Assembly (NCBI RefSeq): GCF_009650095.1
Contig: NZ_CP045915.1
Span: 930,001 to 994,000 of the forward strand
Length of the DNA stretch: 64,000 bases
Direction of reading: 5' to 3'
DNA from: Gracilibacillus salitolerans
GTDB taxonomy: Bacteria > Bacillota > Bacilli > Bacillales > Amphibacillaceae
Positions 1 through 64,000 of the stretch are shown here, piece by piece. The notes beneath the pieces were generated by a model. It had not been told where the DNA came from and made no database searches. It worked only from the letters and a program-made list of their open reading frames with translations. The position numbers and the translations under genes are program-made. Positions within the stretch are counted from its first letter, which is position 1. The number at the start of each line of letters is the position of its first letter.

Positions 1-440
1 AAAAGGTAGGGCAGAAATATTTCAATTGATCTGGATATGACTTCAATCCCTTTATGTAAAATATAAACCATTACCACAATAAACATAAAAAGAATAACGA
101 GAAGTGGTGTATTGGGCAAAGCAGTCATTTTAATCAAGGCACCAAATTCATAGAAATTATGTGTTGCTTGACCTAGAAAATACATACTGTACAGAAATAA
201 CAACGGTTTAGCTAGCATGAACCCCAGACAGTCATTTAAAATCTCGGCAAAATTTTGTTTTGGGTAATATTTCGGTATTTCGGTATATACCCATAATAAA
301 ATAAAGCTGAGAAGAAAAGACAATAACACGACGATCCATGCATCTCTTTTAGCTCCAACACCTAGGGCGAACAATGTCGTACTTCCAATCTCAAATGTTA
401 CGATGAGGGCGAAAAGCTGAATATTTGATATTTGTCTCAT
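1..440 (-). CDS. GerAB-type spore germination permease (N-terminal part, truncated by window edge)
   Basis: This is an open frame of about 146 codons running off the left edge. The protein starts MRQISNIQLFALIVTFEIGS and has at least four hydrophobic helices. The opening and the motif near 'LFALG.GAKRDAWI' are typical of the amino-acid permease-like B subunit of Ger nutrient receptors, which sit in the spore inner membrane and take part in germinant sensing. The start at 440 is supported by a GGGAG ribosome site a few bases upstream. The rest of the gene, and any gerA/gerC partners, lie outside the window. Family assignment is fairly sure; the germinant and the exact receptor name cannot be told. 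Confidence 0.8.
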   Translation of the reverse strand, partial: MRQISNIQLFALIVTFEIGSTTLFALGVGAKRDAWIVVLLSFLLSFILLWVYTEIPKYYPKQNFAEILNDCLGFMLAKPLLFLYSMYFLGQATHNFYEFGALIKMTALPNTPLLVILFMFIVVMVYILHKGIEVISRSIEIFLPYL

Positions 441-604
441 GTCTCAATACTCCCATGAAAAGATTATGGCATTTCTTTTTTTGACGTACGGGTATAGTTT
501 TAACATTTTTGCCATTATAACTGAAAAGTATAACGGCAGGCTGAAAGTACCTGTAATTAAAGGAACATGCTATACTTGAGAAAAAAGGACAAGGAGGCCA
601 TTGT

Positions 605-1432
605 ATGAATGGCTGGCTGATTTACCGTAAAGAAGACGCCGAAAAGAATAGTGCATTTATTGATTGGATGCTAACTGAAGCAGAGCTACTTGGGATAGAA
701 GTTGAACTTGTTATCTATCATGAGTTGACATATGGCATTCGTGATGGCCACCTTTTTATTGATTGGAAAGGGCGAAATAAACCTAATTTTGCCATCATGA
801 GGGCAATTGATCCACTCCTGTCTCAGCAATTCGAATTACTGGGCATTAAGGTCTTTAACAATTCAAGAGTTGCCGCGATTGCCAATGATAAAGCACAAAC
901 ACACCAGCTATTTGCCACCTACGGAATTCCAATGGTTGATACACAATTTATAAACAAAGATGAAATAGAAAAGCATGCTTTCCGTTTTCCAATTATATTA
1001 AAAGCAGTTAACGGAAGAAGCGGGAACCAGGTACATATGCTTGATTCGTTAGAAGATTTGCCGCCATTAACGAGCGAGAGATATATTGTACAATCAATGG
1101 CAACCCCTGGAAAGGATCTGCGTGTATTTGTCATGGGTGGTCAAGTGATTGGTAGTGTGCTTCGAGAATCTGGTAGCGATTTCCGTGCAAATTATACACT
1201 TGGTGGAAAGGCAACACTGTATCCATTATCTTCGTTAGAGCGGGAATTGGTCGAAAAAATCCATTCCATTCTACCAGCTGATTTTATAGGGATTGATTTT
1301 GTCTTTGATGAACAGGGGGGACTTTTGTTCAATGAAATAGAAGATATTGTCGGAAGCAGAACACTCACGAGTCTAACAGATAAAAATATTGCGAAACTAT
1401 ATTTGGAACACATTTTGACAAGTGCCCGATAA
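605..1432 (+). CDS. RimK-like ATP-grasp ligase
   Basis: The 275-residue protein has a short N-terminal pre-ATP-grasp region and an ATP-grasp fold from about residue 90 on. Visible landmarks are NDK at 94-96, the nucleotide-binding lysine region ILKAVNGRSGNQ around 131-142, and the metal-binding acidic motif LFNEIED around 241-247. Enzymes of this family join an acid to an amine with ATP; RimK itself adds glutamate to ribosomal protein S6. The substrate here is unknown, since it is shorter than classical RimK and stands alone. An AAGGAGG site precedes the ATG. The last codons (Ser-Ala-Arg-stop) are supplied by an intergenic repeat word, AGTGCCCGATAA, that also ends the pdaA gene, so the C-terminus was probably altered by a repeat. 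Confidence 0.8.
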   Translation: MNGWLIYRKEDAEKNSAFIDWMLTEAELLGIEVELVIYHELTYGIRDGHLFIDWKGRNKPNFAIMRAIDPLLSQQFELLGIKVFNNSRVAAIANDKAQTHQLFATYGIPMVDTQFINKDEIEKHAFRFPIILKAVNGRSGNQVHMLDSLEDLPPLTSERYIVQSMATPGKDLRVFVMGGQVIGSVLRESGSDFRANYTLGGKATLYPLSSLERELVEKIHSILPADFIGIDFVFDEQGGLLFNEIEDIVGSRTLTSLTDKNIAKLYLEHILTSAR

Positions 1433-1474
1433 GTAAGCGAAAGTGCCCGATACCTCTCTGAAAACCTCCCGATA
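1421..1474 (+). repeat. 21-bp-period CCCGATA repeat, three units
   Basis: The word AGTGCCCGATA occurs at 1421-1431 and 1442-1452, and a degenerate third unit (CCTCCCGATA) ends at 1474. The CCCGATA cores start at 1425, 1446 and 1468, a period of 21-22 bp. The first unit overlaps the stop codon of the upstream ligase gene. The same core recurs at 27393-27420 and at 47614-47624. Confidence 0.75.
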
Positions 1475-1476
1475 CC

Positions 1477-1507
1477 AAAGCAGACGGAATCAAGAGGTGT
1501 CTGCTTT
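1477..1507 (+). terminator. terminator-like hairpin after the ATP-grasp gene
   Basis: AAAGCAGAC and GTCTGCTTT form a perfect 9-bp stem around a 13-nt loop. The U-tract is short, so termination may be partial. Confidence 0.55.
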
Positions 1508-1535
1508 GTGGGAACTTATTTTCTTATGCTATAAT
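1506..1535 (+). promoter_or_regulatory. putative sigma-A promoter for the DUF1538-PII operon
   Basis: A TTGTGG hexamer (1506-1511) lies 18 bp from TATAAT (1530-1535), about 100 bases before the TTG start of the DUF1538 gene. The -10 is consensus and the -35 is moderate. Confidence 0.5.
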
Positions 1536-1635
1536 AATGGTAACTACAATTTTTTTTCCTCCATATTTCCGTTCTATTTCGTTACATACCATAGAGAAAA
1601 AATAAACATCTGAAGAAGAGAGGAATGTATCTGAT

Positions 1636-3117
1636 TTGAATATTTTAATGTCAAAATTCTTGGAAGTTGTACTAGCTGTTCTTCCCATAACGATAATTGT
1701 CGTCATACTAAATTTTACCTTGACTTCGCTTGATGCCTCCTTAATTATCCGCTTTTTAATTGGGGCAGTCTTTATTATTATTGGATTATCGATATTTTTA
1801 TTAGGTGTTGATCTTGGAATCACCCCTATTGGTAATCAACTTGGAAAAGCCATTGCGAAATCAAACCGCTTATGGATTGTCATCGTAGCCGGATTATGTT
1901 TAGGATTCATTATTTCGATTGCTGAACCAGATCTACATATTTTGGCTGGACAGGTAGAGGTGGTGACAGCGGGAGCGATTGGTAAGTTTATATTAGTTGT
2001 GATTGTATCACTCGGTATTGCAGTCTTACTTTCGCTGGGGCTCGTACGGATTGTACACAACATTCCATTATTTAAAATACTAACGATACTGTATGGGATT
2101 GTTCTTGTCATTGCTATCTTTACCTCACCCCAGTTTTTAGCGATTTCTTTTGATGCATCGGGAGCGACAACTGGAGCGATGACGGTGCCATTTATCCTAG
2201 CATTATCGATCGGTATTTCTGTATTGAAAAAGGACAGTAAAGCATCGGAAAAAGACAGTTTCGGACTTGTAGCGATAGCGTCAGTTGGTGCGATTATTGC
2301 AGTCATGTTGATGAGTATCATTACGAATCAAGAGGAACTGACAGGAGCGATGGAACAAGATCACACTGTTTCAGGATCTATATTTGGACCGTTTCTTGAT
2401 GAATTCGGCCATATTGCACAAGAAGTAATCCTCGCATTGTCGCCAATCATTGTGATATTTTTGATTTTTCAAAAATTGTCATTCAAGCTGTCTAAAACAA
2501 ATTTCCGTAAAATTATAACAGGTCTTGTCTTTACGTTTGTCGGCTTAGTGCTGTTTCTAGTAGGGGTTAATGCAGGATTCATGGAATTAGGAACGGAACT
2601 GGGACATAGCATTGCCTCCTTGGACAATAAAGCGTATATTGTTATTATCGGTTTAATCTTAGGGATTGTCACCATATTGGCAGAGCCTGCTGTATATGTG
2701 TTAACGAATCAAATTGAAGATGTAACAAGTGGTTATGTTAAACGGAGAGTGGTACTATTTACACTAGCGATCGGAGTCGGGATTGCCGTTGCCTTATCGA
2801 TGCTACGAATTTTAATTCCAGACTTACAATTGTGGCATTATCTATTACCAGGTTATCTCATAGCCGTTGCATTGATGTATGTGGCACCGAAATTGTTTGT
2901 AGGTATCGCATTTGACTCTGGTGGTGTAGCATCAGGACCGATGACCGCTACTTTTATTCTAGCATTTACACATGGAGCAGCGGATGCAATAGAAGGTGCA
3001 GATGTCATCGTTGACGGATTTGGTATGATAGCAATGGTAGCATTAACCCCACTAATTACACTTCAATTACTAGGGCTAATCTATAAGTTGAAGTCGCGAA
3101 AAGGAGGCATGCAATAA
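1636..3117 (+). CDS. DUF1538 family membrane transporter (duplicated domain)
   Basis: The 493-residue polytopic membrane protein consists of two tandem DUF1538 repeats. Each repeat shows the same landmarks: FLxGVxxG near its start, an AEPxxxxLxxQxExVT(A/S)G motif, and an FDxxGxxxGxMTxxFILA motif (about residues 175-195 and 430-450). I chose the TTG start at 1636 because AGAGAGGAA lies about 12 bases upstream; an ATG four codons in is too far from it. The stop overlaps the ATG of the next gene (TAATG), so the two are translationally coupled. From memory, DUF1538 proteins of a halophile (UmpAB) were reported to act as Na+(K+)/H+ antiporters. Here transport is an inference, as is control by the PII partner. 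Confidence 0.85.
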   Translation: MNILMSKFLEVVLAVLPITIIVVILNFTLTSLDASLIIRFLIGAVFIIIGLSIFLLGVDLGITPIGNQLGKAIAKSNRLWIVIVAGLCLGFIISIAEPDLHILAGQVEVVTAGAIGKFILVVIVSLGIAVLLSLGLVRIVHNIPLFKILTILYGIVLVIAIFTSPQFLAISFDASGATTGAMTVPFILALSIGISVLKKDSKASEKDSFGLVAIASVGAIIAVMLMSIITNQEELTGAMEQDHTVSGSIFGPFLDEFGHIAQEVILALSPIIVIFLIFQKLSFKLSKTNFRKIITGLVFTFVGLVLFLVGVNAGFMELGTELGHSIASLDNKAYIVIIGLILGIVTILAEPAVYVLTNQIEDVTSGYVKRRVVLFTLAIGVGIAVALSMLRILIPDLQLWHYLLPGYLIAVALMYVAPKLFVGIAFDSGGVASGPMTATFILAFTHGAADAIEGADVIVDGFGMIAMVALTPLITLQLLGLIYKLKSRKGGMQ

Positions 3118-3782
3118 TGTTGCCTAATAAGAAAACACCTCATTTTGAAATAATATATGTAATTGTCAAATTCGGCTTAGGAAGTAAAATTTTAAAAGAA
3201 GCTAAAAAGTGTGGTGTGAAAGGTGGAACCCTTTTTATTGGAAAAGGAACAATCAGTAATAAATTATTAAATTTATTGTCGATCACAGACATGCGAAAAG
3301 AAATTGTCATGATGATCTCCAATCGCAAAACAGGTAAAAAGACATTAGAACATTTAAATAAAGTATTTCGTTTTGATAAGCCGAACCATGGGATCATTTT
3401 TACCACATCTTTAACGAGCTTGATGGGAACAAGAAGTTGTCAAATTGATGATGATGATGAAAGAGGTGACGAAGAGATCATGTATCAAAATATTATGGTT
3501 GTAGTCGATAAAGGCAGAGCAGAAGATGTTATTGAAGCTGCTCAAAAAGGTGGGTCTAAAGGTGGAACGATTATTAATGCACGTGGATCAGGCGTTCACG
3601 AGACGAGTAAGCTGTTCTCGATGAATATTGAACCTGAAAAAGAAGTCGTTATGATTCTTTCAGACGAAAATTATACCGATGCCATTTGTGAAAAAATAAG
3701 CGAAGACCTGAAAATAAACGAACCCGGAAACGGGATCATCTTCGTACAAGATGTGAATCGAACATATGGAATTTATGAATAA
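3117..3782 (+). CDS. tandem PII-like signalling protein (two PII domains fused)
   Basis: The 221-residue protein holds two copies of a PII fold, about 8-105 and 120-221. Both copies show the pattern (K/D)xG.....(A/I)xxxGxKGGTx(F/I)xxxG, then a KE(I/V)VMx(I/L)S strand, and end in a conserved GxGIIF strand (HGIIF, NGIIF). A DDDDERGDEE linker joins them. PII proteins are small trimeric sensors of ATP/ADP and 2-oxoglutarate or other ligands that bind and gate membrane transporters. The coupled upstream DUF1538 protein is also a duplication, so a two-fold matched complex is attractive but unproven. There is no amtB or glnA nearby, which argues against a classical ammonium role. Confidence 0.8.
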   Translation: MLPNKKTPHFEIIYVIVKFGLGSKILKEAKKCGVKGGTLFIGKGTISNKLLNLLSITDMRKEIVMMISNRKTGKKTLEHLNKVFRFDKPNHGIIFTTSLTSLMGTRSCQIDDDDERGDEEIMYQNIMVVVDKGRAEDVIEAAQKGGSKGGTIINARGSGVHETSKLFSMNIEPEKEVVMILSDENYTDAICEKISEDLKINEPGNGIIFVQDVNRTYGIYE

Positions 3783-3860
3783 AATGTATTGACGCTTTTT
3801 TAAATGAAAGTGTCCAAAAAATATTCTAACGTCTTTTATGATGAAAAGGGAGAACGATAG

Positions 3861-4715
3861 ATGCGTAATGAAAAAGAAATGATGGATTTAGTGATCGGTT
3901 TTGCCACAGCAGATGATAGAATCCGTGTTGTAGGGATGAACGGTTCACGTACCAATCCTAATGTCACAAAAGATCGCTTCCAGGATTATGACATCGTTTA
4001 CCTAGTAACAGACATGGATTCCTTTCTGGAAAACAGAGAATGGCTTGATTATTTTGGTGAGCAGATGATAATGCAGACACCTGAAGAATCATGTTTATTT
4101 CCAGCCACATTAGGTAACTGGTTTAGCTTTTTGATGCAATTTACAGATGGAAACAGAATAGATTTAATGCTTATTCCTCTGGAAGAATTAGACCTTTACT
4201 TAAAAAATGACAGTCTGACAAAAATATTATTAGATAAAGATAACCTGATAGCAACCCCTCCTGTACCAGATGAGGGTAGTCATTTTCTGAGAAAACCGTC
4301 CGCACAACAATTCACGGATTCCTGCAATGAATTTTGGTGGGTAACTCCCTATACAGCAAAAGGATTGTGTCGGGGGGAATTTTTTTATGCGACCTATCAT
4401 CTGGAAAGAGTCCTACGCGAGGAATTGTTACGAATGATAGCGTGGAATGTCGGAGCTGAGCATGATTTCAAAGTGAATCTTGGTGCCGCCTATAAATTTA
4501 TCCACCATTATGTAGATGCTGACATATTGGAATCACTACAAGAAACCTATCAGTTAGATTCGATGGACAAATGTTGGAATGGATTATTTTTAATGCAAAA
4601 ACTATTTCAACAACAAGCAAAGAAATTGGCGAAGCACCTTGGATATACCTATCCTAATCAGTTTGAAAAAGTCATCCCATACATCCAGAAGCTTCATCAG
4701 GAATACAGAGAATGA
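3861..4715 (+). CDS. aadK: aminoglycoside 6-adenylyltransferase (ANT(6)/AadK family)
   Basis: The protein is 284 residues, the usual family length. A nucleotidyltransferase core is clear: GMNGSRTNPNVTKD followed by QDYDIVY near residues 25-47 gives the GS(x)nDxD pattern, with a third acidic strand NRIDLMLIP near 100. AadK transfers AMP to the 6-hydroxyl of streptomycin. In Bacillaceae such genes are often intrinsic chromosomal genes, and nothing here (flanking repeats of transposon type, odd composition) suggests recent transfer. GGGAGAACG precedes the ATG. Whether it confers resistance in this host cannot be read from the sequence. Confidence 0.85.
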   Translation: MRNEKEMMDLVIGFATADDRIRVVGMNGSRTNPNVTKDRFQDYDIVYLVTDMDSFLENREWLDYFGEQMIMQTPEESCLFPATLGNWFSFLMQFTDGNRIDLMLIPLEELDLYLKNDSLTKILLDKDNLIATPPVPDEGSHFLRKPSAQQFTDSCNEFWWVTPYTAKGLCRGEFFYATYHLERVLREELLRMIAWNVGAEHDFKVNLGAAYKFIHHYVDADILESLQETYQLDSMDKCWNGLFLMQKLFQQQAKKLAKHLGYTYPNQFEKVIPYIQKLHQEYRE

Positions 4716-4771
4716 AATAACAATTAAAAACGCCTGAATGTTAAAAAATCCAAGCGCTCTTAGTTTTCGGC

Positions 4772-4948
4772 GGACATTTAGTACACTATTCCGTCGAAAA
4801 GATGCCTATTTTAGGAGTCCACGGACATTTGTTCCGTTATTTGGTAAAGATTGCATAGAATTGGCTTCTATTTTTGTAAATAACGGAACAAATGTCCCAC
4901 AACACCTCCGAATCAACACTTTTTTCAAAAATAACGGAATAATTGTCC
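4772..4948. repeat. 177-bp symmetric four-unit repeat element, copy 1
   Basis: Four 19-bp units related to GGACATTTGTTCCGTTATT sit at 4772-4790 and 4823-4841 (forward) and at 4879-4897 and 4930-4948 (reverse complement). Unit spacing is 51 bp on both sides and the centre is 37 bp. It fills the space between convergent genes. Copies 2 and 3 are at 62626-62801 and 63631-63807 with the same geometry. It contains a spurious 81-codon open frame. Confidence 0.85.
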
Positions 4949-4993
4949 GCGTCATCGATATAAGCTTATTCTACATACTTTAGCAACGACATA

Positions 4994-7435
4994 TTAGTTT
5001 GTATTTTTGTCATATGCTTGAAGCCATACTTTAAATGCCTGTGGTTCTAAAGGTTTGCTGAAATAATATCCTTGCAGAACATCACACTGATGCTTTTGTA
5101 AGAATTTTATGTGGGCTTCTGTTTCGACACCCTCTGCAATCGTAGCCATTTTCAAATTGTGTGCCAGCGTGATAATTGCAGAGACGATATCCTCATCATC
5201 TCCATTATCAGAGATGTCTTGAATAAATGACTGGTCTATTTTTAAATGATCGATAGGAAATTGCTTTAAATAGCTTAACGAACTGTAACCAGTGCCGAAG
5301 TCATCAATAGCTATTTTTACTCCTATTTCCTTTAATTCATGCAGTACTGTGGATGCAGTGTCAGCATCCATTGCCATTGACTCTGTTATTTCTAACTCTA
5401 AGTATTCGGGTTCTATACCGATTTCCTCAATGATATTTTGAACAACCGGAATCAAATCCGTTTGATAAAATTGACGAATAGATAAGTTCACTGATATCGG
5501 GAAAAGAGGATGACCTTCCTCTTGCCACTGTTTAACCTGCTGACAAGCTTCTCTTATTACCCATTCACCAATTGGAACAATTAATCCACTATCCTCAGCT
5601 AGCGGAATGAATTGTCCTGGAGAAATCATGCCTAATTCTTTATTATTCCATCTTATTAATGCTTCTGCTCCGTAAACTTTGTTAGTTACTGCATCGATTT
5701 GTGGCTGATACACTAGTAAAAATTCTTCGAGAGCAATCGCTTTGCGTAGCAAGGATTCCATCTCAACATTGCCATGGATCTTGCTAACCATGGAGTCGTG
5801 ATAAAATTGAAAATTACTTTTGCCAATCCGCTTTGCATGATACATGGCATTATCTGCTTTTTTAATTAATGTTTTTGCATCTGTTGCATCACTAGGATAC
5901 ACACTGATCCCGATGCTGGGGGAGACAACAATATCAATTCCATCTAAATGATAAGAAACAATTAATTCTTTCAAAATATTAGTTGCTACCTGTTCTGTTT
6001 CTTCAATTGTAGTATTTTCTAATAGAACAATAAATTCATCCCCACCATACCGGAAGACGGTTGCATTAGCCGGTACATTTCTCTGGAGTCGTTTAGCAAC
6101 TTTCTTTAACAGAATATCTCCATATTCATGACCGAGTGAATCATTTATCGTTTTAAACCGATCTAAATCGAGAAAAAAGATAGAAAAATCAGCTGTGCTT
6201 TCTGCATTATCTATCATGTTTTTTAATTGATTATGAAAAAAATGCTGATTCGGCAACGTTGTTAAATAATCATGATAAGCTAGATAATTTAATTTGTCTT
6301 CTAAGTGTTTCTTTTCTGTGATATCTTTCGCTAAACAATGAACACCGGTTAAATGACCGTCTACTATAATTGGTATGACTGTGACATGTATATAAACACG
6401 ATCTTTTTGTTTATTATGTAGACATGTCTCATATTGTACGGCTTCTCCTTCTTGTACTTTGGCATATTGATTTTTAGTATATTCGCGCAGTTCTGGTACA
6501 ATGTGTGGTAAAAAAGAAGTACCTACTAACTCTTGTTTTGAGTATCCCATTAAATCTTCAGTTACTTTATTCATATAGATAAAATGACCTTGCAAATCCA
6601 AAGTAAGCACAGGATCAATATTGTTTTCAAATAAGGATCGATAGCGTTGTTCACTTTCCTGTAGCTGTTTTGCTATTTCTTTTTCTTTCGTAATATCACG
6701 AGCGACACCAATAACACCAGTAATCTTATCTTTTTTAAAGGTAGGTACAGCAGTGATATCAAGTATTAAGATATCCTTCTCTTTAGTGTATACACGTAGC
6801 TCTTTTTGCACCGCATTATTGGTAATTACCTCTTGAAAAAGGGAATTACATAATGATAGGTCTTCTTCATAAATAATGTCGTGGTAAGACTTGTCTAATA
6901 ATTCTTGCTTGGTAAAGTGTAAGATTCGTTCATTAGCCGGATTGACATTTGTAAAATGTCCCTTTTTATTGAGGGTGAAAATAAGGTCTGGATTAAAATC
7001 AAACAATGACTCAAATTCCTGATGGGTTTTCTCTAACAATACCTCAGTATTCTTTTTATCTGTAATATCACTAAAAATATTTATAATATATTTTCTATTC
7101 TCATCCGTTTCTACCAGTTTTAGGGCAACAGAAACAGGATATTTTTCCCCATTTTTTTTGATTTGAACGGATTCAAACCGATCAAACTTGCTTTTGAAAA
7201 ATGCTTGTTTATCTAACGATATGTGTCGTAACAAATCGGGATCAACTAAATCAAAAGGGTCCATATCTAATAATTCATATCTCGAATAACCAGTTAGCTC
7301 AATAGCTGCTTTGTTTACAGCCACAATTTGTTGGTTTTGATCTGAATCCCAGGAGGAGACAATGAGCGGTTCCGGTATATGATGAATGAGTAGTAGTAAA
7401 TCATGATAGGAAATAGTAGGATCCTTAAATTGCAT
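4994..7435 (-). CDS. PAS-PAS-PAS-GGDEF-EAL cyclic-di-GMP enzyme
   Basis: The protein has 813 residues. It carries three PAS sensor domains (roughly 12-125, 135-255, 262-375), a GGDEF domain (about 385-545, intact motif YGGDEF) and an EAL domain (about 560-805, intact AEALIRW and the DDFGTGYSSL loop). No membrane segment is evident, so it is probably cytoplasmic. Both catalytic signatures look complete, so it could make and break c-di-GMP, the messenger governing motility and biofilm. It lies 23 bases downstream of the TetR gene on the same strand and is likely co-transcribed. Its ATG has a GGGGTGAT site. Which activity dominates is unknown. Confidence 0.9.
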   Translation of the reverse strand: MQFKDPTISYHDLLLLIHHIPEPLIVSSWDSDQNQQIVAVNKAAIELTGYSRYELLDMDPFDLVDPDLLRHISLDKQAFFKSKFDRFESVQIKKNGEKYPVSVALKLVETDENRKYIINIFSDITDKKNTEVLLEKTHQEFESLFDFNPDLIFTLNKKGHFTNVNPANERILHFTKQELLDKSYHDIIYEEDLSLCNSLFQEVITNNAVQKELRVYTKEKDILILDITAVPTFKKDKITGVIGVARDITKEKEIAKQLQESEQRYRSLFENNIDPVLTLDLQGHFIYMNKVTEDLMGYSKQELVGTSFLPHIVPELREYTKNQYAKVQEGEAVQYETCLHNKQKDRVYIHVTVIPIIVDGHLTGVHCLAKDITEKKHLEDKLNYLAYHDYLTTLPNQHFFHNQLKNMIDNAESTADFSIFFLDLDRFKTINDSLGHEYGDILLKKVAKRLQRNVPANATVFRYGGDEFIVLLENTTIEETEQVATNILKELIVSYHLDGIDIVVSPSIGISVYPSDATDAKTLIKKADNAMYHAKRIGKSNFQFYHDSMVSKIHGNVEMESLLRKAIALEEFLLVYQPQIDAVTNKVYGAEALIRWNNKELGMISPGQFIPLAEDSGLIVPIGEWVIREACQQVKQWQEEGHPLFPISVNLSIRQFYQTDLIPVVQNIIEEIGIEPEYLELEITESMAMDADTASTVLHELKEIGVKIAIDDFGTGYSSLSYLKQFPIDHLKIDQSFIQDISDNGDDEDIVSAIITLAHNLKMATIAEGVETEAHIKFLQKHQCDVLQGYYFSKPLEPQAFKVWLQAYDKNTN

Positions 7436-7458
7436 CTACATCACCCCAAACATTGGTG

Positions 7459-8052
7459 TTAGTCTATTTTACCCATTATACCATAGAAGAACAGTTTGAG
7501 GATATCTTCTGTTAATGGCAAAATATAGTCGCTGACATTCTCTTTCTTCATATAGTCTTTAAACATATGAATGTAGATCATGATCGCTTCTGTCGAGATA
7601 TCTTGGTGGATAAATCCTGTCCTTTTCCCTTCATCTATTAACTGGTTGAATAAGGGGAGTGCTTTTTCTTGATATACCTTATCGATATACGATCCTTCAC
7701 TTGAAAAATCACTCATTAGATAATGATATAATTCCTCATTAATTTTTGCTGCATCATCCGTTTTGTTAAAAATAATCTGTTCGATTTTTTCTGGAAAACG
7801 GATATCACTATCTATAATGTCTTGAAATTTTTGATATTCCTTCTCGACAAAATACACCATGGTTTCATGAATCAAATTGTCTTTGCTTTCGAAATAATTA
7901 TATATGGTAACCTGGGAGACATTCGCTTCACTTGCTATTTTGGTTATCGGAACATTTTTAATTCCATAAGTAGAAAAAAGGTGAAGAGTTGCTTCCAAAA
8001 TCTTATTTTTTTTTCGTTGTGTTCGTTTTTTAAATCCATCCATTGTTGTCAC
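7459..8052 (-). CDS. TetR/AcrR family transcriptional regulator
   Basis: The protein has 197 residues with an N-terminal helix-turn-helix (about 12-58; ILEATLHLFSTYGIKNVPITKIASEANVSQVTIYNYFESKDNL), the classic TetR fold, and a helical ligand-binding C-terminal part. It is divergent from an ABC exporter, the common layout for a repressor released by the exported drug or metabolite. Palindromic TGAAATAT sites lie in the shared spacer, so autoregulation is likely. The c-di-GMP enzyme gene follows on the same strand. The inducer cannot be predicted. Confidence 0.9.
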   Translation of the reverse strand: MTTMDGFKKRTQRKKNKILEATLHLFSTYGIKNVPITKIASEANVSQVTIYNYFESKDNLIHETMVYFVEKEYQKFQDIIDSDIRFPEKIEQIIFNKTDDAAKINEELYHYLMSDFSSEGSYIDKVYQEKALPLFNQLIDEGKRTGFIHQDISTEAIMIYIHMFKDYMKKENVSDYILPLTEDILKLFFYGIMGKID

Positions 8053-8064
8053 CTCTTGTATAGT

Positions 8065-8093
8065 ATTTTAAGTGAAATTATGAAATATAACAA
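8065..8093 (-). promoter_or_regulatory. putative promoter of the tetR-GGDEF/EAL operon
   Basis: Read on the minus strand, TTGTTA (8093-8088) and TAAAAT (8070-8065) are spaced by 17 bp. The spacer contains the TGAAATATAA sequence that also forms half of the palindrome at 8143-8168, so the regulator may bind here. Confidence 0.5.
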
Positions 8094-8114
8094 CCGATTG
8101 ATTTCAAAAAATAC

Positions 8115-8168
8115 TTGATATTAGGCATATACTTCTATATTATGAAATATATAAGTTAATATATTTCA
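8115..8168 (+). promoter_or_regulatory. ABC exporter promoter with TetR-type operator
   Basis: TTGATA (8115-8120) and TATTAT (8138-8143) with 17-bp spacing make a good sigma-A promoter. A perfect 10-bp inverted repeat, TGAAATATAT-N6-ATATATTTCA (8143-8168), starts at the last base of the -10, where a bound repressor would block transcription. A related half-palindrome TGAAAT...ATTTCA spans 8081-8106. Confidence 0.65.
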
Positions 8169-8187
8169 AAACTTAGGAGGTTTTGAT

Positions 8188-9087
8188 ATGAACATGATGG
8201 AAGTAAAAGGAGTAACAAAGAAATTTGGTAAGTTTACCGCTCTTAATGGGATTGATTTAGAGTTAAAAAAAGGGGAAGTATATGGTTTTATTGGACCGAA
8301 TGGTGCTGGGAAATCAACGACTATTCGTGTCTTATTAGGAATCATTCAAGCAACTTCAGGAACTGCAACGATATTTGGCAAGGATGCCTGGAAAGATGCA
8401 GTAGAAATTCATCGAAAGGTTGCTTATTTACCGGGAGATGTACAGCTTTGGGAAAATTTAACGGGTGGAGAAATTATTGATACTTTTTTAAAATTGCGCG
8501 GGGGAATTAATAAGACGAAGCGTGATGCATTAATAGAGCGATTTCAGATAGATCCGCGCAAAAAAGCCGGTACGTATTCGAAAGGAAATAGACAAAAGAT
8601 AGCATTAATTGCTGCTTTTGCATCTGATGCAGATTTATTTATCTTAGATGAACCGACATCAGGACTTGATCCTTTAATGGAAAATATATTTCAACAATGT
8701 GTAGAAGAAGTGAAATATGAAGGGAAAAGCGTTCTCTTGTCCAGTCATATCTTATCCGAAGTGGAAAAACTGTGTGACCGCGTCGGTATTATTAGACAAG
8801 GGGAAATGATTGAAACTGGTACATTAGATGAGTTACGTCATTTAACAAGAACGAACATTATCATCGAAACGGAAAAATCCGCGGCAGCCTTAAGTGGTCA
8901 ATCAGGAATTCATCAATTTACAGAGGAATCCGGAGTATATTCATTCCAGGTTGACCCTGAAAAATTATCCAACGTTATGCAGAAGGTTGGTGAGTTAGGT
9001 ATCAAACGAATTGAAAGTACACCACCAACATTAGAGGATTTATTTATGCGTCATTACGAAACAGATAGTGTAGCGGAAAAGGGGTGA
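8188..9087 (+). CDS. ABC transporter ATP-binding protein (exporter)
   Basis: The protein has 299 residues with Walker A GPNGAGKST at 36-44, a divergent signature (YSKGNRQK) near 133, Walker B LFILDEP near 157 and the switch histidine in SSHILSEVEK. The C-terminal extension (about 215-299) is typical of DrrA-like exporter ATPases. It pairs with the permease that starts 5 bases after its stop. AGGAGG lies 7 bases before the ATG. The cytoplasmic ATPase would drive export of a drug or peptide; the substrate is unknown. Confidence 0.9.
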   Translation: MNMMEVKGVTKKFGKFTALNGIDLELKKGEVYGFIGPNGAGKSTTIRVLLGIIQATSGTATIFGKDAWKDAVEIHRKVAYLPGDVQLWENLTGGEIIDTFLKLRGGINKTKRDALIERFQIDPRKKAGTYSKGNRQKIALIAAFASDADLFILDEPTSGLDPLMENIFQQCVEEVKYEGKSVLLSSHILSEVEKLCDRVGIIRQGEMIETGTLDELRHLTRTNIIIETEKSAAALSGQSGIHQFTEESGVYSFQVDPEKLSNVMQKVGELGIKRIESTPPTLEDLFMRHYETDSVAEKG

Positions 9088-9091
9088 TGGA

Positions 9092-10687
9092 ATGCTTTTT
9101 CATCAATTGAGATTTTTGCTCAGATTTAATGCACGACAAAATTGGCTTGCTAGTATTATTTGGGCATTGTCAATTGTTGGGATTACAGTTGTGGTAGCAG
9201 GCGCTTTTGTGAATCTTTTCGGATCTACTCAAGAACGGGATACAATGGCCCAAACGCTAGAAAATCCTGCAATGGTTGCGATGGTTGGACCAGTGTATGG
9301 AATTGACAACTATACGACAGGTGCGATGATGGCGAATCAAATGCTATTGTTTACTGCTATTGTTCTTGGAATTATGAGTATATTAATGCTAACGAAATTA
9401 ACTCGGAAACAAGAAGAGGAAGGGAAATTTGAATTAATTCGTTCTATGCCGGTGGGGAGGTTATCGAGCTTAAGCAGTTCCTTAATTTTAGTAGCATTAG
9501 TCAATATTATTATCGGATTAGTAACAGCGATTGGCTTAATTGTGATAAATGTGGAAGGCATTGATGTAGAAGGGTCTATCATGTACGGAGCAGTTTTAAC
9601 GGTGACAGGATTAATGTTTACCAGTATTACTGCTGTGATTACGCAGTTAACCGAAACATCCCGAGGTGCAGTAGGTTTATCGATGGCTGTACTGCTTCTG
9701 GCATATTTCGTTCGGGCAATTGGAGATGTCAGCAGTGAAGCTTTAAGTCTCATTTCACCATTAGGTTTGATTTTACGGGCGGAAGTATATGTGGACAATT
9801 ATTGGTGGCCGGTCATCGTTTCGGTTCTGATAGCGATGGTGTTTACGGTGCTTGCCTTTTACTTGCATAATAGACGAGATTTAGGTGCTGGATTATTGCC
9901 ATCCAAGCCTGGTAAGAAAGAAGCCTCCAAGCTATTATTATCACCAATTGGCTTAATTTTACGTTTGCAGCGAACACAAATTATTTCTTGGCTAGTGGCG
10001 ATGATTTTTTTAGGTGCATCTTATGGATCGGTCTTAGGTGATCTGGAGTCATTCTTTGCAGATAATGAAATGTTCCAGCAACTCCTTGGAGATAATTCGG
10101 AATATACGATGACAGAACAATTTATGACGATGTTAATGGTGATTCTATCGATATTTGCGACAATTCCTATGGTCATTTCATTTTTGAGAGTACGTGGGGA
10201 AGAGAAGAAAGAGCGTAATGATCATCTTTTAACTACAGGTATTTCAAGATATAAGTTATTAAGCTATTATCTTGGTGTATCAGTAGTAATAGGTGTAGTT
10301 TCATTATTTATCGCACTATATGGATTATGGGCAGCAGGAGCAGCGGTTATGGACGATCCGATTCCTTTTGAAAATATCTTAAAAGCGGGGATGTCTTATT
10401 TACCTGCGATGCTGATTATCTTAGCGATTGCCAATCTATTATTTGCCTTTCTGCCTAAGTGGACATCATTAGTATGGGCATATCTGGTATTCTCGTTCTT
10501 CACCGTATACTTAGGTGGAATGATAGACATACCAGAATGGTTAGCAAACATTTCGAGTTTTAACCACATCCCACAAATTCCGGTAGACGAATTTACGTGG
10601 TCACCATTAATTGTTTTACTAGTAATTGGCATCATCTCCTTAATAGCTAGCCAATTCGGTTATCGGAATCGAGATGAGATAGGATAG
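9092..10687 (+). CDS. ABC-2 type exporter permease (TnrB3-like)
   Basis: The 531-residue protein has about twelve membrane helices in two similar halves, each beginning with an amphipathic segment. It resembles the large permeases of polyketide-antibiotic (tetronasin-type) exporters, in which one long permease replaces two short ones. It forms a two-gene operon with the preceding ATPase under the TetR-type control region. The assignment to the ABC-2 exporter class is confident; the antibiotic link is only by family resemblance. Confidence 0.8.
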   Translation: MLFHQLRFLLRFNARQNWLASIIWALSIVGITVVVAGAFVNLFGSTQERDTMAQTLENPAMVAMVGPVYGIDNYTTGAMMANQMLLFTAIVLGIMSILMLTKLTRKQEEEGKFELIRSMPVGRLSSLSSSLILVALVNIIIGLVTAIGLIVINVEGIDVEGSIMYGAVLTVTGLMFTSITAVITQLTETSRGAVGLSMAVLLLAYFVRAIGDVSSEALSLISPLGLILRAEVYVDNYWWPVIVSVLIAMVFTVLAFYLHNRRDLGAGLLPSKPGKKEASKLLLSPIGLILRLQRTQIISWLVAMIFLGASYGSVLGDLESFFADNEMFQQLLGDNSEYTMTEQFMTMLMVILSIFATIPMVISFLRVRGEEKKERNDHLLTTGISRYKLLSYYLGVSVVIGVVSLFIALYGLWAAGAAVMDDPIPFENILKAGMSYLPAMLIILAIANLLFAFLPKWTSLVWAYLVFSFFTVYLGGMIDIPEWLANISSFNHIPQIPVDEFTWSPLIVLLVIGIISLIASQFGYRNRDEIG

Positions 10688-10697
10688 CGGGACAGGA

Positions 10698-11075
10698 TTA
10701 ATGTCCCACCTCCAATGAAAAAGGGACATTACGCTTGTTCTCATTACCCATTTCAGGAAAGATAAAGGTCCAAGGCATGGTTGTTTTGGCTGGCAAGTGG
10801 AGTCTTTTCTCCTCGATTTGTTGGCTAGCTATTTGTTTGTTTTCTTGAAAGAGTTGGATGCTGATGTTGGTTAGGTCTGCGTTTTCTGATTGGAAGTTAT
10901 GAATTAAAGTTGTAATGAGTAGATCATTACGATGATTTACTGCGCTTCTAATCGGAACAAACGAGACACCATCTTCAGCATCCTCTTTTGTTTGCTTAAA
11001 AACCTCTTCTATTTTCATACGATCTTGTGGACTGATCGTTTTATTCCATGCATCTTCAAAGTATAATTTCTGCAT
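10698..11075 (-). CDS. SLAP-domain protein
   Basis: The 125-residue protein has no signal peptide or membrane segment. The sequence LYFEDAWNKTISPQDR at the start, the central NLLITTLIHN-like strand region and the PWTFIFPEM motif near the end match the SLAP domain found in Bacillus accessory S-layer/secretion proteins. Function is not established. It converges with the exporter operon, leaving only 10 bases between stops. Confidence 0.7.
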   Translation of the reverse strand: MQKLYFEDAWNKTISPQDRMKIEEVFKQTKEDAEDGVSFVPIRSAVNHRNDLLITTLIHNFQSENADLTNISIQLFQENKQIASQQIEEKRLHLPAKTTMPWTFIFPEMGNENKRNVPFSLEVGH

Positions 11076-11123
11076 ATTTACAGCTCCTCAAAAAATATAA
11101 TCTAAAAAATCCCGTAAAACCAA

Positions 11124-11150
11124 TGAAAATATGTCATGTTTTGTCGATAT
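11124..11150 (+). promoter_or_regulatory. possible SigD-type (motility) promoter of the chemotaxis receptor
   Basis: TGAA-N15-GTCGATAT (11124-11150) resembles the Bacillus SigD consensus TAAA-N15-GCCGATAT with one change in each box, and lies 23 bases before the receptor ATG. SigD control of chemotaxis receptors is well known, so the fit is meaningful. Confidence 0.5.
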
Positions 11151-11173
11151 AGAGGAAAAGGAGGAATACATTC

Positions 11174-12895
11174 ATGAAAAGATTTTTTGAAAATCAAAAA
11201 ATATCGACAAAACTGTATGCCATTGTTACTTTAGCAGTACTAGTAATTGTAGCCAGTAGTGCCTTATTTATTAATACTATTTTATCAGTAAGTGATCAAT
11301 TAGAACAACAGCTTTACGATGATCTTTATGAACCGACGTTTTATTTACTGAATGCTGACAGGGATTTTTATCAGGCAGATCAAGCTCTTATTACGGCTAT
11401 TTTGAATGAGGAAAGTCAAGAGGAATACAAAGCAGTGTTTGAAGAGAATGCCCAGCAAGTAGAAGAAAGAATGCAGGTAGCAGAAGAAATTCTTCGGAAT
11501 GATGAGCAAATTGACCAATCAGTTGTTGATGAGCATTTATCTAAATTTCATAGTGGATTTGACAGATGGCGAGATATGACAGTATCAATTTTTCAGGTAA
11601 GTGATACTGCTATGCTCAACAGTCTCTTAGAAAATATGAGGGCAGAATTCGATGACACACGAAATGAAATAGATATGCTGCAACAGGAAGTAGAAAAAAC
11701 ATCAGGTCAAATCTTGGAAGAAATAGAAACAACAACCCATTATATTGTTATTTTTTCTGTTCTCATAATGCTTATATTTATTATTATATTATTTGTGTTA
11801 AGCTTTGTTCTTATTCGTCAAGTTACAAAGCCGATTTCCAAGCTTGTTGATGCCAATGAACAAGTGGCAGATGGTATTTTGCATATCGATTCACTTGATG
11901 ATACCCGTAAAGATGAAATAGGCAGTCTAGCCAGAAGTACGAACCGAATGATCGAAGAATTGAAAAGTATGGTACGGCATATCCAGGAGATATCTGTAGA
12001 AGTAAATGGGCAGAGCAGGGAATTATCGCAAGCATCAGATGAAGTGAATCTAGGATCTCAACAAATTGCAAGAACAATGGAGGAAATGTCAAATGGCGCT
12101 GAAGAGCAGGCCAGTGCATCTAGTGATATTTCAGCTTCCATAGAATCTCTTCATCGAAAGATTGAGGCATCTTCAGAGGAAGGTAAAACACTGCAGGTAT
12201 CTTCCAATGAAGTATTGGAATTATCAGTAGAAAGCGGTACACAGTTAAATGACTCTGTAGAACAAATGCAAGAGATTACAGCAATGATGCAAACGTCATT
12301 AACTAAAGTGCAAAGTTTGGAACAGCAATCCAGTAAAATTTCCACTTTAATTGACGTTATTCAAGATATTGCTGAACAAACGAACCTATTAGCGTTAAAC
12401 GCAGCAATCGAAGCAGCACGTGCGGGTGATTCTGGAAAAGGGTTTGCTGTAGTAGCAGATGAAGTAAGAAAATTAGCTGAACAAGTAAGTAGTTCCGTTA
12501 CAGAAATTACAGATATAATCGGTGGATTGCAGTCAGAAACAAACGATGTAGCAGGTGTGTTAGAAGGAGGCTACTCCATCGTTGAAAAAGGAAATCATCG
12601 GATTCAGGAAAGTCATCAAAGCTTCCAGACGATCCAATCACAAATGAAAGATATGATAGGAAGAATCAATATCATAAGCACCAATCTGAATGATATCCAA
12701 TCATCTAGCGAGAAAGTAAGTGATGCAAGTACCGATATCGCTTCAACATCCGAAGAAGTGGCTGCTGGTATTGAAGAAAGCTCAGCAACAGCTGAAGAAC
12801 AATCAGCATCGATGCAGGAAATTGCAAATAACTCCAATCATTTGGAAAAACTGTCTCAAGATTTAAATCAGCTGATAAGCAAGTTTAAAGTATAA
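11174..12895 (+). CDS. methyl-accepting chemotaxis protein
   Basis: The 573-residue protein has a membrane helix at about 12-32, an extracytoplasmic helical bundle sensor (about 35-190, 4HB type), a second membrane helix at about 192-215, a HAMP domain (about 216-270) and a long coiled-coil signalling domain. The hairpin tip contains the near-invariant [20 protein letters not shown]. It would sense a ligand outside and control CheA. AGGAAAAGGAGG precedes the ATG. The ligand is not predictable. The gene stands alone, as is usual for such receptors. Confidence 0.93.
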
Positions 12896-12967
12896 ATGGG
12901 AAAGTCGAAGAAGGGGAGCTGACCCATTGTCTCCCGTTTCCAACCACCAATAATTTTACGACACTAA

Positions 12968-12997
12968 AAAGCACCCGGCAGTTAAGCCAGGTGCTTT
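12968..12997 (-). terminator. terminator of the metNIQ operon
   Basis: AAAGCACC and GGTGCTTT pair around a loop, with further CGG/CC pairing inside. On the minus strand it is followed by TTTTTAG, ten bases after the metQ stop. Confidence 0.8.
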
Positions 12998-13006
12998 CCA
13001 CTTTTA

Positions 13007-13903
13007 TTATTCAGATACAGGTACTACTGCACCTTCATAATCTTCTTCAATAAATGTTTGGATTTCTTCAGAACGTAATACTTCCACTAATGTGTGAAGT
13101 GCTTCGTTGTCTTCATCTTCCGCACGTGCCGCAATGACGTTCACGTATGGTGATTCAGAACCTTCAAGGATTAATGCATCGTCAGTCGGTACTAAATCAG
13201 CCTCTATCGCATAGTTAGTATTGATTGCAACTAATGCATCAGCTTCACGCTCATAGAATTCAGGGAGGAAACCTGCGTCAATATCCGTATCAAATTCTAA
13301 GTTTAATGGATTTTCCGCGACGTCTTGAACCGTTGCATCAACAGCTTCTACATCTTCTGCAAGTGTGATAAGTCCTTCTCTTTCAAGAAGTGAAAGCACA
13401 CGACCATGATCAGCAACAGAGTTACTCATGATGACAACAGTACCTTCATCGATATCATCAATGCTTTCAATGTTCTGAGAATAGATTCCCATTGGCTCAA
13501 TGTGAATACCACCAATGTTCACGAAATCAAATCCTTTTTCCTCCATTTGTGACTCTAAATAGGGAATGTGTTGGAAATAGTTTGCATCAAGAGTGCCGCT
13601 TTCCAAGTCATCATTAGGGAATACATAATCTTGATATACTTCAATTTTAAGTTCGATACCTTGTTCTTCTAAAAGTGGTTTTGCTTCTTCTAAGATTTCA
13701 GCGTGTGGCACACTACTAGCTCCAACAACTAGCTCTGTTACTTCCTGATCTTCAGTCTTTTCCTCTGTGCCTTCTTCAGCACCCTCTGTCTCTCCAGCGT
13801 TGTTATTATCTTCAGCTGCTTCGTCTTCCTCATTCGCTGTTCCACAAGCAACTAATGCGATTAAAAGCAATGTTGCAAATAATAATGTAAGTAGTTTTTT
13901 CAC
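13007..13903 (-). CDS. metQ: methionine ABC transporter substrate-binding lipoprotein
   Basis: The 298-residue NlpA/MetQ family lipoprotein has a signal peptide ending in the lipobox LVAC (Cys at about 20), then an acidic linker rich in E and N (21-52), then the binding domain. Typical motifs include VGASSVPHAEILE and GTLDANYFQHIPYLE. The protein would be lipid-anchored outside the membrane and capture methionine. The long acidic linker is a common trait of salt-adapted bacteria. It is the last gene of metN-metI-metQ, which is controlled by the S-box leader. Confidence 0.93.
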   Translation of the reverse strand: MKKLLTLLFATLLLIALVACGTANEEDEAAEDNNNAGETEGAEEGTEEKTEDQEVTELVVGASSVPHAEILEEAKPLLEEQGIELKIEVYQDYVFPNDDLESGTLDANYFQHIPYLESQMEEKGFDFVNIGGIHIEPMGIYSQNIESIDDIDEGTVVIMSNSVADHGRVLSLLEREGLITLAEDVEAVDATVQDVAENPLNLEFDTDIDAGFLPEFYEREADALVAINTNYAIEADLVPTDDALILEGSESPYVNVIAARAEDEDNEALHTLVEVLRSEEIQTFIEEDYEGAVVPVSE

Positions 13904-13933
13904 AATAAATCATCCCTTCTTTTATTTTATTAT

Positions 13934-14602
13934 TTATCTTTTATCTATCGCTTTGGATAGTAAATCACCAATGAATTGAAAAATGAATACGATGATAATA
14001 ATTAAAATAGTACATGCTAACACGACATCAAAATCACGACGTTGGAAGCCTTGTAAATAAGCTAAATTTCCAAGTCCACCTGCGCCAATAACACCAGCCA
14101 TTGCCGTATAACCTATTAAAGCAATTGCGGTTACAGTTAAGCCGGATATGAGAGCCGGCATCGATTCAGGTAACAATACTTTGAAAATAATTGTATGTGT
14201 TTTTGCCCCCATTGCTTTGGCAGCTTCGATAACCCCTTTATCAACTTCCTTCAAGCCAATTTCTACGAGACGGGCATAGAATGGTGCAGCCCCGACAATT
14301 AATGCAGGCAATGCTGCTTTCCAACCTCTGATTGTTCCAATTAAAAAATCGGTAAAAGGGAAAAGTAATAGAATTAATATGATAAAAGGGATGGCACGAA
14401 AGACGTTTACGATCATTGCTGTAATAAAATTAATCAAACGATTTTGCCATAAGTTCCCTGAATCTGTCAGGAATAATAATAATCCGAGTAAAATACCAAA
14501 AATTAAAGTACCGAGTATCGCAATGCTCGTCATATAAAAGGTTTCTAAAGTGGCTTCCCATAAATCCTCTGGTATTACATTAGGAAATAGCTCCTCAAGC
14601 AT
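13934..14602 (-). CDS. metI: methionine ABC transporter permease
   Basis: The 222-residue permease has five or six membrane helices and the EAA loop EAAKAMGAKTHTIIFKVLLPES near residues 140-160, where it contacts the ATPase. Its start lies inside the end of metN (overlap of 8 bases), so translation is coupled. It forms the channel of the methionine importer. Confidence 0.93.
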   Translation of the reverse strand: MLEELFPNVIPEDLWEATLETFYMTSIAILGTLIFGILLGLLLFLTDSGNLWQNRLINFITAMIVNVFRAIPFIILILLLFPFTDFLIGTIRGWKAALPALIVGAAPFYARLVEIGLKEVDKGVIEAAKAMGAKTHTIIFKVLLPESMPALISGLTVTAIALIGYTAMAGVIGAGGLGNLAYLQGFQRRDFDVVLACTILIIIIVFIFQFIGDLLSKAIDKR

Positions 14603-15620
14603 GCTTTAACACCTCAACTTCCACACCGGTGTCTTCCATAAATTCGATTGTTTTCTTTAGAATCTCTTTTTCACCGTTTATTTCGATAAATAAAGTACCA
14701 TAAGCACCTTCCTGAGTTGGTGCAATGGAACCTTGCAATATATTGATCTCTACATCAAATGTTTTGGCAACCTCACTAATAAGAGCACGCTTAGCACTCT
14801 TGCCGATAAAATGAAGTTTAATCACTTCACTGTCTTCGCGATCATTTATAAATTCCGTTAATTTATCTTTTTCATGTTCTAACGGATTAAGCTGTTGGAC
14901 AAATCGCTTCGTTGTTTTGGATTGCGGTTTGACAAAGACATTTAGTACATCGCCTGTCTCGACCACTTTTCCATTCTCCATCACAGCAACGCGATGACAG
15001 ATCTTCTGGATGACATGCATCTCGTGTGTAATCAAAATGATGGTCAGTCCTAATTTTTTGTTAATAGAAACTAACAAGTCCAAAATATCATCTGTTGTTT
15101 CTGGGTCAAGTGCTGAAGTAGCTTCATCACATAGTAATACTTCAGGGTCATTCGCCAGCGCCCTTGCTATACCGACACGTTGCTTTTGACCACCACTTAA
15201 CTGTGAAGGATACGCATTTTCTTTTCCGGAAAGGCCAACAAGATTAATTAGTTCCAACGCTTTTTCTTTTCGCTTTGCTTTTGAAACACCAGCAATTTCT
15301 AATGGGAAAGTGATGTTTTCAAAAACGGTGCGAGACCATAATAAGTTAAAATGCTGAAAAATCATGCCAATCTTTTGCCGTTTTTTTCGTAGCTGATTCC
15401 CTGGCATTTTCGTAATATCCTTATCATGGATAACCACAGAACCGTCTGTTGGTTCTTCTAGGCGGTTAATGAGTCGGACAAACGTACTCTTACCAGCACC
15501 ACTATATCCAATGACACCAAAAATTTCGCCTTGTTCTATATTAAGTGAAACATTATCGACAGCTTGCACTTCTTGCTTTTTTGTTTTATATAGTTTCGAT
15601 AAGTTTTGTATGCGAATCAT
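14595..15620 (-). CDS. metN: methionine ABC transporter ATP-binding protein
   Basis: The 341-residue protein has Walker A GYSGAGKST (about 38-46), signature LSGGQKQR (about 140), Walker B VLLCDEATSALD, and a C-terminal NIL domain (about 265-341) that binds methionine and inhibits transport when the cell is replete. AGGGAG lies before the ATG. It is the first gene of the operon and directly follows the SAM riboswitch leader. Confidence 0.95.
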   Translation of the reverse strand: MIRIQNLSKLYKTKKQEVQAVDNVSLNIEQGEIFGVIGYSGAGKSTFVRLINRLEEPTDGSVVIHDKDITKMPGNQLRKKRQKIGMIFQHFNLLWSRTVFENITFPLEIAGVSKAKRKEKALELINLVGLSGKENAYPSQLSGGQKQRVGIARALANDPEVLLCDEATSALDPETTDDILDLLVSINKKLGLTIILITHEMHVIQKICHRVAVMENGKVVETGDVLNVFVKPQSKTTKRFVQQLNPLEHEKDKLTEFINDREDSEVIKLHFIGKSAKRALISEVAKTFDVEINILQGSIAPTQEGAYGTLFIEINGEKEILKKTIEFMEDTGVEVEVLKHA

Positions 15621-15743
15621 TCATTCACGCTCCCTTGTTTATCACGGCGCTAACTTCCTGTTAAGTTTCACTAACCATCAGTGGGTGTCAAAGCCCTTAC
15701 TGATGAAAGTCTCACTTTATTGTGCCGCGAACACAATAAAAAA

Positions 15744-15774
15744 ATCCTTTCTGTTCTAAGAGGACAGAAAGGAT
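15744..15774 (-). terminator. riboswitch-controlled terminator of metNIQ
   Basis: On the minus strand, ATCCTTTCTGTC and GAACAGAAAGGAT form a strong stem, followed by a run of T (complement of 15737-15743). It lies between the SAM aptamer and metN, and is the expected off-state hairpin when SAM is bound. Confidence 0.88.
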
Positions 15775-15788
15775 GTTTATTAAATGTC

Positions 15789-15896
15789 CTCTCATCTTTC
15801 AAAGCTTAGGAGCTTTGATGGATTTAGCACCTATCAGTTTTAACTGACGGTTGCCGGGTTTCATAGGGCCAGTCCCTCCACCACTCTTGATAAGAG
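15789..15896 (-). ncRNA. SAM-I (S-box) riboswitch aptamer
   Basis: On the minus strand the leader reads CTCTTATCAAGAGTGGTGGA, then GGGACTGGCCCTATGAAACC, CGGCAACC, GGTGCTAAATCC and GATGAGAG, which are the canonical conserved blocks of the SAM-I aptamer. The P1 stem pairs 15889-15896 with 15789-15796. SAM binding stabilises P1 and favours the downstream terminator, so the methionine importer is made only when SAM is low. The mechanism is established for the family. Confidence 0.97.
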
Positions 15897-15921
15897 CTAC
15901 CGTATTTAATTCATAAACAAC

Positions 15922-15950
15922 ATAATATCATCATGCGGAGAAATCGTCAA
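15922..15950 (-). promoter_or_regulatory. sigma-A promoter of the metNIQ leader
   Basis: On the minus strand TTGACG (15950-15945) and TATTAT (15927-15922) are separated by exactly 17 bp and sit just upstream of the S-box aptamer. Nothing else was found between 15951 and the SIMPL terminator at 16022. Confidence 0.7.
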
Positions 15951-16021
15951 TTGCTTTTGAAAAAGTAAAACTATTCTGAAAATAATAAGGCGATGTGTGA
16001 AAGAGATAGGATAATGGCAAA

Positions 16022-16053
16022 AAGCAAAGTTTTCTAATAACGAAACTTTGCTT
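16022..16053 (-). terminator. terminator overlapping the SIMPL gene stop
   Basis: AAGCAAAGTTT and AAACTTTGCTT form an 11-bp stem. The 5' arm on the minus strand lies inside the last codons of the gene, and the loop holds the stop codon. It is followed by TTTTTG. Confidence 0.7.
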
Positions 16054-16705
16054 CAACTTTAGCTTTAATTTCCAGCTTGCCTGGTTCGATAGGGGTGGTA
16101 GGACTGTCAGTGGAAACACCTAATACTAAGGGACGAGATTCCCTATCTTCACGCCTAGAAATTTCTTCTAAGGAATATGGAACGGCACTAACGCTTACTC
16201 CTAACTCTTGGGCAATAATGCTAACCTTTACCTGAGTATTTTCGACCGCACGTTTAAGCGCTTCTTGATAATATCGATCTTGATTTGCTATAGTTAACTC
16301 AATGTTACGAACGATATTTGCACCATGATCAACTGCAATATCAACAATCGGTCCCACCTTATTTATTGGTGTGATAATAACCTTTAGCAAATTGGTTACG
16401 CGATAGCCTCTAAAAATTTCAACGCCTTCTTTATAGTCATAATCTATGTCTATTCGGTAATCTTGTGTTCTAATATGGTTTTGAGGGATATTCTCTAGAA
16501 GTAGTGCATGAATTACATTGTTTGTGTACTCAGCATTATCACGCTGTGCTTTTTGGAGGTTGGAATCTTCTGTTTTAACACCTAGGATAACTTCGGCTTG
16601 ATCTGGTTCAACAGACACCATACCATCGCCTGCTACTAGTATGGAATGATCATTCTGTCGTACTTGTGAATGAGATCTTATGTTTGGATTAGCATAATAC
16701 ATCAT
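16034..16705 (-). CDS. SIMPL domain protein (DUF541)
   Basis: The 223-residue protein contains the SIMPL fold: SILVAGDGMVSVEPDQAEVILGVKTE near the start is the typical opening 'G.G.v...PD.a.v..GV'. It has no signal peptide, unlike many secreted relatives. Proteins of this family occur in periplasmic or cell-surface oligomers, and their role is poorly defined. I prefer the ATG at 16705, which has AAAGG 6-7 bases upstream, over a GTG two codons earlier. A lone gene with its own terminator. Confidence 0.8.
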   Translation of the reverse strand: MMYYANPNIRSHSQVRQNDHSILVAGDGMVSVEPDQAEVILGVKTEDSNLQKAQRDNAEYTNNVIHALLLENIPQNHIRTQDYRIDIDYDYKEGVEIFRGYRVTNLLKVIITPINKVGPIVDIAVDHGANIVRNIELTIANQDRYYQEALKRAVENTQVKVSIIAQELGVSVSAVPYSLEEISRREDRESRPLVLGVSTDSPTTPIEPGKLEIKAKVEAKFRY

Positions 16706-16796
16706 TTTCACCTTTTCTTGTTAAATTTTTTTACTTCTACTTTATTCGGAATAAGGTGAATACATTCTTTTTTCATAATAATTTCGTTTATTAAAA

Positions 16797-16818
16797 AGAA
16801 CCGGGCAACCCCGGTTCT
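16797..16818 (-). terminator. terminator of the ACT-UPF0210 operon
   Basis: AGAACCGGG-CAAC-CCCGGTTCT is a perfect 9-bp GC-rich stem with a 4-nt loop, followed on the minus strand by TTTTTAA, immediately after the stop codon. Confidence 0.9.
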
Positions 16819-16819
16819 A

Positions 16820-18181
16820 TTAATTAATCAATGATTGTAATGGGGCAGGAATTCTGCCACCTCGTTGAATTAATTTATCAGAAGAGAATTGGTTCACGCC
16901 AATAATTGGTGCGCGACCAAGCAGGCCACCGAATTCAACCGTTTCTCCTTCTTCTTTACCAATTACAGGAATTACCCGTATAGCGGTTGTTTTTTTATTG
17001 ATCATACCAATGGCAGCCTCATCTGCAATAATGGCTGACAATGTCTCGGGACTGGCATTTCCTTCTAAGGCGATCATATCTAATCCAACCGAGCAAACAC
17101 ATGTCATCGCCTCTAATTTAGAAAGGTTCAATGCTCCTTCTTCAATACCACGAATCATGCCGTTATCCTCGCTAACTGGAATAAAAGCACCACTTAACCC
17201 GCCAACGTAGGAACTGGCCATCGCTCCACCTTTTTTAACAGCATCATTCATTAATGCTAAGGCAGCGATTGTACCGTGTGTTCCTACACGTTCTAGTCCA
17301 ATTTCTTCTAATATTTCAGCAACACTATCATTCATCGCATTGGTAGGTGCAAGGGAAAGGTCCATAATTCCAAAAGGAACGTTCAAGCGTTCGGCAACAA
17401 CACGTCCGATTAACTCACCAGCTCTTGTTATTTTAAAAGCAGTATTCTTTATTACGTCAGATACTTCACCTAAATCTGCATTTGGGTATCGTTTTAGTGC
17501 ATTAAGGACAACTCCAGGGCCACTTACCCCAACACTTAAGACTGATTCTCCTTCTCCAGCACCGTGAAAAGCTCCAGCCATAAATGGATTATCCTCGACA
17601 GGGTTACAAAAGACAACTAACTTCGCACAACCGATACTGTTGTCGTCTTTCGTTAATGTAGCTGTTTCGTGAATGATCTGTCCCATTTGACGGACTGCAT
17701 CCATGTTTATCCCTGTTCTTGTAGTTGCAACTGAAATCGAAGAACAAACACGCTCCGTTTTACTTAGTGCCTCAGGTAAAGCATCAAGTAATATTTGATC
17801 CCCTTTAGAAATACCTTTATGTACTAAGGCAGAGAAGCCACCGATAAAGTCTACATCTAAAGTTTGTGCTGCCTTATCCAACGTTTCGGCAAGTTCGATT
17901 GCTTGTTCTTTCGTTGCGTTACCTAACAATTCAGCAGCAGGAGAAATCGCGATTCGTTTATTAATAATCGGAACACCATATTCTTTTGCTACTTGATTAG
18001 CGGTTGTCTGCAAGTCCTTTGCATAACAGGTGATCTTTTCATACACCTTTCGTTTGACTGTTTCAAAATCATGATCAGCACAATCACGCAAGCTGATTCC
18101 CATAGTCACCGTTCGAATATCAAGGTGTTCCATTTCTACCATACGTATCGTTTCTTGAATTTCGGTAAAAGCTATTGGCAT
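16820..18181 (-). CDS. UPF0210/PFL family protein (DUF711)
   Basis: The 453-residue protein matches the length and sequence of the UPF0210 family (Gly-rich stretches [21 protein letters not shown] and [22 protein letters not shown]). The family has a fold related to glycyl-radical enzymes of the pyruvate-formate-lyase type, but its biochemical function is unknown. It follows the ACT-domain gene by 12 bases, an arrangement conserved widely in Firmicutes, which suggests amino-acid-linked regulation. Confidence 0.9.
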
Positions 18182-18193
18182 CTGTTTCCCTCC

Positions 18194-18466
18194 TTAGACA
18201 CGATGCATCGCTTGAAAGATATCTTCTAATTGAATATTGATTTTTAAACCTAATTCTTGTTCAACAGGCTTGAATTTTTCTTGTAATGTCTCGAGATTAC
18301 TTGGATCATTAATTTCAATCAACATAATCATCGTAAAAAAGCCTTGTAATATAGTCTGGCTAATATCTAAAATATTGATATTGTTTCCCGATATCACAGT
18401 GGTTACTTTGGCGATGATACCTACCTGGTCTTTGCCAACCACACTGACTACAGCTCGTTTTTGCAT
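18194..18466 (-). CDS. ACT domain protein (UPF0237 family)
   Basis: The 90-residue protein consists almost wholly of one ACT domain (about 4-75), opening with RAVVSVVGKDQVGIIAKVT, the typical ligand-binding loop. ACT domains bind amino acids and regulate partners. It is the first gene of a two-gene operon with the UPF0210 protein and may be its regulatory subunit, an inference from conserved pairing. Confidence 0.9.
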   Translation of the reverse strand: MQKRAVVSVVGKDQVGIIAKVTTVISGNNINILDISQTILQGFFTMIMLIEINDPSNLETLQEKFKPVEQELGLKINIQLEDIFQAMHRV

Positions 18467-18581
18467 TTATGTCACCTCATTTTTTATTGATATACTTTAT
18501 TATACCCAAAGCATCCTTTTTTGCTAAATTATACTGCATCGCATAAAATAAAAGGGAATGCATGATGAGAGGAGCTTACAT

Positions 18582-19313
18582 ATGAAAAAGGATATCCAAC
18601 TCATTGCTCTAGACATGGACGGAACCTTGTTAGGCAATGACCACCGAGTTTCGGAAACGAACAAAGAAGCAATTATAAAAGCACGGGAAAAAGGTGTAGA
18701 AGTGATTATTTCTACAGGAAGACATTATCAAACAAGCTCTGATATTGCAAAAGAATTGGATATACATTATCTGATAACGGTAAATGGCAGTGAAATTTGG
18801 ACAATGACTGGTGATTTAATTGCTCGTCAAACACTTGATGCAAGAATTATTGAGAAGCTTGTTGCTTTAAAAGAAGAGCATCAAACATGGGCATGGTTAT
18901 CTTCAACAGATCAAATCTGGCGAGGAGAAGTGCCAGAAGATATTTTAGCACATGAGTGGTTAAAATTTGGTTTTGACACAAAAGATCCAGAAACTAAAGG
19001 AAAGATTATGGAAACAATTGAAAGCTGGGAAGAAATTGAGTTAAGTAACTCCAGCCCAACAAATATAGAAGTCAATGCTGTAGGTGTCAATAAAGCAGCA
19101 GCGATTGAGATTGTTTGTGAACGTTTAGGAATTAACATGTCTCAGGTAATGGCCATGGGCGATAGCTTAAATGATATTAAAATGATCCAAAAAGCAGGAC
19201 TAGGAGTTGCAATGGGGAATGCCCAAGAGGAAGTCAAAAAAGTAGCTGACACAGAAACAACCACAAACGACCAAGACGGCGTAGCAAGAGCGATAGAAGA
19301 ATGGGTGTTGTAA
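18582..19313 (+). CDS. Cof-type HAD-IIB phosphatase
   Basis: The protein starts MKKDIQLIALDMDGTLLGND, carrying the HAD motif I DMDGT. Motif II is ISTGRHY and motif III/IV is MAMGDSLNDIKMIQKAGLGVAMGNA. It has about 243 residues, slightly short for Cof enzymes, because the cap is reduced. Such enzymes dephosphorylate sugar phosphates or nucleotides in the cytoplasm. I chose the ATG at 18582 because GAGAGGAG precedes it; an ATG eight codons earlier lacks a site. Confidence 0.88.
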   Translation: MKKDIQLIALDMDGTLLGNDHRVSETNKEAIIKAREKGVEVIISTGRHYQTSSDIAKELDIHYLITVNGSEIWTMTGDLIARQTLDARIIEKLVALKEEHQTWAWLSSTDQIWRGEVPEDILAHEWLKFGFDTKDPETKGKIMETIESWEEIELSNSSPTNIEVNAVGVNKAAAIEIVCERLGINMSQVMAMGDSLNDIKMIQKAGLGVAMGNAQEEVKKVADTETTTNDQDGVARAIEEWVL

Positions 19314-19495
19314 ATAGTCTAACGGAGGATTATAAATTTTCAGAAAATTAATAGCTATTACTTGCAGAGCCCGTTTCTATATAATAACTTATTATATGGA
19401 GTGAATTTTTCAGATCACTACAGTAATATTCGATTTCGTGCTAAAATAGATAATGGAATAATACATAGTGACAAAAAAAAGGAGCGAATAATAGG

Positions 19496-20917
19496 ATGGC
19501 AAAACAACAATTTGGTGTGATAGGTCTTGCTGTTATGGGTAAAAATCTTGCACTTAACGTGGAAAGCAGAGGATACTCTTTAGCAGTATTTAACAGAACT
19601 TATCAAAAAACAGAAGACTTTTTAAATAATGAAGCAAAAGGTAAAAACTTTGTTGGGGCAGAAACCATCGAGGAATTTGTAAATTCTTTAGAAACACCTC
19701 GTAAGATCATGCTTATGGTACAAGCTGGTCCGGCAACTGACGCAACCATTGCTTCACTAAAACCACTTCTTGATGAAGGAGATATTTTAATCGACGGTGG
19801 TAACACTTTTTTCAAAGATACTATGCGTCGTAACGCAGAGTTAGACGAATCTGGTATTCACTTTATCGGAACTGGTGTATCTGGTGGGGAAGAAGGGGCA
19901 CTTAAGGGGCCGTCTATCATGCCAGGAGGACAAAAAGAAGCATATGATAAAGTAGCACCAATTTTCGAAGCAATTTCTGCAAAAGTGGAAGGTGATCCTT
20001 GTGTAACTTACATCGGGCCAAACGGTGCTGGTCACTATGTAAAAATGGTTCACAACGGTATCGAGTATGGCGATATGCAACTAATCTGTGAAGCATACTT
20101 TATTATGAAGCACGTACTTGGACTTGGAGCAGAAGAACTTCATGAAGTATTTGCAGAATGGAATAAAGGGGAACTCGACAGTTACCTAATTGAAATCACT
20201 ACAGATATCTTCAAGAAGAAAGATAAAGAAACAGGCAAACCAATGATAGATGTTATCCTTGATACTGCTGGTCAAAAAGGTACAGGTAAATGGACAAGCC
20301 AAAGCTCACTAGACTTAGGTGTACCATTACCAGTTATTACGGAATCTGTTTTTGCACGTTTCATTTCTGCGATGAAAGAAGAGCGTGTAGCAGCAAGCAA
20401 AGTATTACAAGGGCCGTCTGCTGGCGACAAGCCATATGAAGGCGACAAAGACGAGCTTATCGAAGCAATCCGTAAAGCACTTTATATGAGTAAAATTGTT
20501 TCTTATGCACAAGGTTTCGCACAAATGCGTGCAGCTTCTGAAGAAAATGACTGGAATTTACAATACGGAAACATTTCTATGATCTTCCGTGGTGGATGTA
20601 TCATCCGTGCACAATTCTTACAAAAAATTAAAGAAGCATATGATCGTGATCCAGCACTTGCGAACCTATTGCTTGATCCATACTTCAAAGAGATCGTGGA
20701 AAGCTATCAAACTTCTCTACGTAAAGTGCTTTCTCTTGCAATGGAACGCGGTATTCCAGTACCAGGCTTTGCTAGTGCATTAGCTTACTATGACAGCTAT
20801 CGTACAGAAACATTGCCTGCAAACTTACTACAAGCACAACGCGACTACTTTGGTGCTCACACGTATCAGCGTAACGACAAAGAAGGCGTGTTCCATACAG
20901 AATGGTTGGAAGACTAA
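19496..20917 (+). CDS. gndA: 6-phosphogluconate dehydrogenase, decarboxylating
   Basis: The 473-residue protein has an N-terminal Rossmann domain ([17 protein letters not shown]), the substrate signature [19 protein letters not shown] near 125-145, and [13 protein letters not shown] near 185. It converts 6-phosphogluconate to ribulose 5-phosphate with NADP+ and releases CO2. The G6P dehydrogenase gene lies 3 kb away at 23918-25399, so both oxidative pentose-phosphate enzymes are in the same neighbourhood but not in one operon. AAAGGAGCG precedes the ATG at a longish distance. Confidence 0.95.
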
Positions 20918-20924
20918 TAATGAG

Positions 20925-20957
20925 AAAACCCTCTTGCTTTTTGGCAAGAGGGTTTTT
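20925..20957. terminator. bidirectional terminator between gndA and the antiporter gene
   Basis: AAAACCCTCTTGC and GCAAGAGGGTTTT form a 13-bp stem with a short loop and T-runs on both strands, between two convergent genes; it overlaps the 3' end of the antiporter gene. Confidence 0.9.
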
Positions 20958-22422
20958 AGCCTTCTAATAATTCCTTCAATTGTGTTTTGTTCTTTTTAGA
21001 AACTAAAATAAATAGAATATCACCTTTTTTAATGATGGTGTCACCAGTTGGGGTAACCAATTCATTATTTCTTATGATAGCACTTATTAAAGCATCCTTA
21101 GGAAAATCAATATCTACTAATTGTTCTCCTATCAAATTCCCTTCATCTCGCACCTCATATTCAATCATTTCTGCATTTGTTTTTCCAATGGAAATAAGCT
21201 CTAAGCTATGCATTGGCTCAGTCCGAGTGCGACCTGATAATCCAAGTTTATCAGCAAGAATAGAGATCGTGGATCCTTGAATCGAAGCGGAGATTAAAAC
21301 AACGAAGAACACAACATTAAAAAATAATTGTCCATTATCTAGCCCTGCTACCATCGGAAAGGTGGCTAATACGATAGGAACTGCACCTTTTAAACCTGCC
21401 CACGAAAGAAAGATTATTTCTTTGAAGGTGTAAGTTAACTTAAATGTGCTAATAAATACTGCTATTGGGCGAGCCAGTAAAATTAAAATTAATGAAATAA
21501 CTAACCCTTTCCAAATGATGTTGAAAGTAAATAAGTCATTTGGAAAAACAAGCAGTCCCAGTATAGTAAACATAAGAATTTGAGCAATCCATGCAATACC
21601 TTCATTAAAACGGAAAATCGAATGACGATAGGATATTTCTGAGTTTCCGATATACACAGCTAATACATACACAGCTAATAGTCCACTAGCCTGCACAAGG
21701 TCAGAAAAACTAAACGTTAACAACGCAAATGCCAGACCAAACACAGGATATAATCCACTTGAATCTAAATTTATTTTATTGATGGAATAAACAGCTATTA
21801 CTCCCATCACTAAACCAACTAAAATACCTGCAAGCATTTGCCAAAAAAATGAGCCAATTAAGAAAAAGTAAGAAGTCTGGTCATTCATGATTAATTCAAT
21901 GAAAGAGATAGTAAGTATCATAGCCATAGGATCATTTGAGCCAGACTCTGCTTCTAAGGTTGATCCGATTCTCGGCTTAATATTTTGTCCTTTTAAAACT
22001 GCAAAGACAGCAGCTGCATCAGTAGAACCAACGATTGCTCCAAACAGGAAACCTTCTAACCAAGTGACCCCTAAAATGAATTTAGCAGCAACGGCAACTA
22101 CCAATGAAGTGATAACAACGCCTAATGTAGCTAGTGAAATGGATGGACCAATAACTGGGCGGATATTATTCCATTTCGTTTGCAGCCCTCCCTCAAACAG
22201 AATGATAACAAGTGCCAGCATACCAATTAATTGTGTAAGGTTATAATCACTAAAATAAATGAAATTTAACCCGTCGCTTCCAACTAGCATTCCAATTGCT
22301 ATATATAAAATTAGCACTGGTACACCAATTCTGCTTGAAAATTTAGTGGTTAAAACTCCTATAATAAACAATAATCCTATCGTTAAAATAAAGTATTCCG
22401 TAGTAAATAAGTCACCATTCAT
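20956..22422 (-). CDS. K+(Na+)/H+ antiporter, CPA1 family with TrkA-C domain
   Basis: The protein of about 488 residues has some 12 membrane helices (to about 395), including GSTDAAAVFAVL and the ESGSNDPMA motif of the exchange site, then a soluble TrkA_C domain (about 400-488) thought to sense ligands. The overall form matches NhaP2/CvrA-type potassium/proton antiporters, which expel K+ or Na+ for pH and osmotic balance. The ATG at 22422 has AAAGGGA six bases upstream; another ATG two codons earlier touches the site. Ion preference is not readable. Confidence 0.88.
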   Translation of the reverse strand: MNGDLFTTEYFILTIGLLFIIGVLTTKFSSRIGVPVLILYIAIGMLVGSDGLNFIYFSDYNLTQLIGMLALVIILFEGGLQTKWNNIRPVIGPSISLATLGVVITSLVVAVAAKFILGVTWLEGFLFGAIVGSTDAAAVFAVLKGQNIKPRIGSTLEAESGSNDPMAMILTISFIELIMNDQTSYFFLIGSFFWQMLAGILVGLVMGVIAVYSINKINLDSSGLYPVFGLAFALLTFSFSDLVQASGLLAVYVLAVYIGNSEISYRHSIFRFNEGIAWIAQILMFTILGLLVFPNDLFTFNIIWKGLVISLILILLARPIAVFISTFKLTYTFKEIIFLSWAGLKGAVPIVLATFPMVAGLDNGQLFFNVVFFVVLISASIQGSTISILADKLGLSGRTRTEPMHSLELISIGKTNAEMIEYEVRDEGNLIGEQLVDIDFPKDALISAIIRNNELVTPTGDTIIKKGDILFILVSKKNKTQLKELLEG

Positions 22423-22439
22423 GGACATTCCCTTTCTTT

Positions 22440-22997
22440 TTATAAATTCACATCTACTTGTATAGACGTGTGCTCATTTTTATCTATTCCAATATAGTGA
22501 AATGTTTCAGAAGTAGAGGAATGTCCATATATATCCCTTATGATGGATATGGCGATTCCTTTCCTGTAGGCGTGATACCCAAATGTTTTTCGTAATGTAT
22601 GCGTGCCAATCCTATCATTAATTCCAATTTCCCGTGTGGCTTTATTTATGATTCGATAGGCCTGTTGACGTGTAATAGGGTAGGATCCGTTTTTAGTCTT
22701 AAATAAGTAATCTTCTGAGGATAGATTTGCTTGTAGCATATATTGATTCAAGGCAGAACGAACTTTAGAGTTTAAATAAATAGAGCGGTTTGTTTTGTTA
22801 TGGATGGATTGTAAAAATTCTCTTGGTTGTTCTCCGACCCATACTTGATCAACTTTAATTGCTAATAACTCATTAATACGTAAGCCTGTATTAATTTCAA
22901 ATACAAATAATAGGTAATCGCGGAGGGAGCGTTTTTTAAGATATGTTCTTAATTTCCTTATATGATTTACATCTTTAATAGGTAAAACAAATTCCAT
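22440..22997 (-). CDS. short tyrosine recombinase (catalytic domain only)
   Basis: The 185-residue protein contains the tyrosine recombinase catalytic set: Arg in NTGLRINELL (about 40), HTLRKTFG (about 135), GHSS (about 160) and the Tyr in FHYIGI (about 170). The N-terminal SAM-like DNA-binding domain of XerC/D and phage integrases (about 100 residues) is absent. Similar short integrase-like proteins occur as single chromosomal genes in Bacillus (for example YoeC, from memory). No prophage or att site is seen nearby. GGAGAGA lies before the ATG. Its target is unknown. Confidence 0.85.
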   Translation of the reverse strand: MEFVLPIKDVNHIRKLRTYLKKRSLRDYLLFVFEINTGLRINELLAIKVDQVWVGEQPREFLQSIHNKTNRSIYLNSKVRSALNQYMLQANLSSEDYLFKTKNGSYPITRQQAYRIINKATREIGINDRIGTHTLRKTFGYHAYRKGIAISIIRDIYGHSSTSETFHYIGIDKNEHTSIQVDVNL

Positions 22998-23071
22998 TTT
23001 TATCTCTCCATTTATGTTACTTATTACATATTATATCAAAGGTTTTGTAACACACAAAATGGTTTGCATAA

Positions 23072-23100
23072 AAAAACGTTGATCACTGACCAACGTTTTT
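23072..23100 (-). terminator. terminator-like palindrome after the cyclase gene
   Basis: AAAAACGTTG and CAACGTTTTT pair perfectly around a 9-nt loop. It lies about 115 bases downstream of the cyclase gene stop, in an otherwise empty gap. Confidence 0.6.
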
Positions 23101-23216
23101 GATACATAAATAATGAAATTTTATTTTAGAGGGAGCTACATCGATAAGAAACAATCTTATGGACAAAAATATTTCAAATTAGAATCTAGTATCCGCAATA
23201 ACCTCCAACAAAAAAG

Positions 23217-23849
23217 TTACGAACTCGGAAATTGATCAAATAATAAAACTCTCGCTGGTGCTGCTTCCGTACCTACTAATTTTAAAGGAGCCGCAACCAT
23301 AGAGTACACTCCAGGTTCAATATCTTTTAATCGTAGACCTTCCACAATGATGATGTCATTCTTAAACAGTTTGCGGTGGGTTGGATTACCTTCCTGGCTG
23401 CGTTCTATCCCTAATGTATCAATACCGATACCTTCAATTCCTTTTTCCACTAAGTATTCAGCACCATCTTCTTTTAAATAAATAAATTCATAGTCAAAAT
23501 CCTCACTATGATAGTAAGAGTTTTTTGTTTTACATAAAAGAAAATCATCCTGCTCAATCGAATGCGCTTCCAAATCAGATCGAGTGATACCATCTTCTGC
23601 CTTTTCCAGATCGAGTACTTTCACTTGTCGCACAAGTCGCTCCAATTGTATTGTTTCAAAGGTGTCTGCGTCATTGATCATGTGTAATGGTGCATCGATA
23701 TGGGTACCAGTGTGAAGCCCCAGTGTAGCCGTAGTATCTGTGACATGACCATTCGTTTGGGTATCAAAAACAGGTTTCTTACTGACTATGTCCTCCCACA
23801 CTTGCATGGCTGGATAGACATCCATCGAAATATCATAAAATTTCATCAT
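23217..23849 (-). CDS. cyclase family protein (kynurenine formamidase-like metal hydrolase)
   Basis: The protein of about 210 residues contains the family metal-binding motif HTGTHIDAPLH (about 50-60), and a second conserved region, IGIDTLGIE, before the C-terminal part. Family members are Mn/Zn-dependent hydrolases of N-formylkynurenine or related amides and lactones. No tryptophan catabolism genes are near, so the substrate is open. The open frame extends 31 codons further upstream, but AGGAGGAGGA lies just before the ATGATGATG cluster at 23852-23844, and the upstream part would cover the zwf terminator, so I place the start at 23849. Confidence 0.85.
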   Translation of the reverse strand: MMKFYDISMDVYPAMQVWEDIVSKKPVFDTQTNGHVTDTTATLGLHTGTHIDAPLHMINDADTFETIQLERLVRQVKVLDLEKAEDGITRSDLEAHSIEQDDFLLCKTKNSYYHSEDFDYEFIYLKEDGAEYLVEKGIEGIGIDTLGIERSQEGNPTHRKLFKNDIIIVEGLRLKDIEPGVYSMVAAPLKLVGTEAAPARVLLFDQFPSS

Positions 23850-23874
23850 CATTCCTCCTCCTTTGATAGGAAAA

Positions 23875-23909
23875 AAGCAACCAATCAACGTTACATTGAT
23901 TGATTGCTT
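23875..23909 (-). terminator. zwf terminator
   Basis: AAGCAACCAATCAA and TTGATTGATTGCTT pair over 14 bp with one G-T pair, eight bases after the zwf stop, followed on the minus strand by TTTTTTCC. Confidence 0.85.
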
Positions 23910-23917
23910 TTGCATCT

Positions 23918-25399
23918 TTATTCTGGGGTAACGTCCCACCACTCGAAACCATCTTTGTTTAATAAAAGATCTGCATCTTCTGGACCATTCGATCCTGTTG
24001 TATAGTTAGGGAAGTCTGCTTTTTTCTTCGACCATGCATTTGCTATCACATCGACAAACTTCCAAGATAGAGCTACTTCATCCCAATGGGTAAAGTTAGT
24101 AGAATCACCGCGCATACAGTCATGTAATAAAATCTCGTATGCTTCAGGTGTATTCATTTTATCTTCTGAGTTATTGTCATAGCTTAATGTGATTGGCGTA
24201 GAAGACGCATTGTAGTCGCCTTTCTTCGCATTAACATGTAACGTAATACCTTCATGTGGCTGTACGTGAATCACTAATAAGTTTGACTTTGTCTCATGTT
24301 CTTGACCATAGTAAAGATTCATTGGTAAGTCTTTGAATTCTACCACGATTTCCGTTGATTTACGTTTCATACGTTTCCCAGTACGAATGTAGAATGGAAC
24401 ACCAGCCCAACGGAAGTTATCAATCATTAGTTTCGCTGCGACAAATGTATCAGTATTAGACTCTGGGTCTACGCCGTTACCTTCACGGTATGCAGGTAGT
24501 TCTTCACCATTGACATTACCTTTGTCATATTGACCGCGAATGAAGTAATCATCCACTTCATTTTCATTTAATTTGCGTAAAGCACGCAATACTTTTACTT
24601 TTTCACCACGGATTTCTTCAGGTGTTAATTTGATTGGTGGATCCATCGCGATTAACGCAAGCATTTGTAGCATATGGTTTTGCACCATATCTTTTAAGGC
24701 GCCTGCACCATCATAATAACGTCCACGCTCTTCTACACCGAGAATCTCACTTGATGTGATTTGGATATTAGAAATATATTGGTTATTCCATAATGGCTCA
24801 AATAAAGCATTAGCAAAACGGATAACTTCAATATTTTGCACCATTTCTTTACCAAGGTAATGGTCAATACGATAAATCTGATCCTCCGAAAATGCTTCGC
24901 GTATTTGGTCATTCAGCTCTTTGGCTGACTGATAATCATGACCAAACGGTTTTTCGATAACGAGGCGAGTCCATCCTTTTGTCGTTGTTAAACCTTCTGA
25001 TTTAAGGTTAGCTGCAAGTGTTCCAAAGAAATTAGGTGCCATAGAGAAATAGAATAGGCGATTACCTTCTGTATCATGCTTGCCATCTAATTCTTTAATT
25101 AATGTTTCCAATTCTTGATAGTGTTCAAGATCTTGGATATCAAATGGGTTGTAGTGGAAGTGACTCGCGAATTCATCTTTGTCAATATGAGGATCATCAA
25201 AATTATCGATGGATTCTTTTACTTTGTCACGAAATACCTCATTTGTCCATGGTCGTCTTGCCACACCAATTACGGCAAAATTATCGGATAACTTTCCATT
25301 TCGGTAAAGTCGGTAAATGGAAGGGTAAAGTTTTCTGTTTGCTAGATCCCCTGTTGCACCAAAAATCACAATTACTGCTTTTGGGTTATTCGTTGTCAT
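23918..25399 (-). CDS. zwf: glucose-6-phosphate 1-dehydrogenase
   Basis: The 493-residue protein opens with the nucleotide-binding motif FGATGDLANRKLYPS and contains the active-site signature RIDHYLGKEMVQN near 180. It oxidises glucose 6-phosphate to 6-phosphogluconolactone, making NADPH, and feeds the GndA step encoded nearby. It is a single gene with its own terminator. The spacer upstream (25400-25653) holds a large palindrome that may regulate it or the divergent phosphatase gene. Confidence 0.96.
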   Translation of the reverse strand: MTTNNPKAVIVIFGATGDLANRKLYPSIYRLYRNGKLSDNFAVIGVARRPWTNEVFRDKVKESIDNFDDPHIDKDEFASHFHYNPFDIQDLEHYQELETLIKELDGKHDTEGNRLFYFSMAPNFFGTLAANLKSEGLTTTKGWTRLVIEKPFGHDYQSAKELNDQIREAFSEDQIYRIDHYLGKEMVQNIEVIRFANALFEPLWNNQYISNIQITSSEILGVEERGRYYDGAGALKDMVQNHMLQMLALIAMDPPIKLTPEEIRGEKVKVLRALRKLNENEVDDYFIRGQYDKGNVNGEELPAYREGNGVDPESNTDTFVAAKLMIDNFRWAGVPFYIRTGKRMKRKSTEIVVEFKDLPMNLYYGQEHETKSNLLVIHVQPHEGITLHVNAKKGDYNASSTPITLSYDNNSEDKMNTPEAYEILLHDCMRGDSTNFTHWDEVALSWKFVDVIANAWSKKKADFPNYTTGSNGPEDADLLLNKDGFEWWDVTPE

Positions 25400-25507
25400 T
25401 AACTTTAACTACCTTTCTACTTGTTTATTTACGAGTTAAACGCATATGTGTCACGATATGCTTATAACTATGTAATTTACTAAGATAACAGCATACTTTA
25501 TTATTTT

Positions 25508-25545
25508 ATCATGTTAAATACTTCTGTTAAATTATTTAACATGAT
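25508..25545. promoter_or_regulatory. palindrome between zwf and the NagD-like gene
   Basis: ATCATGTTAAAT (25508-25519) and ATTTAACATGAT (25534-25545) are perfect 12-bp inverted repeats with a 14-bp centre. The word TGTTAAAT occurs a third time at the centre. The region lies between two divergent genes, so an operator is plausible. No known regulator motif was recognised. Confidence 0.45.
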
Positions 25546-25653
25546 AACATACAAATAACTGCTAAGTCTTTATTGTCATAAATATATACTATCATGTATT
25601 GTGAAAATGACAAATGAAATACATGGAATTTTCAAAAAATTCAGGAGGATATC

Positions 25654-26424
25654 ATGCAAAAATATAAAGGATTTTTAATTGATCTAGATGGGACAGTCTA
25701 CAAAGGAACAGAAAAAATAATCGAAGCTATTGATTTTGTGAAGGAGTTAGACCGTAGAGGATTACCATATCTCTTTTTAACGAACAATTCTACCAAACAT
25801 CCGAGTGATGTATCGAAAAAGTTAGTCGACATGGGAGTGCCAAGTACAACTGAGCACGTATTTACAACAAGTATGGCAACTGCAAGCTACATAAAAGAAC
25901 AGAAGGCTGATGCGAAGGTTTACCCTATTGGAGAAGAAGGATTACATATGGCGTTAGAAGAATGTGGTCTCGAAATCGTGGAAGAAGGTGCAGACTATGT
26001 GGTAATGGGATTGGATCGCACTATTAATTATGAGAAACTAGCAAAAGGTGCCCTAAATATCCGTGCAGGAGCAAAATTTGTAGCGACAAATGGTGATGTA
26101 GCACTGCCTACAGAGCGTGGCTTTTTACCTGGTGCTGGTTCATTAATTTCTGTATTATCGGTTACAACTGGCGTCGAGCCCAAATTTATCGGAAAACCGG
26201 AATCCATTATTGTTGACCAGGCGATTGAAGTATTAGGCACTGCAAAAGAAGAGACTTTAATGGTTGGTGATAATTATGCGACAGATATTCTGGCAGGGAT
26301 CAATGCTGGTATTGATTCGTTACTAGTACATACAGGAGTAACGACAAAAGCAGATCTTAAAGATATCGAGAAACATCCAACATTTGCGATAGATAGCTTA
26401 GCAGAATGGATTTTTGACGAGTGA
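25654..26424 (+). CDS. NagD/YutF-type HAD phosphatase
   Basis: The protein has 256 residues, exactly the usual size of the TIGR01457 family (B. subtilis YutF). Motifs: FLIDLDGTVYKG at the start, FLTNNS near 42, a C2-type cap domain, and VGDNYATDILAGINAG near 205-220. It is a cytoplasmic phosphatase of small phosphorylated metabolites. CAGGAGGA precedes the ATG. Confidence 0.93.
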   Translation: MQKYKGFLIDLDGTVYKGTEKIIEAIDFVKELDRRGLPYLFLTNNSTKHPSDVSKKLVDMGVPSTTEHVFTTSMATASYIKEQKADAKVYPIGEEGLHMALEECGLEIVEEGADYVVMGLDRTINYEKLAKGALNIRAGAKFVATNGDVALPTERGFLPGAGSLISVLSVTTGVEPKFIGKPESIIVDQAIEVLGTAKEETLMVGDNYATDILAGINAGIDSLLVHTGVTTKADLKDIEKHPTFAIDSLAEWIFDE

Positions 26425-26429
26425 AAAAT

Positions 26430-26456
26430 AATGAGCCGTTATGACGACGGCTCATT
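26430..26456. terminator. bidirectional terminator
   Basis: AATGAGCCGT and ACGGCTCATT form a 10-bp stem between the convergent NagD-like and DMT transporter genes, and include the last bases of the latter. Confidence 0.85.
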
Positions 26457-27333
26457 TGTTGTCTTTCACTCGATTCGTGATCAGGACTCCAAAGATAACG
26501 AATAACGCTCCAATTACTTGAATCCATGTGAGCTGCTCCCCTAAAAAGATCACGGCACCGATCATCGTAAAGACAGGGATGAGATTAAGAAAGACTGATG
26601 CTCTCGATGGTCCGATTGCTGCAATCCCTTTGTTATAAGCAATCAGTGCAACAAGTGAAGGAAAGATCCCTAAATAGAGCAGACCAGAAAAAACCTTCCA
26701 AGACCAGTTAATCGTTTGGATTTGTCCGATTTCGATTGTCATTAATGGAATGAACATGATAATAGCGACAACTGTCATAACAAGTAGAGCACCATAAGTA
26801 GGAAATTTCCAAGTATGCTGTTTGATAAAGATGGAATAAAACGCCCACGTAACCATGGCTAGAATCATGATCAGATCCCCACTATTAAATTGTAAATTCA
26901 TGATGATCTCCAGTGAACCTTTCGTAATCACAAAGAAGACACCAAATAAGGAAATAAATACACCTATTAATTGCTTTTGTGAAAAACGTTCATTAAACAA
27001 TAAAAAGGTAAGAATTAAGGTGAAAATAGGGGCAGTTGCCTCGACAATCCCAGCATTGATTGATGTGGTATAGTTTAATGCTAAATATACGAAAATATTA
27101 AATAATACAAGACCGGTAGCTGATAATGCGAGAATCGCTTTCCATTCCTTTTTCCATAAATCCTTATTGTTTTTCCACTCCCGATAGCCAAACGGAATGA
27201 TCACTAACAATGCAACAAGATAGCGGAACAAAGACAAGGTAATCGGAGGTATTTCCTGTGCAACAGGCTTCCCAACTATTAAGTTCCCTGCATAAAATAT
27301 CGCTGCTAATATTAAAAGAAGATAAGCCTTCAT
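26452..27333 (-). CDS. DMT superfamily (EamA) exporter
   Basis: The protein has about 293 residues with ten predicted membrane helices as two EamA repeats (about 5-135 and 150-285). The second repeat contains GPSRASVFLNLIPVFTMIGA, typical of the family. EamA proteins usually export amino acids or other small metabolites. I place the start at 27333, where GGAGGTGAAATC precedes the ATG; the frame opens nine codons earlier without a site. The substrate is unknown. Confidence 0.88.
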   Translation of the reverse strand: MKAYLLLILAAIFYAGNLIVGKPVAQEIPPITLSLFRYLVALLVIIPFGYREWKNNKDLWKKEWKAILALSATGLVLFNIFVYLALNYTTSINAGIVEATAPIFTLILTFLLFNERFSQKQLIGVFISLFGVFFVITKGSLEIIMNLQFNSGDLIMILAMVTWAFYSIFIKQHTWKFPTYGALLVMTVVAIIMFIPLMTIEIGQIQTINWSWKVFSGLLYLGIFPSLVALIAYNKGIAAIGPSRASVFLNLIPVFTMIGAVIFLGEQLTWIQVIGALFVIFGVLITNRVKDNK

Positions 27334-27392
27334 GATTTCACCTCCAACAGAAGGAAGCATAACACTTTTTTATTGAAGAAGGAAGGGGAGTA

Positions 27393-27420
27393 CCCGATAT
27401 AGCAGAAAAATCGCCCGATA
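27393..27420 (+). repeat. CCCGATA repeat, two units 21 bp apart
   Basis: CCCGATA occurs at 27393-27399 and 27414-27420, exactly 21 bp apart, between two same-strand genes. The same word and period occur at 1421-1474. Confidence 0.6.
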
Positions 27421-27426
27421 AAAAAA

Positions 27427-27450
27427 CCAGTGAGTATTATCACTCACTGG
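27427..27450 (-). terminator. terminator of the NEW3-ABC operon
   Basis: CCAGTGAGT and ACTCACTGG form a perfect 9-bp stem with a 6-nt loop, followed on the minus strand by TTTTTTT, right after the permease stop. Confidence 0.9.
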
Positions 27451-27451
27451 C

Positions 27452-28489
27452 CTATTTCGATCTAATCTCCTGACGCATAAACAATAAATAAGAAATTGCA
27501 AAACAGATCAACGTTGCGGCGATTAGTCCGGTTAGTTGCGGCCAAATCAACATCAAGCTCTGACTTAACGGCAGCGGACCGGCAATCGCACCAGTGGTTT
27601 GTTCAACCGTTAATGGTCCCAGACTTCGAACAGATGGTGACAAAAGGGTTGTTGTTGATTCCGTGAATAAGTAGTTAGGCGAAAGCCGCATGAGATTGAG
27701 GACCATGCCTTGCCTGCTAATGGCGTCAGCTGTACTTGAGATGTTTTCGGGATTTAAAATCGACTTCGATAACAATTCCACGATCATAGAATAAAAAATG
27801 TTAAAGAAAATCCAGACAGCAATCGCTGCTAATGCAGAAGTTGCTGCTTGTTTAAATCGTACCGAAAAAAGGATCCCTAGGTTCAGCCAAAAGGCGATAT
27901 AGGCAATACAGAGAACAAGGAAGCAAAGAATCCTTAAAAATTCTTCACCGGTTGGTGGAATACCAAGGATCAATATCCCGAGTGCCATTACCATAAATCC
28001 TAATGCAACAAAAAGCACGGCGTTTAACAATAGGGCTGCTGCAAATTTTGCATTTAGTACATAGTCGCGCGGGATTGGTTGTGCCATCAGCCGACTCAAT
28101 GTCCCTTTGTTACGTTCAGAATTAATTGCATCAAAGCCAAGTGCAATCCCTAAAAGTGGACCTAAAAACGAAACGAAAGTAATAAACGATGGTAAGGTTC
28201 CATCAGAAATCGTAAATAATTTTAAGAATAGAAACGAGCTTTTGGCAATTTCCTTTGCTTCTTCGTTAGCATCGATAGCATCCTGAATCGAGGTGATCGC
28301 AGTATATAGGGAACCAACACATGTCAGTATGATCAAAGCTAACATAATAATAATACGCCAGCTAGTGATATAGTCCGTGAATTCTTTGCGAACAATCGCT
28401 TTAAATGCTTGGATATTATCATTATTGTTTGAATGCATTTCCAATTTTATGTCAGGGAGCCATTTTTTAAGCGCTTGAAGTTTTTCCAT
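27452..28489 (-). CDS. ABC-2 type transporter permease
   Basis: The protein of about 345 residues has six membrane helices, the first after about 55 residues, and a large extracytoplasmic loop after the second half. It resembles ABC-2 permeases of the NatB/GldF kind. The start at 28489 overlaps the ATPase gene by 23 bases and has AAGGGGGTGG upstream; the frame opens 13 codons earlier without a better site. It is the third gene of an operon with the NEW3 protein and ATPase. Confidence 0.85.
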   Translation of the reverse strand: MEKLQALKKWLPDIKLEMHSNNNDNIQAFKAIVRKEFTDYITSWRIIIMLALIILTCVGSLYTAITSIQDAIDANEEAKEIAKSSFLFLKLFTISDGTLPSFITFVSFLGPLLGIALGFDAINSERNKGTLSRLMAQPIPRDYVLNAKFAAALLLNAVLFVALGFMVMALGILILGIPPTGEEFLRILCFLVLCIAYIAFWLNLGILFSVRFKQAATSALAAIAVWIFFNIFYSMIVELLSKSILNPENISSTADAISRQGMVLNLMRLSPNYLFTESTTTLLSPSVRSLGPLTVEQTTGAIAGPLPLSQSLMLIWPQLTGLIAATLICFAISYLLFMRQEIRSK

Positions 28490-29429
28490 CACCGCCACCC
28501 CCTTCAAAATAACGATGATAAATTTCATCTAAACCATAATTTTTCTTTCTGATGTAATATAAATCAGTTCCTGCTTCCACAATGGTTCTTGCTACTGCAG
28601 CAGAGATATCTGTTTCAGCATAGATTTCTAATTGTTCTTCTGTTTCCACAACTCGATTAACTCCGTCTAAATACTGTAATTGTTCGTTTAATTTGCTATC
28701 AACCGGATCAGCTTTGGCATAGACAACGAACGAGTCGTCAAAGAATAATTGCTTTGCTAAGCTTTCAACATTACCTTCCGCAAGTAATTTTCCATTAACA
28801 AAAATACCAACACGATCACAAATTTGTTGAACTTGATGGAGTTGATGAGAGGAAAGAAGTACGGTAATTCCTTCCTCTGAGTTTAGTCGTTTAATTAGTG
28901 CAAGTAATTCGCGAACACCTTCAGGGTCAATTCCTAGTGTAGGCTCATCTAGAATAATTACTTCAGGATTTTTCATTAATACATCGGCCAAGCCTAAGCG
29001 TTGGCGCATACCACGTGAATATTTTCCGGCTTTTTTATCACCTGATTCTTTCAGTCCGACTTTTTTTAATAAATCCCTTGCTCTTTCTTCTGCGATAGCA
29101 CGAGGAATGGCGTTAAGACTTGCGGTAAATAGTAAATTTTCATAGCCCGTCATTTGTTCATAAAAACCGAGATCGTCCGGTAAATAACCAACTCTTTTTT
29201 TGACAGCGAGTGGGTTAGTTGTCGAGTTCATGCCACATACTTTGACACTGCCGCTGGTCGGTTCGCTTAAACCTAACATCATCAGAATAGAAGTTGATTT
29301 TCCTGCTCCGTTAGGACCTAACAGACCAAATATTTCCCCTTTTTCAATTGATAATGTCAGCTCATTGACCGCATATTGTTGATCATATTTTTTGGAGATA
29401 CGATCGAGTTGAATAATCGGTTCAACCAT
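28467..29429 (-). CDS. ABC transporter ATP-binding protein
   Basis: The 320-residue protein has Walker A GPNGAGKST (about 37-45), signature YSRGMRQRLGLADVL (about 137-151), Walker B VIILDEPTLGID and the H-switch SSHQLHQVQQ, followed by a C-terminal extension. It pairs with the permease whose start lies inside its 3' end. The C-terminus is unusually Gly-rich (EGGGGDGKTSSA), partly a result of that overlap. Confidence 0.92.
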   Translation of the reverse strand: MVEPIIQLDRISKKYDQQYAVNELTLSIEKGEIFGLLGPNGAGKSTSILMMLGLSEPTSGSVKVCGMNSTTNPLAVKKRVGYLPDDLGFYEQMTGYENLLFTASLNAIPRAIAEERARDLLKKVGLKESGDKKAGKYSRGMRQRLGLADVLMKNPEVIILDEPTLGIDPEGVRELLALIKRLNSEEGITVLLSSHQLHQVQQICDRVGIFVNGKLLAEGNVESLAKQLFFDDSFVVYAKADPVDSKLNEQLQYLDGVNRVVETEEQLEIYAETDISAAVARTIVEAGTDLYYIRKKNYGLDEIYHRYFEGGGGDGKTSSA

Positions 29430-29432
29430 TGA

Positions 29433-30593
29433 TTATCTCCTCCCGTATTTTCTAATAATAAAGTATAGCCCACCTACTATTGCTAAGATGATTAATACAC
29501 TTATCACTCCCCATAACGTCGACGTTTCCACTGATACACGGAAATCGGCATCAGAAGATACTTCCGAAGTTTCCGCTGTGAAGGTAGTAACGTAATCACC
29601 GGCAATGGCATCATTTGGGGCTGATAATGTTGCTTTAATTGTTTTCGATTCACCAGCTTCTAATGTCGCAATCGAGTTCTCGTCAAATTCAGATTCCCAG
29701 TTTGGCGGAGTGGAAGCAGAAATCGAAATATCATTAAGCGTAGCAGTTCCGATATTCTCTACTACGAGATCAATGGTTCGATTGTTCCCTGCTGTAACAT
29801 CGGCACTTAAGTTTCCATCAGGTGTTGATATGGAAATGTCATAGGAACCGGTAATTACTGCTTCTAGTGTAAGGTCTGATGATGTCGAACCATTTGCAGC
29901 ACGGATGGGTATTTCATACGTGTCTGCTTTCACATCTGTTGGAGGAGTTACTTCCACCGTGATATCCTTTGATCCGTTCGGTTCCAAAGTTACAGAAGTT
30001 ACATTGTTACCATCTGCTTTAAATTGAACACCCCAGCCTTCACCTGCCCCGGCTGATAAAGCGTAGGTCTGTTCATCCGCTGTTCGGTTCCGTAATGTGG
30101 CAGAATAAGAAAAAGCCGCATCAGCATGGCCTTCCATATTCGGTTGATCAGAGCTGAATTCTGAATTAAAAGTACCCTCTTCTGTAACTTTTGTGACAAA
30201 AGGTAATTCTGCATAAGCATCACCTTCACCATCAGCCACTAATTCGAACGAATAATCAGCTTTTTTAACTTCAAGTGGAACGGTTACTTCTAAAGAAATC
30301 TCCTGTTCATTACTTCCGCGAATCGATAATTGACTAATATCATTCCCACCGGCAGTGATCGAATAATCCCAGTCCTCTGGAAGCCCATTTACATCAAAAG
30401 ATACATTCTGAATAGAAGAATTGTCATTAATAACCGTGACATCATACGTTAAAGTTTCACCAGGTGTAACAGATAATCCTGTGTATGGTGTGTACAACGT
30501 TAATCCACCAGCAGCAAACACATTACTAATTGGAGCAAAAAGTGATAAGCACAATAAAATGGTTAGCGAGATCGCTATTTTTTTGCGAAGCAT
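29433..30593 (-). CDS. secreted NEW3-domain protein with C-terminal membrane anchor
   Basis: The 386-residue protein has a signal peptide (about 1-28, cleaved near VFAAGG), three or four Ig-like NEW3 domains rich in 'ETLTYDVTVIND' and 'G.SK.I' strands, and a C-terminal membrane helix (about 358-378) followed by RKYGRR. NEW3 proteins linked to ABC transporters occur in many Firmicutes and archaea; they are thought to be extracellular partners of the transporter, but the substrate is not known. First gene of the operon; GAGGGGGAA precedes the ATG. It is divergent from a sigma/anti-sigma pair. Confidence 0.82.
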   Translation of the reverse strand: MLRKKIAISLTILLCLSLFAPISNVFAAGGLTLYTPYTGLSVTPGETLTYDVTVINDNSSIQNVSFDVNGLPEDWDYSITAGGNDISQLSIRGSNEQEISLEVTVPLEVKKADYSFELVADGEGDAYAELPFVTKVTEEGTFNSEFSSDQPNMEGHADAAFSYSATLRNRTADEQTYALSAGAGEGWGVQFKADGNNVTSVTLEPNGSKDITVEVTPPTDVKADTYEIPIRAANGSTSSDLTLEAVITGSYDISISTPDGNLSADVTAGNNRTIDLVVENIGTATLNDISISASTPPNWESEFDENSIATLEAGESKTIKATLSAPNDAIAGDYVTTFTAETSEVSSDADFRVSVETSTLWGVISVLIILAIVGGLYFIIRKYGRR

Positions 30594-30717
30594 TTTTAAT
30601 TCCCCCTCATTTTATATTTGGTTTTTCATCAAGTGATACGGAGGAAAAAAGAATTTGGATTTGTCTTTTTCAAAAAAATTTGTAAAATAGAAATTAAAAA
30701 GGGAAGGGGCGATATAT

Positions 30718-31278
30718 GTGGATGATTATTTGTTGTTGGAACAAATGTGTGTAGGTAATCAAGAGGCGTTCGATCAATTCTATCAACGATATCATCAGTA
30801 TATTTTTCAAATTGCCTATAAAGTACTTGCTAATCGCCCAGAAGCAGAAGATCTTACACAAGAAGTATTCATTGAAATCTATCAAAGGTGCGATCAGTAT
30901 CAAGTATCCAGAGGCAGTGTCAAAGCCTGGATCGCTGTGAAAGTAAGATCTAGAGCTATTGACAGGTTACGGAAGAAACCAGAGGTATTAGCAGATAAGC
31001 TAGAAGATATTATTACTAATTCCAGCCCATCAGCAGATCAATTTGTGATTAAAAAAATGGAAAAAGATTTACTCCAGGCAGCACTTTTAAAGCTTCCTCT
31101 TTCACAGCAACAGGCTATTTATCATATGTACTATGACCAATTTACTCAAAAAGAGATTGCAGTAAAATCAAATCGTCCACTAGGTTCAGTGAAGTCATCC
31201 ATTCGTTATGGATTACAAAATTTAAAAAAACAAAAATCATTAATACGTTGGATTGGTTCTGGTGGAGGTGACAAATAA
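30718..31278 (+). CDS. ECF-type RNA polymerase sigma factor
   Basis: The 186-residue protein has sigma region 2 (about 8-80, with AYKVLANRPEAEDLTQEVFIEIYQ) and region 4 (about 120-175, with LPLSQQQAIYHMYYDQFTQKEIA, a helix-turn-helix). The GTG start follows AAGGGAAGGGG. The stop overlaps the ATG of the anti-sigma gene (TAATG). The target promoters are unknown. The divergent NEW3-ABC operon is a candidate target by position only, since I could not find a convincing ECF promoter before either gene. Confidence 0.9.
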   Translation: MDDYLLLEQMCVGNQEAFDQFYQRYHQYIFQIAYKVLANRPEAEDLTQEVFIEIYQRCDQYQVSRGSVKAWIAVKVRSRAIDRLRKKPEVLADKLEDIITNSSPSADQFVIKKMEKDLLQAALLKLPLSQQQAIYHMYYDQFTQKEIAVKSNRPLGSVKSSIRYGLQNLKKQKSLIRWIGSGGGDK

Positions 31279-32003
31279 TGATGAAGGATAAACATGTACC
31301 CGAGGAAAAGTTAGTTGATTACTTGGAAAATAATTTATCAGAATCAGATGTTCAAGAAATCGAACGTCATTTAGATAAATGTGCGAATTGCCAAGAGACA
31401 TTAGCTTTTTGGCAGGAAACATTAGAGGTGGATAAAGACCTGGAACCTTCAACCCAGTCGAAAGAAAAAATAAATCAATCATTACTTGCGGATCGATCTT
31501 CTAAGCAACGTCAACTCAAATGGAAAACGCATTTGTTCGGATTAGCCGGTGTAATGGTTGTGGTGATTCTGTTCTTTAGTTTGACAGACTTTTTGAAAGT
31601 ACAGCAGACGGTGGAACCTGATTATGAAGTATATCAAAATCAAGATATCATGAGTGATCAGGTGTTTATTAATAATCCGGTTGTAGACAGTCAACCGATT
31701 AAGCCTTATGAAGATTTTGCTGATATGGAAGGGATGCTCTGGATTAACCCGCAAACACAAGAAATTTTATTAGAGATGGAAGGGTTAACTAATTTTTACA
31801 ATAATGATTATCAGATTTGGATAATCGATAAGAATGGAAACATAAACGGTGATCTCATTATGGTTGAAAACGGAACAGCCCGGGTGTTATATCGAGTAGA
31901 AGACATATCAGATTTCCGATTTATGAAAGGAAGCGTAGAACCACCAGGAGGAAGCCACCGACCAACAGGGCCAGAAACATTCTATGTAGATATTGAAAAT
32001 TAA
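31278..32003 (+). CDS. zinc-finger anti-sigma factor (RskA-like C-terminal domain)
   Basis: The 241-residue protein has an N-terminal zf-HC2 domain (ERHLDKCANCQET, H-x3-C-x2-C, about residues 34-45), one membrane helix at about 84-103, and an extracytoplasmic anti-sigma-K (RskA) domain (about 140-240) containing YQIWIIDKNGN and FYVDIE. It would hold the sigma factor at the membrane and release it on a signal, probably through proteolysis. The stop/start overlap with the sigma gene couples their synthesis. Confidence 0.88.
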   Translation: MMKDKHVPEEKLVDYLENNLSESDVQEIERHLDKCANCQETLAFWQETLEVDKDLEPSTQSKEKINQSLLADRSSKQRQLKWKTHLFGLAGVMVVVILFFSLTDFLKVQQTVEPDYEVYQNQDIMSDQVFINNPVVDSQPIKPYEDFADMEGMLWINPQTQEILLEMEGLTNFYNNDYQIWIIDKNGNINGDLIMVENGTARVLYRVEDISDFRFMKGSVEPPGGSHRPTGPETFYVDIEN

Positions 32004-32068
32004 GTGAGGTTGAGACAAAACAAAAATAGATTATTCAGAAGACGAACTTTATAAATATCATAAAGGAA

Positions 32069-32100
32069 AATCCGAACTGATCGAAATGATCGTTCGGATT
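32069..32100 (+). terminator. terminator of the sigma/anti-sigma operon
   Basis: AATCCGAAC and GTTCGGATT form a 9-bp stem, extended by GATC/GATC across a small bulge, followed by CTCTC and not by a clear U-run, so efficiency is uncertain. Confidence 0.6.
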
Positions 32101-32170
32101 CTCTCATAGATAATCTACTTTTATCCTAGAATCTACAAACTATATCTCACCCACAAGCACACCATTATAA

Positions 32171-32407
32171 CTATTTCTCCGCTTTCTCAATCTCAAAAAC
32201 ATCTTCTAATTTCTCACTCAAAAACTGATGTGCATCCTTTACCCCTTGATTATAAAAAGTAGGAGCAATTTCTATCATAAAAAAATCAAGTATAAATCCA
32301 GCTTCTAAATTGCCCAACTCTTCCTGTCGTTCAGCAGCAAAATAATCCTGGATAGCATTAATCATTTCATCCCGTTTCTCTTTGGGTAAGGAGAAAGGTG
32401 GCTGCAT
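32171..32407 (-). CDS. DUF2164 family protein
   Basis: The 78-residue soluble protein starts MQPPFSLPKEKRDEMINAIQ and contains the FFAAERQEELGNLEAGFILDFF-type core of DUF2164. Function is unknown. The start at 32407 is set by AAAGGAG nine bases upstream; nine further in-frame codons upstream lack a site. It lies 36 bases downstream of mreBH in the other direction of reading (mreBH is upstream on the minus strand at 32444), so the two may be co-transcribed. Confidence 0.82.
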   Translation of the reverse strand: MQPPFSLPKEKRDEMINAIQDYFAAERQEELGNLEAGFILDFFMIEIAPTFYNQGVKDAHQFLSEKLEDVFEIEKAEK

Positions 32408-32443
32408 GGAAAAACTCCTTTCGTTTTTCCTCATTATACCAGA

Positions 32444-33454
32444 CTATTTAGCAGCCTTCTGTAATTTTTGAATCATTTTTAAGGAACGACCAGTACCAAC
32501 TGCAACAGATTCCAATGGATTATCAGCAAGATGTACAGGTACATCATTGATTTGATTGGACAACCATTGCTGCATACCTTTTAATAATGCACCACCACCA
32601 GTAATAGTAATACCTTGATCAACAATATCACCACTTAATTCCGGAGGGCAGCTTTCAAGTGTTTCCGTAATCGCATGTAAAATCGATTCTAACACTTCCT
32701 TAAAGGCATTGTGAACTTCAGAAGAGCGAATGATAATCACTTTTGGTAACCCTGTTACGAGATCACGACCTCTGACCTCCATTTCTTCTTCTGGGAGGTC
32801 ATTATGCGCATAACCAATCGCTATTTTGACTTTTTCAGCGGTACTTTCCCCGATCAGAACATTGTGCTGTCGTTTAACATATTGAATAATCTCTTCATCC
32901 ATATGGTCACCACCAACACGAACAGACCTGCTGGCAACAACGCCACCGAATGATATAATACCTACTTCACTTGTACCTCCGCCAATATCAACAATCATAC
33001 TAGCTTGTGGTTCTGCTACAGGTAAATCAGCCCCAATTGCTGCGGCTACAGGTTCTTCAATAAGATGTACTTCTTTTGCCCCAAAGCTTTTGACCGCATT
33101 ATCAATCGCTCTACGTTCTACCGCGGTACTGCCTGATGGTGTACAAACCACAACACTCGGTTTACGCGTGGATACACCAGCTTTTTTGCTTACTTTTTTC
33201 AGGAATGCTTTAAGCATTTGTGTTGTCATATCAAAATCTGCGATGACACCATCTTTTAATGGACGGATAGGGACAATGTTTCTCGGTGTTTTTCCGATCA
33301 TATTTTTAGCCTCATTACCGACTGCGACTACTTGATTAGTTCTGGTGTCGACGGCAACGACAGATGGTTCATTCAAGATAATTCCTTTATTTCTTGTATA
33401 TATAAGGATATTAGCTGTTCCTAAATCTATTCCAATTTCTGTATTTGAAAACAT
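32444..33454 (-). CDS. mreBH: MreB-like rod-shape protein (MreBH type)
   Basis: The 336-residue actin-like protein has phosphate 1 motif [13 protein letters not shown], phosphate 2 [11 protein letters not shown] (about 163-173) and adenosine motif [10 protein letters not shown] (about 286-295). The length equals B. subtilis MreBH (335). The gene is not next to mreCD, as expected for MreBH and unlike MreB. The protein forms membrane-bound filaments that guide lateral wall synthesis and hydrolases such as LytE. GGAGGTAAC precedes the ATG. Mbl remains an alternative name. Confidence 0.88.
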
Positions 33455-33663
33455 GATGTTACCTCCAATTAAGTATAAACTCTTTCTATAGTTATTCTAT
33501 TTTCACTAAGGAATTATGACCGTAGATGACGTGGAGGATTTTAACAATTTTATTATTAGAGAAATCAGGCTTATTGTCAGGATACGAAAGTCTTATTTTT
33601 ACTTGCGAAATTATCTCTTCGTCGACTTGTAACTTGCTAATATTTTTTTGCCGCACAACAAAA

Positions 33664-33689
33664 TAACAGGCCGATCGCTCGACCTGTTA
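33664..33689 (-). terminator. terminator of the yflJ-like gene
   Basis: TAACAGG and CCTGTTA pair, with CGA/TCG inside. On the minus strand it is followed by TTTTGTT. Confidence 0.65.
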
Positions 33690-33694
33690 GTATT

Positions 33695-33829
33695 TTAACT
33701 ATTTTCTTTTTCATCTAATAAATTTGCAAGGATGTGTGTCTTGAATTTTTCAATTTTCCGACCTTCAATATAACGCACACCTTTTTCTTTTAATTTTTCT
33801 ACGTACCAGCCTTTGCTTCCTACGTGCAT
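33695..33829 (-). CDS. YflJ-like small protein (DUF2639)
   Basis: A short gene of 44 codons. The protein starts MHVGSKGWYVEKLKEKG, then RYIEGRKIEKFKTHILANLL, closely fitting the DUF2639/YflJ family (from memory of B. subtilis YflJ, 'MHxGSKGWYVxxLKExG'). AAGGGGTG lies eight bases before the ATG. The neighbouring divergent gene encodes a YflK-like MOSC protein, the same neighbour as in B. subtilis, which supports the call. Function is unknown. Confidence 0.85.
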   Translation of the reverse strand: MHVGSKGWYVEKLKEKGVRYIEGRKIEKFKTHILANLLDEKENS

Positions 33830-33965
33830 CGTTCAACACCCCTTACCAAAAAATTTGCAGGTGCCATTCTAACATCTGAAAAATCCATTGAAAAGAGTTT
33901 ATCGTTAATTCTTTCATAATATTTTTTGTATAATGGATATAAGTAAGTGGAAAGGGAGTTTAGAC

Positions 33966-34613
33966 ATGTCATATGCAATCGCATCCTTAAATGTAGGAAA
34001 ACCAACAGTACATCAGTTGGATGGACAGGAAATAAAAACAGGCTTTAAAAAAACACCAACACATCAACCCAATTATTTAACGGTAACAGGTTTTGAGAAT
34101 GATGGACAGGCGGACCTAAAAAACCATGGTGGGGAAGAAAAGGCGTTATTAATGTATCCGAAAGATCATTATCGATATTGGGAAGAAAAATACCAGCGAG
34201 ACTTTCCATACCCTGCTTTTGGTGAAAATATAACGATTGTTGGCTTAACAGAGAATGATCTCTACATTGGAGATGTTTTTCAGCTTGGCGAGGCAGAAAT
34301 TCAAGTTTCACAGCCAAGACAGCCATGTTATAAAATTGCCAAAGTCCACGATCTTAAAGATATGCCTGCTGTTGTTACGGAAACAGGATTCAGTGGTTAT
34401 TATTTTCGTGTGCTCAAAGAAGGGGTAGTGAAGCCGACAGATCGATTAATAAAAGTGAAAGAAGATCCCCAACAGGTATCACCAGTAGACGTATTTCACT
34501 GTTTATTTCATGACCGAAAAAACAGGAAAAAGATGGAGCAATACCTTCAAATAGAAGCATTAGCACCTAATGTCAAAAAAAGTTTAACGAAACGAATGGA
34601 AAAGTTAGGATGA
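33966..34613 (+). CDS. MOSC domain protein (YflK-like)
   Basis: The 215-residue protein has a MOSC domain (about 35-160) with the conserved cysteine in QPRQPCYKIAK (about 118-128) and a C-terminal helical tail. MOSC proteins bind molybdenum cofactor or sulfur; family members (YiiM/YflK) reduce N-hydroxylated bases such as 6-N-hydroxyaminopurine. I use the ATG at 33966, preceded by AAAGGGAG; an ATG 11 codons earlier lacks a site. The next gene starts 6 bases on and may be co-transcribed. Confidence 0.9.
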   Translation: MSYAIASLNVGKPTVHQLDGQEIKTGFKKTPTHQPNYLTVTGFENDGQADLKNHGGEEKALLMYPKDHYRYWEEKYQRDFPYPAFGENITIVGLTENDLYIGDVFQLGEAEIQVSQPRQPCYKIAKVHDLKDMPAVVTETGFSGYYFRVLKEGVVKPTDRLIKVKEDPQQVSPVDVFHCLFHDRKNRKKMEQYLQIEALAPNVKKSLTKRMEKLG

Positions 34614-34619
34614 TACAAG

Positions 34620-34988
34620 ATGGATGTATTCTCACAACTTGCCGAAGAACGAATAAAGCAAGCAATGAAAGATGGTGAGTTTGATGTTATAAAAGGAAAG
34701 GGAAAGCCTCTTAAGAAGGATCCACTAGAACATGTCCCAGCAGAGTTACGGATGAGTTATCGTATTATGAAAAATAGCGGCTACCTACCTGAAGAAATAC
34801 AGCTTAATAAGGAATTAGCTTCATTACGAGACTTATTAAAATTATGTACAGATGATAATGATAAACAACGAATCGAGAAACGAATTTCAGAAAAAGAATT
34901 ACAATTCCAAATGTTACTAGAAAAAAGAAACATGAAACAAACCTCCGCGTACAAAAGATATAGCAGTAAAATTTTTCGGTTATTTTAA
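34620..34988 (+). CDS. DnaJ homologue subfamily C member 28-like protein (DUF1992)
   Basis: The 122-residue soluble protein begins MDVFSQLAEERIKQAMKDGEFD and carries the DUF1992 signature GKGKPLKKDPLEHVPAELRMSYRIMKNSGYLP (about 26-58). This conserved domain is shared with the J-domain protein DNAJC28, but no J domain is present here. Function is unknown. It follows the MOSC gene by 6 bases. Confidence 0.88.
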   Translation: MDVFSQLAEERIKQAMKDGEFDVIKGKGKPLKKDPLEHVPAELRMSYRIMKNSGYLPEEIQLNKELASLRDLLKLCTDDNDKQRIEKRISEKELQFQMLLEKRNMKQTSAYKRYSSKIFRLF

Positions 34989-35077
34989 GGGAAAATGTAG
35001 AAAATTTTGGGATGGTACTTTTTTCAAGTAACCTTTTCACGTATACTAGAAGAAAATAAAAAATAAAGGTGACTATT

Positions 35078-36748
35078 ATGCCACACGAATCCAATGTATA
35101 TCCAAGTACGAACGATTTATTAAGAATAGTACAACATAACATGAACCTTATGTTCGTGATTAGGAAGCAAAAGGAGCAATTTTATTTTTCATTTTTATCT
35201 GGTAAGTTGAAAGAAAAATTAGAGTTGCCTGATGCGGTTACAGCTTCCGATAGGGATATAAAAAATATTGATTCTACATTCATTTTGCTACACAGAACGA
35301 AACTAAAACAAGCATTCACAGGTAAAGAAATCACGTTTAGACATCATTTTCATAGCCATTATTTATTCACCATGTTATCCCCTGTTATAAAAGATGACGA
35401 AGTGATAGAGGTAGTAGGCACTACTATGGATATTACGTCATTTGAAAAATCCGAACAACAGATTGAGTTTATGGTAACCCACGACATCCTTACCAAGCTT
35501 CCTAATCGCCAAAAGTTACTTGATGATTTAGACGAAATTATACATAATAATCGTCAAGACAAGCCGAAAGCAATTATGATTTGTGATTTGGATCGTTTAA
35601 AGAATGTCAATGATACATTGGGACAATTTGCTGGCGATCAGGTTATTACTTTAATAGCAGACCGTTTAAAGAAAGCTACACTTGAAGCATGTCAGGTCTA
35701 TCGATTGGGTGGCGATGAGTTTGTTATTGTCATTGGCCAACAAGTGTCAGATTTAAAGGTGTATGCAGAACAGATTTTACAAATTGTCAGACAACCAATC
35801 ATTATCTCGAATCATGACTTTTATATGACAGCAACGATTGGGATAAGTTATATGAGCGAGAAAGCCTGCAAAACAGAGGACTATATCAATCGAGCAAGTG
35901 TAGCCGTTCATTATGGCAAAGTCCAAGGTGGCAACCGTATCAGTGAATATACGAATAAAATGAGTGAACAATATAATGAACTGATATTATTAGAGTCAGA
36001 TATTCGTAAAGCATTTAAATTTAATGAATTTACGCTATCCTATCAACCGAAAGTCGATGTTTATACCAATGATATTGTAGGAGTAGAAGCTCTGATTCGT
36101 TGGGAACATGGTAAAAAAGGCAAAATACCGCCATCTATTTTCATCCCAATTGCAGAAGAAATTGGGATGATCGATCAAATTGGGAAATGGGTTTTACGTG
36201 AAGCATGCAAACAATTTGTAAGATGGCGGAATAGTGGGGCAAATCCTGTTATGGTTGCAGTCAACATCTCTGCTTTTGAGTTACAACAACCAGATTTTCT
36301 ACCAAGAGTAAAACAAATTATAAAGGAAACGGGAATGGATCCCTATTATTTAGAAATAGAAATTACTGAAAACAGTGTCATGCAAAATACGGAAGAATGT
36401 ATTGAAATGATGAATGAATTACGGGCTATGGGTGTCTCCTTATCGATCGATGATTTTGGTACAGGGTATTCTTCCATGGGCTATTTGCAAAAATTCCCGA
36501 TTAACTATTTAAAAATTGATCAATCATTTATTAAAGAATTGTTTGAAGAGTCTGGAAGTGCAGAAATTATAAAAGCGATGATTCAGTTAGCACATACATT
36601 TGGTTTAAAGGTAGTAGCAGAAGGTGTGGAAGGTGAACGAATACTATCATTTATTAGAAATGAAAAATGTGATTACTATCAGGGATATTTTTATAGTAAA
36701 CCGCTTGAAGCAGATGTGATGGAAGAGAAATTATTAGCGTTTTCCTAG
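35078..36748 (+). CDS. PAS-like GGDEF-EAL cyclic-di-GMP protein
   Basis: The 556-residue protein has a PAS-like N-terminal region (about 10-125), a GGDEF domain (about 130-290, intact RLGGDEF) and an EAL domain (about 300-550, with GVEALIRWEHG and DDFGTGYSSMGY). Both catalytic motifs are intact. However, the metal-binding region of GGDEF reads ICDLDRLKNVNDTLGQFAGD, where FK-D-F is usual, a mild departure. AAAGGTG precedes the ATG at 35078; a GTG three codons earlier sits on the site itself. This is the second such enzyme in the window. Confidence 0.9.
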   Translation: MPHESNVYPSTNDLLRIVQHNMNLMFVIRKQKEQFYFSFLSGKLKEKLELPDAVTASDRDIKNIDSTFILLHRTKLKQAFTGKEITFRHHFHSHYLFTMLSPVIKDDEVIEVVGTTMDITSFEKSEQQIEFMVTHDILTKLPNRQKLLDDLDEIIHNNRQDKPKAIMICDLDRLKNVNDTLGQFAGDQVITLIADRLKKATLEACQVYRLGGDEFVIVIGQQVSDLKVYAEQILQIVRQPIIISNHDFYMTATIGISYMSEKACKTEDYINRASVAVHYGKVQGGNRISEYTNKMSEQYNELILLESDIRKAFKFNEFTLSYQPKVDVYTNDIVGVEALIRWEHGKKGKIPPSIFIPIAEEIGMIDQIGKWVLREACKQFVRWRNSGANPVMVAVNISAFELQQPDFLPRVKQIIKETGMDPYYLEIEITENSVMQNTEECIEMMNELRAMGVSLSIDDFGTGYSSMGYLQKFPINYLKIDQSFIKELFEESGSAEIIKAMIQLAHTFGLKVVAEGVEGERILSFIRNEKCDYYQGYFYSKPLEADVMEEKLLAFS

Positions 36749-36864
36749 TCATCTTTTGTATATCAGAAAGTATAAAATTTATAGTATAAGAAAACAGTAC
36801 TTAGCGATAAGCTGAGTTTTTCTGAAAGAAAATAGGATTAAGATAATAGTCGAGGTGGTATTAT

Positions 36865-37344
36865 ATGATTAAAGTATTATTTATTTGTTTAGGAAATATT
36901 TGCAGATCTCCAATGGCTGAAGCTGTATTTCGTGATATCGTCAAGGAAAAGGGAGTAGAGGATAAGTTTGTAATTGATTCGGCAGGGTTAGGTGATTGGC
37001 ATATTGGTAATCCGCCACATCAAGGAACAAGAGCAAAATTAGATGAATTAAATATTTCGTATCAAGGGCAAAAAGCAAGACAAATGCAAGCAAATGATGT
37101 AAATGATTTTGATTATGTCATTGCAATGGATCAGCAAAATATGGATGATTTATCACAATTTTCTCACCAAACATCTGATGTGACCGTCAAAAAATTGATG
37201 GACTTTGTGAATCAGCCAAAAGAGCAAAATGTACCAGACCCATATTTCACAAAGAATTTTGATTACACGTATGAATTAGTGAAAGAAGGTTGTGAACAAT
37301 TATTTGATTACGTTTCAAATAAACACGATTTAGGCACAAAGTGA
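36865..37344 (+). CDS. yfkJ: low-molecular-weight protein-tyrosine phosphatase (YfkJ-like)
   Basis: The 159-residue protein opens with the P-loop CLGNICRSP (CX5R, Cys about 8) and has the general-acid loop VPDPYF near 124. It removes phosphate from protein tyrosine (or arginine) residues in the cytoplasm. The following genes match yfkI and yfkH, the same operon order as B. subtilis, where it is linked to stress. TCGAGGTGG precedes the ATG. Confidence 0.92.
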   Translation: MIKVLFICLGNICRSPMAEAVFRDIVKEKGVEDKFVIDSAGLGDWHIGNPPHQGTRAKLDELNISYQGQKARQMQANDVNDFDYVIAMDQQNMDDLSQFSHQTSDVTVKKLMDFVNQPKEQNVPDPYFTKNFDYTYELVKEGCEQLFDYVSNKHDLGTK

Positions 37345-37350
37345 GGCTTC

Positions 37351-37380
37351 CATCAATGGGATTTTTGATCCTCATTGATG
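37351..37380 (+). promoter_or_regulatory. hairpin between yfkJ and yfkI-like genes
   Basis: CATCAATG and CATTGATG pair, continued by GGAT/ATCC around a TTTTG loop, giving about 12 bp with one bulge. There is no U-run, so it may protect the yfkJ transcript or adjust the level of downstream genes. Confidence 0.45.
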
Positions 37381-37422
37381 ACGAGTGCCGCGATAAACTA
37401 AGATAAGAAGGGTTGAGAGGTT

Positions 37423-37710
37423 ATGGGAAAGAACAAATTAATTAAAGGAATACTTACAGGAGCAATTGTTGGAGGGCTTATTACTTTGAGTGATCGAGAT
37501 ACTCGATCTTATGTGACCAGGAAACTACAAGTTTGTGGCAATAAGACTGCCTACTATGCTAAGAATCCGGCAGATGCTATTCATCAATTAAACCTTAATT
37601 ATGCAAAGTGTTCCGAACAGATTGCTTCAGGACTAACCTCTGCTTTACATATGCTTCATCAATTACAAGAGGTGACAGAAAAAATAGAAAAAAGAGATAA
37701 CAATGGTTAA
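37423..37710 (+). CDS. small YfkI/YtxH-like protein
   Basis: The 95-residue protein has a hydrophobic, Gly-rich N-terminal segment (about 8-22, GILTGAIVGGLITLSD) followed by a polar helical region ending in a Q/E/K-rich tail. This is typical of YtxH-type stress proteins, and its place between yfkJ and yfkH fits B. subtilis yfkI. The function is not defined. The 3' end overlaps the next start by 8 bases. Confidence 0.7.
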   Translation: MGKNKLIKGILTGAIVGGLITLSDRDTRSYVTRKLQVCGNKTAYYAKNPADAIHQLNLNYAKCSEQIASGLTSALHMLHQLQEVTEKIEKRDNNG

Positions 37711-38557
37711 GGAACAAGTATTAAACAATCGTTTCATTCGGTTTATCAAACAATTGATAAACCGAATAACGAGAGATGATGTACCGGGTTTAGCGGCACA
37801 ATTGTCTTATTTTTTTCTATTATCCTTATTTCCGTTTATGATTTTCCTTGTAACATTAGTTGGTTATTTACCATTTGATCAGATCAATGTCATGAATTTT
37901 GTATCGACTTATGCACCAGAGGAAATTACCACCCTATTAAATGATAACCTTACACAAATCATGAATAATCGTAATGGTGGCTTATTATCGATTGGTATAA
38001 TTGGTACGCTCTGGTCAGCATCAAATGGTATTAACGCTTTAGTGCGCTCTTTCAATAAGGCTTATAATATTGAGGAAGAGCGTTCCTTTATTGTGATGCG
38101 AGGCATATCGATTGTGTTGACAATTGCGATGCTATTTGTCATTGTTGTGACTTTCTTATTACCGGTTTTTGGGAAAATGATCGGTGTGTACCTTTTTTCA
38201 TTCTTTGGATTATCGCAAGGATTTCTGGATACGTGGAACACCTTAAGATGGGTGATTTCCTCAGTAGTTTTCTTTATCGTCTTAATGATGTTATACCGAA
38301 TGGCACCAAGTAAACGTGTCTATTTTAAACATATTTACATTGGTGCAATATTTGCCACCGTTTGTTGGCAATTGACTTCTCTTGCATTTTCCTACTATGT
38401 AACATCGATGGGCAACTACTCCGCCACATACGGCAGTCTCGGAGGAGTCATCATCCTCATGATTTGGTTCTATCTTTCCGGAATGATAATCATCACTGGA
38501 GGCGAAATCAACGCTCAAATCGAAAGAGGAACAACGGAAAGAGAAGATGAAAATTGA
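37703..38557 (+). CDS. yfkH: YihY/BrkB family membrane protein (YfkH-like)
   Basis: The 284-residue protein has six membrane helices and the family landmarks LAAQLSYFFLLSLFPFMIFL (about 33-52) and YGSLGGVIILMIWFYLSG near 240. YihY proteins are inner-membrane proteins of uncertain transport or envelope function (once mis-called ribonuclease BN). The last gene of the yfkJ-I-H operon; its start lies inside the preceding gene and has only a weak site, which suggests coupled translation. Confidence 0.88.
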   Translation: MVKEQVLNNRFIRFIKQLINRITRDDVPGLAAQLSYFFLLSLFPFMIFLVTLVGYLPFDQINVMNFVSTYAPEEITTLLNDNLTQIMNNRNGGLLSIGIIGTLWSASNGINALVRSFNKAYNIEEERSFIVMRGISIVLTIAMLFVIVVTFLLPVFGKMIGVYLFSFFGLSQGFLDTWNTLRWVISSVVFFIVLMMLYRMAPSKRVYFKHIYIGAIFATVCWQLTSLAFSYYVTSMGNYSATYGSLGGVIILMIWFYLSGMIIITGGEINAQIERGTTEREDEN

Positions 38558-38578
38558 ATATCTTTTGTTAAAAAAATG

Positions 38579-38646
38579 GGACTGTTTCATTGAGTTAGTT
38601 TATCTATTCCAATTGCGTGAATCGTGAGCTGACTGTGAGACAGTCC
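38579..38646 (+). terminator. long-loop terminator-like structure
   Basis: GGACTGTTTCA and TGAGACAGTCC pair over 11 bp (one G-T) around a loop of some 46 nt, followed by TATTTAATATTTTCT. It may end the yfkJ-I-H transcript. A similar ACTGTCTCA/TGAGACAGT pair lies at 54168-54223. Confidence 0.45.
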
Positions 38647-38707
38647 TATTTAATATTTTCTAGATCAGCTTATCATTTCTAAATATTGTTTAAGAAAAAA
38701 ATGGAAT

Positions 38708-38775
38708 ATAACAGTTTAATAAAAATTTATGAAACAGATAGTAAAAACATTGAAATAATAATAGTAAACTGTTAT
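38708..38775 (+). promoter_or_regulatory. inverted repeat upstream of the amino-acid ABC genes
   Basis: ATAACAGTTTA (38708-38718) and TAAACTGTTAT (38765-38775) are perfect 11-bp inverted repeats with a 46-bp spacer. A TATAAT box lies at 38791-38796. The arms could be operator half sites looped by a regulator, or an RNA hairpin. Confidence 0.4.
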
Positions 38776-38822
38776 CTTTTAATAGTGAAATATAATATAA
38801 CAAAACAAAGGGGTGCGATTTT

Positions 38823-39710
38823 GTGAGGAGATTAGTTCTATGTTTCAGTTTGTTAACTTTAATTAGCTTGCTTGTTGCGTGTGGAGCAAGTGACGAGAAT
38901 AAGACAGCTTCTGATGCGATCGAAAATACCAACGATACCGGAGAACTCAAGTCAGAAAAATGGGAAGATATTCAGGAGAAGGGTGTGATTGTAGCAGGCA
39001 CATCAGGTACATTGATTGGAGCCTCTACATATGACGAAGATGATAATCTGACAGGTTATGACGTCGAGATTATGAGAGAAATAGCAGATCGTCTCGGTTT
39101 AGAGGTTGAATTTGAAATTATGGGAATCGACAGTATGTTGCCGGCGATCGAAAGTGGCAGAATTGATGTAGCCGTTAATGATATTGAAGCAACAGATAAG
39201 CGGAAAGAACAGTTTGCTTTTTCTGATCCGTATAAATACTCTTATTCTACAATGGTAGTGAGAGAAGAAGATAATTCAGGAATAGAAAGTTTGGAAGACC
39301 TAGAAGGTAAGCGTGCTGGTGGTGGAGCGACGACGATCTACAGTCAGATCGCTGAACACTTTGGTGCAGAAGTTGTTACATATGGGAATGCACCAAATGA
39401 AGCCTATTTACGAGATGTGAATAATGGTAATACAGACGTGATTGTCAATGATTATTATCTATCTAAATTTGGGGTGGGCGGATTTCCTGAGTTTAATATC
39501 CACCTTCATCCGGATCTAAAGTTCCATCCAACGGAACAAGCTGTCGTAATGGATTTAGAATCGGAAACGTTACAACAAAAAATTAGTGAAACATTGGCAG
39601 ATATGAGAGAAGACGGTACGTTAACAGAGTTAGCCAATGAATTTTATCAAGAAGATGCTTCACAAAAACCAGAAGGCGAGATCGAAGAAATTGAGGGTCT
39701 TGAACTATAA
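38823..39710 (+). CDS. amino-acid ABC transporter substrate-binding lipoprotein
   Basis: The 295-residue protein has a signal peptide with lipobox LLVACG (Cys about 20) and a type-II periplasmic binding fold: GTLIGASTYDEDDNLTGYDVEIMREIADRLG and VAVNDIEATDKRKEQFAFSDPY are family landmarks for polar amino-acid receptors. Start is GTG with AAAGGGGTG upstream. It would bind an amino acid (cystine, glutamine or similar) at the outer membrane face. The operon continues only with a permease. Confidence 0.9.
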   Translation: MRRLVLCFSLLTLISLLVACGASDENKTASDAIENTNDTGELKSEKWEDIQEKGVIVAGTSGTLIGASTYDEDDNLTGYDVEIMREIADRLGLEVEFEIMGIDSMLPAIESGRIDVAVNDIEATDKRKEQFAFSDPYKYSYSTMVVREEDNSGIESLEDLEGKRAGGGATTIYSQIAEHFGAEVVTYGNAPNEAYLRDVNNGNTDVIVNDYYLSKFGVGGFPEFNIHLHPDLKFHPTEQAVVMDLESETLQQKISETLADMREDGTLTELANEFYQEDASQKPEGEIEEIEGLEL

Positions 39711-39721
39711 GGTGTGATACC

Positions 39722-40390
39722 ATGGGTGATTTTTTTGATGTGAAATTAGCGATAGAGAATTTACCACTGATTTTAAGTGGTTTACCGATGACATTGATTG
39801 TGTCATTCGCAAGTATGGGATTAGGACTCGTACTGGGATTATTCGTATCCTTGGCAAGAAGATCGGATCTGGTACTGTTCCGCTATCCTGCCAGAGTTTA
39901 TATATCGTTCATGCGCGGAACACCAATCTTAGTCTTTTTATTTATTTTATATTATGGTTTACCGATGATTGACTTGAAAATTCCAGCAATCATGGCAGCG
40001 ATCTTAGGATTTGGCTTGAACAGTGCCGCTTATATTGCCGAAGTCATTCGTTCATCTATTAACAGTGTGCCGAAAGGTCAGTGGGAATCTGCTAAGGCAT
40101 TAGGTTTCGGCTATTGGCAATCGTTAATGAAAATTATCTTACCACAGAGTACGCGAATTGCGTTGCCGCCATTAACAAATGTCTTTTTAGATTTAGTGAA
40201 GGCGACCTCCTTGGCAGCGGTCATCACGGTGCCGGAGCTTTTCCAAAAAGCACAAATCGCCGGGGGAAGATCCTTCGATTCACTGACAATGTACGTGCTA
40301 GTCGCACTTATTTACTGGCCGATATGTATACTGATATCTGTTTTTCAGGAGCGCTTAGAAAACAAATTCAGTAGATTTATGAAATCCTAA
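39722..40390 (+). CDS. amino-acid ABC transporter permease (His/Glu/Gln/Arg family)
   Basis: The 222-residue permease has five or six membrane helices and the EAA loop ESAKALGFGYWQSLMKIILPQ (about 121-141). It begins 11 bases after the binding-protein gene. A perfect terminator follows at once, so no ATPase gene is in this operon. The transporter must borrow an ATPase from elsewhere. B. subtilis yckA/yckB is, from memory, a similar ATPase-less pair. Confidence 0.92.
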   Translation: MGDFFDVKLAIENLPLILSGLPMTLIVSFASMGLGLVLGLFVSLARRSDLVLFRYPARVYISFMRGTPILVFLFILYYGLPMIDLKIPAIMAAILGFGLNSAAYIAEVIRSSINSVPKGQWESAKALGFGYWQSLMKIILPQSTRIALPPLTNVFLDLVKATSLAAVITVPELFQKAQIAGGRSFDSLTMYVLVALIYWPICILISVFQERLENKFSRFMKS

Positions 40391-40418
40391 TCCGTAGAGA
40401 AACTAAATTCTCTACGGA
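40391..40418 (+). terminator. terminator of the amino-acid ABC operon
   Basis: TCCGTAGAGAA and TTCTCTACGGA form an 11-bp stem with a 6-nt loop, followed by ATTTTTTGG. Confidence 0.93.
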
Positions 40419-40469
40419 ATTTTTTGGATAGGGAAAAAGAAAGCATATAATTTGTACGCTGTATTAATA

Positions 40470-40940
40470 AACTGCGAAGTTATACGTTTTAGACTTGCTT
40501 TCTTCCATTCTTTTCTTGATGAGTGCATAACCATCGCTGCGGAAAAATACTCCCTTTCCGTGGGGAAAGCTTCAGCCTCCTCGCGAGCAAAGAACGCTCA
40601 CTGCGGGGTCTTCAGACTGTTCCTTTCCCACAGGAGTGTCGTATTTTTTCCACAGCTTAGAGTAGTTTCCTGGTGAAGTAGGAGGAAATCCAGAGAATCT
40701 AATCTATCAGTTCTATTCTTCCAACAATCAAAGAATCACTACTAGCGCAGGCAGAATACGCAGACTCCAGTGGGAACAGCGCGAGCTGAAGATCCACTTG
40801 GTAAAGTGATTTTCTTTACCAAGTTAGCTGAAGCCGTGCCCACGGAAAGCGAAGTATTCTGCTGGAGTGGTATCACAGCACTCACCTTTAATCAGAATGG
40901 AAGAAAGTAAATATGAATTTTCACTAGTTCGCAGTATGTA
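40470..40940. repeat. inverted pair of dispersed hairpin repeats
   Basis: Two divergent copies of one repeat family face each other. The left copy (about 40470-40660) has outer words ACTGCGAA, CTTTCTTCCATTCT and GAGTGC, then a long hairpin from GCTGCGGAAAAATAC (40536) to its partner ending CCACAGC (40656). The right copy (about 40751-40940), read on the minus strand, has the same words in the same order and a hairpin from GCAGAATAC (40751) to GTATTCTGC (40863). Both hairpins share CTTTCCGTGGG, GCTTCAGC, TCTTCAG and CCCAC.GGAGT. From memory this kind of repeat is common in salt-tolerant Bacillaceae. The rest of 40391-41128 holds the terminator at its left end and nothing I recognise from 40941 to 41128. 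Confidence 0.8.
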
Positions 40941-41101
40941 TCTACTGTGCAGGTTATAAGCAAGTACCGGGCGTGTTTTTTGATTTGCCTGGTTTTTCTT
41001 GGTTTTACTTTTTAGTAAAAAGTATGTAAATATTCTGAATATTCTACCCCGTTATTTTTGAACAATGTTAATATCAATATTATAGAGTTTTGATTTCTTG
41101 A

Positions 41102-42277
<1,176 letters not shown>

Positions 42278-42305
42278 TCGAACCATAAATAAGGGTGATC
42301 TGGCA

Positions 42306-43448
42306 ATGAACATACTTATCATTACCGAAACATTTCTACCTTCAACCGATGGTGTGGTTACAAGATTAACGAATAGTATTCGCTATTTTTTGAAAAATGG
42401 ACATCAAGTGACAGTAATCGCACCAGATCTAGGGGTAAGTGAATTCGAAGGGGCAAAAGTAATCGGGTTACCCGCTCGTAGGTTGCCATTTTATCGTTCC
42501 AAATCATTCGCCTTACCGAATTACCGTGTAAAAAAACTGCTACTTGAATGTAATCCAGATATCGTACACGTGGTAAATCCAGCACTACTTGGAGCTTCTG
42601 GCATTCATTTTGCCAAAAAATCCAATTATCCTTTGATTGCGTCGTATCACACACAGGTTCCAAAGTACGCCGAGTATTATCATTTATCGATGTTCAAAGG
42701 CCTTCTGTGGTGGTATTTTCGCAAATTACATAATCAAGCATCCATTAACCTGTGTACATCCAATGTGGTGAAAGAAGAATTAGAGCAACAGAATTTTCAC
42801 AATGTACATGTATGGAAACGAGGTGTGGATACCAGTCTTTTTCATCCAGCCAAGTCAGATCCAAAGATGAGGCATCGGTTAACCAATGGAATGGATGATA
42901 AAAAGCTGTTATTGTATGTTGGTAGACTTGCTCCAGAAAAAGAAATAGAAAAGATCCGAACAGTCTTGGAACAGTCGGACCAATTTGTTTTGGCGGTTGT
43001 TGGAGACGGTCCACATCGTCTACCGTTGGAACAATATTTTCAAGGTACAAATACTATCTTTACTGGATTTATGCATGGTGAAGAATTAGCAAAAGCCTAT
43101 GCTTCTGCAGATGTGTTTGTTTTTCCATCTACAACAGAAACATTAGGGTTAGTACTAATGGAAGCCATGGCCTCGGGTTTACCAATTGTTGCAGCTGATA
43201 GTGGTCCGACACGTGAGCAGATCGAACACGAAAAACACGGTTTATTATACAATCCTAATCATATGGGGAGTTTTACAGAAACGATACTGCGATTAGAAGA
43301 TAAAGCATTACGTAATAGCCTGGCTGATAGTGCTTGGCGAGATATTCACCAAATGGGATGGGATGATCAGTCCAAGCAAGCGTTAACTTTTTATTTACAG
43401 GTGATCGAATTACTTCATAAAGACTACAATAAGAAGGAATGTTCATGA
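42306..43448 (+). CDS. GT4 glycosyltransferase, SqdX-like
   Basis: The 380-residue GT-B protein begins MNILIITETFLPSTDGVVTR, typical of SqdX/MgtA lipid glycosyltransferases, and carries the donor-site region VFPSTTETLGLVLMEAMASGLPIVA with the E-x7-E motif (about 275-300). It likely transfers sulfoquinovose (or another hexose) to diacylglycerol at the membrane face. The frame is open 24 codons further upstream, into the sqdB 3' end, but AAGGGTGAT precedes the ATG at 42306. The stop overlaps the next start (ATGA). Confidence 0.85.
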   Translation: MNILIITETFLPSTDGVVTRLTNSIRYFLKNGHQVTVIAPDLGVSEFEGAKVIGLPARRLPFYRSKSFALPNYRVKKLLLECNPDIVHVVNPALLGASGIHFAKKSNYPLIASYHTQVPKYAEYYHLSMFKGLLWWYFRKLHNQASINLCTSNVVKEELEQQNFHNVHVWKRGVDTSLFHPAKSDPKMRHRLTNGMDDKKLLLYVGRLAPEKEIEKIRTVLEQSDQFVLAVVGDGPHRLPLEQYFQGTNTIFTGFMHGEELAKAYASADVFVFPSTTETLGLVLMEAMASGLPIVAADSGPTREQIEHEKHGLLYNPNHMGSFTETILRLEDKALRNSLADSAWRDIHQMGWDDQSKQALTFYLQVIELLHKDYNKKECS

Positions 43449-43888
43449 AAGAGAAGAAGAGAAAAAGCGGTCGGTTTCAATTTTTTCAATTCAGTATCAT
43501 TGGTGCCAGTAATGCATTAATTGACATTGGTGTACTAAATGTATTGTTACTGTTATTCCATACCGAGAATTCGGCTCTCCTTATTGTATATAATAGTATT
43601 GCCTATAGCCTTGCGATATTAAATAGTTATATTTGGAATGCTAGGATCACTTTTAAACGTGTATCCAAAGGTAGTCCTTACCAGCGATTTGTCTTTTTTA
43701 CTCAAGCTTTGATTAGTTTAGGAATTAGTAACCTTGTTTTCTTGGGAGCTAATTCCTTATTTGCTATAATGGAATTACCTAATTGGTGGCGTTATAATCT
43801 ATCTAAGGTCATAGCGATGGGATTATCTTCTTTAGCTAGTTTTTTTATGATCAAGTACGTTGTGTTTAAAGATTATAGAAAAAAATGA
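43445..43888 (+). CDS. GtrA family membrane protein
   Basis: The 147-residue protein has four membrane helices with the GtrA signatures FFQFSIIGASNALIDIGVLN (about 14-33) and NSYIWNARITF (about 63-73). GtrA proteins help move or assemble lipid-linked sugars across the membrane. The ATGA overlap with the glycosyltransferase gene and AAGGA six bases upstream set the start at 43445. In this operon it could assist sulfolipid flipping, which is an inference. Confidence 0.85.
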   Translation: MKEKKRKSGRFQFFQFSIIGASNALIDIGVLNVLLLLFHTENSALLIVYNSIAYSLAILNSYIWNARITFKRVSKGSPYQRFVFFTQALISLGISNLVFLGANSLFAIMELPNWWRYNLSKVIAMGLSSLASFFMIKYVVFKDYRKK

Positions 43889-43934
43889 ATATAGGTTTTC
43901 AAAGAAGCTACACTACACTTAAGGAGGCGTTCAG

Positions 43935-44327
43935 ATGGACTTTTATTTATCAGAAGGTGGCGTTCGAACCATTTTACCGTTCGGGGAGTTAGATATATCA
44001 GGAAATGAAGAACTGGGTTACCGACCGTTCGAATTAATGGTCGCTTCAGTTGCAGGGTGCAGTGCTTCGGTCTTTCGCAAAGTACTGGATAAAAAAAGAA
44101 TCGAAATTGATGATCTAAAGATTTCAGCAGAAGTTGAAAGATCACCAGAGGAAGCAAATAAAATTTCTTCGATTCATCTTCATTTAGTTATAAAAGGGGT
44201 AAACCTAAAAAAAGATCAGATCGAAAAAAGCATGGAAATTGCACGAAAAAATTGTTCGATGATTCAAACCATTGAAGATAGTGTAAAGATTACCGAAACG
44301 CTTGAAATAGTGAATTTAAGTAATTAG
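43935..44327 (+). CDS. OsmC family protein
   Basis: The 130-residue protein has the OsmC fold with the first catalytic-type cysteine in MVASVAGCSASVFRKVL (about 35-51) and a second in ARKNCSMIQTI (about 105-115). Members reduce organic hydroperoxides with a Cys pair; this branch (YhfA-like) is not well characterised. AAGGAGGCG precedes the ATG. It follows the gtrA gene by 46 bases and ends with a terminator. Confidence 0.88.
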   Translation: MDFYLSEGGVRTILPFGELDISGNEELGYRPFELMVASVAGCSASVFRKVLDKKRIEIDDLKISAEVERSPEEANKISSIHLHLVIKGVNLKKDQIEKSMEIARKNCSMIQTIEDSVKITETLEIVNLSN

Positions 44328-44335
44328 TACGCATA

Positions 44336-44379
44336 TTTTTCGCTCCTTTTGTAACACTAAGGGAAAAAAGGAGCGAAAA
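44336..44379 (+). terminator. terminator whose 3' arm carries the next gene's ribosome site
   Basis: TTTTTCGCTCCTTTT and AAAAAAGGAGCGAAAA form a long stem with a 13-nt loop. The AAGGAG in the 3' arm is the only candidate ribosome site for the yfkD-like gene that starts at 44386. Confidence 0.75.
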
Positions 44380-44385
44380 CAAATA

Positions 44386-45153
44386 ATGGAGAAAGTCGGC
44401 CTTTCTGTGATTTTATGTTTAATGATGCTAACCATCCCTCTAATTGCAGAGTCCAAAGAGGAAAAGCAAGATGATCTAGTGTCGATCGAGAATGAAAATA
44501 CCTATAAACAAATGTCGGAAGAAGATACGATGATCGAACCGAGTAAACTAGTAGAGGAACTCTTAGAGGATGTTAATGTTGAAATAGATAATCCACTGTT
44601 AATCAAATCATTAAATGAATCAACCATTAACCCGTCACCAATTGCTTTTGGCTATCGTGCCAATGTATATCTCGGACATTGGCCTTTATCGTATCAATCA
44701 GAATCTTCTGAGATCAATTGGGATTTTCAAACGATTAATACGAATGAAGTGAATAATGTCAATGGTGAGAAAAATGAGGAGATTTATTATTATCAAATTG
44801 AAGAAAAACACGTGAAAGGTGCACTGACAGCAAAAGTGGACCAAACTGATCAGATTAAACAAATGATTTTACAAAAAGCAAGGGATCAGCATGATTTCCC
44901 ACTTACCTTTCATGCAGTGGTTGGAAAAGAAACAAAGCTTAGTAAAACATATACCGTTCCGACTTCAAAAATTGGACAATTAAAAGCAAATATACCAGTA
45001 GTTAAAGACACTGGAGAAGTCACGATGGGAGAAGTATACATTGAATTGAAAGGTTCCAAAAAAAATCTGGTTATTAAAAATGTTACAAAACAGGAAGTAG
45101 GAGCCTATATCCCGATTGCGAACCATCTCACTTTTACATTTGAGACAAAATAA
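44386..45153 (+). CDS. yfkD: YfkD-like secreted protein
   Basis: The 255-residue protein has an N-terminal signal sequence (about 1-21), an acidic linker, and a domain from about 65 that matches YfkD (from memory): NPSPIAFGYRANVYLGHWPLSYQSE, INWDFQTINTN and GEVYIELKGSKKNLVIKNVTKQ. It is exported and probably stays at the cell surface or in the developing spore envelope. Function is unknown. Its ribosome site, AAGGAG, is 12-13 bases from the ATG and buried in the arm of the upstream hairpin. Confidence 0.82.
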   Translation: MEKVGLSVILCLMMLTIPLIAESKEEKQDDLVSIENENTYKQMSEEDTMIEPSKLVEELLEDVNVEIDNPLLIKSLNESTINPSPIAFGYRANVYLGHWPLSYQSESSEINWDFQTINTNEVNNVNGEKNEEIYYYQIEEKHVKGALTAKVDQTDQIKQMILQKARDQHDFPLTFHAVVGKETKLSKTYTVPTSKIGQLKANIPVVKDTGEVTMGEVYIELKGSKKNLVIKNVTKQEVGAYIPIANHLTFTFETK

Positions 45154-45162
45154 CGTATGGAC

Positions 45163-45203
45163 GCATGCATTCTCGTAACGAAAAAGGGGGATGCATGCTT
45201 TTA
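45163..45203 (+). terminator. terminator of the yfkD-like gene
   Basis: GCATGCAT and ATGCATGC form a self-complementary 8-bp stem with a 20-nt loop, followed by TTTTATGTTTG. Confidence 0.65.
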
Positions 45204-45295
45204 TGTTTGTAAGGATCCATCTAACCAAGAAAGGGCTAGACATGTATGTTTTTTTGGATTAGGATGAGTAGGGGAACTTGGAAAGGGGTGTTGTT

Positions 45296-45445
45296 GTGAG
45301 TAATGAGGAGAAGATTAAAGAGCTTCGGTTACAACTGGAGCATTTTATGGAACGTTTAGATCATTTGGACCCGGAACAAACCTCGATTGAGGATGTGGAC
45401 CAGTTAATTCAGATGGTCGAAAAAATAGAAAAAGACCTTGGCTAA
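45296..45445 (+). CDS. SE1561-family small protein
   Basis: The short gene encodes 49 residues: a helical, highly charged protein with QLEHFMERLDHLDPEQTS and IEDVDQLIQMVEKIEKDL. This pattern (…LDPE.TS.EDVD.LI.…) matches the SE1561 family annotated in staphylococci and bacilli, as far as I recall. Start is GTG with AAAGGGGTG seven bases upstream. The antiporter gene begins 25 bases downstream and may be co-transcribed. Function is unknown. Confidence 0.7.
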   Translation: MSNEEKIKELRLQLEHFMERLDHLDPEQTSIEDVDQLIQMVEKIEKDLG

Positions 45446-45469
45446 AGAAAAGAGGGAGAGGAAAACAGT

Positions 45470-46774
45470 ATGGAATGGGTAGTTGTTGTTTCTGTTATTG
45501 TCATGCTTGCCCTAAGTTTGTTAAGGGTTCATGTTATTTTTGCGATTATTATTGCAGCGGTAGTAGCTGGACTTATGGCAGGTATGAACATTCAAGATAC
45601 AATTGAATTGTTAATTGAAGGAATGGGTGGGCAGGCAAACACAGCGTTAAGTTATATTTTACTTGGTGTGTTTGCGGCTATGATCAGTTATACCGGAATC
45701 ACATCGATATTAGTTCGATCTTTAATTAAAGTATTAACAAACAAAAAAACGGTGCTTGTATTAGTAATAGCCGGTGTTGCTTCAATGTCTCAAAATATTG
45801 TGCCGGTTCATATCGCATTTATTCCGATTTTGATACCACCATTATTAACTTTATTTGATCAAATGAAATTAGACCGACGTGCGGTAGCCACTGCTTTGAC
45901 GTTCGGCCTTAAAGCACCTTATGTGATGATTCCTGTAGGGTTTGGCCTTATTTTTCACCAAACCATTCAAGAGGGAATGAGCAATAATGGTGTAGATATA
46001 ACGATAAGAGAAAGTGCTTTATCGATGTTATTACCAGGTATCGGTATGATGATTGGTTTACTGATCGCAGTATTTTTTACATATCGTAAACCTCGTGAAG
46101 CAAAACAATGGTTACCAACCGATGGTATAAGTTATGATAATCAGAAAAAAGTAACCTTCAACTATACACATGGTTTAACGATTGTAGCCATATTAGCTGC
46201 ATTAGTTGTACAGATTTTTACCGAAAGTCTTGTGATTGGTGCATTGACAGGTGTTATTTTAATGGTGTTATTTTTTGTCGTACCATTACGGGAAGGGGAT
46301 GCTTTTGTTCAGCAAGGTGTTGGCATTATGGGGACAATTGCTTTCGTAATGCTTGTTGCGTCTGGTTTTGGTCATATTCTGAAGGAAACGGGTGCTGTTG
46401 ATGCATTAGTGGCATCTTCATCTGATATGTTGGCAGGTCATCAGGCCATCATCGCCTTTATTTTGTTATTAGTCGGTTTAGTGATTACCTTGGGAATAGG
46501 CTCTTCCTTTGGTACAATACCAATTATTGCGGCCCTTTATGTTCCAATTTGTATGGCAGCAGGATTTTCGCCAATGGCAATAGCCGTATTAATCGGTACT
46601 GCAGGTGCATTAGGGGATGCTGGTAGTCCAGCCAGTGACAGTACATTAGGACCGACATCCGGTTTAAGTGCTGACGGCAAGCACCATCATATTTGGGAGA
46701 CATGTGTGCCAACTTTTATACATTTTAATATTCCATTGTTTATATTTGGATGGATTGCCAGCGTTATTTTATAA
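45470..46774 (+). CDS. Na+/H+ antiporter family protein (YuiF-like)
   Basis: The 434-residue protein has about 12 membrane helices with family motifs VASMSQNIVPVHIAFIPILIPPLL (about 103-126) and GDAGSPASDSTLGPTSGLSADGKHHHIWETC (about 383-413). It belongs to the NhaC/YuiF-type antiporter-like carriers; some relatives move amino acids or ions by proton exchange. GGGAGAGGA precedes the ATG. Substrate is uncertain. Confidence 0.85.
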   Translation: MEWVVVVSVIVMLALSLLRVHVIFAIIIAAVVAGLMAGMNIQDTIELLIEGMGGQANTALSYILLGVFAAMISYTGITSILVRSLIKVLTNKKTVLVLVIAGVASMSQNIVPVHIAFIPILIPPLLTLFDQMKLDRRAVATALTFGLKAPYVMIPVGFGLIFHQTIQEGMSNNGVDITIRESALSMLLPGIGMMIGLLIAVFFTYRKPREAKQWLPTDGISYDNQKKVTFNYTHGLTIVAILAALVVQIFTESLVIGALTGVILMVLFFVVPLREGDAFVQQGVGIMGTIAFVMLVASGFGHILKETGAVDALVASSSDMLAGHQAIIAFILLLVGLVITLGIGSSFGTIPIIAALYVPICMAAGFSPMAIAVLIGTAGALGDAGSPASDSTLGPTSGLSADGKHHHIWETCVPTFIHFNIPLFIFGWIASVIL

Positions 46775-46830
46775 AATCAGAGGATATGAACACCATTTTT
46801 ACTTAAACTAAAAATAAAAAAGGTGATCAT

Positions 46831-47625
46831 ATGAAAAAGATATTTGTAATGGTGTTCTTCTTCTTGCTTGTTATCCCTATGGAAGCAGGAGCTGTCAGCC
46901 ATGGCTGGGGATATAATAAAGGTAAGAATCAACAGCCACCAGATGTGGGGATCTATGAGCAAATGTTAGCAAAGCATCAAAGCTATTACATGGATCCATC
47001 AGGTGACAAACATGTTTATTTAACGTTCGATAATGGTTATGAAGCTGGTTTTACCGAACAAATATTAGATGTACTGAAAGAAAAGGGAGTGCCAGCCACC
47101 TTTTTCTTAACCGGTCATTATGTGGAAGATCAGCCAGAGTTAGTTCGTCGTATGCTGGTGGATGGTCATATTGTAGGTAACCACTCTGACGGCCACCGTG
47201 ACTTTACTAAGATATCAAAAGAGGAATTTAGGAAAGATGTCACAGTTTTAACAGAAAGAATTAAGAAGATAGATGATAAAGCCGTTGTTCAATATATTCG
47301 TCCTCCAAAGGGAACTTTTAATGAAGATTCATTAAGTTGGGCAAATGAACTGGGCTATACCCATATTTTTTGGTCATTGGCATTTGTGGATTGGAATGAA
47401 GGATCTGAGAAAGGCTGGAAGCATGCTTATGAACAGGTAATGAATCAGATTCACCCAGGAGCGATTATTCTGATGCATACTGTTTCGCAGGATAATGCGG
47501 ATGCTTTGGAACATTTGATTGAAGACTTACGAGAACAAGGATATCAATTTAAAAGCTTAGACGATCTCATGTTAAAACAACTGCTTCCCGAGGAATTAAT
47601 CGGATTCACTAAAAGTGCCCGATAA
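46831..47625 (+). CDS. pdaA: delta-lactam-biosynthetic de-N-acetylase PdaA
   Basis: The 264-residue protein has a signal peptide (about 1-21) and a NodB polysaccharide-deacetylase domain: TFDNGYEAG (catalytic Asp, where TFDDG is usual in chitin deacetylases but DNG is normal for PdaA), HSDGHRDFT metal-binding H-x3-H, and RPPKGTFNE. PdaA removes acetyl from N-acetylmuramic acid in the spore cortex, a step toward muramic delta-lactam needed for germination. The length matches B. subtilis PdaA (263). Its last codons, SAR-stop, are given by the AGTGCCCGATAA repeat word. Confidence 0.93.
   Translation: MKKIFVMVFFFLLVIPMEAGAVSHGWGYNKGKNQQPPDVGIYEQMLAKHQSYYMDPSGDKHVYLTFDNGYEAGFTEQILDVLKEKGVPATFFLTGHYVEDQPELVRRMLVDGHIVGNHSDGHRDFTKISKEEFRKDVTVLTERIKKIDDKAVVQYIRPPKGTFNEDSLSWANELGYTHIFWSLAFVDWNEGSEKGWKHAYEQVMNQIHPGAIILMHTVSQDNADALEHLIEDLREQGYQFKSLDDLMLKQLLPEELIGFTKSAR
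47614..47624 (+). repeat. single AGTGCCCGATA repeat unit
   Basis: The same 11-bp word as at 1421-1431 overlaps the pdaA stop codon in the same reading frame. Confidence 0.6.
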
Positions 47626-47630
47626 AAAAC

Positions 47631-47658
47631 AACCCCGTTTGATTTATTCAAACGGGTT
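47631..47658. terminator. bidirectional terminator between pdaA and ppk
   Basis: AACCCCGTTTG and CAAACGGGTT form a stem of about 10 bp with one bulge, preceded by AAAAA on the plus strand and followed by TTCTCTG, between convergent genes. Confidence 0.7.
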
Positions 47659-47663
47659 CTCTG

Positions 47664-49760
47664 TTATTCCTCATCTTCTAATACATTATAGGCCATATCG
47701 AATAACATTAGTTGACTATCCAATAAAGTACCTGTTGTTTGATATCTGATTCGTGAATAGCTGCCATCGTGTGCCTGGACTCTGGTCTTGGCTGAGTCTC
47801 TACACGTAATGTCTAGAATGGAAAGAATCCTTGATTTGATTCTGCCTTCAAAAATTGGGAACATTAATTCTACACGTTTTACCATGTTTCTTGTCATTAA
47901 ATCAGCAGAGGATAAGAATATTTTCTCTTCCCCATTATGATGGAAATAGTAAATACGACTATGTTCTAAAAACCTGCCGACAATACTTTGGACCTGGATA
48001 TTATCACTGACACCAGAGATGCCAGGCCGTAAACAGCAGATACCTCGAACGATTAGGTCAATTTTTACACCGACTTGAGATGCATCGTAAAGTTTTTGGA
48101 TCAATAGTTTATCCGTTAAGGAGTTCATCTTAGCAATAATTCGCCCATTTCCATAGCGTTTATGAAAGGCCATCTCTTTATCGATGTAATCAATGATATC
48201 ATTACGAATATCAAACGGAGCCATTGATAAATGATGGTAATTTGGTTTTTCCGTATAACCACTTAAATAATTGAAAAAATTGGTCGCGTCTACTCCAAAT
48301 TTCCGTTTTGTCGTTAGATAGGACATATCAGTATAAAATTTCGCCGTTTGATCATTGTAATTACCTGTTCCTAGATGAACGATTCGCTCGATTCCTCCAG
48401 TAGTTTTCCGGACAATAAGTGTTATTTTGCTGTGTGTTTTTAACGATATCATGCCATAAATAACGTGACAGCCTGCTTTTTCTAACTCCTTCGCCCATTG
48501 CACATTATTTTCTTCATCAAATCGTGCTTTTAATTCTACCAGTACAGTAACTTGTTTACCGTTTTCTGCAGCCCGTTTTAAACCGGCGATGATAGGTGAA
48601 CCACCACTGACGCGATACAATGTTTGCTTAATTGCTAATACTTCCGGATCATCAACGGCATCACGAATTAAGTCAACAATAGGTTCAAATGATTCATAAG
48701 GATGGTGTAAAAATAAATCTCTTTTTCTAACTGCCTCAAATACATTTTCATCATCATGAATATCCTGAGCAGGTTGGGGGATTAATGTTTCATATATTAA
48801 ATGCTCGTATTCTTTTTGAATATGACTATAGAAATCATATAAAAAGGTGAGATCAAGCGGCCCATTAATGATGTATAAGTCTTTTTTATGAATTTCAAGC
48901 ACATGAAGTAAAAATTCAATCATGTCCGGATTGTTTTCGCGAGCATCTACCTCCAGACGGACTGCCGCTCCCCACTTTCTTTTCTTTAATTCTTTTTCAA
49001 TTTCTTTCAAAAGGTCACGAGCACCTTCCTCGTGAATGGTCATATCGGCATTTCTAGTGATTCGAAAGGTAGTAGCAGTCAGTACATGATAGCCTGCAAA
49101 AAATTTATGAATGAAATAACGAATCAAATCTTCAAGCAATACGTATTGTTGCATATCCCCGACTTGAATGAATCGGTCAAGTAAAGCGGGAACCTGTACA
49201 ATCGCTGTTTTAACTTGTTCATGTTCCATGTCATAAATATCTTTAAGCTGTACTGCCAGGTTTAACGATTTATTTAGCAGCATTGGAAAAGCGCGATACG
49301 CATCGATGGCCATTGGTGTTAGTACAGGGAAAATTTGTTCATCAAAGTAATCTTCTAATTCACTGATTTGATTGGAAGTTAAGTCCTCCATATCAATAAT
49401 GTGAATCTTCTCTTTTCTTAACTGGGGTAATAGCTCTTTATATAAATCATATTGTTGTTCAACAAGTTCATGATTAAAGTCTGAAATTCTGGAGAGTTGC
49501 TGTTTCGGCGTTAAACCAGATTTATTATCAGGGCGATTAAATCCGGCTTTTACTTGATCCTTTAAACCGGCAACACGTACCATAAAAAATTCATCTAAAT
49601 TAGAAGAAAAGATGGCGAGGAAACGTAATCTCTCTAATAATGGATTTGTTTCATCGTCAGACTCTTCCAGCACTCGTTTATTAAAAGAAAGCCAACTCAA
49701 CTCACGGTTATTATAGTAAGCTGGTAGCTCTAAATTTTTCTCTTGTTTGACGGTTGACAT
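47664..49760 (-). CDS. ppk1: polyphosphate kinase 1
   Basis: The 698-residue protein is full length. It has the PPK N-terminal domain (NRELSWLSFNKRVLEE, about 16-31), and the two PLD-like catalytic regions with KTHSKITLIVRK, HLGTGNYND (about 450-458) and RFLEHSRIYYFHH (about 595-607). It polymerises phosphate from ATP reversibly. The ATG at 49760 has AAGGATGATG upstream; a TTG one codon before is less likely. It follows ppx by 93 bases on the same strand, giving a polyphosphate synthesis/degradation operon. Confidence 0.95.
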   Translation of the reverse strand: MSTVKQEKNLELPAYYNNRELSWLSFNKRVLEESDDETNPLLERLRFLAIFSSNLDEFFMVRVAGLKDQVKAGFNRPDNKSGLTPKQQLSRISDFNHELVEQQYDLYKELLPQLRKEKIHIIDMEDLTSNQISELEDYFDEQIFPVLTPMAIDAYRAFPMLLNKSLNLAVQLKDIYDMEHEQVKTAIVQVPALLDRFIQVGDMQQYVLLEDLIRYFIHKFFAGYHVLTATTFRITRNADMTIHEEGARDLLKEIEKELKKRKWGAAVRLEVDARENNPDMIEFLLHVLEIHKKDLYIINGPLDLTFLYDFYSHIQKEYEHLIYETLIPQPAQDIHDDENVFEAVRKRDLFLHHPYESFEPIVDLIRDAVDDPEVLAIKQTLYRVSGGSPIIAGLKRAAENGKQVTVLVELKARFDEENNVQWAKELEKAGCHVIYGMISLKTHSKITLIVRKTTGGIERIVHLGTGNYNDQTAKFYTDMSYLTTKRKFGVDATNFFNYLSGYTEKPNYHHLSMAPFDIRNDIIDYIDKEMAFHKRYGNGRIIAKMNSLTDKLLIQKLYDASQVGVKIDLIVRGICCLRPGISGVSDNIQVQSIVGRFLEHSRIYYFHHNGEEKIFLSSADLMTRNMVKRVELMFPIFEGRIKSRILSILDITCRDSAKTRVQAHDGSYSRIRYQTTGTLLDSQLMLFDMAYNVLEDEE

Positions 49761-49856
49761 CAATCATCATCCTTTTTCGACAATCTCTATCATTATCATA
49801 ACGCTAAAACACCAATATTTTGTTAATAAAATGTAATTGTTTTGTAAATTAAATAT

Positions 49857-51380
49857 TTACGAAACAAAATTTAATTCCACATCCTTTTTGATTGCCTTCT
49901 CCATATGTTTCTTTTGTTTTTCAGATTGATACTCTTCAGGTTTCGCGTCTCCATCACAATGTAATGTTACCACCAATTTATCTTTTCTGATGTCACAGTT
50001 GATTTCTTTGACTACCTGACGTTTTGTTGCGTCTAAACAATAGCTAAATTTTAATAACGCACCTAAATGACGCAGTTTTTTTTGTTCCTCTTTTAAAAAC
50101 CATTGTTTATAAGGCTTGATAAATTGTTTGAATACCGTCTTGTTTTTATAGGAAGCGATTAATGCTAGCTGTAAGCGATCTTTATGCATTAAGCCATCAA
50201 TCGTTCGGTTAGCTAGTAAATAAAAGGTATGCTGTGCACTTGATTCAGCATCGATATATTCGCCAAGATGGCATAAATAGCTTGCCCTTTTTAATAATGT
50301 CCAATCTTTTTTCGTTAAATGCAGAAGACCATTTTCTTTTAAATAATCAAATAGTTTTCTTGTTAGATATTGGACATGCAATATTTGCTTTGGATCCAAG
50401 TCAAAATCATTGATCAGCTCTTGAATGCTATCCTCTAACACATTGGGAAAAAGGATAGACCCCATTTCCTTGGATAATTGTTCATAGAACACACCATCAC
50501 GAAGCCCTTTGCGACTTAAAATAAAACAGTCTGCCTGAATCATTTTATATAAACTATGGAACACTTCAATAGCAGGAATGATAATATCGGCTCGATCCTT
50601 GGATAATCCTTCTACTTTTGGTAACTTATCTGGTTTTAATGAGGTTAAATAGTTACTAACATGGATAATGTCTGTATCATACATTTTATATTGATGTAGA
50701 CCGGCAAGAGGATATTTTTTCAGATTTTGATCTATTTGTACAAGGTTACGGGCACTCCCCCCGATAGCAACCAAAGGGACTTCCCTATTACGCAACCAAG
50801 GTAATGTGGCAAATTGTTCTGCTAAGTAATCTCGTATCTGTTTTAACTCCTCGCTGGTAGGGCTCTCTTTTGCAAAGAATTCTTTTAGCGTTAAGGCACC
50901 GAAAGGAAAACTGTGTGCTTTTATTAATTCTCTATTTTCAAAATAAGTAACCTCTGTACTGCCACCACCAATATCAACGGTAATGCCAGTTGAAATAGAG
51001 GTGGAATTGACAACGGCGAGGTAGCCATAATAGGCTTCCTCTTCTTCTGATAATATCCGCATTGTCAGGCCTGTTTGTTTTTCTACTTGGATCAAAATTT
51101 CCTCTTGATTCTCTGCCTGCCTGATTGTCGCAGTTGCTACGCAAACGACCTCCTGTAATGCATATGTTGCTGATACATCTTGAAAGCTCTGGAGTGTTGC
51201 AATTAGTCGTTGTATACCGGCTGTATTTAACGTATTATCTGATTCTAAGAAAGTACGCAGTCTGGCAACAGCTTTAACGTTTTCTACTTCCTTTAACCTG
51301 CCGCCTTTTTCTCTTAAATAGATTACTAGGCGCATTGTATTGGAACCTATGTCGATAATGGCATAATATTGTTTTTGCAT
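49857..51380 (-). CDS. ppx: exopolyphosphatase (Ppx/GppA family)
   Basis: The 507-residue protein opens with the actin-like phosphate motif IIDIGSNTMRLVIY and contains TVDIGGGSTEVTYFENRE (about 135-152). The C-terminal part (about 310-507) is an HD-like helical domain ending in a UPF-type tail. It removes terminal phosphates from polyphosphate or acts on pppGpp. First gene of the ppx-ppk pair. Confidence 0.92.
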   Translation of the reverse strand: MQKQYYAIIDIGSNTMRLVIYLREKGGRLKEVENVKAVARLRTFLESDNTLNTAGIQRLIATLQSFQDVSATYALQEVVCVATATIRQAENQEEILIQVEKQTGLTMRILSEEEEAYYGYLAVVNSTSISTGITVDIGGGSTEVTYFENRELIKAHSFPFGALTLKEFFAKESPTSEELKQIRDYLAEQFATLPWLRNREVPLVAIGGSARNLVQIDQNLKKYPLAGLHQYKMYDTDIIHVSNYLTSLKPDKLPKVEGLSKDRADIIIPAIEVFHSLYKMIQADCFILSRKGLRDGVFYEQLSKEMGSILFPNVLEDSIQELINDFDLDPKQILHVQYLTRKLFDYLKENGLLHLTKKDWTLLKRASYLCHLGEYIDAESSAQHTFYLLANRTIDGLMHKDRLQLALIASYKNKTVFKQFIKPYKQWFLKEEQKKLRHLGALLKFSYCLDATKRQVVKEINCDIRKDKLVVTLHCDGDAKPEEYQSEKQKKHMEKAIKKDVELNFVS

Positions 51381-51465
51381 GCTCTATCACCCTATATGTT
51401 GTGAATTTTTCTATATTATACCATAATAGAGTGAAAACTCTGAAATATCGGAAGGAGTTCTTATA

Positions 51466-52338
51466 ATGTGGCAGGAAAAAATAGAACTGAGAATGTCTTA
51501 TGATTATGACTATCTATTATTTAGGTTAGATATGGATAAGTTGAATTATGTCGATTTCAAGAAGCGATCCGTGTTAGTGCCGTTGCGAATTGATCAGGAG
51601 AAGCATGTTGTAACGGTGACCGCAACGGGTACAACAGAAAATCCTAGCTTTTTAATAGAAGGGCGAGATACAGAGCGAAAGAAAGATCTGCTTGTCCAAA
51701 TAGCTGATATATTTGCTTGGGATCAGGATTTACAAAAGATTCAGCAATTTTTCGCCGAAACAGATTTAGCAGGCTTGTTTGAAAACTACCCAGCGACACC
51801 ATTGATTCGAGAATTTGATCCATTTAGTAATTTAGTGAAAACGATTATTCATCAACAATTAAATATGGCTTTTGCTCAAGTTTTAACCGCAAGATTTGTG
51901 ACAACTTATGGCGAACAACTTGATGGTGTCTGGTTTTATCCGACACCTGAAAAGGTAGCAAACATTCCTTATCAAGAGCTGCAAGACATGCAATTTAGTA
52001 GACGAAAAGCAGAATACGTCATTGATACTGCAAAGAAAATTGTCGCAAATGAGCTCCATCTAACTTCATTTTATGACAAAAGCGATCAAGAAGTGATGCA
52101 ACAATTAACCAAAATTCGCGGAATTGGCGCATGGACCGTACAAAATTGGCTGATGTTCTCACTGGGTAGACAGGACCTTTTTCCATCGAGTGATATCGGC
52201 ATTCAGAATGCGTTAAAACTTCATTTTGGTCTTGAAAATAAACCAACTGCAGCCAAACTAGACGAATGGAATCAGGCATGGAAACCATACCGTTCTTATG
52301 CTGCTATGACACTATGGCGCAGTATTGAAGAAACTTAA
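51466..52338 (+). CDS. alkA: DNA-3-methyladenine glycosylase II (AlkA-like)
   Basis: The 290-residue protein has an N-terminal AlkA_N-like region and a helix-hairpin-helix GPD domain (about 120-285). Landmarks are KTIIHQQLNMAFAQVL (about 125-140), KIRGIGAWTVQNWLM (about 217-231) and the catalytic aspartate in LFPSSDIGIQ (about 238-247). It excises alkylated bases in base excision repair. GGAAGGAG precedes the ATG. It overlaps the convergent TPR gene by 4 bases. Confidence 0.9.
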   Translation: MWQEKIELRMSYDYDYLLFRLDMDKLNYVDFKKRSVLVPLRIDQEKHVVTVTATGTTENPSFLIEGRDTERKKDLLVQIADIFAWDQDLQKIQQFFAETDLAGLFENYPATPLIREFDPFSNLVKTIIHQQLNMAFAQVLTARFVTTYGEQLDGVWFYPTPEKVANIPYQELQDMQFSRRKAEYVIDTAKKIVANELHLTSFYDKSDQEVMQQLTKIRGIGAWTVQNWLMFSLGRQDLFPSSDIGIQNALKLHFGLENKPTAAKLDEWNQAWKPYRSYAAMTLWRSIEET

Positions 52339-53678
52339 GAAGGTATGTTGACCATCAACTGTTTATATGTGTTTGCTTGTTCTTTATCACCTTTTGCTAA
52401 ATAGCTTTTGTATAGATATTGGATCGGGGCAGGATCATCTGGTGTAAGTTCCATTTCCCATTCAAAACAAGCAATTGCTTGATCATACTGTTCCAAGTCA
52501 AAGTAGATTTCACCTAAGGCAAATTGCTGGTCTGGATTATCGGTTAGTTTTTCCATTTTCCTTAGCTTTTGCATAATTGGAAGCTCCGTATCCTTTAGTG
52601 ATGTGATGATTTCTTTTAAAGGCAGATGCTGTAATAGTTTTTTAATGGTTAAATGGAGAACTCTCTCTAGTTGTGCAGCATCATCTTTGTATACGGTCAA
52701 TAATGTTTGTAATAAAGGTTGGTAATCTTCTGTTAATTGATCAGTAGAAACTGATTCAAGTGCCTTCTCGAACAGCTCATGATCTTCAATTGCTTCATTG
52801 TGGTGAAGATAATGCCTTAAAATTGCTTGATAGCCGTTCAGTTTCACGAGTTTTTCGATGATTTCTTTTGGTTCGGGATATTCGGCTAGTACTTCTTCCC
52901 ATAAAACAATTTGATCCTGCATGGATAGCAGTTCTTGGGCCAGCCCATCAAGCTTTGCAACAGCCTTTAAGGATGAACATTTGATGTAGATGAGGAAGAG
53001 CTGATCAAATTTTCGATTATCTATATGATATTGTTGGATTACAGAATTTATGACTGGGTCAGGGAAATTTTGTTCAAAATAAACAGATTCTAAATAGAGA
53101 GGATCTGACCATTCTATTGTAAGTTGATCAATGTCTTGATATTGATCTTTAAATTTTTGGAAGTCAAAATGATGGAGCATATCTTTGGCAAACATATCAT
53201 GCGGGCGTATTTGCACATAGTTGGCAAGGATTCGGAATGCTTTCTTTAACTGACCATTTCTTCGGTAGTTGTAAAATGTTTTCTTGCATAGTGCCTCGAT
53301 TTTTTTCTCATTTACATAGTTATCGAACATCGCAAGTACGTAAAGCATTTCCGTTTCGTTTAATTTGTTGGTTAGTTTTTGTACCATTTGATTATTGGAA
53401 GTAAGGCGATAAGCATTTTCTTCATTGAGCAGCGCTTTGGTTAATGGATGATCGGCAGCGAATGTATGTCCATATTGGAGAGCATTTTTTAGAAAGGATT
53501 GCAATTGTATCGAAGTCGTTTTCTTTGCGTTAATATAGCGGTCTTTGTAAAAAAACAAATGATAAGATTGGTTTTTTTGACCGGTAGCTTCTACTATTTT
53601 TGCTTGTTTGTATATTGTCATTTGTACTACATTAAAACGCATCGTCTTTTTATTATGCATTAGCTGGATGGTTGTCAT
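52335..53678 (-). CDS. hypothetical TPR-like protein
   Basis: The 447-residue soluble protein is rich in helix and shows one clear tetratricopeptide unit near the end (FALGEIYFDLEQYDQAIACFEWEMELTPDDPAPIQ, about 385-420) and less regular repeats before it. The N-terminal 70 residues look like a beta-rich cap. I do not recognise a named family. The ATG at 53678 and a TTG one codon before are both possible with the AAGGAG site. It probably acts as a protein-binding scaffold, judged only from TPR. Confidence 0.65.
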   Translation of the reverse strand: MTTIQLMHNKKTMRFNVVQMTIYKQAKIVEATGQKNQSYHLFFYKDRYINAKKTTSIQLQSFLKNALQYGHTFAADHPLTKALLNEENAYRLTSNNQMVQKLTNKLNETEMLYVLAMFDNYVNEKKIEALCKKTFYNYRRNGQLKKAFRILANYVQIRPHDMFAKDMLHHFDFQKFKDQYQDIDQLTIEWSDPLYLESVYFEQNFPDPVINSVIQQYHIDNRKFDQLFLIYIKCSSLKAVAKLDGLAQELLSMQDQIVLWEEVLAEYPEPKEIIEKLVKLNGYQAILRHYLHHNEAIEDHELFEKALESVSTDQLTEDYQPLLQTLLTVYKDDAAQLERVLHLTIKKLLQHLPLKEIITSLKDTELPIMQKLRKMEKLTDNPDQQFALGEIYFDLEQYDQAIACFEWEMELTPDDPAPIQYLYKSYLAKGDKEQANTYKQLMVNIPS

Positions 53679-53845
53679 CAATGAAACAACTCCTTTTTAT
53701 TACGGATTATCTCTAGTGTAGCATAAATCATCTGAAGGCAAAAGAATGTTGTGAATGTAAATTCTTTGTAATGTTTTCTTTCAAAACACAAGCAGTTGTT
53801 TAGTTATGTGATAAGATAGACGAAAAGTTTACTAGGAGGATCTAT

Positions 53846-53920
53846 GTGTTAAAAGAAATTTTATGGACGATACTCTTAGCCTTACTACTCGTATTTATTC
53901 CTTTTGGTGTTGTGATATAA
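53846..53920 (+). CDS. putative 24-residue hydrophobic microprotein
   Basis: A GTG-started frame of 24 codons encodes a short charged head (MLKEIL) followed by one membrane helix (WTILLALLLVFIPFGVVI). It has AGGAGGA five bases upstream and an excellent intrinsic terminator 20 bases downstream, so it has the signals of a real gene. No convincing promoter was identified. I do not recognise a family. Single-helix microproteins often bind membrane enzymes, but no partner is evident. Confidence 0.55.
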   Translation: MLKEILWTILLALLLVFIPFGVVI

Positions 53921-53939
53921 AAATAATAGAAAAGCAGAG

Positions 53940-53967
53940 CAATCTACTATTGTGGATTGTTTTTTTA
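53940..53967 (+). terminator. terminator after the 24-residue microprotein
   Basis: CAATCTAC-TATT-GTGGATTG (one G-T) is followed by eight T. Confidence 0.88.
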
Positions 53968-54030
53968 TGCGAAAAGAAGTTAGAAACTTGTACAAATCCA
54001 TAAACTTCGGTGTAACTTTCATGTGGTTGA

Positions 54031-54153
54031 CAGCGATACGATAGAATTATCGTTGGATATCCAGAAGTAGAAAGAAATTTCAAGTCGATTCCATATTATG
54101 CATGGAGTAATCGCGGGGAAAATGAAATGACTGTCTGGATCCGAGAAAGATAA
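54031..54153 (+). pseudogene. C-terminal remnant of a GH127-type (beta-L-arabinofuranosidase) gene
   Basis: After an in-frame stop at 54028-54030, the frame reads about 40 codons ending FKSIPYYAWSNRGENEMTVWI-x3-stop. The pattern IPYYAW.NRG...M.VWI is the hallmark C-terminus of GH127/DUF1680 glycosidases. No start or upstream domain is present, and the sequence before it (53968-54030) is out of frame. It is a dead remnant of a roughly 650-residue gene. Confidence 0.7.
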
Positions 54154-54167
54154 AAATATATTAGCAT

Positions 54168-54227
54168 ACTGTCTCATAAGTATAGTTTACGAGTGTACTG
54201 TCTAAGCTAGCTTTTGAGACAGTTTTT
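54168..54227 (+). terminator. terminator-like hairpin after the GH127 remnant
   Basis: ACTGTCTCA and TGAGACAGT pair over 9 bp with a loop of 38 nt, followed by TTTTTG. It is probably the old terminator of the decayed gene and now precedes the clpE promoter. Confidence 0.6.
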
Positions 54228-54258
54228 GTATTACATAAAAATTTTTTGAGCAAAGATC

Positions 54259-54287
54259 TTGAAAGTCAAAAAAGGTCAGATTATAAT
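54259..54287 (+). promoter_or_regulatory. clpE sigma-A promoter with CtsR box 1
   Basis: TTGAAA (54259-54264) and TATAAT (54282-54287) are 17 bp apart. The spacer holds AGTCAAA-AAA-GGTCAGA (54264-54280), matching the CtsR heptad repeat with 3-bp spacing, so the repressor would cover the promoter. Confidence 0.85.
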
Positions 54288-54300
54288 AATAAATAAGAAA

Positions 54301-54317
54301 GGTCAAATATAGTCAAA
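54301..54317 (+). promoter_or_regulatory. CtsR box 2 of clpE
   Basis: GGTCAAA-TAT-AGTCAAA is a near-perfect CtsR operator 14 bp after the -10 box, followed by a further AGTCAAAGTTGACC. Two boxes imply tight, heat-released repression. Confidence 0.85.
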
Positions 54318-54359
54318 GTCAAAGTTGACCTTGATAAACAATTGAAGGAGGAATGACAA

Positions 54360-56486
54360 ATGAAATGCCAACAATGTGGTATTCATCAAGCAACGATAAA
54401 TGTAAACCTTCGATTCCATGATCAAACAGAATCTTTACATGTGTGTGACTCATGCTTTCAAGATATAAAAAATCAAATGAAACATCCATCAGGTATGTTT
54501 GGGGGACAAGATTTTGAAGGCTTCTTTGCCGGAGGAGCAAACGGTTCAAACCAAGCACATACCAAAACAAATACAAGACAAGGTAAAAAAGGAAATGGCC
54601 TACTAGATCAACTAGGGAAAAACTTGACCGATGCGGCAAGAGCTGGGTTAATTGATCCTGTGATCGGTCGTGATCAAGAGGTTAAACGTGTGGTTGAAAC
54701 ATTAAACCGCCGTAATAAAAATAACCCTGTTTTAATCGGGGAACCAGGTGTTGGTAAAACAGCAATAGCAGAAGGATTAGCACTAAAAGTTACGGAAGGA
54801 AACGTTCCATCTAAACTGTTGGATAAAGAGATTTACCTTTTAGATGTAGCGTCATTGGTTGCTAATACGGGAATTCGCGGTCAATTTGAAGAGCGAATGA
54901 AACAACTTGTATCCGAACTGCAAGAACGTCAAAATGTCATCCTTTTTGTTGACGAAATTCACTTACTTGTAGGTGCTGGAACGACAGAAGGCTCTCAAAT
55001 GGATGCAGGTAATATCTTAAAACCAGCATTGGCACGAGGCGAATTACAGTTAATCGGTGCGACAACGTTAAAAGAGTACCGTCAGATTGAAAAAGATGCA
55101 GCACTTGAGCGTCGTTTCCAGCCGATTATGGTCAAAGAGCCATCTTTAGATGAAGCTGAGAAAATTTTGCACGGCTTGAAAGAACGCTATGAAAAATATC
55201 ATCAGGTAAGCTATTCTGATGAAGTATTACGTGCTGCCGTTACATTGTCTAAACGTTATATTCAAGATCGTTTCTTACCAGACAAAGCAATTGATCTCAT
55301 TGATGAGTCTGGTGCACGTCTCAACCTGGATGTAAGTGAATCAGATCATGAAGCATTGCAAAAACGTCTCGACGAAATCGCTAAAGAAAAAATGGAAGCT
55401 GCTGAAAAAGAAGACTATGAGCGTGCAGCTAACTTAAGACATCAAGAGATCAAACTAGAGAAAAAATTAGCAGAAACAAAGGAAGCACCAAAAGCAGAAG
55501 TAACGGTCGAAGATATTCAATTAATTATTGAAGAGAAAACGGGAATCCCGGTTCGTAAAATCCAATCAGATGAACAATCCAAAATGAAACACTTAGCAGA
55601 CAACTTAAGTCAACAAGTGATTGGCCAACAGGTAGCCGTTGATAAAGTAGCTAAAGCGGTTCGTCGTAGTCGTGCCGGTTTGAAATCTAAACATCGTCCA
55701 ATTGGTTCCTTCCTTTTTGTCGGACCAACTGGTGTCGGTAAAACCGAGTTAACCAAAGCATTAGCGGAAGAACTGTTTGGTACAAAAGAAGCGATGATTC
55801 GCCTTGATATGAGTGAATATATGGAGAAACACGCCGTATCTAAAATTATTGGATCACCACCAGGCTATGTAGGACATGAAGAAGCAGGACAATTAACCGA
55901 AAAAGTTCGTCATAACCCTTACAGCTTGATTCTGTTAGATGAAATCGAAAAAGCACATCCAGATGTACAAAATATGTTCCTGCAAATCATGGAAGACGGT
56001 CAACTAACAGATAGTCACGGCAGAACCGTAAGTTTCAAAGACTCCGTAATTATTATGACAAGTAATGCGGGTACTGGTACAAAGAATATTACGGTTGGCT
56101 TCAATAGTGACAACAATGAAGCTGTTTCAACACTAGAAAACTTAAGCAGCTATTTTAAACCAGAATTCTTAAACCGTTTTGATGCGATCATTCCATTTAA
56201 TGAATTAGAACAAGAGGATCTCTTGAAAATTGTAGATCTTATGATCGCAGAATTAAGTGACCAATTAAAAGAATCTGCCCTTGAGATAACAGTAAGCGAC
56301 GAAGCGAAGAAATTCCTTGCCGATAAAGGCTATGACCCTCGTTTCGGTGCACGCCCGCTACGTCGTGTGATCCAGGATAAAGTAGAAGACGGCATCACAG
56401 ATCTTGTATTAGAAGAAGAGCATGTAAACAAAATAGAGATCGTGTTTGAAAACGAAGATATCGTTGTGAAGAAGAGCGCTAGCTAG
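54360..56486 (+). CDS. clpE: ATP-dependent Clp protease ATP-binding subunit ClpE
   Basis: The 708-residue Hsp100 ATPase has the ClpE-specific N-terminal zinc finger (CQQCG and CDSCF, about 3-35), an AAA+ domain 1 (Walker [10 protein letters not shown], about 130), a UvrB/UVR-like coiled linker (about 330-365), AAA+ domain 2 (GPTGVGKTE, about 455) and a D2-small domain. It unfolds proteins for ClpP and, in B. subtilis, also destabilises CtsR during heat shock. AGGAGGAA precedes the ATG. The two CtsR boxes upstream support the identification. Confidence 0.96.
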
Positions 56487-56507
56487 TTATTTAGCTAGTG
56501 CTTTTTT
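56475..56507 (+). terminator. clpE terminator
   Basis: AGCGCTAGCTA and TAGCTAGTGCT form an 11-bp stem (one G-T) starting in the last codons of clpE, followed by TTTTTTCTT. Confidence 0.88.
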
Positions 56508-56550
56508 CTTTAAGTATCGGTTCGCGTACTCACCGTGATTCCTTTATCTC

Positions 56551-56600
56551 CGTTGATTCTGAAGTCGCTACGTTTCTAAACGGGCGCTCTGCGCTTTTCT
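56551..56600 (+). repeat. 50-bp repeat, copy 1
   Basis: The block from CGTTGATTCTGAAGTCGCTA to GCGCTTTTCT matches 60488-60537 at 49 of 50 positions. Both copies are on the same strand in intergenic space. Confidence 0.8.
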
Positions 56601-56635
56601 AAAGTAAAGTTTATATAAAGTTATTTAAAAATGTA

Positions 56636-56664
56636 TTGATTCCCTTTTACTAAACATACATACT
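56636..56664 (+). promoter_or_regulatory. putative promoter of the 166-residue membrane protein gene
   Basis: TTGATT (56636-56641) and CATACT (56659-56664) are 17 bp apart, 35 bases before the TTG start. Confidence 0.45.
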
Positions 56665-56698
56665 AGGTCTAAAGTTATAGTTTAGGAGGGGGGAAGAG

Positions 56699-57199
56699 TT
56701 GAAAAGACAGATTCGAACTGCAGAAAAGTTACTAGTCTTAGGTCTGAGTTTAATTCTCATTTTTATGGTTGTTCAAGATCTAGTTCCACTAGGTCCACTT
56801 AATGATGTCGATGCCATCTCAGAAGATCGTAGTTTCAATGAAATATTGACTGTTACCTTAATAGGTACTGTTCAAATTTTAATTTTACTAAGTATTGTAC
56901 TACTATTTATGGGCAAGAGGTATCCGATCTGGATTAGGCTCTGGTTAGTCATTCATCAATCATTTATTTTCGTCGGAGCACTGATTGATTGGTGGATTCC
57001 ATACTTTTTTGGTTTTGGAGCAGAGGAAAGAGTGGAAAGATATCAGCAAATGTTTGGAGAAACCCATGCTTTCTTGCCGGAAATCAATGGAATTGTACCG
57101 AATACGCTTCATGTTATCTTTCATTCGCTTTTATTGCTTTGTATTCTCTTAACTATCTATATTAGCTTCACAACTAAGAATAAAAATCATCTCGCATAA
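56699..57199 (+). CDS. hypothetical four-helix membrane protein
   Basis: The 166-residue protein has four membrane helices (about 10-28, 51-70, 76-100 and 136-160) and a polar loop containing FGFGAEERVERYQQMFGETHAF. The TTG start follows GGAGGGGGG. I do not recognise a family. The gene has its own terminator and stands alone between clpE and the sigma-factor operon. Confidence 0.7.
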   Translation: MKRQIRTAEKLLVLGLSLILIFMVVQDLVPLGPLNDVDAISEDRSFNEILTVTLIGTVQILILLSIVLLFMGKRYPIWIRLWLVIHQSFIFVGALIDWWIPYFFGFGAEERVERYQQMFGETHAFLPEINGIVPNTLHVIFHSLLLLCILLTIYISFTTKNKNHLA

Positions 57200-57217
57200 A
57201 TGTGGGGTGATTTTTTT
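57182..57217 (+). terminator. terminator of the membrane protein gene
   Basis: AAAAATCATC and GGTGATTTTT pair (one G-T) across the stop codon, followed by more T. Confidence 0.8.
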
Positions 57218-57231
57218 GTTTACATAATCGG

Positions 57232-57308
57232 AAAGTGGCCATAAAAAGATTAGAAGTGGCCATAAAGTGCTCAAAAGTGACCATAAATCTCCCAAAAGTG
57301 GCCATAAA
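57232..57308 (+). repeat. AGTGGCCATAAA repeat, four units with exact 21-bp period
   Basis: AGTG(G/A)CCATAAA starts at 57234, 57255, 57276 and 57297, each exactly 21 bp from the last, with unrelated spacers. It extends the open frame of the sigma-factor gene artificially. Confidence 0.85.
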
Positions 57309-57322
57309 ATTTTTATCCATCC

Positions 57323-57346
57323 AAACTTTTTGTACTTCTTTGCGTC
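57323..57346 (+). promoter_or_regulatory. ECF-type promoter of the sigma/DUF4179 operon
   Basis: AAAC (57323-57326), 16 bp, then CGTC (57343-57346) fits the Bacillus ECF consensus (tgAAAC-N16-CGTC). It is 39 bases before the start of an ECF sigma gene, so autoregulation is likely. Confidence 0.7.
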
Positions 57347-57384
57347 TAATAGATAAGATAGAAAAAGAAACGGGGGGCAGTAGG

Positions 57385-57894
57385 ATGGTCAATGTCACAA
57401 AAAAGGATTTTCGCAAAAATAATGATGCGTTTGTATACATCATTACTACATACCGCGAAGATTTATTTCGAACTGCGATGGCTTTTTTGAAAAATAAAGA
57501 AGAAGCATTAGAAGCGATACAAGAAGTAACCTTCCGAGCTTATAAAAAACGTGGACAGTTAAAAGATATTCGTTATGTAAAAACATGGCTGATCAGAATC
57601 ATGATTAATTATTGTAATGATGTATTGAAAAAAGCAAACCGTCAAATAGGTGACCGGATGTTAGAAAAAGAAGCTGCTGTAGATCATACAATGAGTATCT
57701 GGCTTGAGGATGCAATTCATCACTTAAAAAGAACAGATCAGGAATTGATATATTTAAAATATTTTCACAGCATGACATTTCCGGAACTGGCAGAGCAATT
57801 AAAAATACCAGAAAGCACAGTAAAAACAAGAGTTTACAGTGCATTAGATAAGTTAAAGCGTCAATTGGCAGACGAAGGAGGGGAGATACGATGA
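57385..57894 (+). CDS. ECF-type RNA polymerase sigma factor
   Basis: The 169-residue protein has region 2 (TYREDLFRTAMAFLKNKEEALEAIQEVTFRAYKK, about 20-53) and region 4 with a helix-turn-helix (ELIYLKYFHSMTFPELAEQLKIPESTVKTRV, about 118-150). I set the start at 57385 (GGGGGGCAGTAGG upstream). A 50-codon upstream extension is repeat sequence and would run through the promoter. The stop overlaps the ATG of the DUF4179 gene (ATGA). It resembles SigV/SigM-type factors but cannot be named. Confidence 0.9.
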   Translation: MVNVTKKDFRKNNDAFVYIITTYREDLFRTAMAFLKNKEEALEAIQEVTFRAYKKRGQLKDIRYVKTWLIRIMINYCNDVLKKANRQIGDRMLEKEAAVDHTMSIWLEDAIHHLKRTDQELIYLKYFHSMTFPELAEQLKIPESTVKTRVYSALDKLKRQLADEGGEIR

Positions 57895-59180
57895 AAAAGC
57901 AGCTGGAAGAATGGAAAAAGCAATATGATCATGTAGAGGTAACAGAAAATGACTTGGATCAAGCAATTGAAGCAGGTGTGCAAAAAGCAGAACAGCAACG
58001 ACGTCTGAAACGATGGGGAATTGCTCCAGTTGTAGCAGCGGCTATTATCTTACTATCATTCATAACGATCATAAATGCATCTCCTACGTTTGCCGCACAA
58101 GTCGCGAAGTTTCCTGGAATGGAAAAATTCATTGAGCTGGTTCAATTTGATAAAGGACAGAAAGCAGCGATAGAGAATGACTACTTTCAAATAATCGATA
58201 AGTCCGTAACAAAAGGGGATCTCACACTGACAATAGATAGTGTAATTAGAGATGAGCATGGACTTGTATTATTTTATACAGTTTCCAGTGAAAAAGAACT
58301 TAATCGCATTCGTCTGGAAGAAAGTATGATTACGAATGATCAAGGTGAGGATCTAGGATATCAATCGGTGAGTTCTCGAGATGAAGCACAAGGAACTGTA
58401 GAATACTATACAGAAGAACCTATCCCTTTTGATGACTTCACCTTTACAGCAGAAGTCGTAGGAGTAGAAACATTAGATAATGGTGTTGGCAATCAATTAA
58501 GAGAGACGATTTCGATTGATTTTCATGCGGAGAATACAAAAGAAGCTATTCATTATCAAGTAGACGAAACAGTAACTGTAGAAGGCCAAAAAATTCATAT
58601 TAATTCTGTAACGATTCAACCATTGAGAACATCAATCAACCTCTATGCAGATCCTGAAAATGATATGCGTATTTTCTCATTTGATGATATTGCACTAGTT
58701 GATGAAAATGGAGAAGAATGGTCCGGGATTCAAAATGGTATGACAGCAAGTGGGACAATTGAAGATGAGAACTACGAAGTCTTTTTACAAAGCAATTATT
58801 TTGAACAGCCAGAATCATTAGTGCTTACCTTTTCTAAAATTCAGGCAGTGGATCGAAACAAGGACTATTTCCGTTTTGATTTAAAAAATGAGCAAATACT
58901 TCATGATCCGAATAATAAATTTTATGATATGGAATATAGAAATGGCTGGTTATCGGTCACGATGGATAGTATGGAAGATTATTATATGAACCCCTTTGGT
59001 GATATATTCGATCTAGATGGAAACAAAATGGAGCAAACAAGATCAAATTATGGACATACTCTAAATAATGAGTCCAGAACATTTAAACAGGCGATTCAAA
59101 CAAATGAATCAATCATAGATGTCAAATTATCCAGCTATCCGAACTGGATCGAAGAAAAAGTAGAAATCCCTTTAAAATAA
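57891..59180 (+). CDS. DUF4179 membrane protein, probable anti-sigma factor
   Basis: The 429-residue protein has a cytoplasmic helical head (about 1-43), one membrane helix (about 45-65; WGIAPVVAAAIILLSFITII) and an extracytoplasmic DUF4179 domain (from about 66; NASPTFAAQVAKFPGMEKFIELVQFDKG), then beta-rich domains of the DUF5643 kind. Proteins of this layout next to ECF sigma genes act as anti-sigma factors. It has no zinc finger, unlike the anti-sigma at 31278-32003. The ATGA overlap couples it to the sigma gene. Confidence 0.85.
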   Translation: MKKQLEEWKKQYDHVEVTENDLDQAIEAGVQKAEQQRRLKRWGIAPVVAAAIILLSFITIINASPTFAAQVAKFPGMEKFIELVQFDKGQKAAIENDYFQIIDKSVTKGDLTLTIDSVIRDEHGLVLFYTVSSEKELNRIRLEESMITNDQGEDLGYQSVSSRDEAQGTVEYYTEEPIPFDDFTFTAEVVGVETLDNGVGNQLRETISIDFHAENTKEAIHYQVDETVTVEGQKIHINSVTIQPLRTSINLYADPENDMRIFSFDDIALVDENGEEWSGIQNGMTASGTIEDENYEVFLQSNYFEQPESLVLTFSKIQAVDRNKDYFRFDLKNEQILHDPNNKFYDMEYRNGWLSVTMDSMEDYYMNPFGDIFDLDGNKMEQTRSNYGHTLNNESRTFKQAIQTNESIIDVKLSSYPNWIEEKVEIPLK

Positions 59181-59183
59181 AAG

Positions 59184-59222
59184 AAGCACGGTTGGCAGTC
59201 TAGTGACGAACCAACCGTGCTT
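59184..59222. terminator. bidirectional terminator
   Basis: AAGCACGGTTGG and CCAACCGTGCTT form a perfect 12-bp stem between the DUF4179 gene and the convergent microprotein genes. Confidence 0.88.
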
Positions 59223-59266
59223 GTTTAGGATATTACTTTATCTCTATGAAAGAACGAATCATTTGA

Positions 59267-59341
59267 TTACTGAAACATTACTTTAAATGTTAAAATGATG
59301 CATGTGAACAAGTTCGGATTTTTTCTTTTTGGACGATTCAT
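59267..59341 (-). CDS. putative 24-residue microprotein A (paralogue of B)
   Basis: The frame has 24 codons starting ATG with AAGGAGG seven bases upstream. The product is a basic head (MNRPKRK) followed by NPNLFTCIILTFKVMFQ. It shares the pattern NPNxFTCxILTFKxMFQ with microprotein B, which lies 23 bases upstream on the same strand, and both are exactly 24 residues. Two copies with conserved peptide sequence, conserved ribosome sites and synonymous base differences argue strongly that they are translated. Function is unknown: a peptide signal, a membrane-active peptide or a small enzyme partner are possible. The two genes share the terminator at 59184-59222. Confidence 0.7.
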   Translation of the reverse strand: MNRPKRKNPNLFTCIILTFKVMFQ

Positions 59342-59364
59342 GAAAGATCCTCCTTAATAAGTAT

Positions 59365-59439
59365 TTATTGAAACATAAGCTTAAACGTCAAGATAACACA
59401 AGTAAAGATGTTAGGGTTTTGCATTCTTTTCCTATTCAA
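59365..59439 (-). CDS. putative 24-residue microprotein B (paralogue of A)
   Basis: The frame has 24 codons with a TTG start and AGGAGG eight bases upstream. The product is a basic head (MNRKRMQ) followed by NPNIFTCVILTFKLMFQ, the same pattern as microprotein A. A single conserved cysteine sits at residue 14 in both. On the minus strand TAATAT upstream could be a -10 box, with a poor GTTAAA -35 sixteen bases before it. The first of two tandem genes; no processing enzyme or receptor gene is adjacent. Confidence 0.68.
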   Translation of the reverse strand: MNRKRMQNPNIFTCVILTFKLMFQ

Positions 59440-59572
59440 TGTAATACCCTCCTACTTTGTATTTTTAAGTTATATTAAGAGTAGCACGGTCGATTTAACA
59501 GTAAAACAAACCTGTAAGAACATGTAACAGACTTTTTTCTTTAGAATGAATGAATCTAAATTTGGTATAATA

Positions 59573-59581
59573 ATAAATAAA
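59573..59581 (+). promoter_or_regulatory. extended -10 promoter of the dimethylargininase-like gene
   Basis: TGGTATAAT is a TGn-extended -10 box 21 bases before the ATG. No -35 match is seen. Confidence 0.45.
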
Positions 59582-59601
59582 AAAAGGGAGCGCTTTTCTC
59601 C

Positions 59602-60432
59602 ATGATTTTTCAGCAAAATGAATATGATCGCTTACAAAAAGTGATTGTCTGTCCACCCAAATACATGGAAATCAAAAATGTTATCAATGAAACACAAAAA
59701 TTTTATGAAGATGAAAACATTGATGTAAAAATCGCAATGGAGCAGCATGAACGTTTTGTTCAAACATTGAAGCAGTTTGATATTGAAGTGATTGAACTAA
59801 TGACAGATTCTAAGCTTAATGAGCAAGTCTTTACGAGAGATATTGGCTTTGTGAACGGGGAAACACTATTTACCTGCGAGATGGGACGTAATATAAGAAA
59901 GCCGGAAATAGATGTATTGCAGCAATTCCTTGATCATGAAGATCTAACATATACACCATTGACAACTCGCTCTATTGAAGGTGGCGATGTTGTCGTTGCA
60001 AATGATAAAGTTTATGTAGGGAGGAGCCTTCGCACTACAAGAAAAGCCATTCAAGATTTGCAAAAACAAATACCTGACAAAGAAGTCGTTACCGTTCAGA
60101 TTCGAGAAGATATCCTTCATCTGGATTGTTGTTTTAATTTAGTGAGTGATAAGGTAGGACTTATTTATAATGATGCCTTTGATGAGAAGGAACGTAACTT
60201 ACTTCACAATGAATATGATTTAATTGAAGTGACAGATGATGAGCAGTTTACACTTGGCACGAATGTTTTTTCTATCGGAGATGGTAAAATTATTTCGTTA
60301 CCTGAAAATAAACAGGTGAATAAGCAGTTAACGAACAAAGGATTTGAAGTTGTTGAGGTTCCTTTTTCTGAAATTATTAAATCTGGAGGTTCTTTCCGTT
60401 GTTGTACACTTCCGATTGAGAGAGGGAAATAA
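59602..60432 (+). CDS. dimethylargininase-like / amidinotransferase family enzyme
   Basis: The 276-residue protein is of the guanidino-modifying superfamily. Motifs: FTRDIGFV (about 72-79, conserved Asp), IEGGDVVV (about 126-133), HLDCCF (catalytic His, about 173-178) and the C-terminal GGSFRCCTLP with the catalytic Cys (about 262-271). Relatives hydrolyse N-methylated arginine or arginine to citrulline (B. subtilis YkgA is similar). It is a single gene with its own terminator, so the substrate is not indicated by context. Confidence 0.85.
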   Translation: MIFQQNEYDRLQKVIVCPPKYMEIKNVINETQKFYEDENIDVKIAMEQHERFVQTLKQFDIEVIELMTDSKLNEQVFTRDIGFVNGETLFTCEMGRNIRKPEIDVLQQFLDHEDLTYTPLTTRSIEGGDVVVANDKVYVGRSLRTTRKAIQDLQKQIPDKEVVTVQIREDILHLDCCFNLVSDKVGLIYNDAFDEKERNLLHNEYDLIEVTDDEQFTLGTNVFSIGDGKIISLPENKQVNKQLTNKGFEVVEVPFSEIIKSGGSFRCCTLPIERGK

Positions 60433-60438
60433 TAATGT

Positions 60439-60468
60439 AAAGCATGCCATTATGGGTATGCTTTTTTT
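60439..60468 (+). terminator. terminator of the dimethylargininase-like gene
   Basis: AAAGCATGCC and GGTATGCTTT pair (one G-T) with a 6-nt loop and are followed by TTTTT. Confidence 0.88.
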
Positions 60469-60487
60469 TGTAGGTAAAGAAAGCACC

Positions 60488-60537
60488 CCGTTGATTCTGA
60501 AGTCGCTACGTTTCTAAACGGGCGCTCTCCGCTTTTC
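60488..60537 (+). repeat. 50-bp repeat, copy 2
   Basis: It is identical to 56551-56600 except for one C/G difference near the 3' end (CTCTCCGC versus CTCTGCGC). Confidence 0.8.
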
Positions 60538-60569
60538 TTATATCATTACAATAAATTTACAAAGAATTC

Positions 60570-60596
60570 TGAAACTATTTCTCAATTAGTAACGTA
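60570..60596 (+). promoter_or_regulatory. ECF-type promoter of the yxlEFG-like operon
   Basis: TGAAAC (60570-60575), 17 bp, then CGTA (60593-60596) fits the Bacillus ECF consensus TGAAAC-N16/17-CGTA, 25 bases before the first start. Confidence 0.65.
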
Positions 60597-60620
60597 TCTA
60601 TCTTATAGGAGGTGACCGGA

Positions 60621-60806
60621 ATGGATGTCATCATGATGCTTGCTCCGTTAATTTTTATTCAATTTCTATTAATGATTGTCGCAATTATTGCTTTATTAAA
60701 AACAGAGCAAACAAATGGTCCTAAGCCGATGTGGGCTGTAATTATTATTTTAATCGGCTTTATTGGTCCGATTTTATTCTTTATCGTTGGAAGGAGACAA
60801 TATTAA
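60621..60806 (+). CDS. PLDc_N-type small membrane protein (YxlE-like)
   Basis: The 61-residue protein has two membrane helices (about 4-25 and 37-57) separated by KTEQTNGPKPMW, and ends VGRRQY; this is the PLD N-terminal (PLDc_N) pattern 'P....W..iil....GpilyfliGrr'. In B. subtilis YxlE of the sigY operon is such a protein and precedes the YxlF/YxlG ABC pair, the same order as here. The ATG at 60621 has AGGAGGTGA six bases upstream. YxlE is reported to act with the SigY system as a negative regulator. Confidence 0.85.
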   Translation: MDVIMMLAPLIFIQFLLMIVAIIALLKTEQTNGPKPMWAVIIILIGFIGPILFFIVGRRQY

Positions 60807-61715
60807 ATGACAGTAATTGGGGTCGAAAAACTTACAAAGGCATTTAAAGGCAAAACAATTGTGAAAAGTCTTGATTTTCAGTTAGAAAAGGGCAGGTGTG
60901 TTGCACTGCTTGGTCCAAACGGTGCGGGTAAAACAACAACATTAAGAATGCTTTCAGGGTTGTTGAAACCGACTTCGGGAATAATTAACTTTTCCGGATC
61001 ACGAAAAGGAGAAGACATTCGAAGTTTTATCGGATATCTTCCACAATATCCGGTTTTCCACCCATGGATGACAGGGAAGGAATTTCTCGTTTATGTTGGA
61101 CAGCTTGCATACTTAACGAAACAAGAAGCAGCTGAAAAAGCAGATCAACTCCTCGAAAAAGTAGCAATCTATGAATCTCGCAATCAGCGAATTGGCAAAT
61201 ATTCAGGCGGGATGAGGCAGCGCCTCGGAATAGCACAAGCAATGATTCACAGTCCACAACTTCTTATGTTAGATGAACCAGTATCCTCATTAGATCCAAT
61301 TGGACGCCGCGAAGTATTAACTTTAATGGAAGAATTAAAAACGCAAACAACGATCCTTTTTTCCACACATATTTTAGGGGATGCAGAAGAAATATCTGAT
61401 GATTTATTATTGATGCATCAAGGAGAAATACTTGAATCAGGTTCGATTGATGCATTGCGACAAAGACATCAATCCGCTAAATTTGAAATCGGATTGCGCG
61501 GTGAGTCCGATACATATTTGGAGAAATTAAAAGCTCTTTCATCGGTACAGGATGTTTTGCAGGAAAAAGGAGATGTCCATGTTATTGTAGAAAATATCGA
61601 GTTAGCCAGAAAAGAAATATTAACGAAAGTACTGGAAGAGGATTGGCCGCTTGAGAAGTTAGCGTTAAGTAAGACGACGCTGGAAGATTTATTTATGAAA
61701 GTGGTGAAAAAATAA
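60807..61715 (+). CDS. ABC transporter ATP-binding protein (YxlF-like)
   Basis: The 302-residue protein has Walker A GPNGAGKTT (about 35-43), signature YSGGMRQRLGIAQAM (about 132-146), Walker B LLMLDEPVSSLDP and an exporter-type C-terminal domain. It starts directly after the PLDc_N gene stop and overlaps the permease gene (TAATG). It fits YxlF of the yxlEFG module. Confidence 0.9.
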   Translation: MTVIGVEKLTKAFKGKTIVKSLDFQLEKGRCVALLGPNGAGKTTTLRMLSGLLKPTSGIINFSGSRKGEDIRSFIGYLPQYPVFHPWMTGKEFLVYVGQLAYLTKQEAAEKADQLLEKVAIYESRNQRIGKYSGGMRQRLGIAQAMIHSPQLLMLDEPVSSLDPIGRREVLTLMEELKTQTTILFSTHILGDAEEISDDLLLMHQGEILESGSIDALRQRHQSAKFEIGLRGESDTYLEKLKALSSVQDVLQEKGDVHVIVENIELARKEILTKVLEEDWPLEKLALSKTTLEDLFMKVVKK

Positions 61716-62491
61716 TGCAATGGGTCACAATTTTTAAAAAGGAATTATTAGAAGACTGGCGCAATTTTAAATGGATTTGGGTACCACTCGTGTTCATCAT
61801 CATTTGTATTATGGATCCATTGTCAACCTATTATTTGCCACAAATTTTAGAAGCTGTTGGTGGTATGCCGGAAGGAACCGTGATTGAAGGCCCGGAACTA
61901 GGACCACTGGAAGCAATTATGCTCAGTTTGACAGAAGTAAGTATGCTTGGTGTACTTGTGATTGTTGCGATCTCGATGGCAGTGATTGCAGGTGAAAGAA
62001 AAAGTGGTGTTGCGGAACTAGTGTTAGTCAAACCAGTAAGTTATTTCACCTATATTTCGGCAAAATGGGCAGCAAAATTACTATTAGTATTTACGTCTTA
62101 TTTGATCGGTATGTTAACGAGCTGGTATTACGTGAATCTTTTATTTGGAGATCTCAGTGCATCACAATTCACCGGGCTATTCTTGTTTTATTTTATTTGG
62201 TTGATTTTTGTAGTATCGTTAACGATTTTTTATAATACGGTTGTCAAAATACCCGGACTTGTGTTAACACTTACGGTTGTAACGATTATGGCAATGTCGG
62301 TGATCAATCAGATTTTCTCCTACAGGATGCCATGGTTTCCGAATAGTATAAGTGAACATATTACAGGCATGTTGGTAGAAGGAACTGTACCAAATGATTT
62401 ATGGGGAGCGGTTGGTATTACGTTAGGCTTGTCCATAATATTAATGGTTGCGTCTAATTTTATTTTAAAAACAAAAGAAATGGCTGATTAG
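61715..62491 (+). CDS. ABC-2 type permease (YxlG-like)
   Basis: The 258-residue protein has six membrane helices and opens with an amphipathic MQWVTIFKKELLEDWRNFKW, then an extracytoplasmic loop and GERKSGVAELVLVKPVSY, typical of ABC-2 permeases. It is the last gene of the yxlEFG-like operon; the terminator lies right after its stop. The exported substrate is unknown. Confidence 0.88.
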   Translation: MQWVTIFKKELLEDWRNFKWIWVPLVFIIICIMDPLSTYYLPQILEAVGGMPEGTVIEGPELGPLEAIMLSLTEVSMLGVLVIVAISMAVIAGERKSGVAELVLVKPVSYFTYISAKWAAKLLLVFTSYLIGMLTSWYYVNLLFGDLSASQFTGLFLFYFIWLIFVVSLTIFYNTVVKIPGLVLTLTVVTIMAMSVINQIFSYRMPWFPNSISEHITGMLVEGTVPNDLWGAVGITLGLSIILMVASNFILKTKEMAD

Positions 62492-62518
62492 AGTTCGTGC
62501 ATTCGGACTCTTTTTTTT
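62490..62518 (+). terminator. terminator of the yxlEFG-like operon
   Basis: AGAGTTCG and CGGACTCT (one G-T) with a 6-nt loop are followed by TTTTTTT. Confidence 0.88.
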
Positions 62519-62539
62519 ATATAATAGAATGGTGAACGT

Positions 62540-62612
62540 GGGGCATTAGCTCAGTTGGGAGAGCATCGTGCTGGCAGCGCGCGGGTCAGCGGTTCGAGCC
62601 CGCTATGCTCCA
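62540..62612 (+). tRNA. tRNA-Ala (anticodon GGC)
   Basis: The 73-nt cloverleaf has acceptor GGGGCAT/ATGCTCC, D arm GCTCAGTTGGGAGAGC, anticodon loop CTGGCAG (GGC at positions 34-36), T arm AGCGGTTCGAGCCCGCT and discriminator A. The CCA tail is not encoded (ATCT follows). The anticodon stem has one T-C mismatch at 27-43 and a G-U pair, which is slightly unusual. It is a single tRNA gene outside an rRNA operon. Confidence 0.93.
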
Positions 62613-62625
62613 TCTTTTAATTGGC

Positions 62626-62801
62626 GGACATTTATTCTGTTATTTCTTTAAAAATACCTAGTTTTAAAGGTTTTGCGGACATTTGTTCCGCTATTTTTGT
62701 AAAAAGCCTTTAATAGAAGCATAATTTCGGCGAATAAAGGAATAAATGTCCGTTACAAGCCATAAATCCCCTTTTTTTGCTATTTAACGGAATAAATGTC
62801 C
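62626..62801. repeat. symmetric four-unit repeat element, copy 2
   Basis: Units at 62626-62644 and 62677-62695 (forward) and 62733-62751 and 62783-62801 (reverse). Forward spacing is 51 bp, reverse spacing 50 bp, centre 37 bp. It begins 14 bases after the tRNA-Ala gene. Confidence 0.85.
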
Positions 62802-62818
62802 GCAAGAAATCCATAGAC

Positions 62819-63462
62819 TTACTTTAGTTGATAAGTTCGTATTCGTTCTTTACCACTTGCTACTTTTAGAATTTGGGACTCAACCATTTTGTGTAAAAGA
62901 CGTCTTGCATGGCGATCACTTACATGGAGGTGTTGCGCTACTTCTAGAGGTGTAATGGGTCGAAGTACTCGTTGAGCATATCGTATAATTTCGGTTTCGA
63001 CCCAGGTTAAAGTGGAAGGTGTTTCAACTGAAATGAATTTTCCTATGAAAGAAAGGATAAGCTGCTGACATTTTCTGGGTTCATCTTTGATGGATAAATA
63101 GGCAATAGGTAAGAGTATCCAACCATCTAGAGCTAATAAAGAATGTCGCCAGCATAGATCCTTAAATCTTCTGACATCTAGATCTCTAGCATGGGGCCAT
63201 ATCCTTGAATTTCGATTCCTCCTTTAGCTTTACCTGGCATATAGGCGAGATCTAGATAGCGATATCCATTATTGAAATCCCGAACTTCCCACTCTGGATA
63301 TAAATCATCAAAATTACCTACAGTGGGATACCATATACAGCGAAGAAATTCAACGGTTCCATGCCCCAATCCTTTCTTCAATATTTCTCGTCTCCTGTGA
63401 TTTTTTTCTTCAGCGATATTCTTGTGTAGCCATTCGTCCATAGCTTGCTTAAATGGTTGCAT
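62819..63462 (-). pseudogene. frameshifted gene: nuclease-like domain plus winged-helix C-terminus
   Basis: An ATG frame of 94 codons (63462-63178) ends early at IEIQGYGPMLEI. A one-base change at the C-run 63193-63196 (GGGG on the plus strand) restores a continuous product of about 214 residues: ...IQGYGP-HARDLDVRRF, then CWRHSLLALDGW and a C-terminal winged-helix-like part (PITPLEVAQHLHVSDRHARR), ending at 62819. The total of 644 nt is one base short of a whole number of codons. The YLDLAYMPG...GIEIQGYG part resembles a PD-(D/E)XK nuclease core. It may be a dead gene, a sequencing error in the homopolymer, or phase variable. Confidence 0.8.
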
Positions 63463-63630
63463 GTAAACACATCCTTTTCAAAATAGAAATGGGTTTATAA
63501 TGATAAGTGTGGGTAAGGTAGTAGAGAGAAGGAGAAAAACAAGATATTTGTATAGTACCTTAAGTATGCTTAATTAGCAATAAGTAGTTTACATAGGGTA
63601 GTACAACTGCCAACACCCCCGAAAATCAGT

Positions 63631-63807
63631 GGACATATATTCCGTTAATTCTTTTAAAATACCTAGTTTTGAAGGTTTGGTGGACATCTGTTCCATTAAT
63701 TATAAGGAATTCCTTAAATACATACTAGATTTAGGTCAATAACGGAATAAATGTCCATCCAACGCTAATAACACCCTCTTTTTAACTATGTAACGGAACA
63801 AATGTCC
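63631..63807. repeat. symmetric four-unit repeat element, copy 3
   Basis: Units at 63631-63649 and 63682-63700 (forward) and 63738-63756 and 63789-63807 (reverse), with 51-bp spacing on both sides and a 37-bp centre. The interior also resembles copy 2 (ATACCTAGTTTT.AAGGTTT). The rest of the gap 63463-63842 shows nothing recognisable. Confidence 0.85.
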
Positions 63808-63842
63808 GCTCGGTAAGGTTGTGTACATTAATATACTATCCG

Positions 63843-64000
63843 TTAGTCTGGGTGAGTAAGAAGTGCATTACTATTTTCCGTAAACCAATCCGTTGCATCT
63901 TGAAGTGTGTCATGTAGTGGTCTAAAAGTGATACCTAATTCATTCTTTGCCTTTTCTGAGGAAAATCTTTTGCATTCCCTAATTTCATGAATGCCATTTA
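63843..64000 (-). CDS. NAD-dependent epimerase/SDR oxidoreductase (C-terminal part, truncated by window edge)
   Basis: About 52 codons run in from the right edge and end at 63843. The C-terminal pattern FSSEKAKNELGITFRPLHDT followed by DATDWF is typical of extended SDR proteins of the dihydroflavonol reductase/NAD-dependent epimerase type. The catalytic part lies outside the window, so the substrate cannot be judged. Confidence 0.65.
   Translation of the reverse strand, partial: NGIHEIRECKRFSSEKAKNELGITFRPLHDTLQDATDWFTENSNALLTHPD

Follow-up and report, generated by a model that had tools for sequence, protein, structure and literature searches.

A microprotein family with a TnrA-type promoter in Gracilibacillus and other bacilli

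Cyanobacterial nitrogen-controlled small proteins, such as IF7 and PirA, tune nitrogen metabolism, answer to a regulator other than TnrA, and are longer than the peptides described here and soluble. The products of ykzB-ykoL of Bacillus subtilis are also small, at about 50 to 60 residues, and hence longer than our 24-residue family. Streptococcal SHP pheromones have 20 to 25 residues, with a basic head and a hydrophobic tail, and are encoded beside an Rgg receptor; no Rgg receptor was recognized by eye in the nearest ORFs of 31 loci of the present family. A link to TnrA, which we predict for our genes, is on record for ykzB-ykoL, which is listed as a TnrA-activated operon (PMC4475385). We further liken the family, by size and by its probable tie to nitrogen, to sP26 of Methanosarcina mazei, a 23-residue protein linked to nitrogen metabolism; that protein is archaeal and is reported to interact with glutamine synthetase (GlnA1) (PMC11957540). 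As far as these two sources report, nitrogen-controlled small proteins are already a known kind (ykzB-ykoL, PMC4475385; sP26, PMC11957540).

Here, we analyzed a locus in Gracilibacillus salitolerans within a window of 64,000 nucleotides (the whole stretch of DNA under study). We consider it rather probable, judging from sequence features, that its two short ORFs belong to a family that is both TnrA regulated and translated into a working peptide. The TnrA-type promoter, missed in an earlier note on this DNA, is the strongest clue to their role.

Two short ORFs under purifying selection in Gracilibacillus

Both 24-residue frames were present on the minus strand between 59267 and 59439, where the earlier note had placed them. 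The first ORF (59365..59439) has a TTG start and the product MNRKRMQNPNIFTCVILTFKLMFQ, the second (59267..59341) has an ATG start and the product MNRPKRKNPNLFTCIILTFKVMFQ, and the two peptides are 67% identical to each other. Reading of the sequence confirmed that each has its own AGGAGG ribosome-binding site on the minus strand, at 59448..59453 for the first ORF (8 nt before the start) and at 59349..59354 for the second (7 nt before the start). The strong terminator said to be common to both frames was likewise recovered: folding and arm mapping placed a hairpin with T-rich flanks at 59180..59226 (no strand assigned), 3' of both ORFs, with arms at 59180-59195 and 59211-59226, 15 nt between them, and a folding energy of -25.8 kcal/mol (z -7.82 against 200 shuffles). 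This hairpin is missing from the list of our terminator scan, which was limited to loops of 3 to 8 nt. It is likely the terminator for both the microprotein transcript and the convergent gene. A leader peptide of an attenuated operon does not fit this locus, where no co-directional regulated gene stands directly downstream; in the window, the ORFs are followed by the strong hairpin and the convergent gene.

On the other side, the ORFs diverge from a dimethylargininase-like gene (59602..60432, plus strand) whose product has Pfam DDAH and ADI domains, with NCBIfam matches below cut-off, and is 91, 90, and 86% identical to its counterparts in Gracilibacillus suaedae, G. lacisalsi, and G. orientalis, respectively. 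Intact copies were found in 13 of the 17 Gracilibacillus genomes, and in all 13 they lie next to and divergent from this gene; the gene on the far side, identified by eye, is variable (anti-sigma-like in the window and a Clp-like ATPase in others). Six of these genomes have two copies and seven have one, and relatives elsewhere are mostly single and dispersed; the tandem pair of the earlier note is thus not supported as a fixed unit. No further copies were matched in a search of the window's 5.09-Mb genome, and three genomes (G025, which is 83% complete, G026, and G036) have no copies before the neighbor gene and no credible match elsewhere. Genome G022 (locus L038) has two copies, both frameshifted, with a TnrA-type box (see below) 31 nt before the -10; its broken copies may reflect decay or sequencing error. 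In addition, runs of a short repeat like TATGGCCACTTT lie beyond the terminator at L036, L038, L039, and L040. A stretch like CATATGATAAAGCAATAT, located between the stop codon and the terminator, shows partial conservation across the 13 genus loci; it is lost in G030, whose downstream sequence differs altogether.

The earlier note had read the differences between the two copies as a sign of selection on the protein, and a dN/dS-type check upheld this view. The window copies agree at 47 of 72 bases, with 13.5 synonymous differences over 12.8 sites and 10.5 non-synonymous differences over 56.2 sites (pN/pS 0.18). Over the 13 first or single copies in the genus, pN/pS was 0.187, compared with a column-permutation mean of 0.954 (0 of 300 permutations as low), and the six second copies gave 0.19 against a permuted 1.29 (again 0 of 300). 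The Gracilibacillus microprotein ORFs are under purifying selection. For 28 members from outside the genus, with three left out for length, pN/pS was 0.47, a weaker signal that is as expected if old paralogues are compared.

That selection acts on the peptide argues against a small regulatory RNA as the main agent, with the ORF secondary, which we regard as very unlikely. A short transcript with a strong hairpin would suit such an RNA, as would some conservation between stop codon and hairpin in the genus, but a ribosome-binding-site motif (under a loose definition) is present at all 57 members of the wider family, the sequence after the stop codon is not common to the loci of taxonomic family f3 (see below) that were read by eye, and Rfam gave nothing at gathering score, with a single match at E 0.33 lying outside the locus.

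Relatives in other families of the order

A search of 159 genomes of the host's taxonomic family gave no match at E below 0.03 outside the genus, and matches above that value were set aside as chance. When a profile of the genus peptides was run against 397 genomes, it revealed relatives in f3, another taxonomic family of the same order, in which members occur in 15 of 41 genomes (15 of 15 in two genera and none of 26 in the remaining five); a single genome holds as many as five copies. A later search of 397 genomes with profile A4 added taxonomic family f35 (members in 7 of 29 genomes, from three genera) and one f6 genome, G349 (8% contamination). Homologues in many genomes, as the earlier note had hoped to see, were thus found by profile search in the genus, f3, f6, and f35. 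A class-wide search of 398 genomes, with at most 21 candidates scored per genome, yielded no convincing member outside the order.

We extracted 57 members (19 from the genus, 30 from f3, 1 from f6, and 7 from f35), leaving out of the counts two f3 search rows to which no locus belonged, L109 (which coincides with L079), and G022. First-profile matches at E 0.006-0.5 in the 397 genomes were treated as noise, except for L082, which was taken up for its promoter and reached E 1.5e-11 with the later profile A4, which contains L082. The match L080 (G453, E 6e-4), which spans positions 1-17 only, was not included, and four others were rejected as chance matches: L134 and L135, which lie inside longer frames, L179, which is without a start or ribosome-binding site, and L183, which is inside a 704-residue frame.

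The members are 22-29 residues long (24 in 40 of the 57), and 48 of the 57 have a terminator-like hairpin no more than 260 nt downstream. Met1, Asn-Pro, and Leu-Thr are invariant across the 33-row alignment A4, with Ile-Thr found in one f35 member. The residues ahead of Asn-Pro form a mostly basic head (net charge 2.5 on average, from -1 to 5), and the 15 residues that follow are hydrophobic (mean GRAVY 1.64, range 0.16-2.57), with a low mean hydrophobic moment. The lone cysteine, described in the earlier note as conserved, is present in 14 of the 57 members and replaced by Phe in five genus orthologues, and we therefore rejected it as a key residue. Neither Pfam nor NCBIfam matched any member, no PDB chain showed sequence likeness to them, and PHROGs returned three unnamed families only (best E 0.051, touching at most 5 of 33 members). 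In line with the earlier note, which knew of no described family of this form, we found no description of the family, its promoter rule, or its dispersed copies in these databases or in the open-licence literature searched.

Short, hydrophobic products encoded in several copies also call to mind the toxins of type I toxin-antitoxin pairs, but neither the nutrient-type promoter described below nor the strong ribosome-binding sites fit such a toxin, and we regard this reading as extremely unlikely.

The scattered positions of the copies in genomes from outside the genus suggest that they act in trans. Five of the 31 f3/f6 loci adjoin a recognized nitrogen or nitric-oxide gene: three lie next to NarK-type transporters (two by NCBIfam matches below cut-off and the third by likeness), one lies between an NO-inducible flavohaemoprotein and a formate/nitrite-type transporter, and one is beside an arginase. 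For most of the other loci, no link to nitrogen was recognized. A secreted signal akin to short hydrophobic pheromones, its production tied to nitrogen starvation, would be compatible with the several copies per genome and with the SHP-like size, basic head, and hydrophobic tail. Nevertheless, no receptor or exporter was recognized as a constant neighbor at the 31 f3/f6 loci (nearest ORFs only, by eye), and the core is near-identical in all copies, whereas receptors would usually be expected to force divergence, so we find a secreted signal quite unlikely.

A TnrA-type box at a constant distance from the -10

The box TGTTACATGTTCTTACA (59513..59529, minus strand) matches 12 of the 13 specified positions of the TnrA consensus, TGTNANAWWWTNTNACA (PMC4475385). 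It precedes a possible -35, TTTTAC (59501..59506, minus strand; 17 nt before the -10), and an extended -10, TGCTACTCT (59478..59486, minus strand), whose hexamer, TACTCT, lies 29 nt after the box. The -35 matches weakly, as would be expected where a promoter relies on an activator.

Across the family, with 27-30 nt allowed, 48 of 51 promoters have the box 29 nt ahead of the -10, two have it at 28 nt, and one has it at 27 nt; the box scored at least 10 of 13 in 50 of the 51, the remaining one scoring 9. At 827 other TGNTANNNT sites in the same loci, which served as controls, boxes as good were found 1, 3, 1, and 6 times at 27, 28, 29, and 30 nt, respectively. In a less selective scan of 44 promoters, the -10 was picked by its own likeness to TATAAT and the box was scored at every spacing from 5 to 79; a spacing of 29 nt gave the best box in 41 promoters, including two ties, whereas two promoters had it at 28 and one at 27. 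The f35 promoters, found afterwards, have the full 8-base core TGTNAN7TNACA 29 nt before the hexamer in 7 of 7 cases, with GANACT in place of TANNNT as the hexamer in four and no TG in two of the other three. The spacer diverges while the box and the -10 stay. Since the promoters are related by descent, their counts are not independent, and the constant spacing shows that a layout has been conserved rather than that it arose 51 times. A fixed promoter layout of this kind can vouch for ORFs that are too short for ordinary homology statistics.

The possibility that the box serves the dimethylargininase-like gene was rejected, since its distance from -10-like sites on that side is variable and in some loci none is found, and since box and -10 are absent at three genus loci and 13 loci of other genera that lack the ORFs. 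The 13 come from 30 fetched loci; among the loci without the ORFs, L056 does show a site scoring 10 at a spacing of 30 nt. Before the neighbor gene at the three genus loci (G025, G026, and G036), no box paired with an extended -10 at 28-30 nt scored above 8.

TnrA itself is encoded in the window genome, as judged by an NCBIfam equivalog above cut-off, and a TnrA relative was found in all 19 of the member-bearing genomes checked (out of 36 in all, the 19 being drawn from outside f35); the match in G032 has an internal stop. Both the ORFs and TnrA are absent from G026, and G025 and G036 keep TnrA without the ORFs. The tnrA promoter of the window genome has the same arrangement (TGTCAGATTATCTTACA, 29 nt, TATAAT), and such a palindrome precedes the -10 of tnrA in eight genomes, at 29 nt in three and at 30 nt in five, the latter being all four f3 representatives tested in g48 plus G494, whose palindrome has C as its first base.

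The direct targets of the TnrA/GlnR/GlnK model circuit have been mapped by ChIP-on-chip in B. subtilis (PMC4475385). In the window genome, the exact TnrA consensus occurs at 8 places, compared with 1 for the reversed pattern; the window's own site, which has one mismatch, is not among them. One of the 8 is before glutamine synthetase, one before tnrA, and one before a zinc deaminase (guanine-deaminase-like by resemblance only), and four adjoin unrelated genes or sit inside one. The remaining one, L069 (G000:C1:2130022), lies between two NarK-type genes as part of a longer inverted repeat, possibly a terminator; a perfect match to the consensus may thus be no more than a terminator. A looser box was found at 19 places in three f3 genomes (ORFs read by eye): five before glnA-like genes, three before tnrA, three before ammonium-transporter genes, one before urease, one before a family member, one at the orphan promoter L176, and five others, the amt and urease identities each having been checked once. 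The orphan L176 (G546:C123) has an AT palindrome, box, and extended -10 with no recognizable microprotein ORF before the next hairpin, and is perhaps a decayed copy or an RNA.

Outside the genus, the boxes depart from the TnrA consensus in a systematic way, with C at position 11 in 23 of 30 f3 boxes, a base other than A at position 17 in 21 of 30, and G at position 7 in 7 of 7 f35 boxes. These departures, together with a second, AT-rich palindrome that accompanies the box in many f3 promoters, could point to activation by another regulator with a palindromic site similar to that of TnrA. We consider this very improbable, since the layout matches that of the tnrA promoters and C at position 11 also occurs in two of the three ammonium-transporter boxes and in two before glnA-like genes. 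Moreover, TnrA-specific sites are described as having loose outer bases and typically deviate at their ends, and a C or G as the first base abolishes repression by GlnR (PMC3412718). Five orthologues in the genus carry one of these two bases there.

As for the AT-rich palindrome, a match like ATGTATTTTAAATACAT just upstream of the box scores at least 11 of 17 in 22 of the 31 f3/f6 promoters (22% of shuffles do so), and 20 of these 22 lie 6-8 nt before the box. Its sequence resembles what we take to be the site of the nitric-oxide repressor NsrR. It recurs in many promoters among the f3 loci L106-L133 and is perfect in L127; in L108, a motif of this type is also present close to the start of the flavohaemoprotein gene.

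Possible action of the peptide in nitrogen supply

Regulation of the microprotein genes by TnrA, as predicted here, is well supported by sequence, and the genes are probably switched on when the cell is short of nitrogen. We propose that TnrA, active when glutamine is scarce, would bind the 17-bp box ending 29 nt before the -10 and activate a short transcript, usually ending at the hairpin, from whose good ribosome-binding sites peptides would be made that consist of a head, basic in most cases, then Asn-Pro, then a hydrophobic tail containing Leu-Thr (or, in one member, Ile-Thr). The peptide may then insert in or lie on the membrane and act in trans on a membrane target of nitrogen supply, candidates being transporters of nitrate, nitrite, or ammonium and the AmtB-GlnK-TnrA complex, so that nitrogen uptake would be tuned while TnrA is active. 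In favor of TnrA regulation and a working peptide, we counted the box layout, the similar tnrA promoters, the presence of TnrA, the lack of a comparable box plus -10 at the three genus loci without the ORFs, the selection on the peptide, the loose ends described for TnrA-specific sites (PMC3412718), the hydrophobic tail, and the nitrogen-related neighbors of some copies; against it, we counted the shared descent of the promoters, the consensus departures outside the genus, the presence of TnrA without the ORFs in G025 and G036, the internal stop in the TnrA match of G032, the small number of nitrogen neighbors, and tail GRAVY values reaching down to 0.16.

The earlier note had suggested a membrane-associated or a signalling peptide, and our guess favors the former over the latter. 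Taken alone, a membrane target falls somewhat short of an even chance. A soluble target of the same TnrA-driven peptide (glutamine synthetase, TnrA, GlnR, or GlnK) would fit the TnrA-type promoter, and sP26, similar in size, has a reported interaction with GlnA1 with small effects (PMC11957540); however, the hydrophobic tail and the lack of sequence likeness to any PDB chain make us think this unlikely.

Nitrogen limitation with a tnrA mutant as control offers a ready condition in which to look for the peptide. A conserved, often multi-copy 24-residue product under a TnrA-type promoter points to a small-protein output that is too short for the usual annotation. More speculatively, multi-copy 24-residue membrane peptides, made only with TnrA active, might serve as direct gates on nitrogen transporters or on the AmtB-GlnK-TnrA complex; in one lineage, they might also respond to nitric oxide through the NsrR-type site beside the TnrA box. 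Such a layer of nitrogen control in bacilli, which would not have been described before, is a tentative idea, and it would be new, if true.
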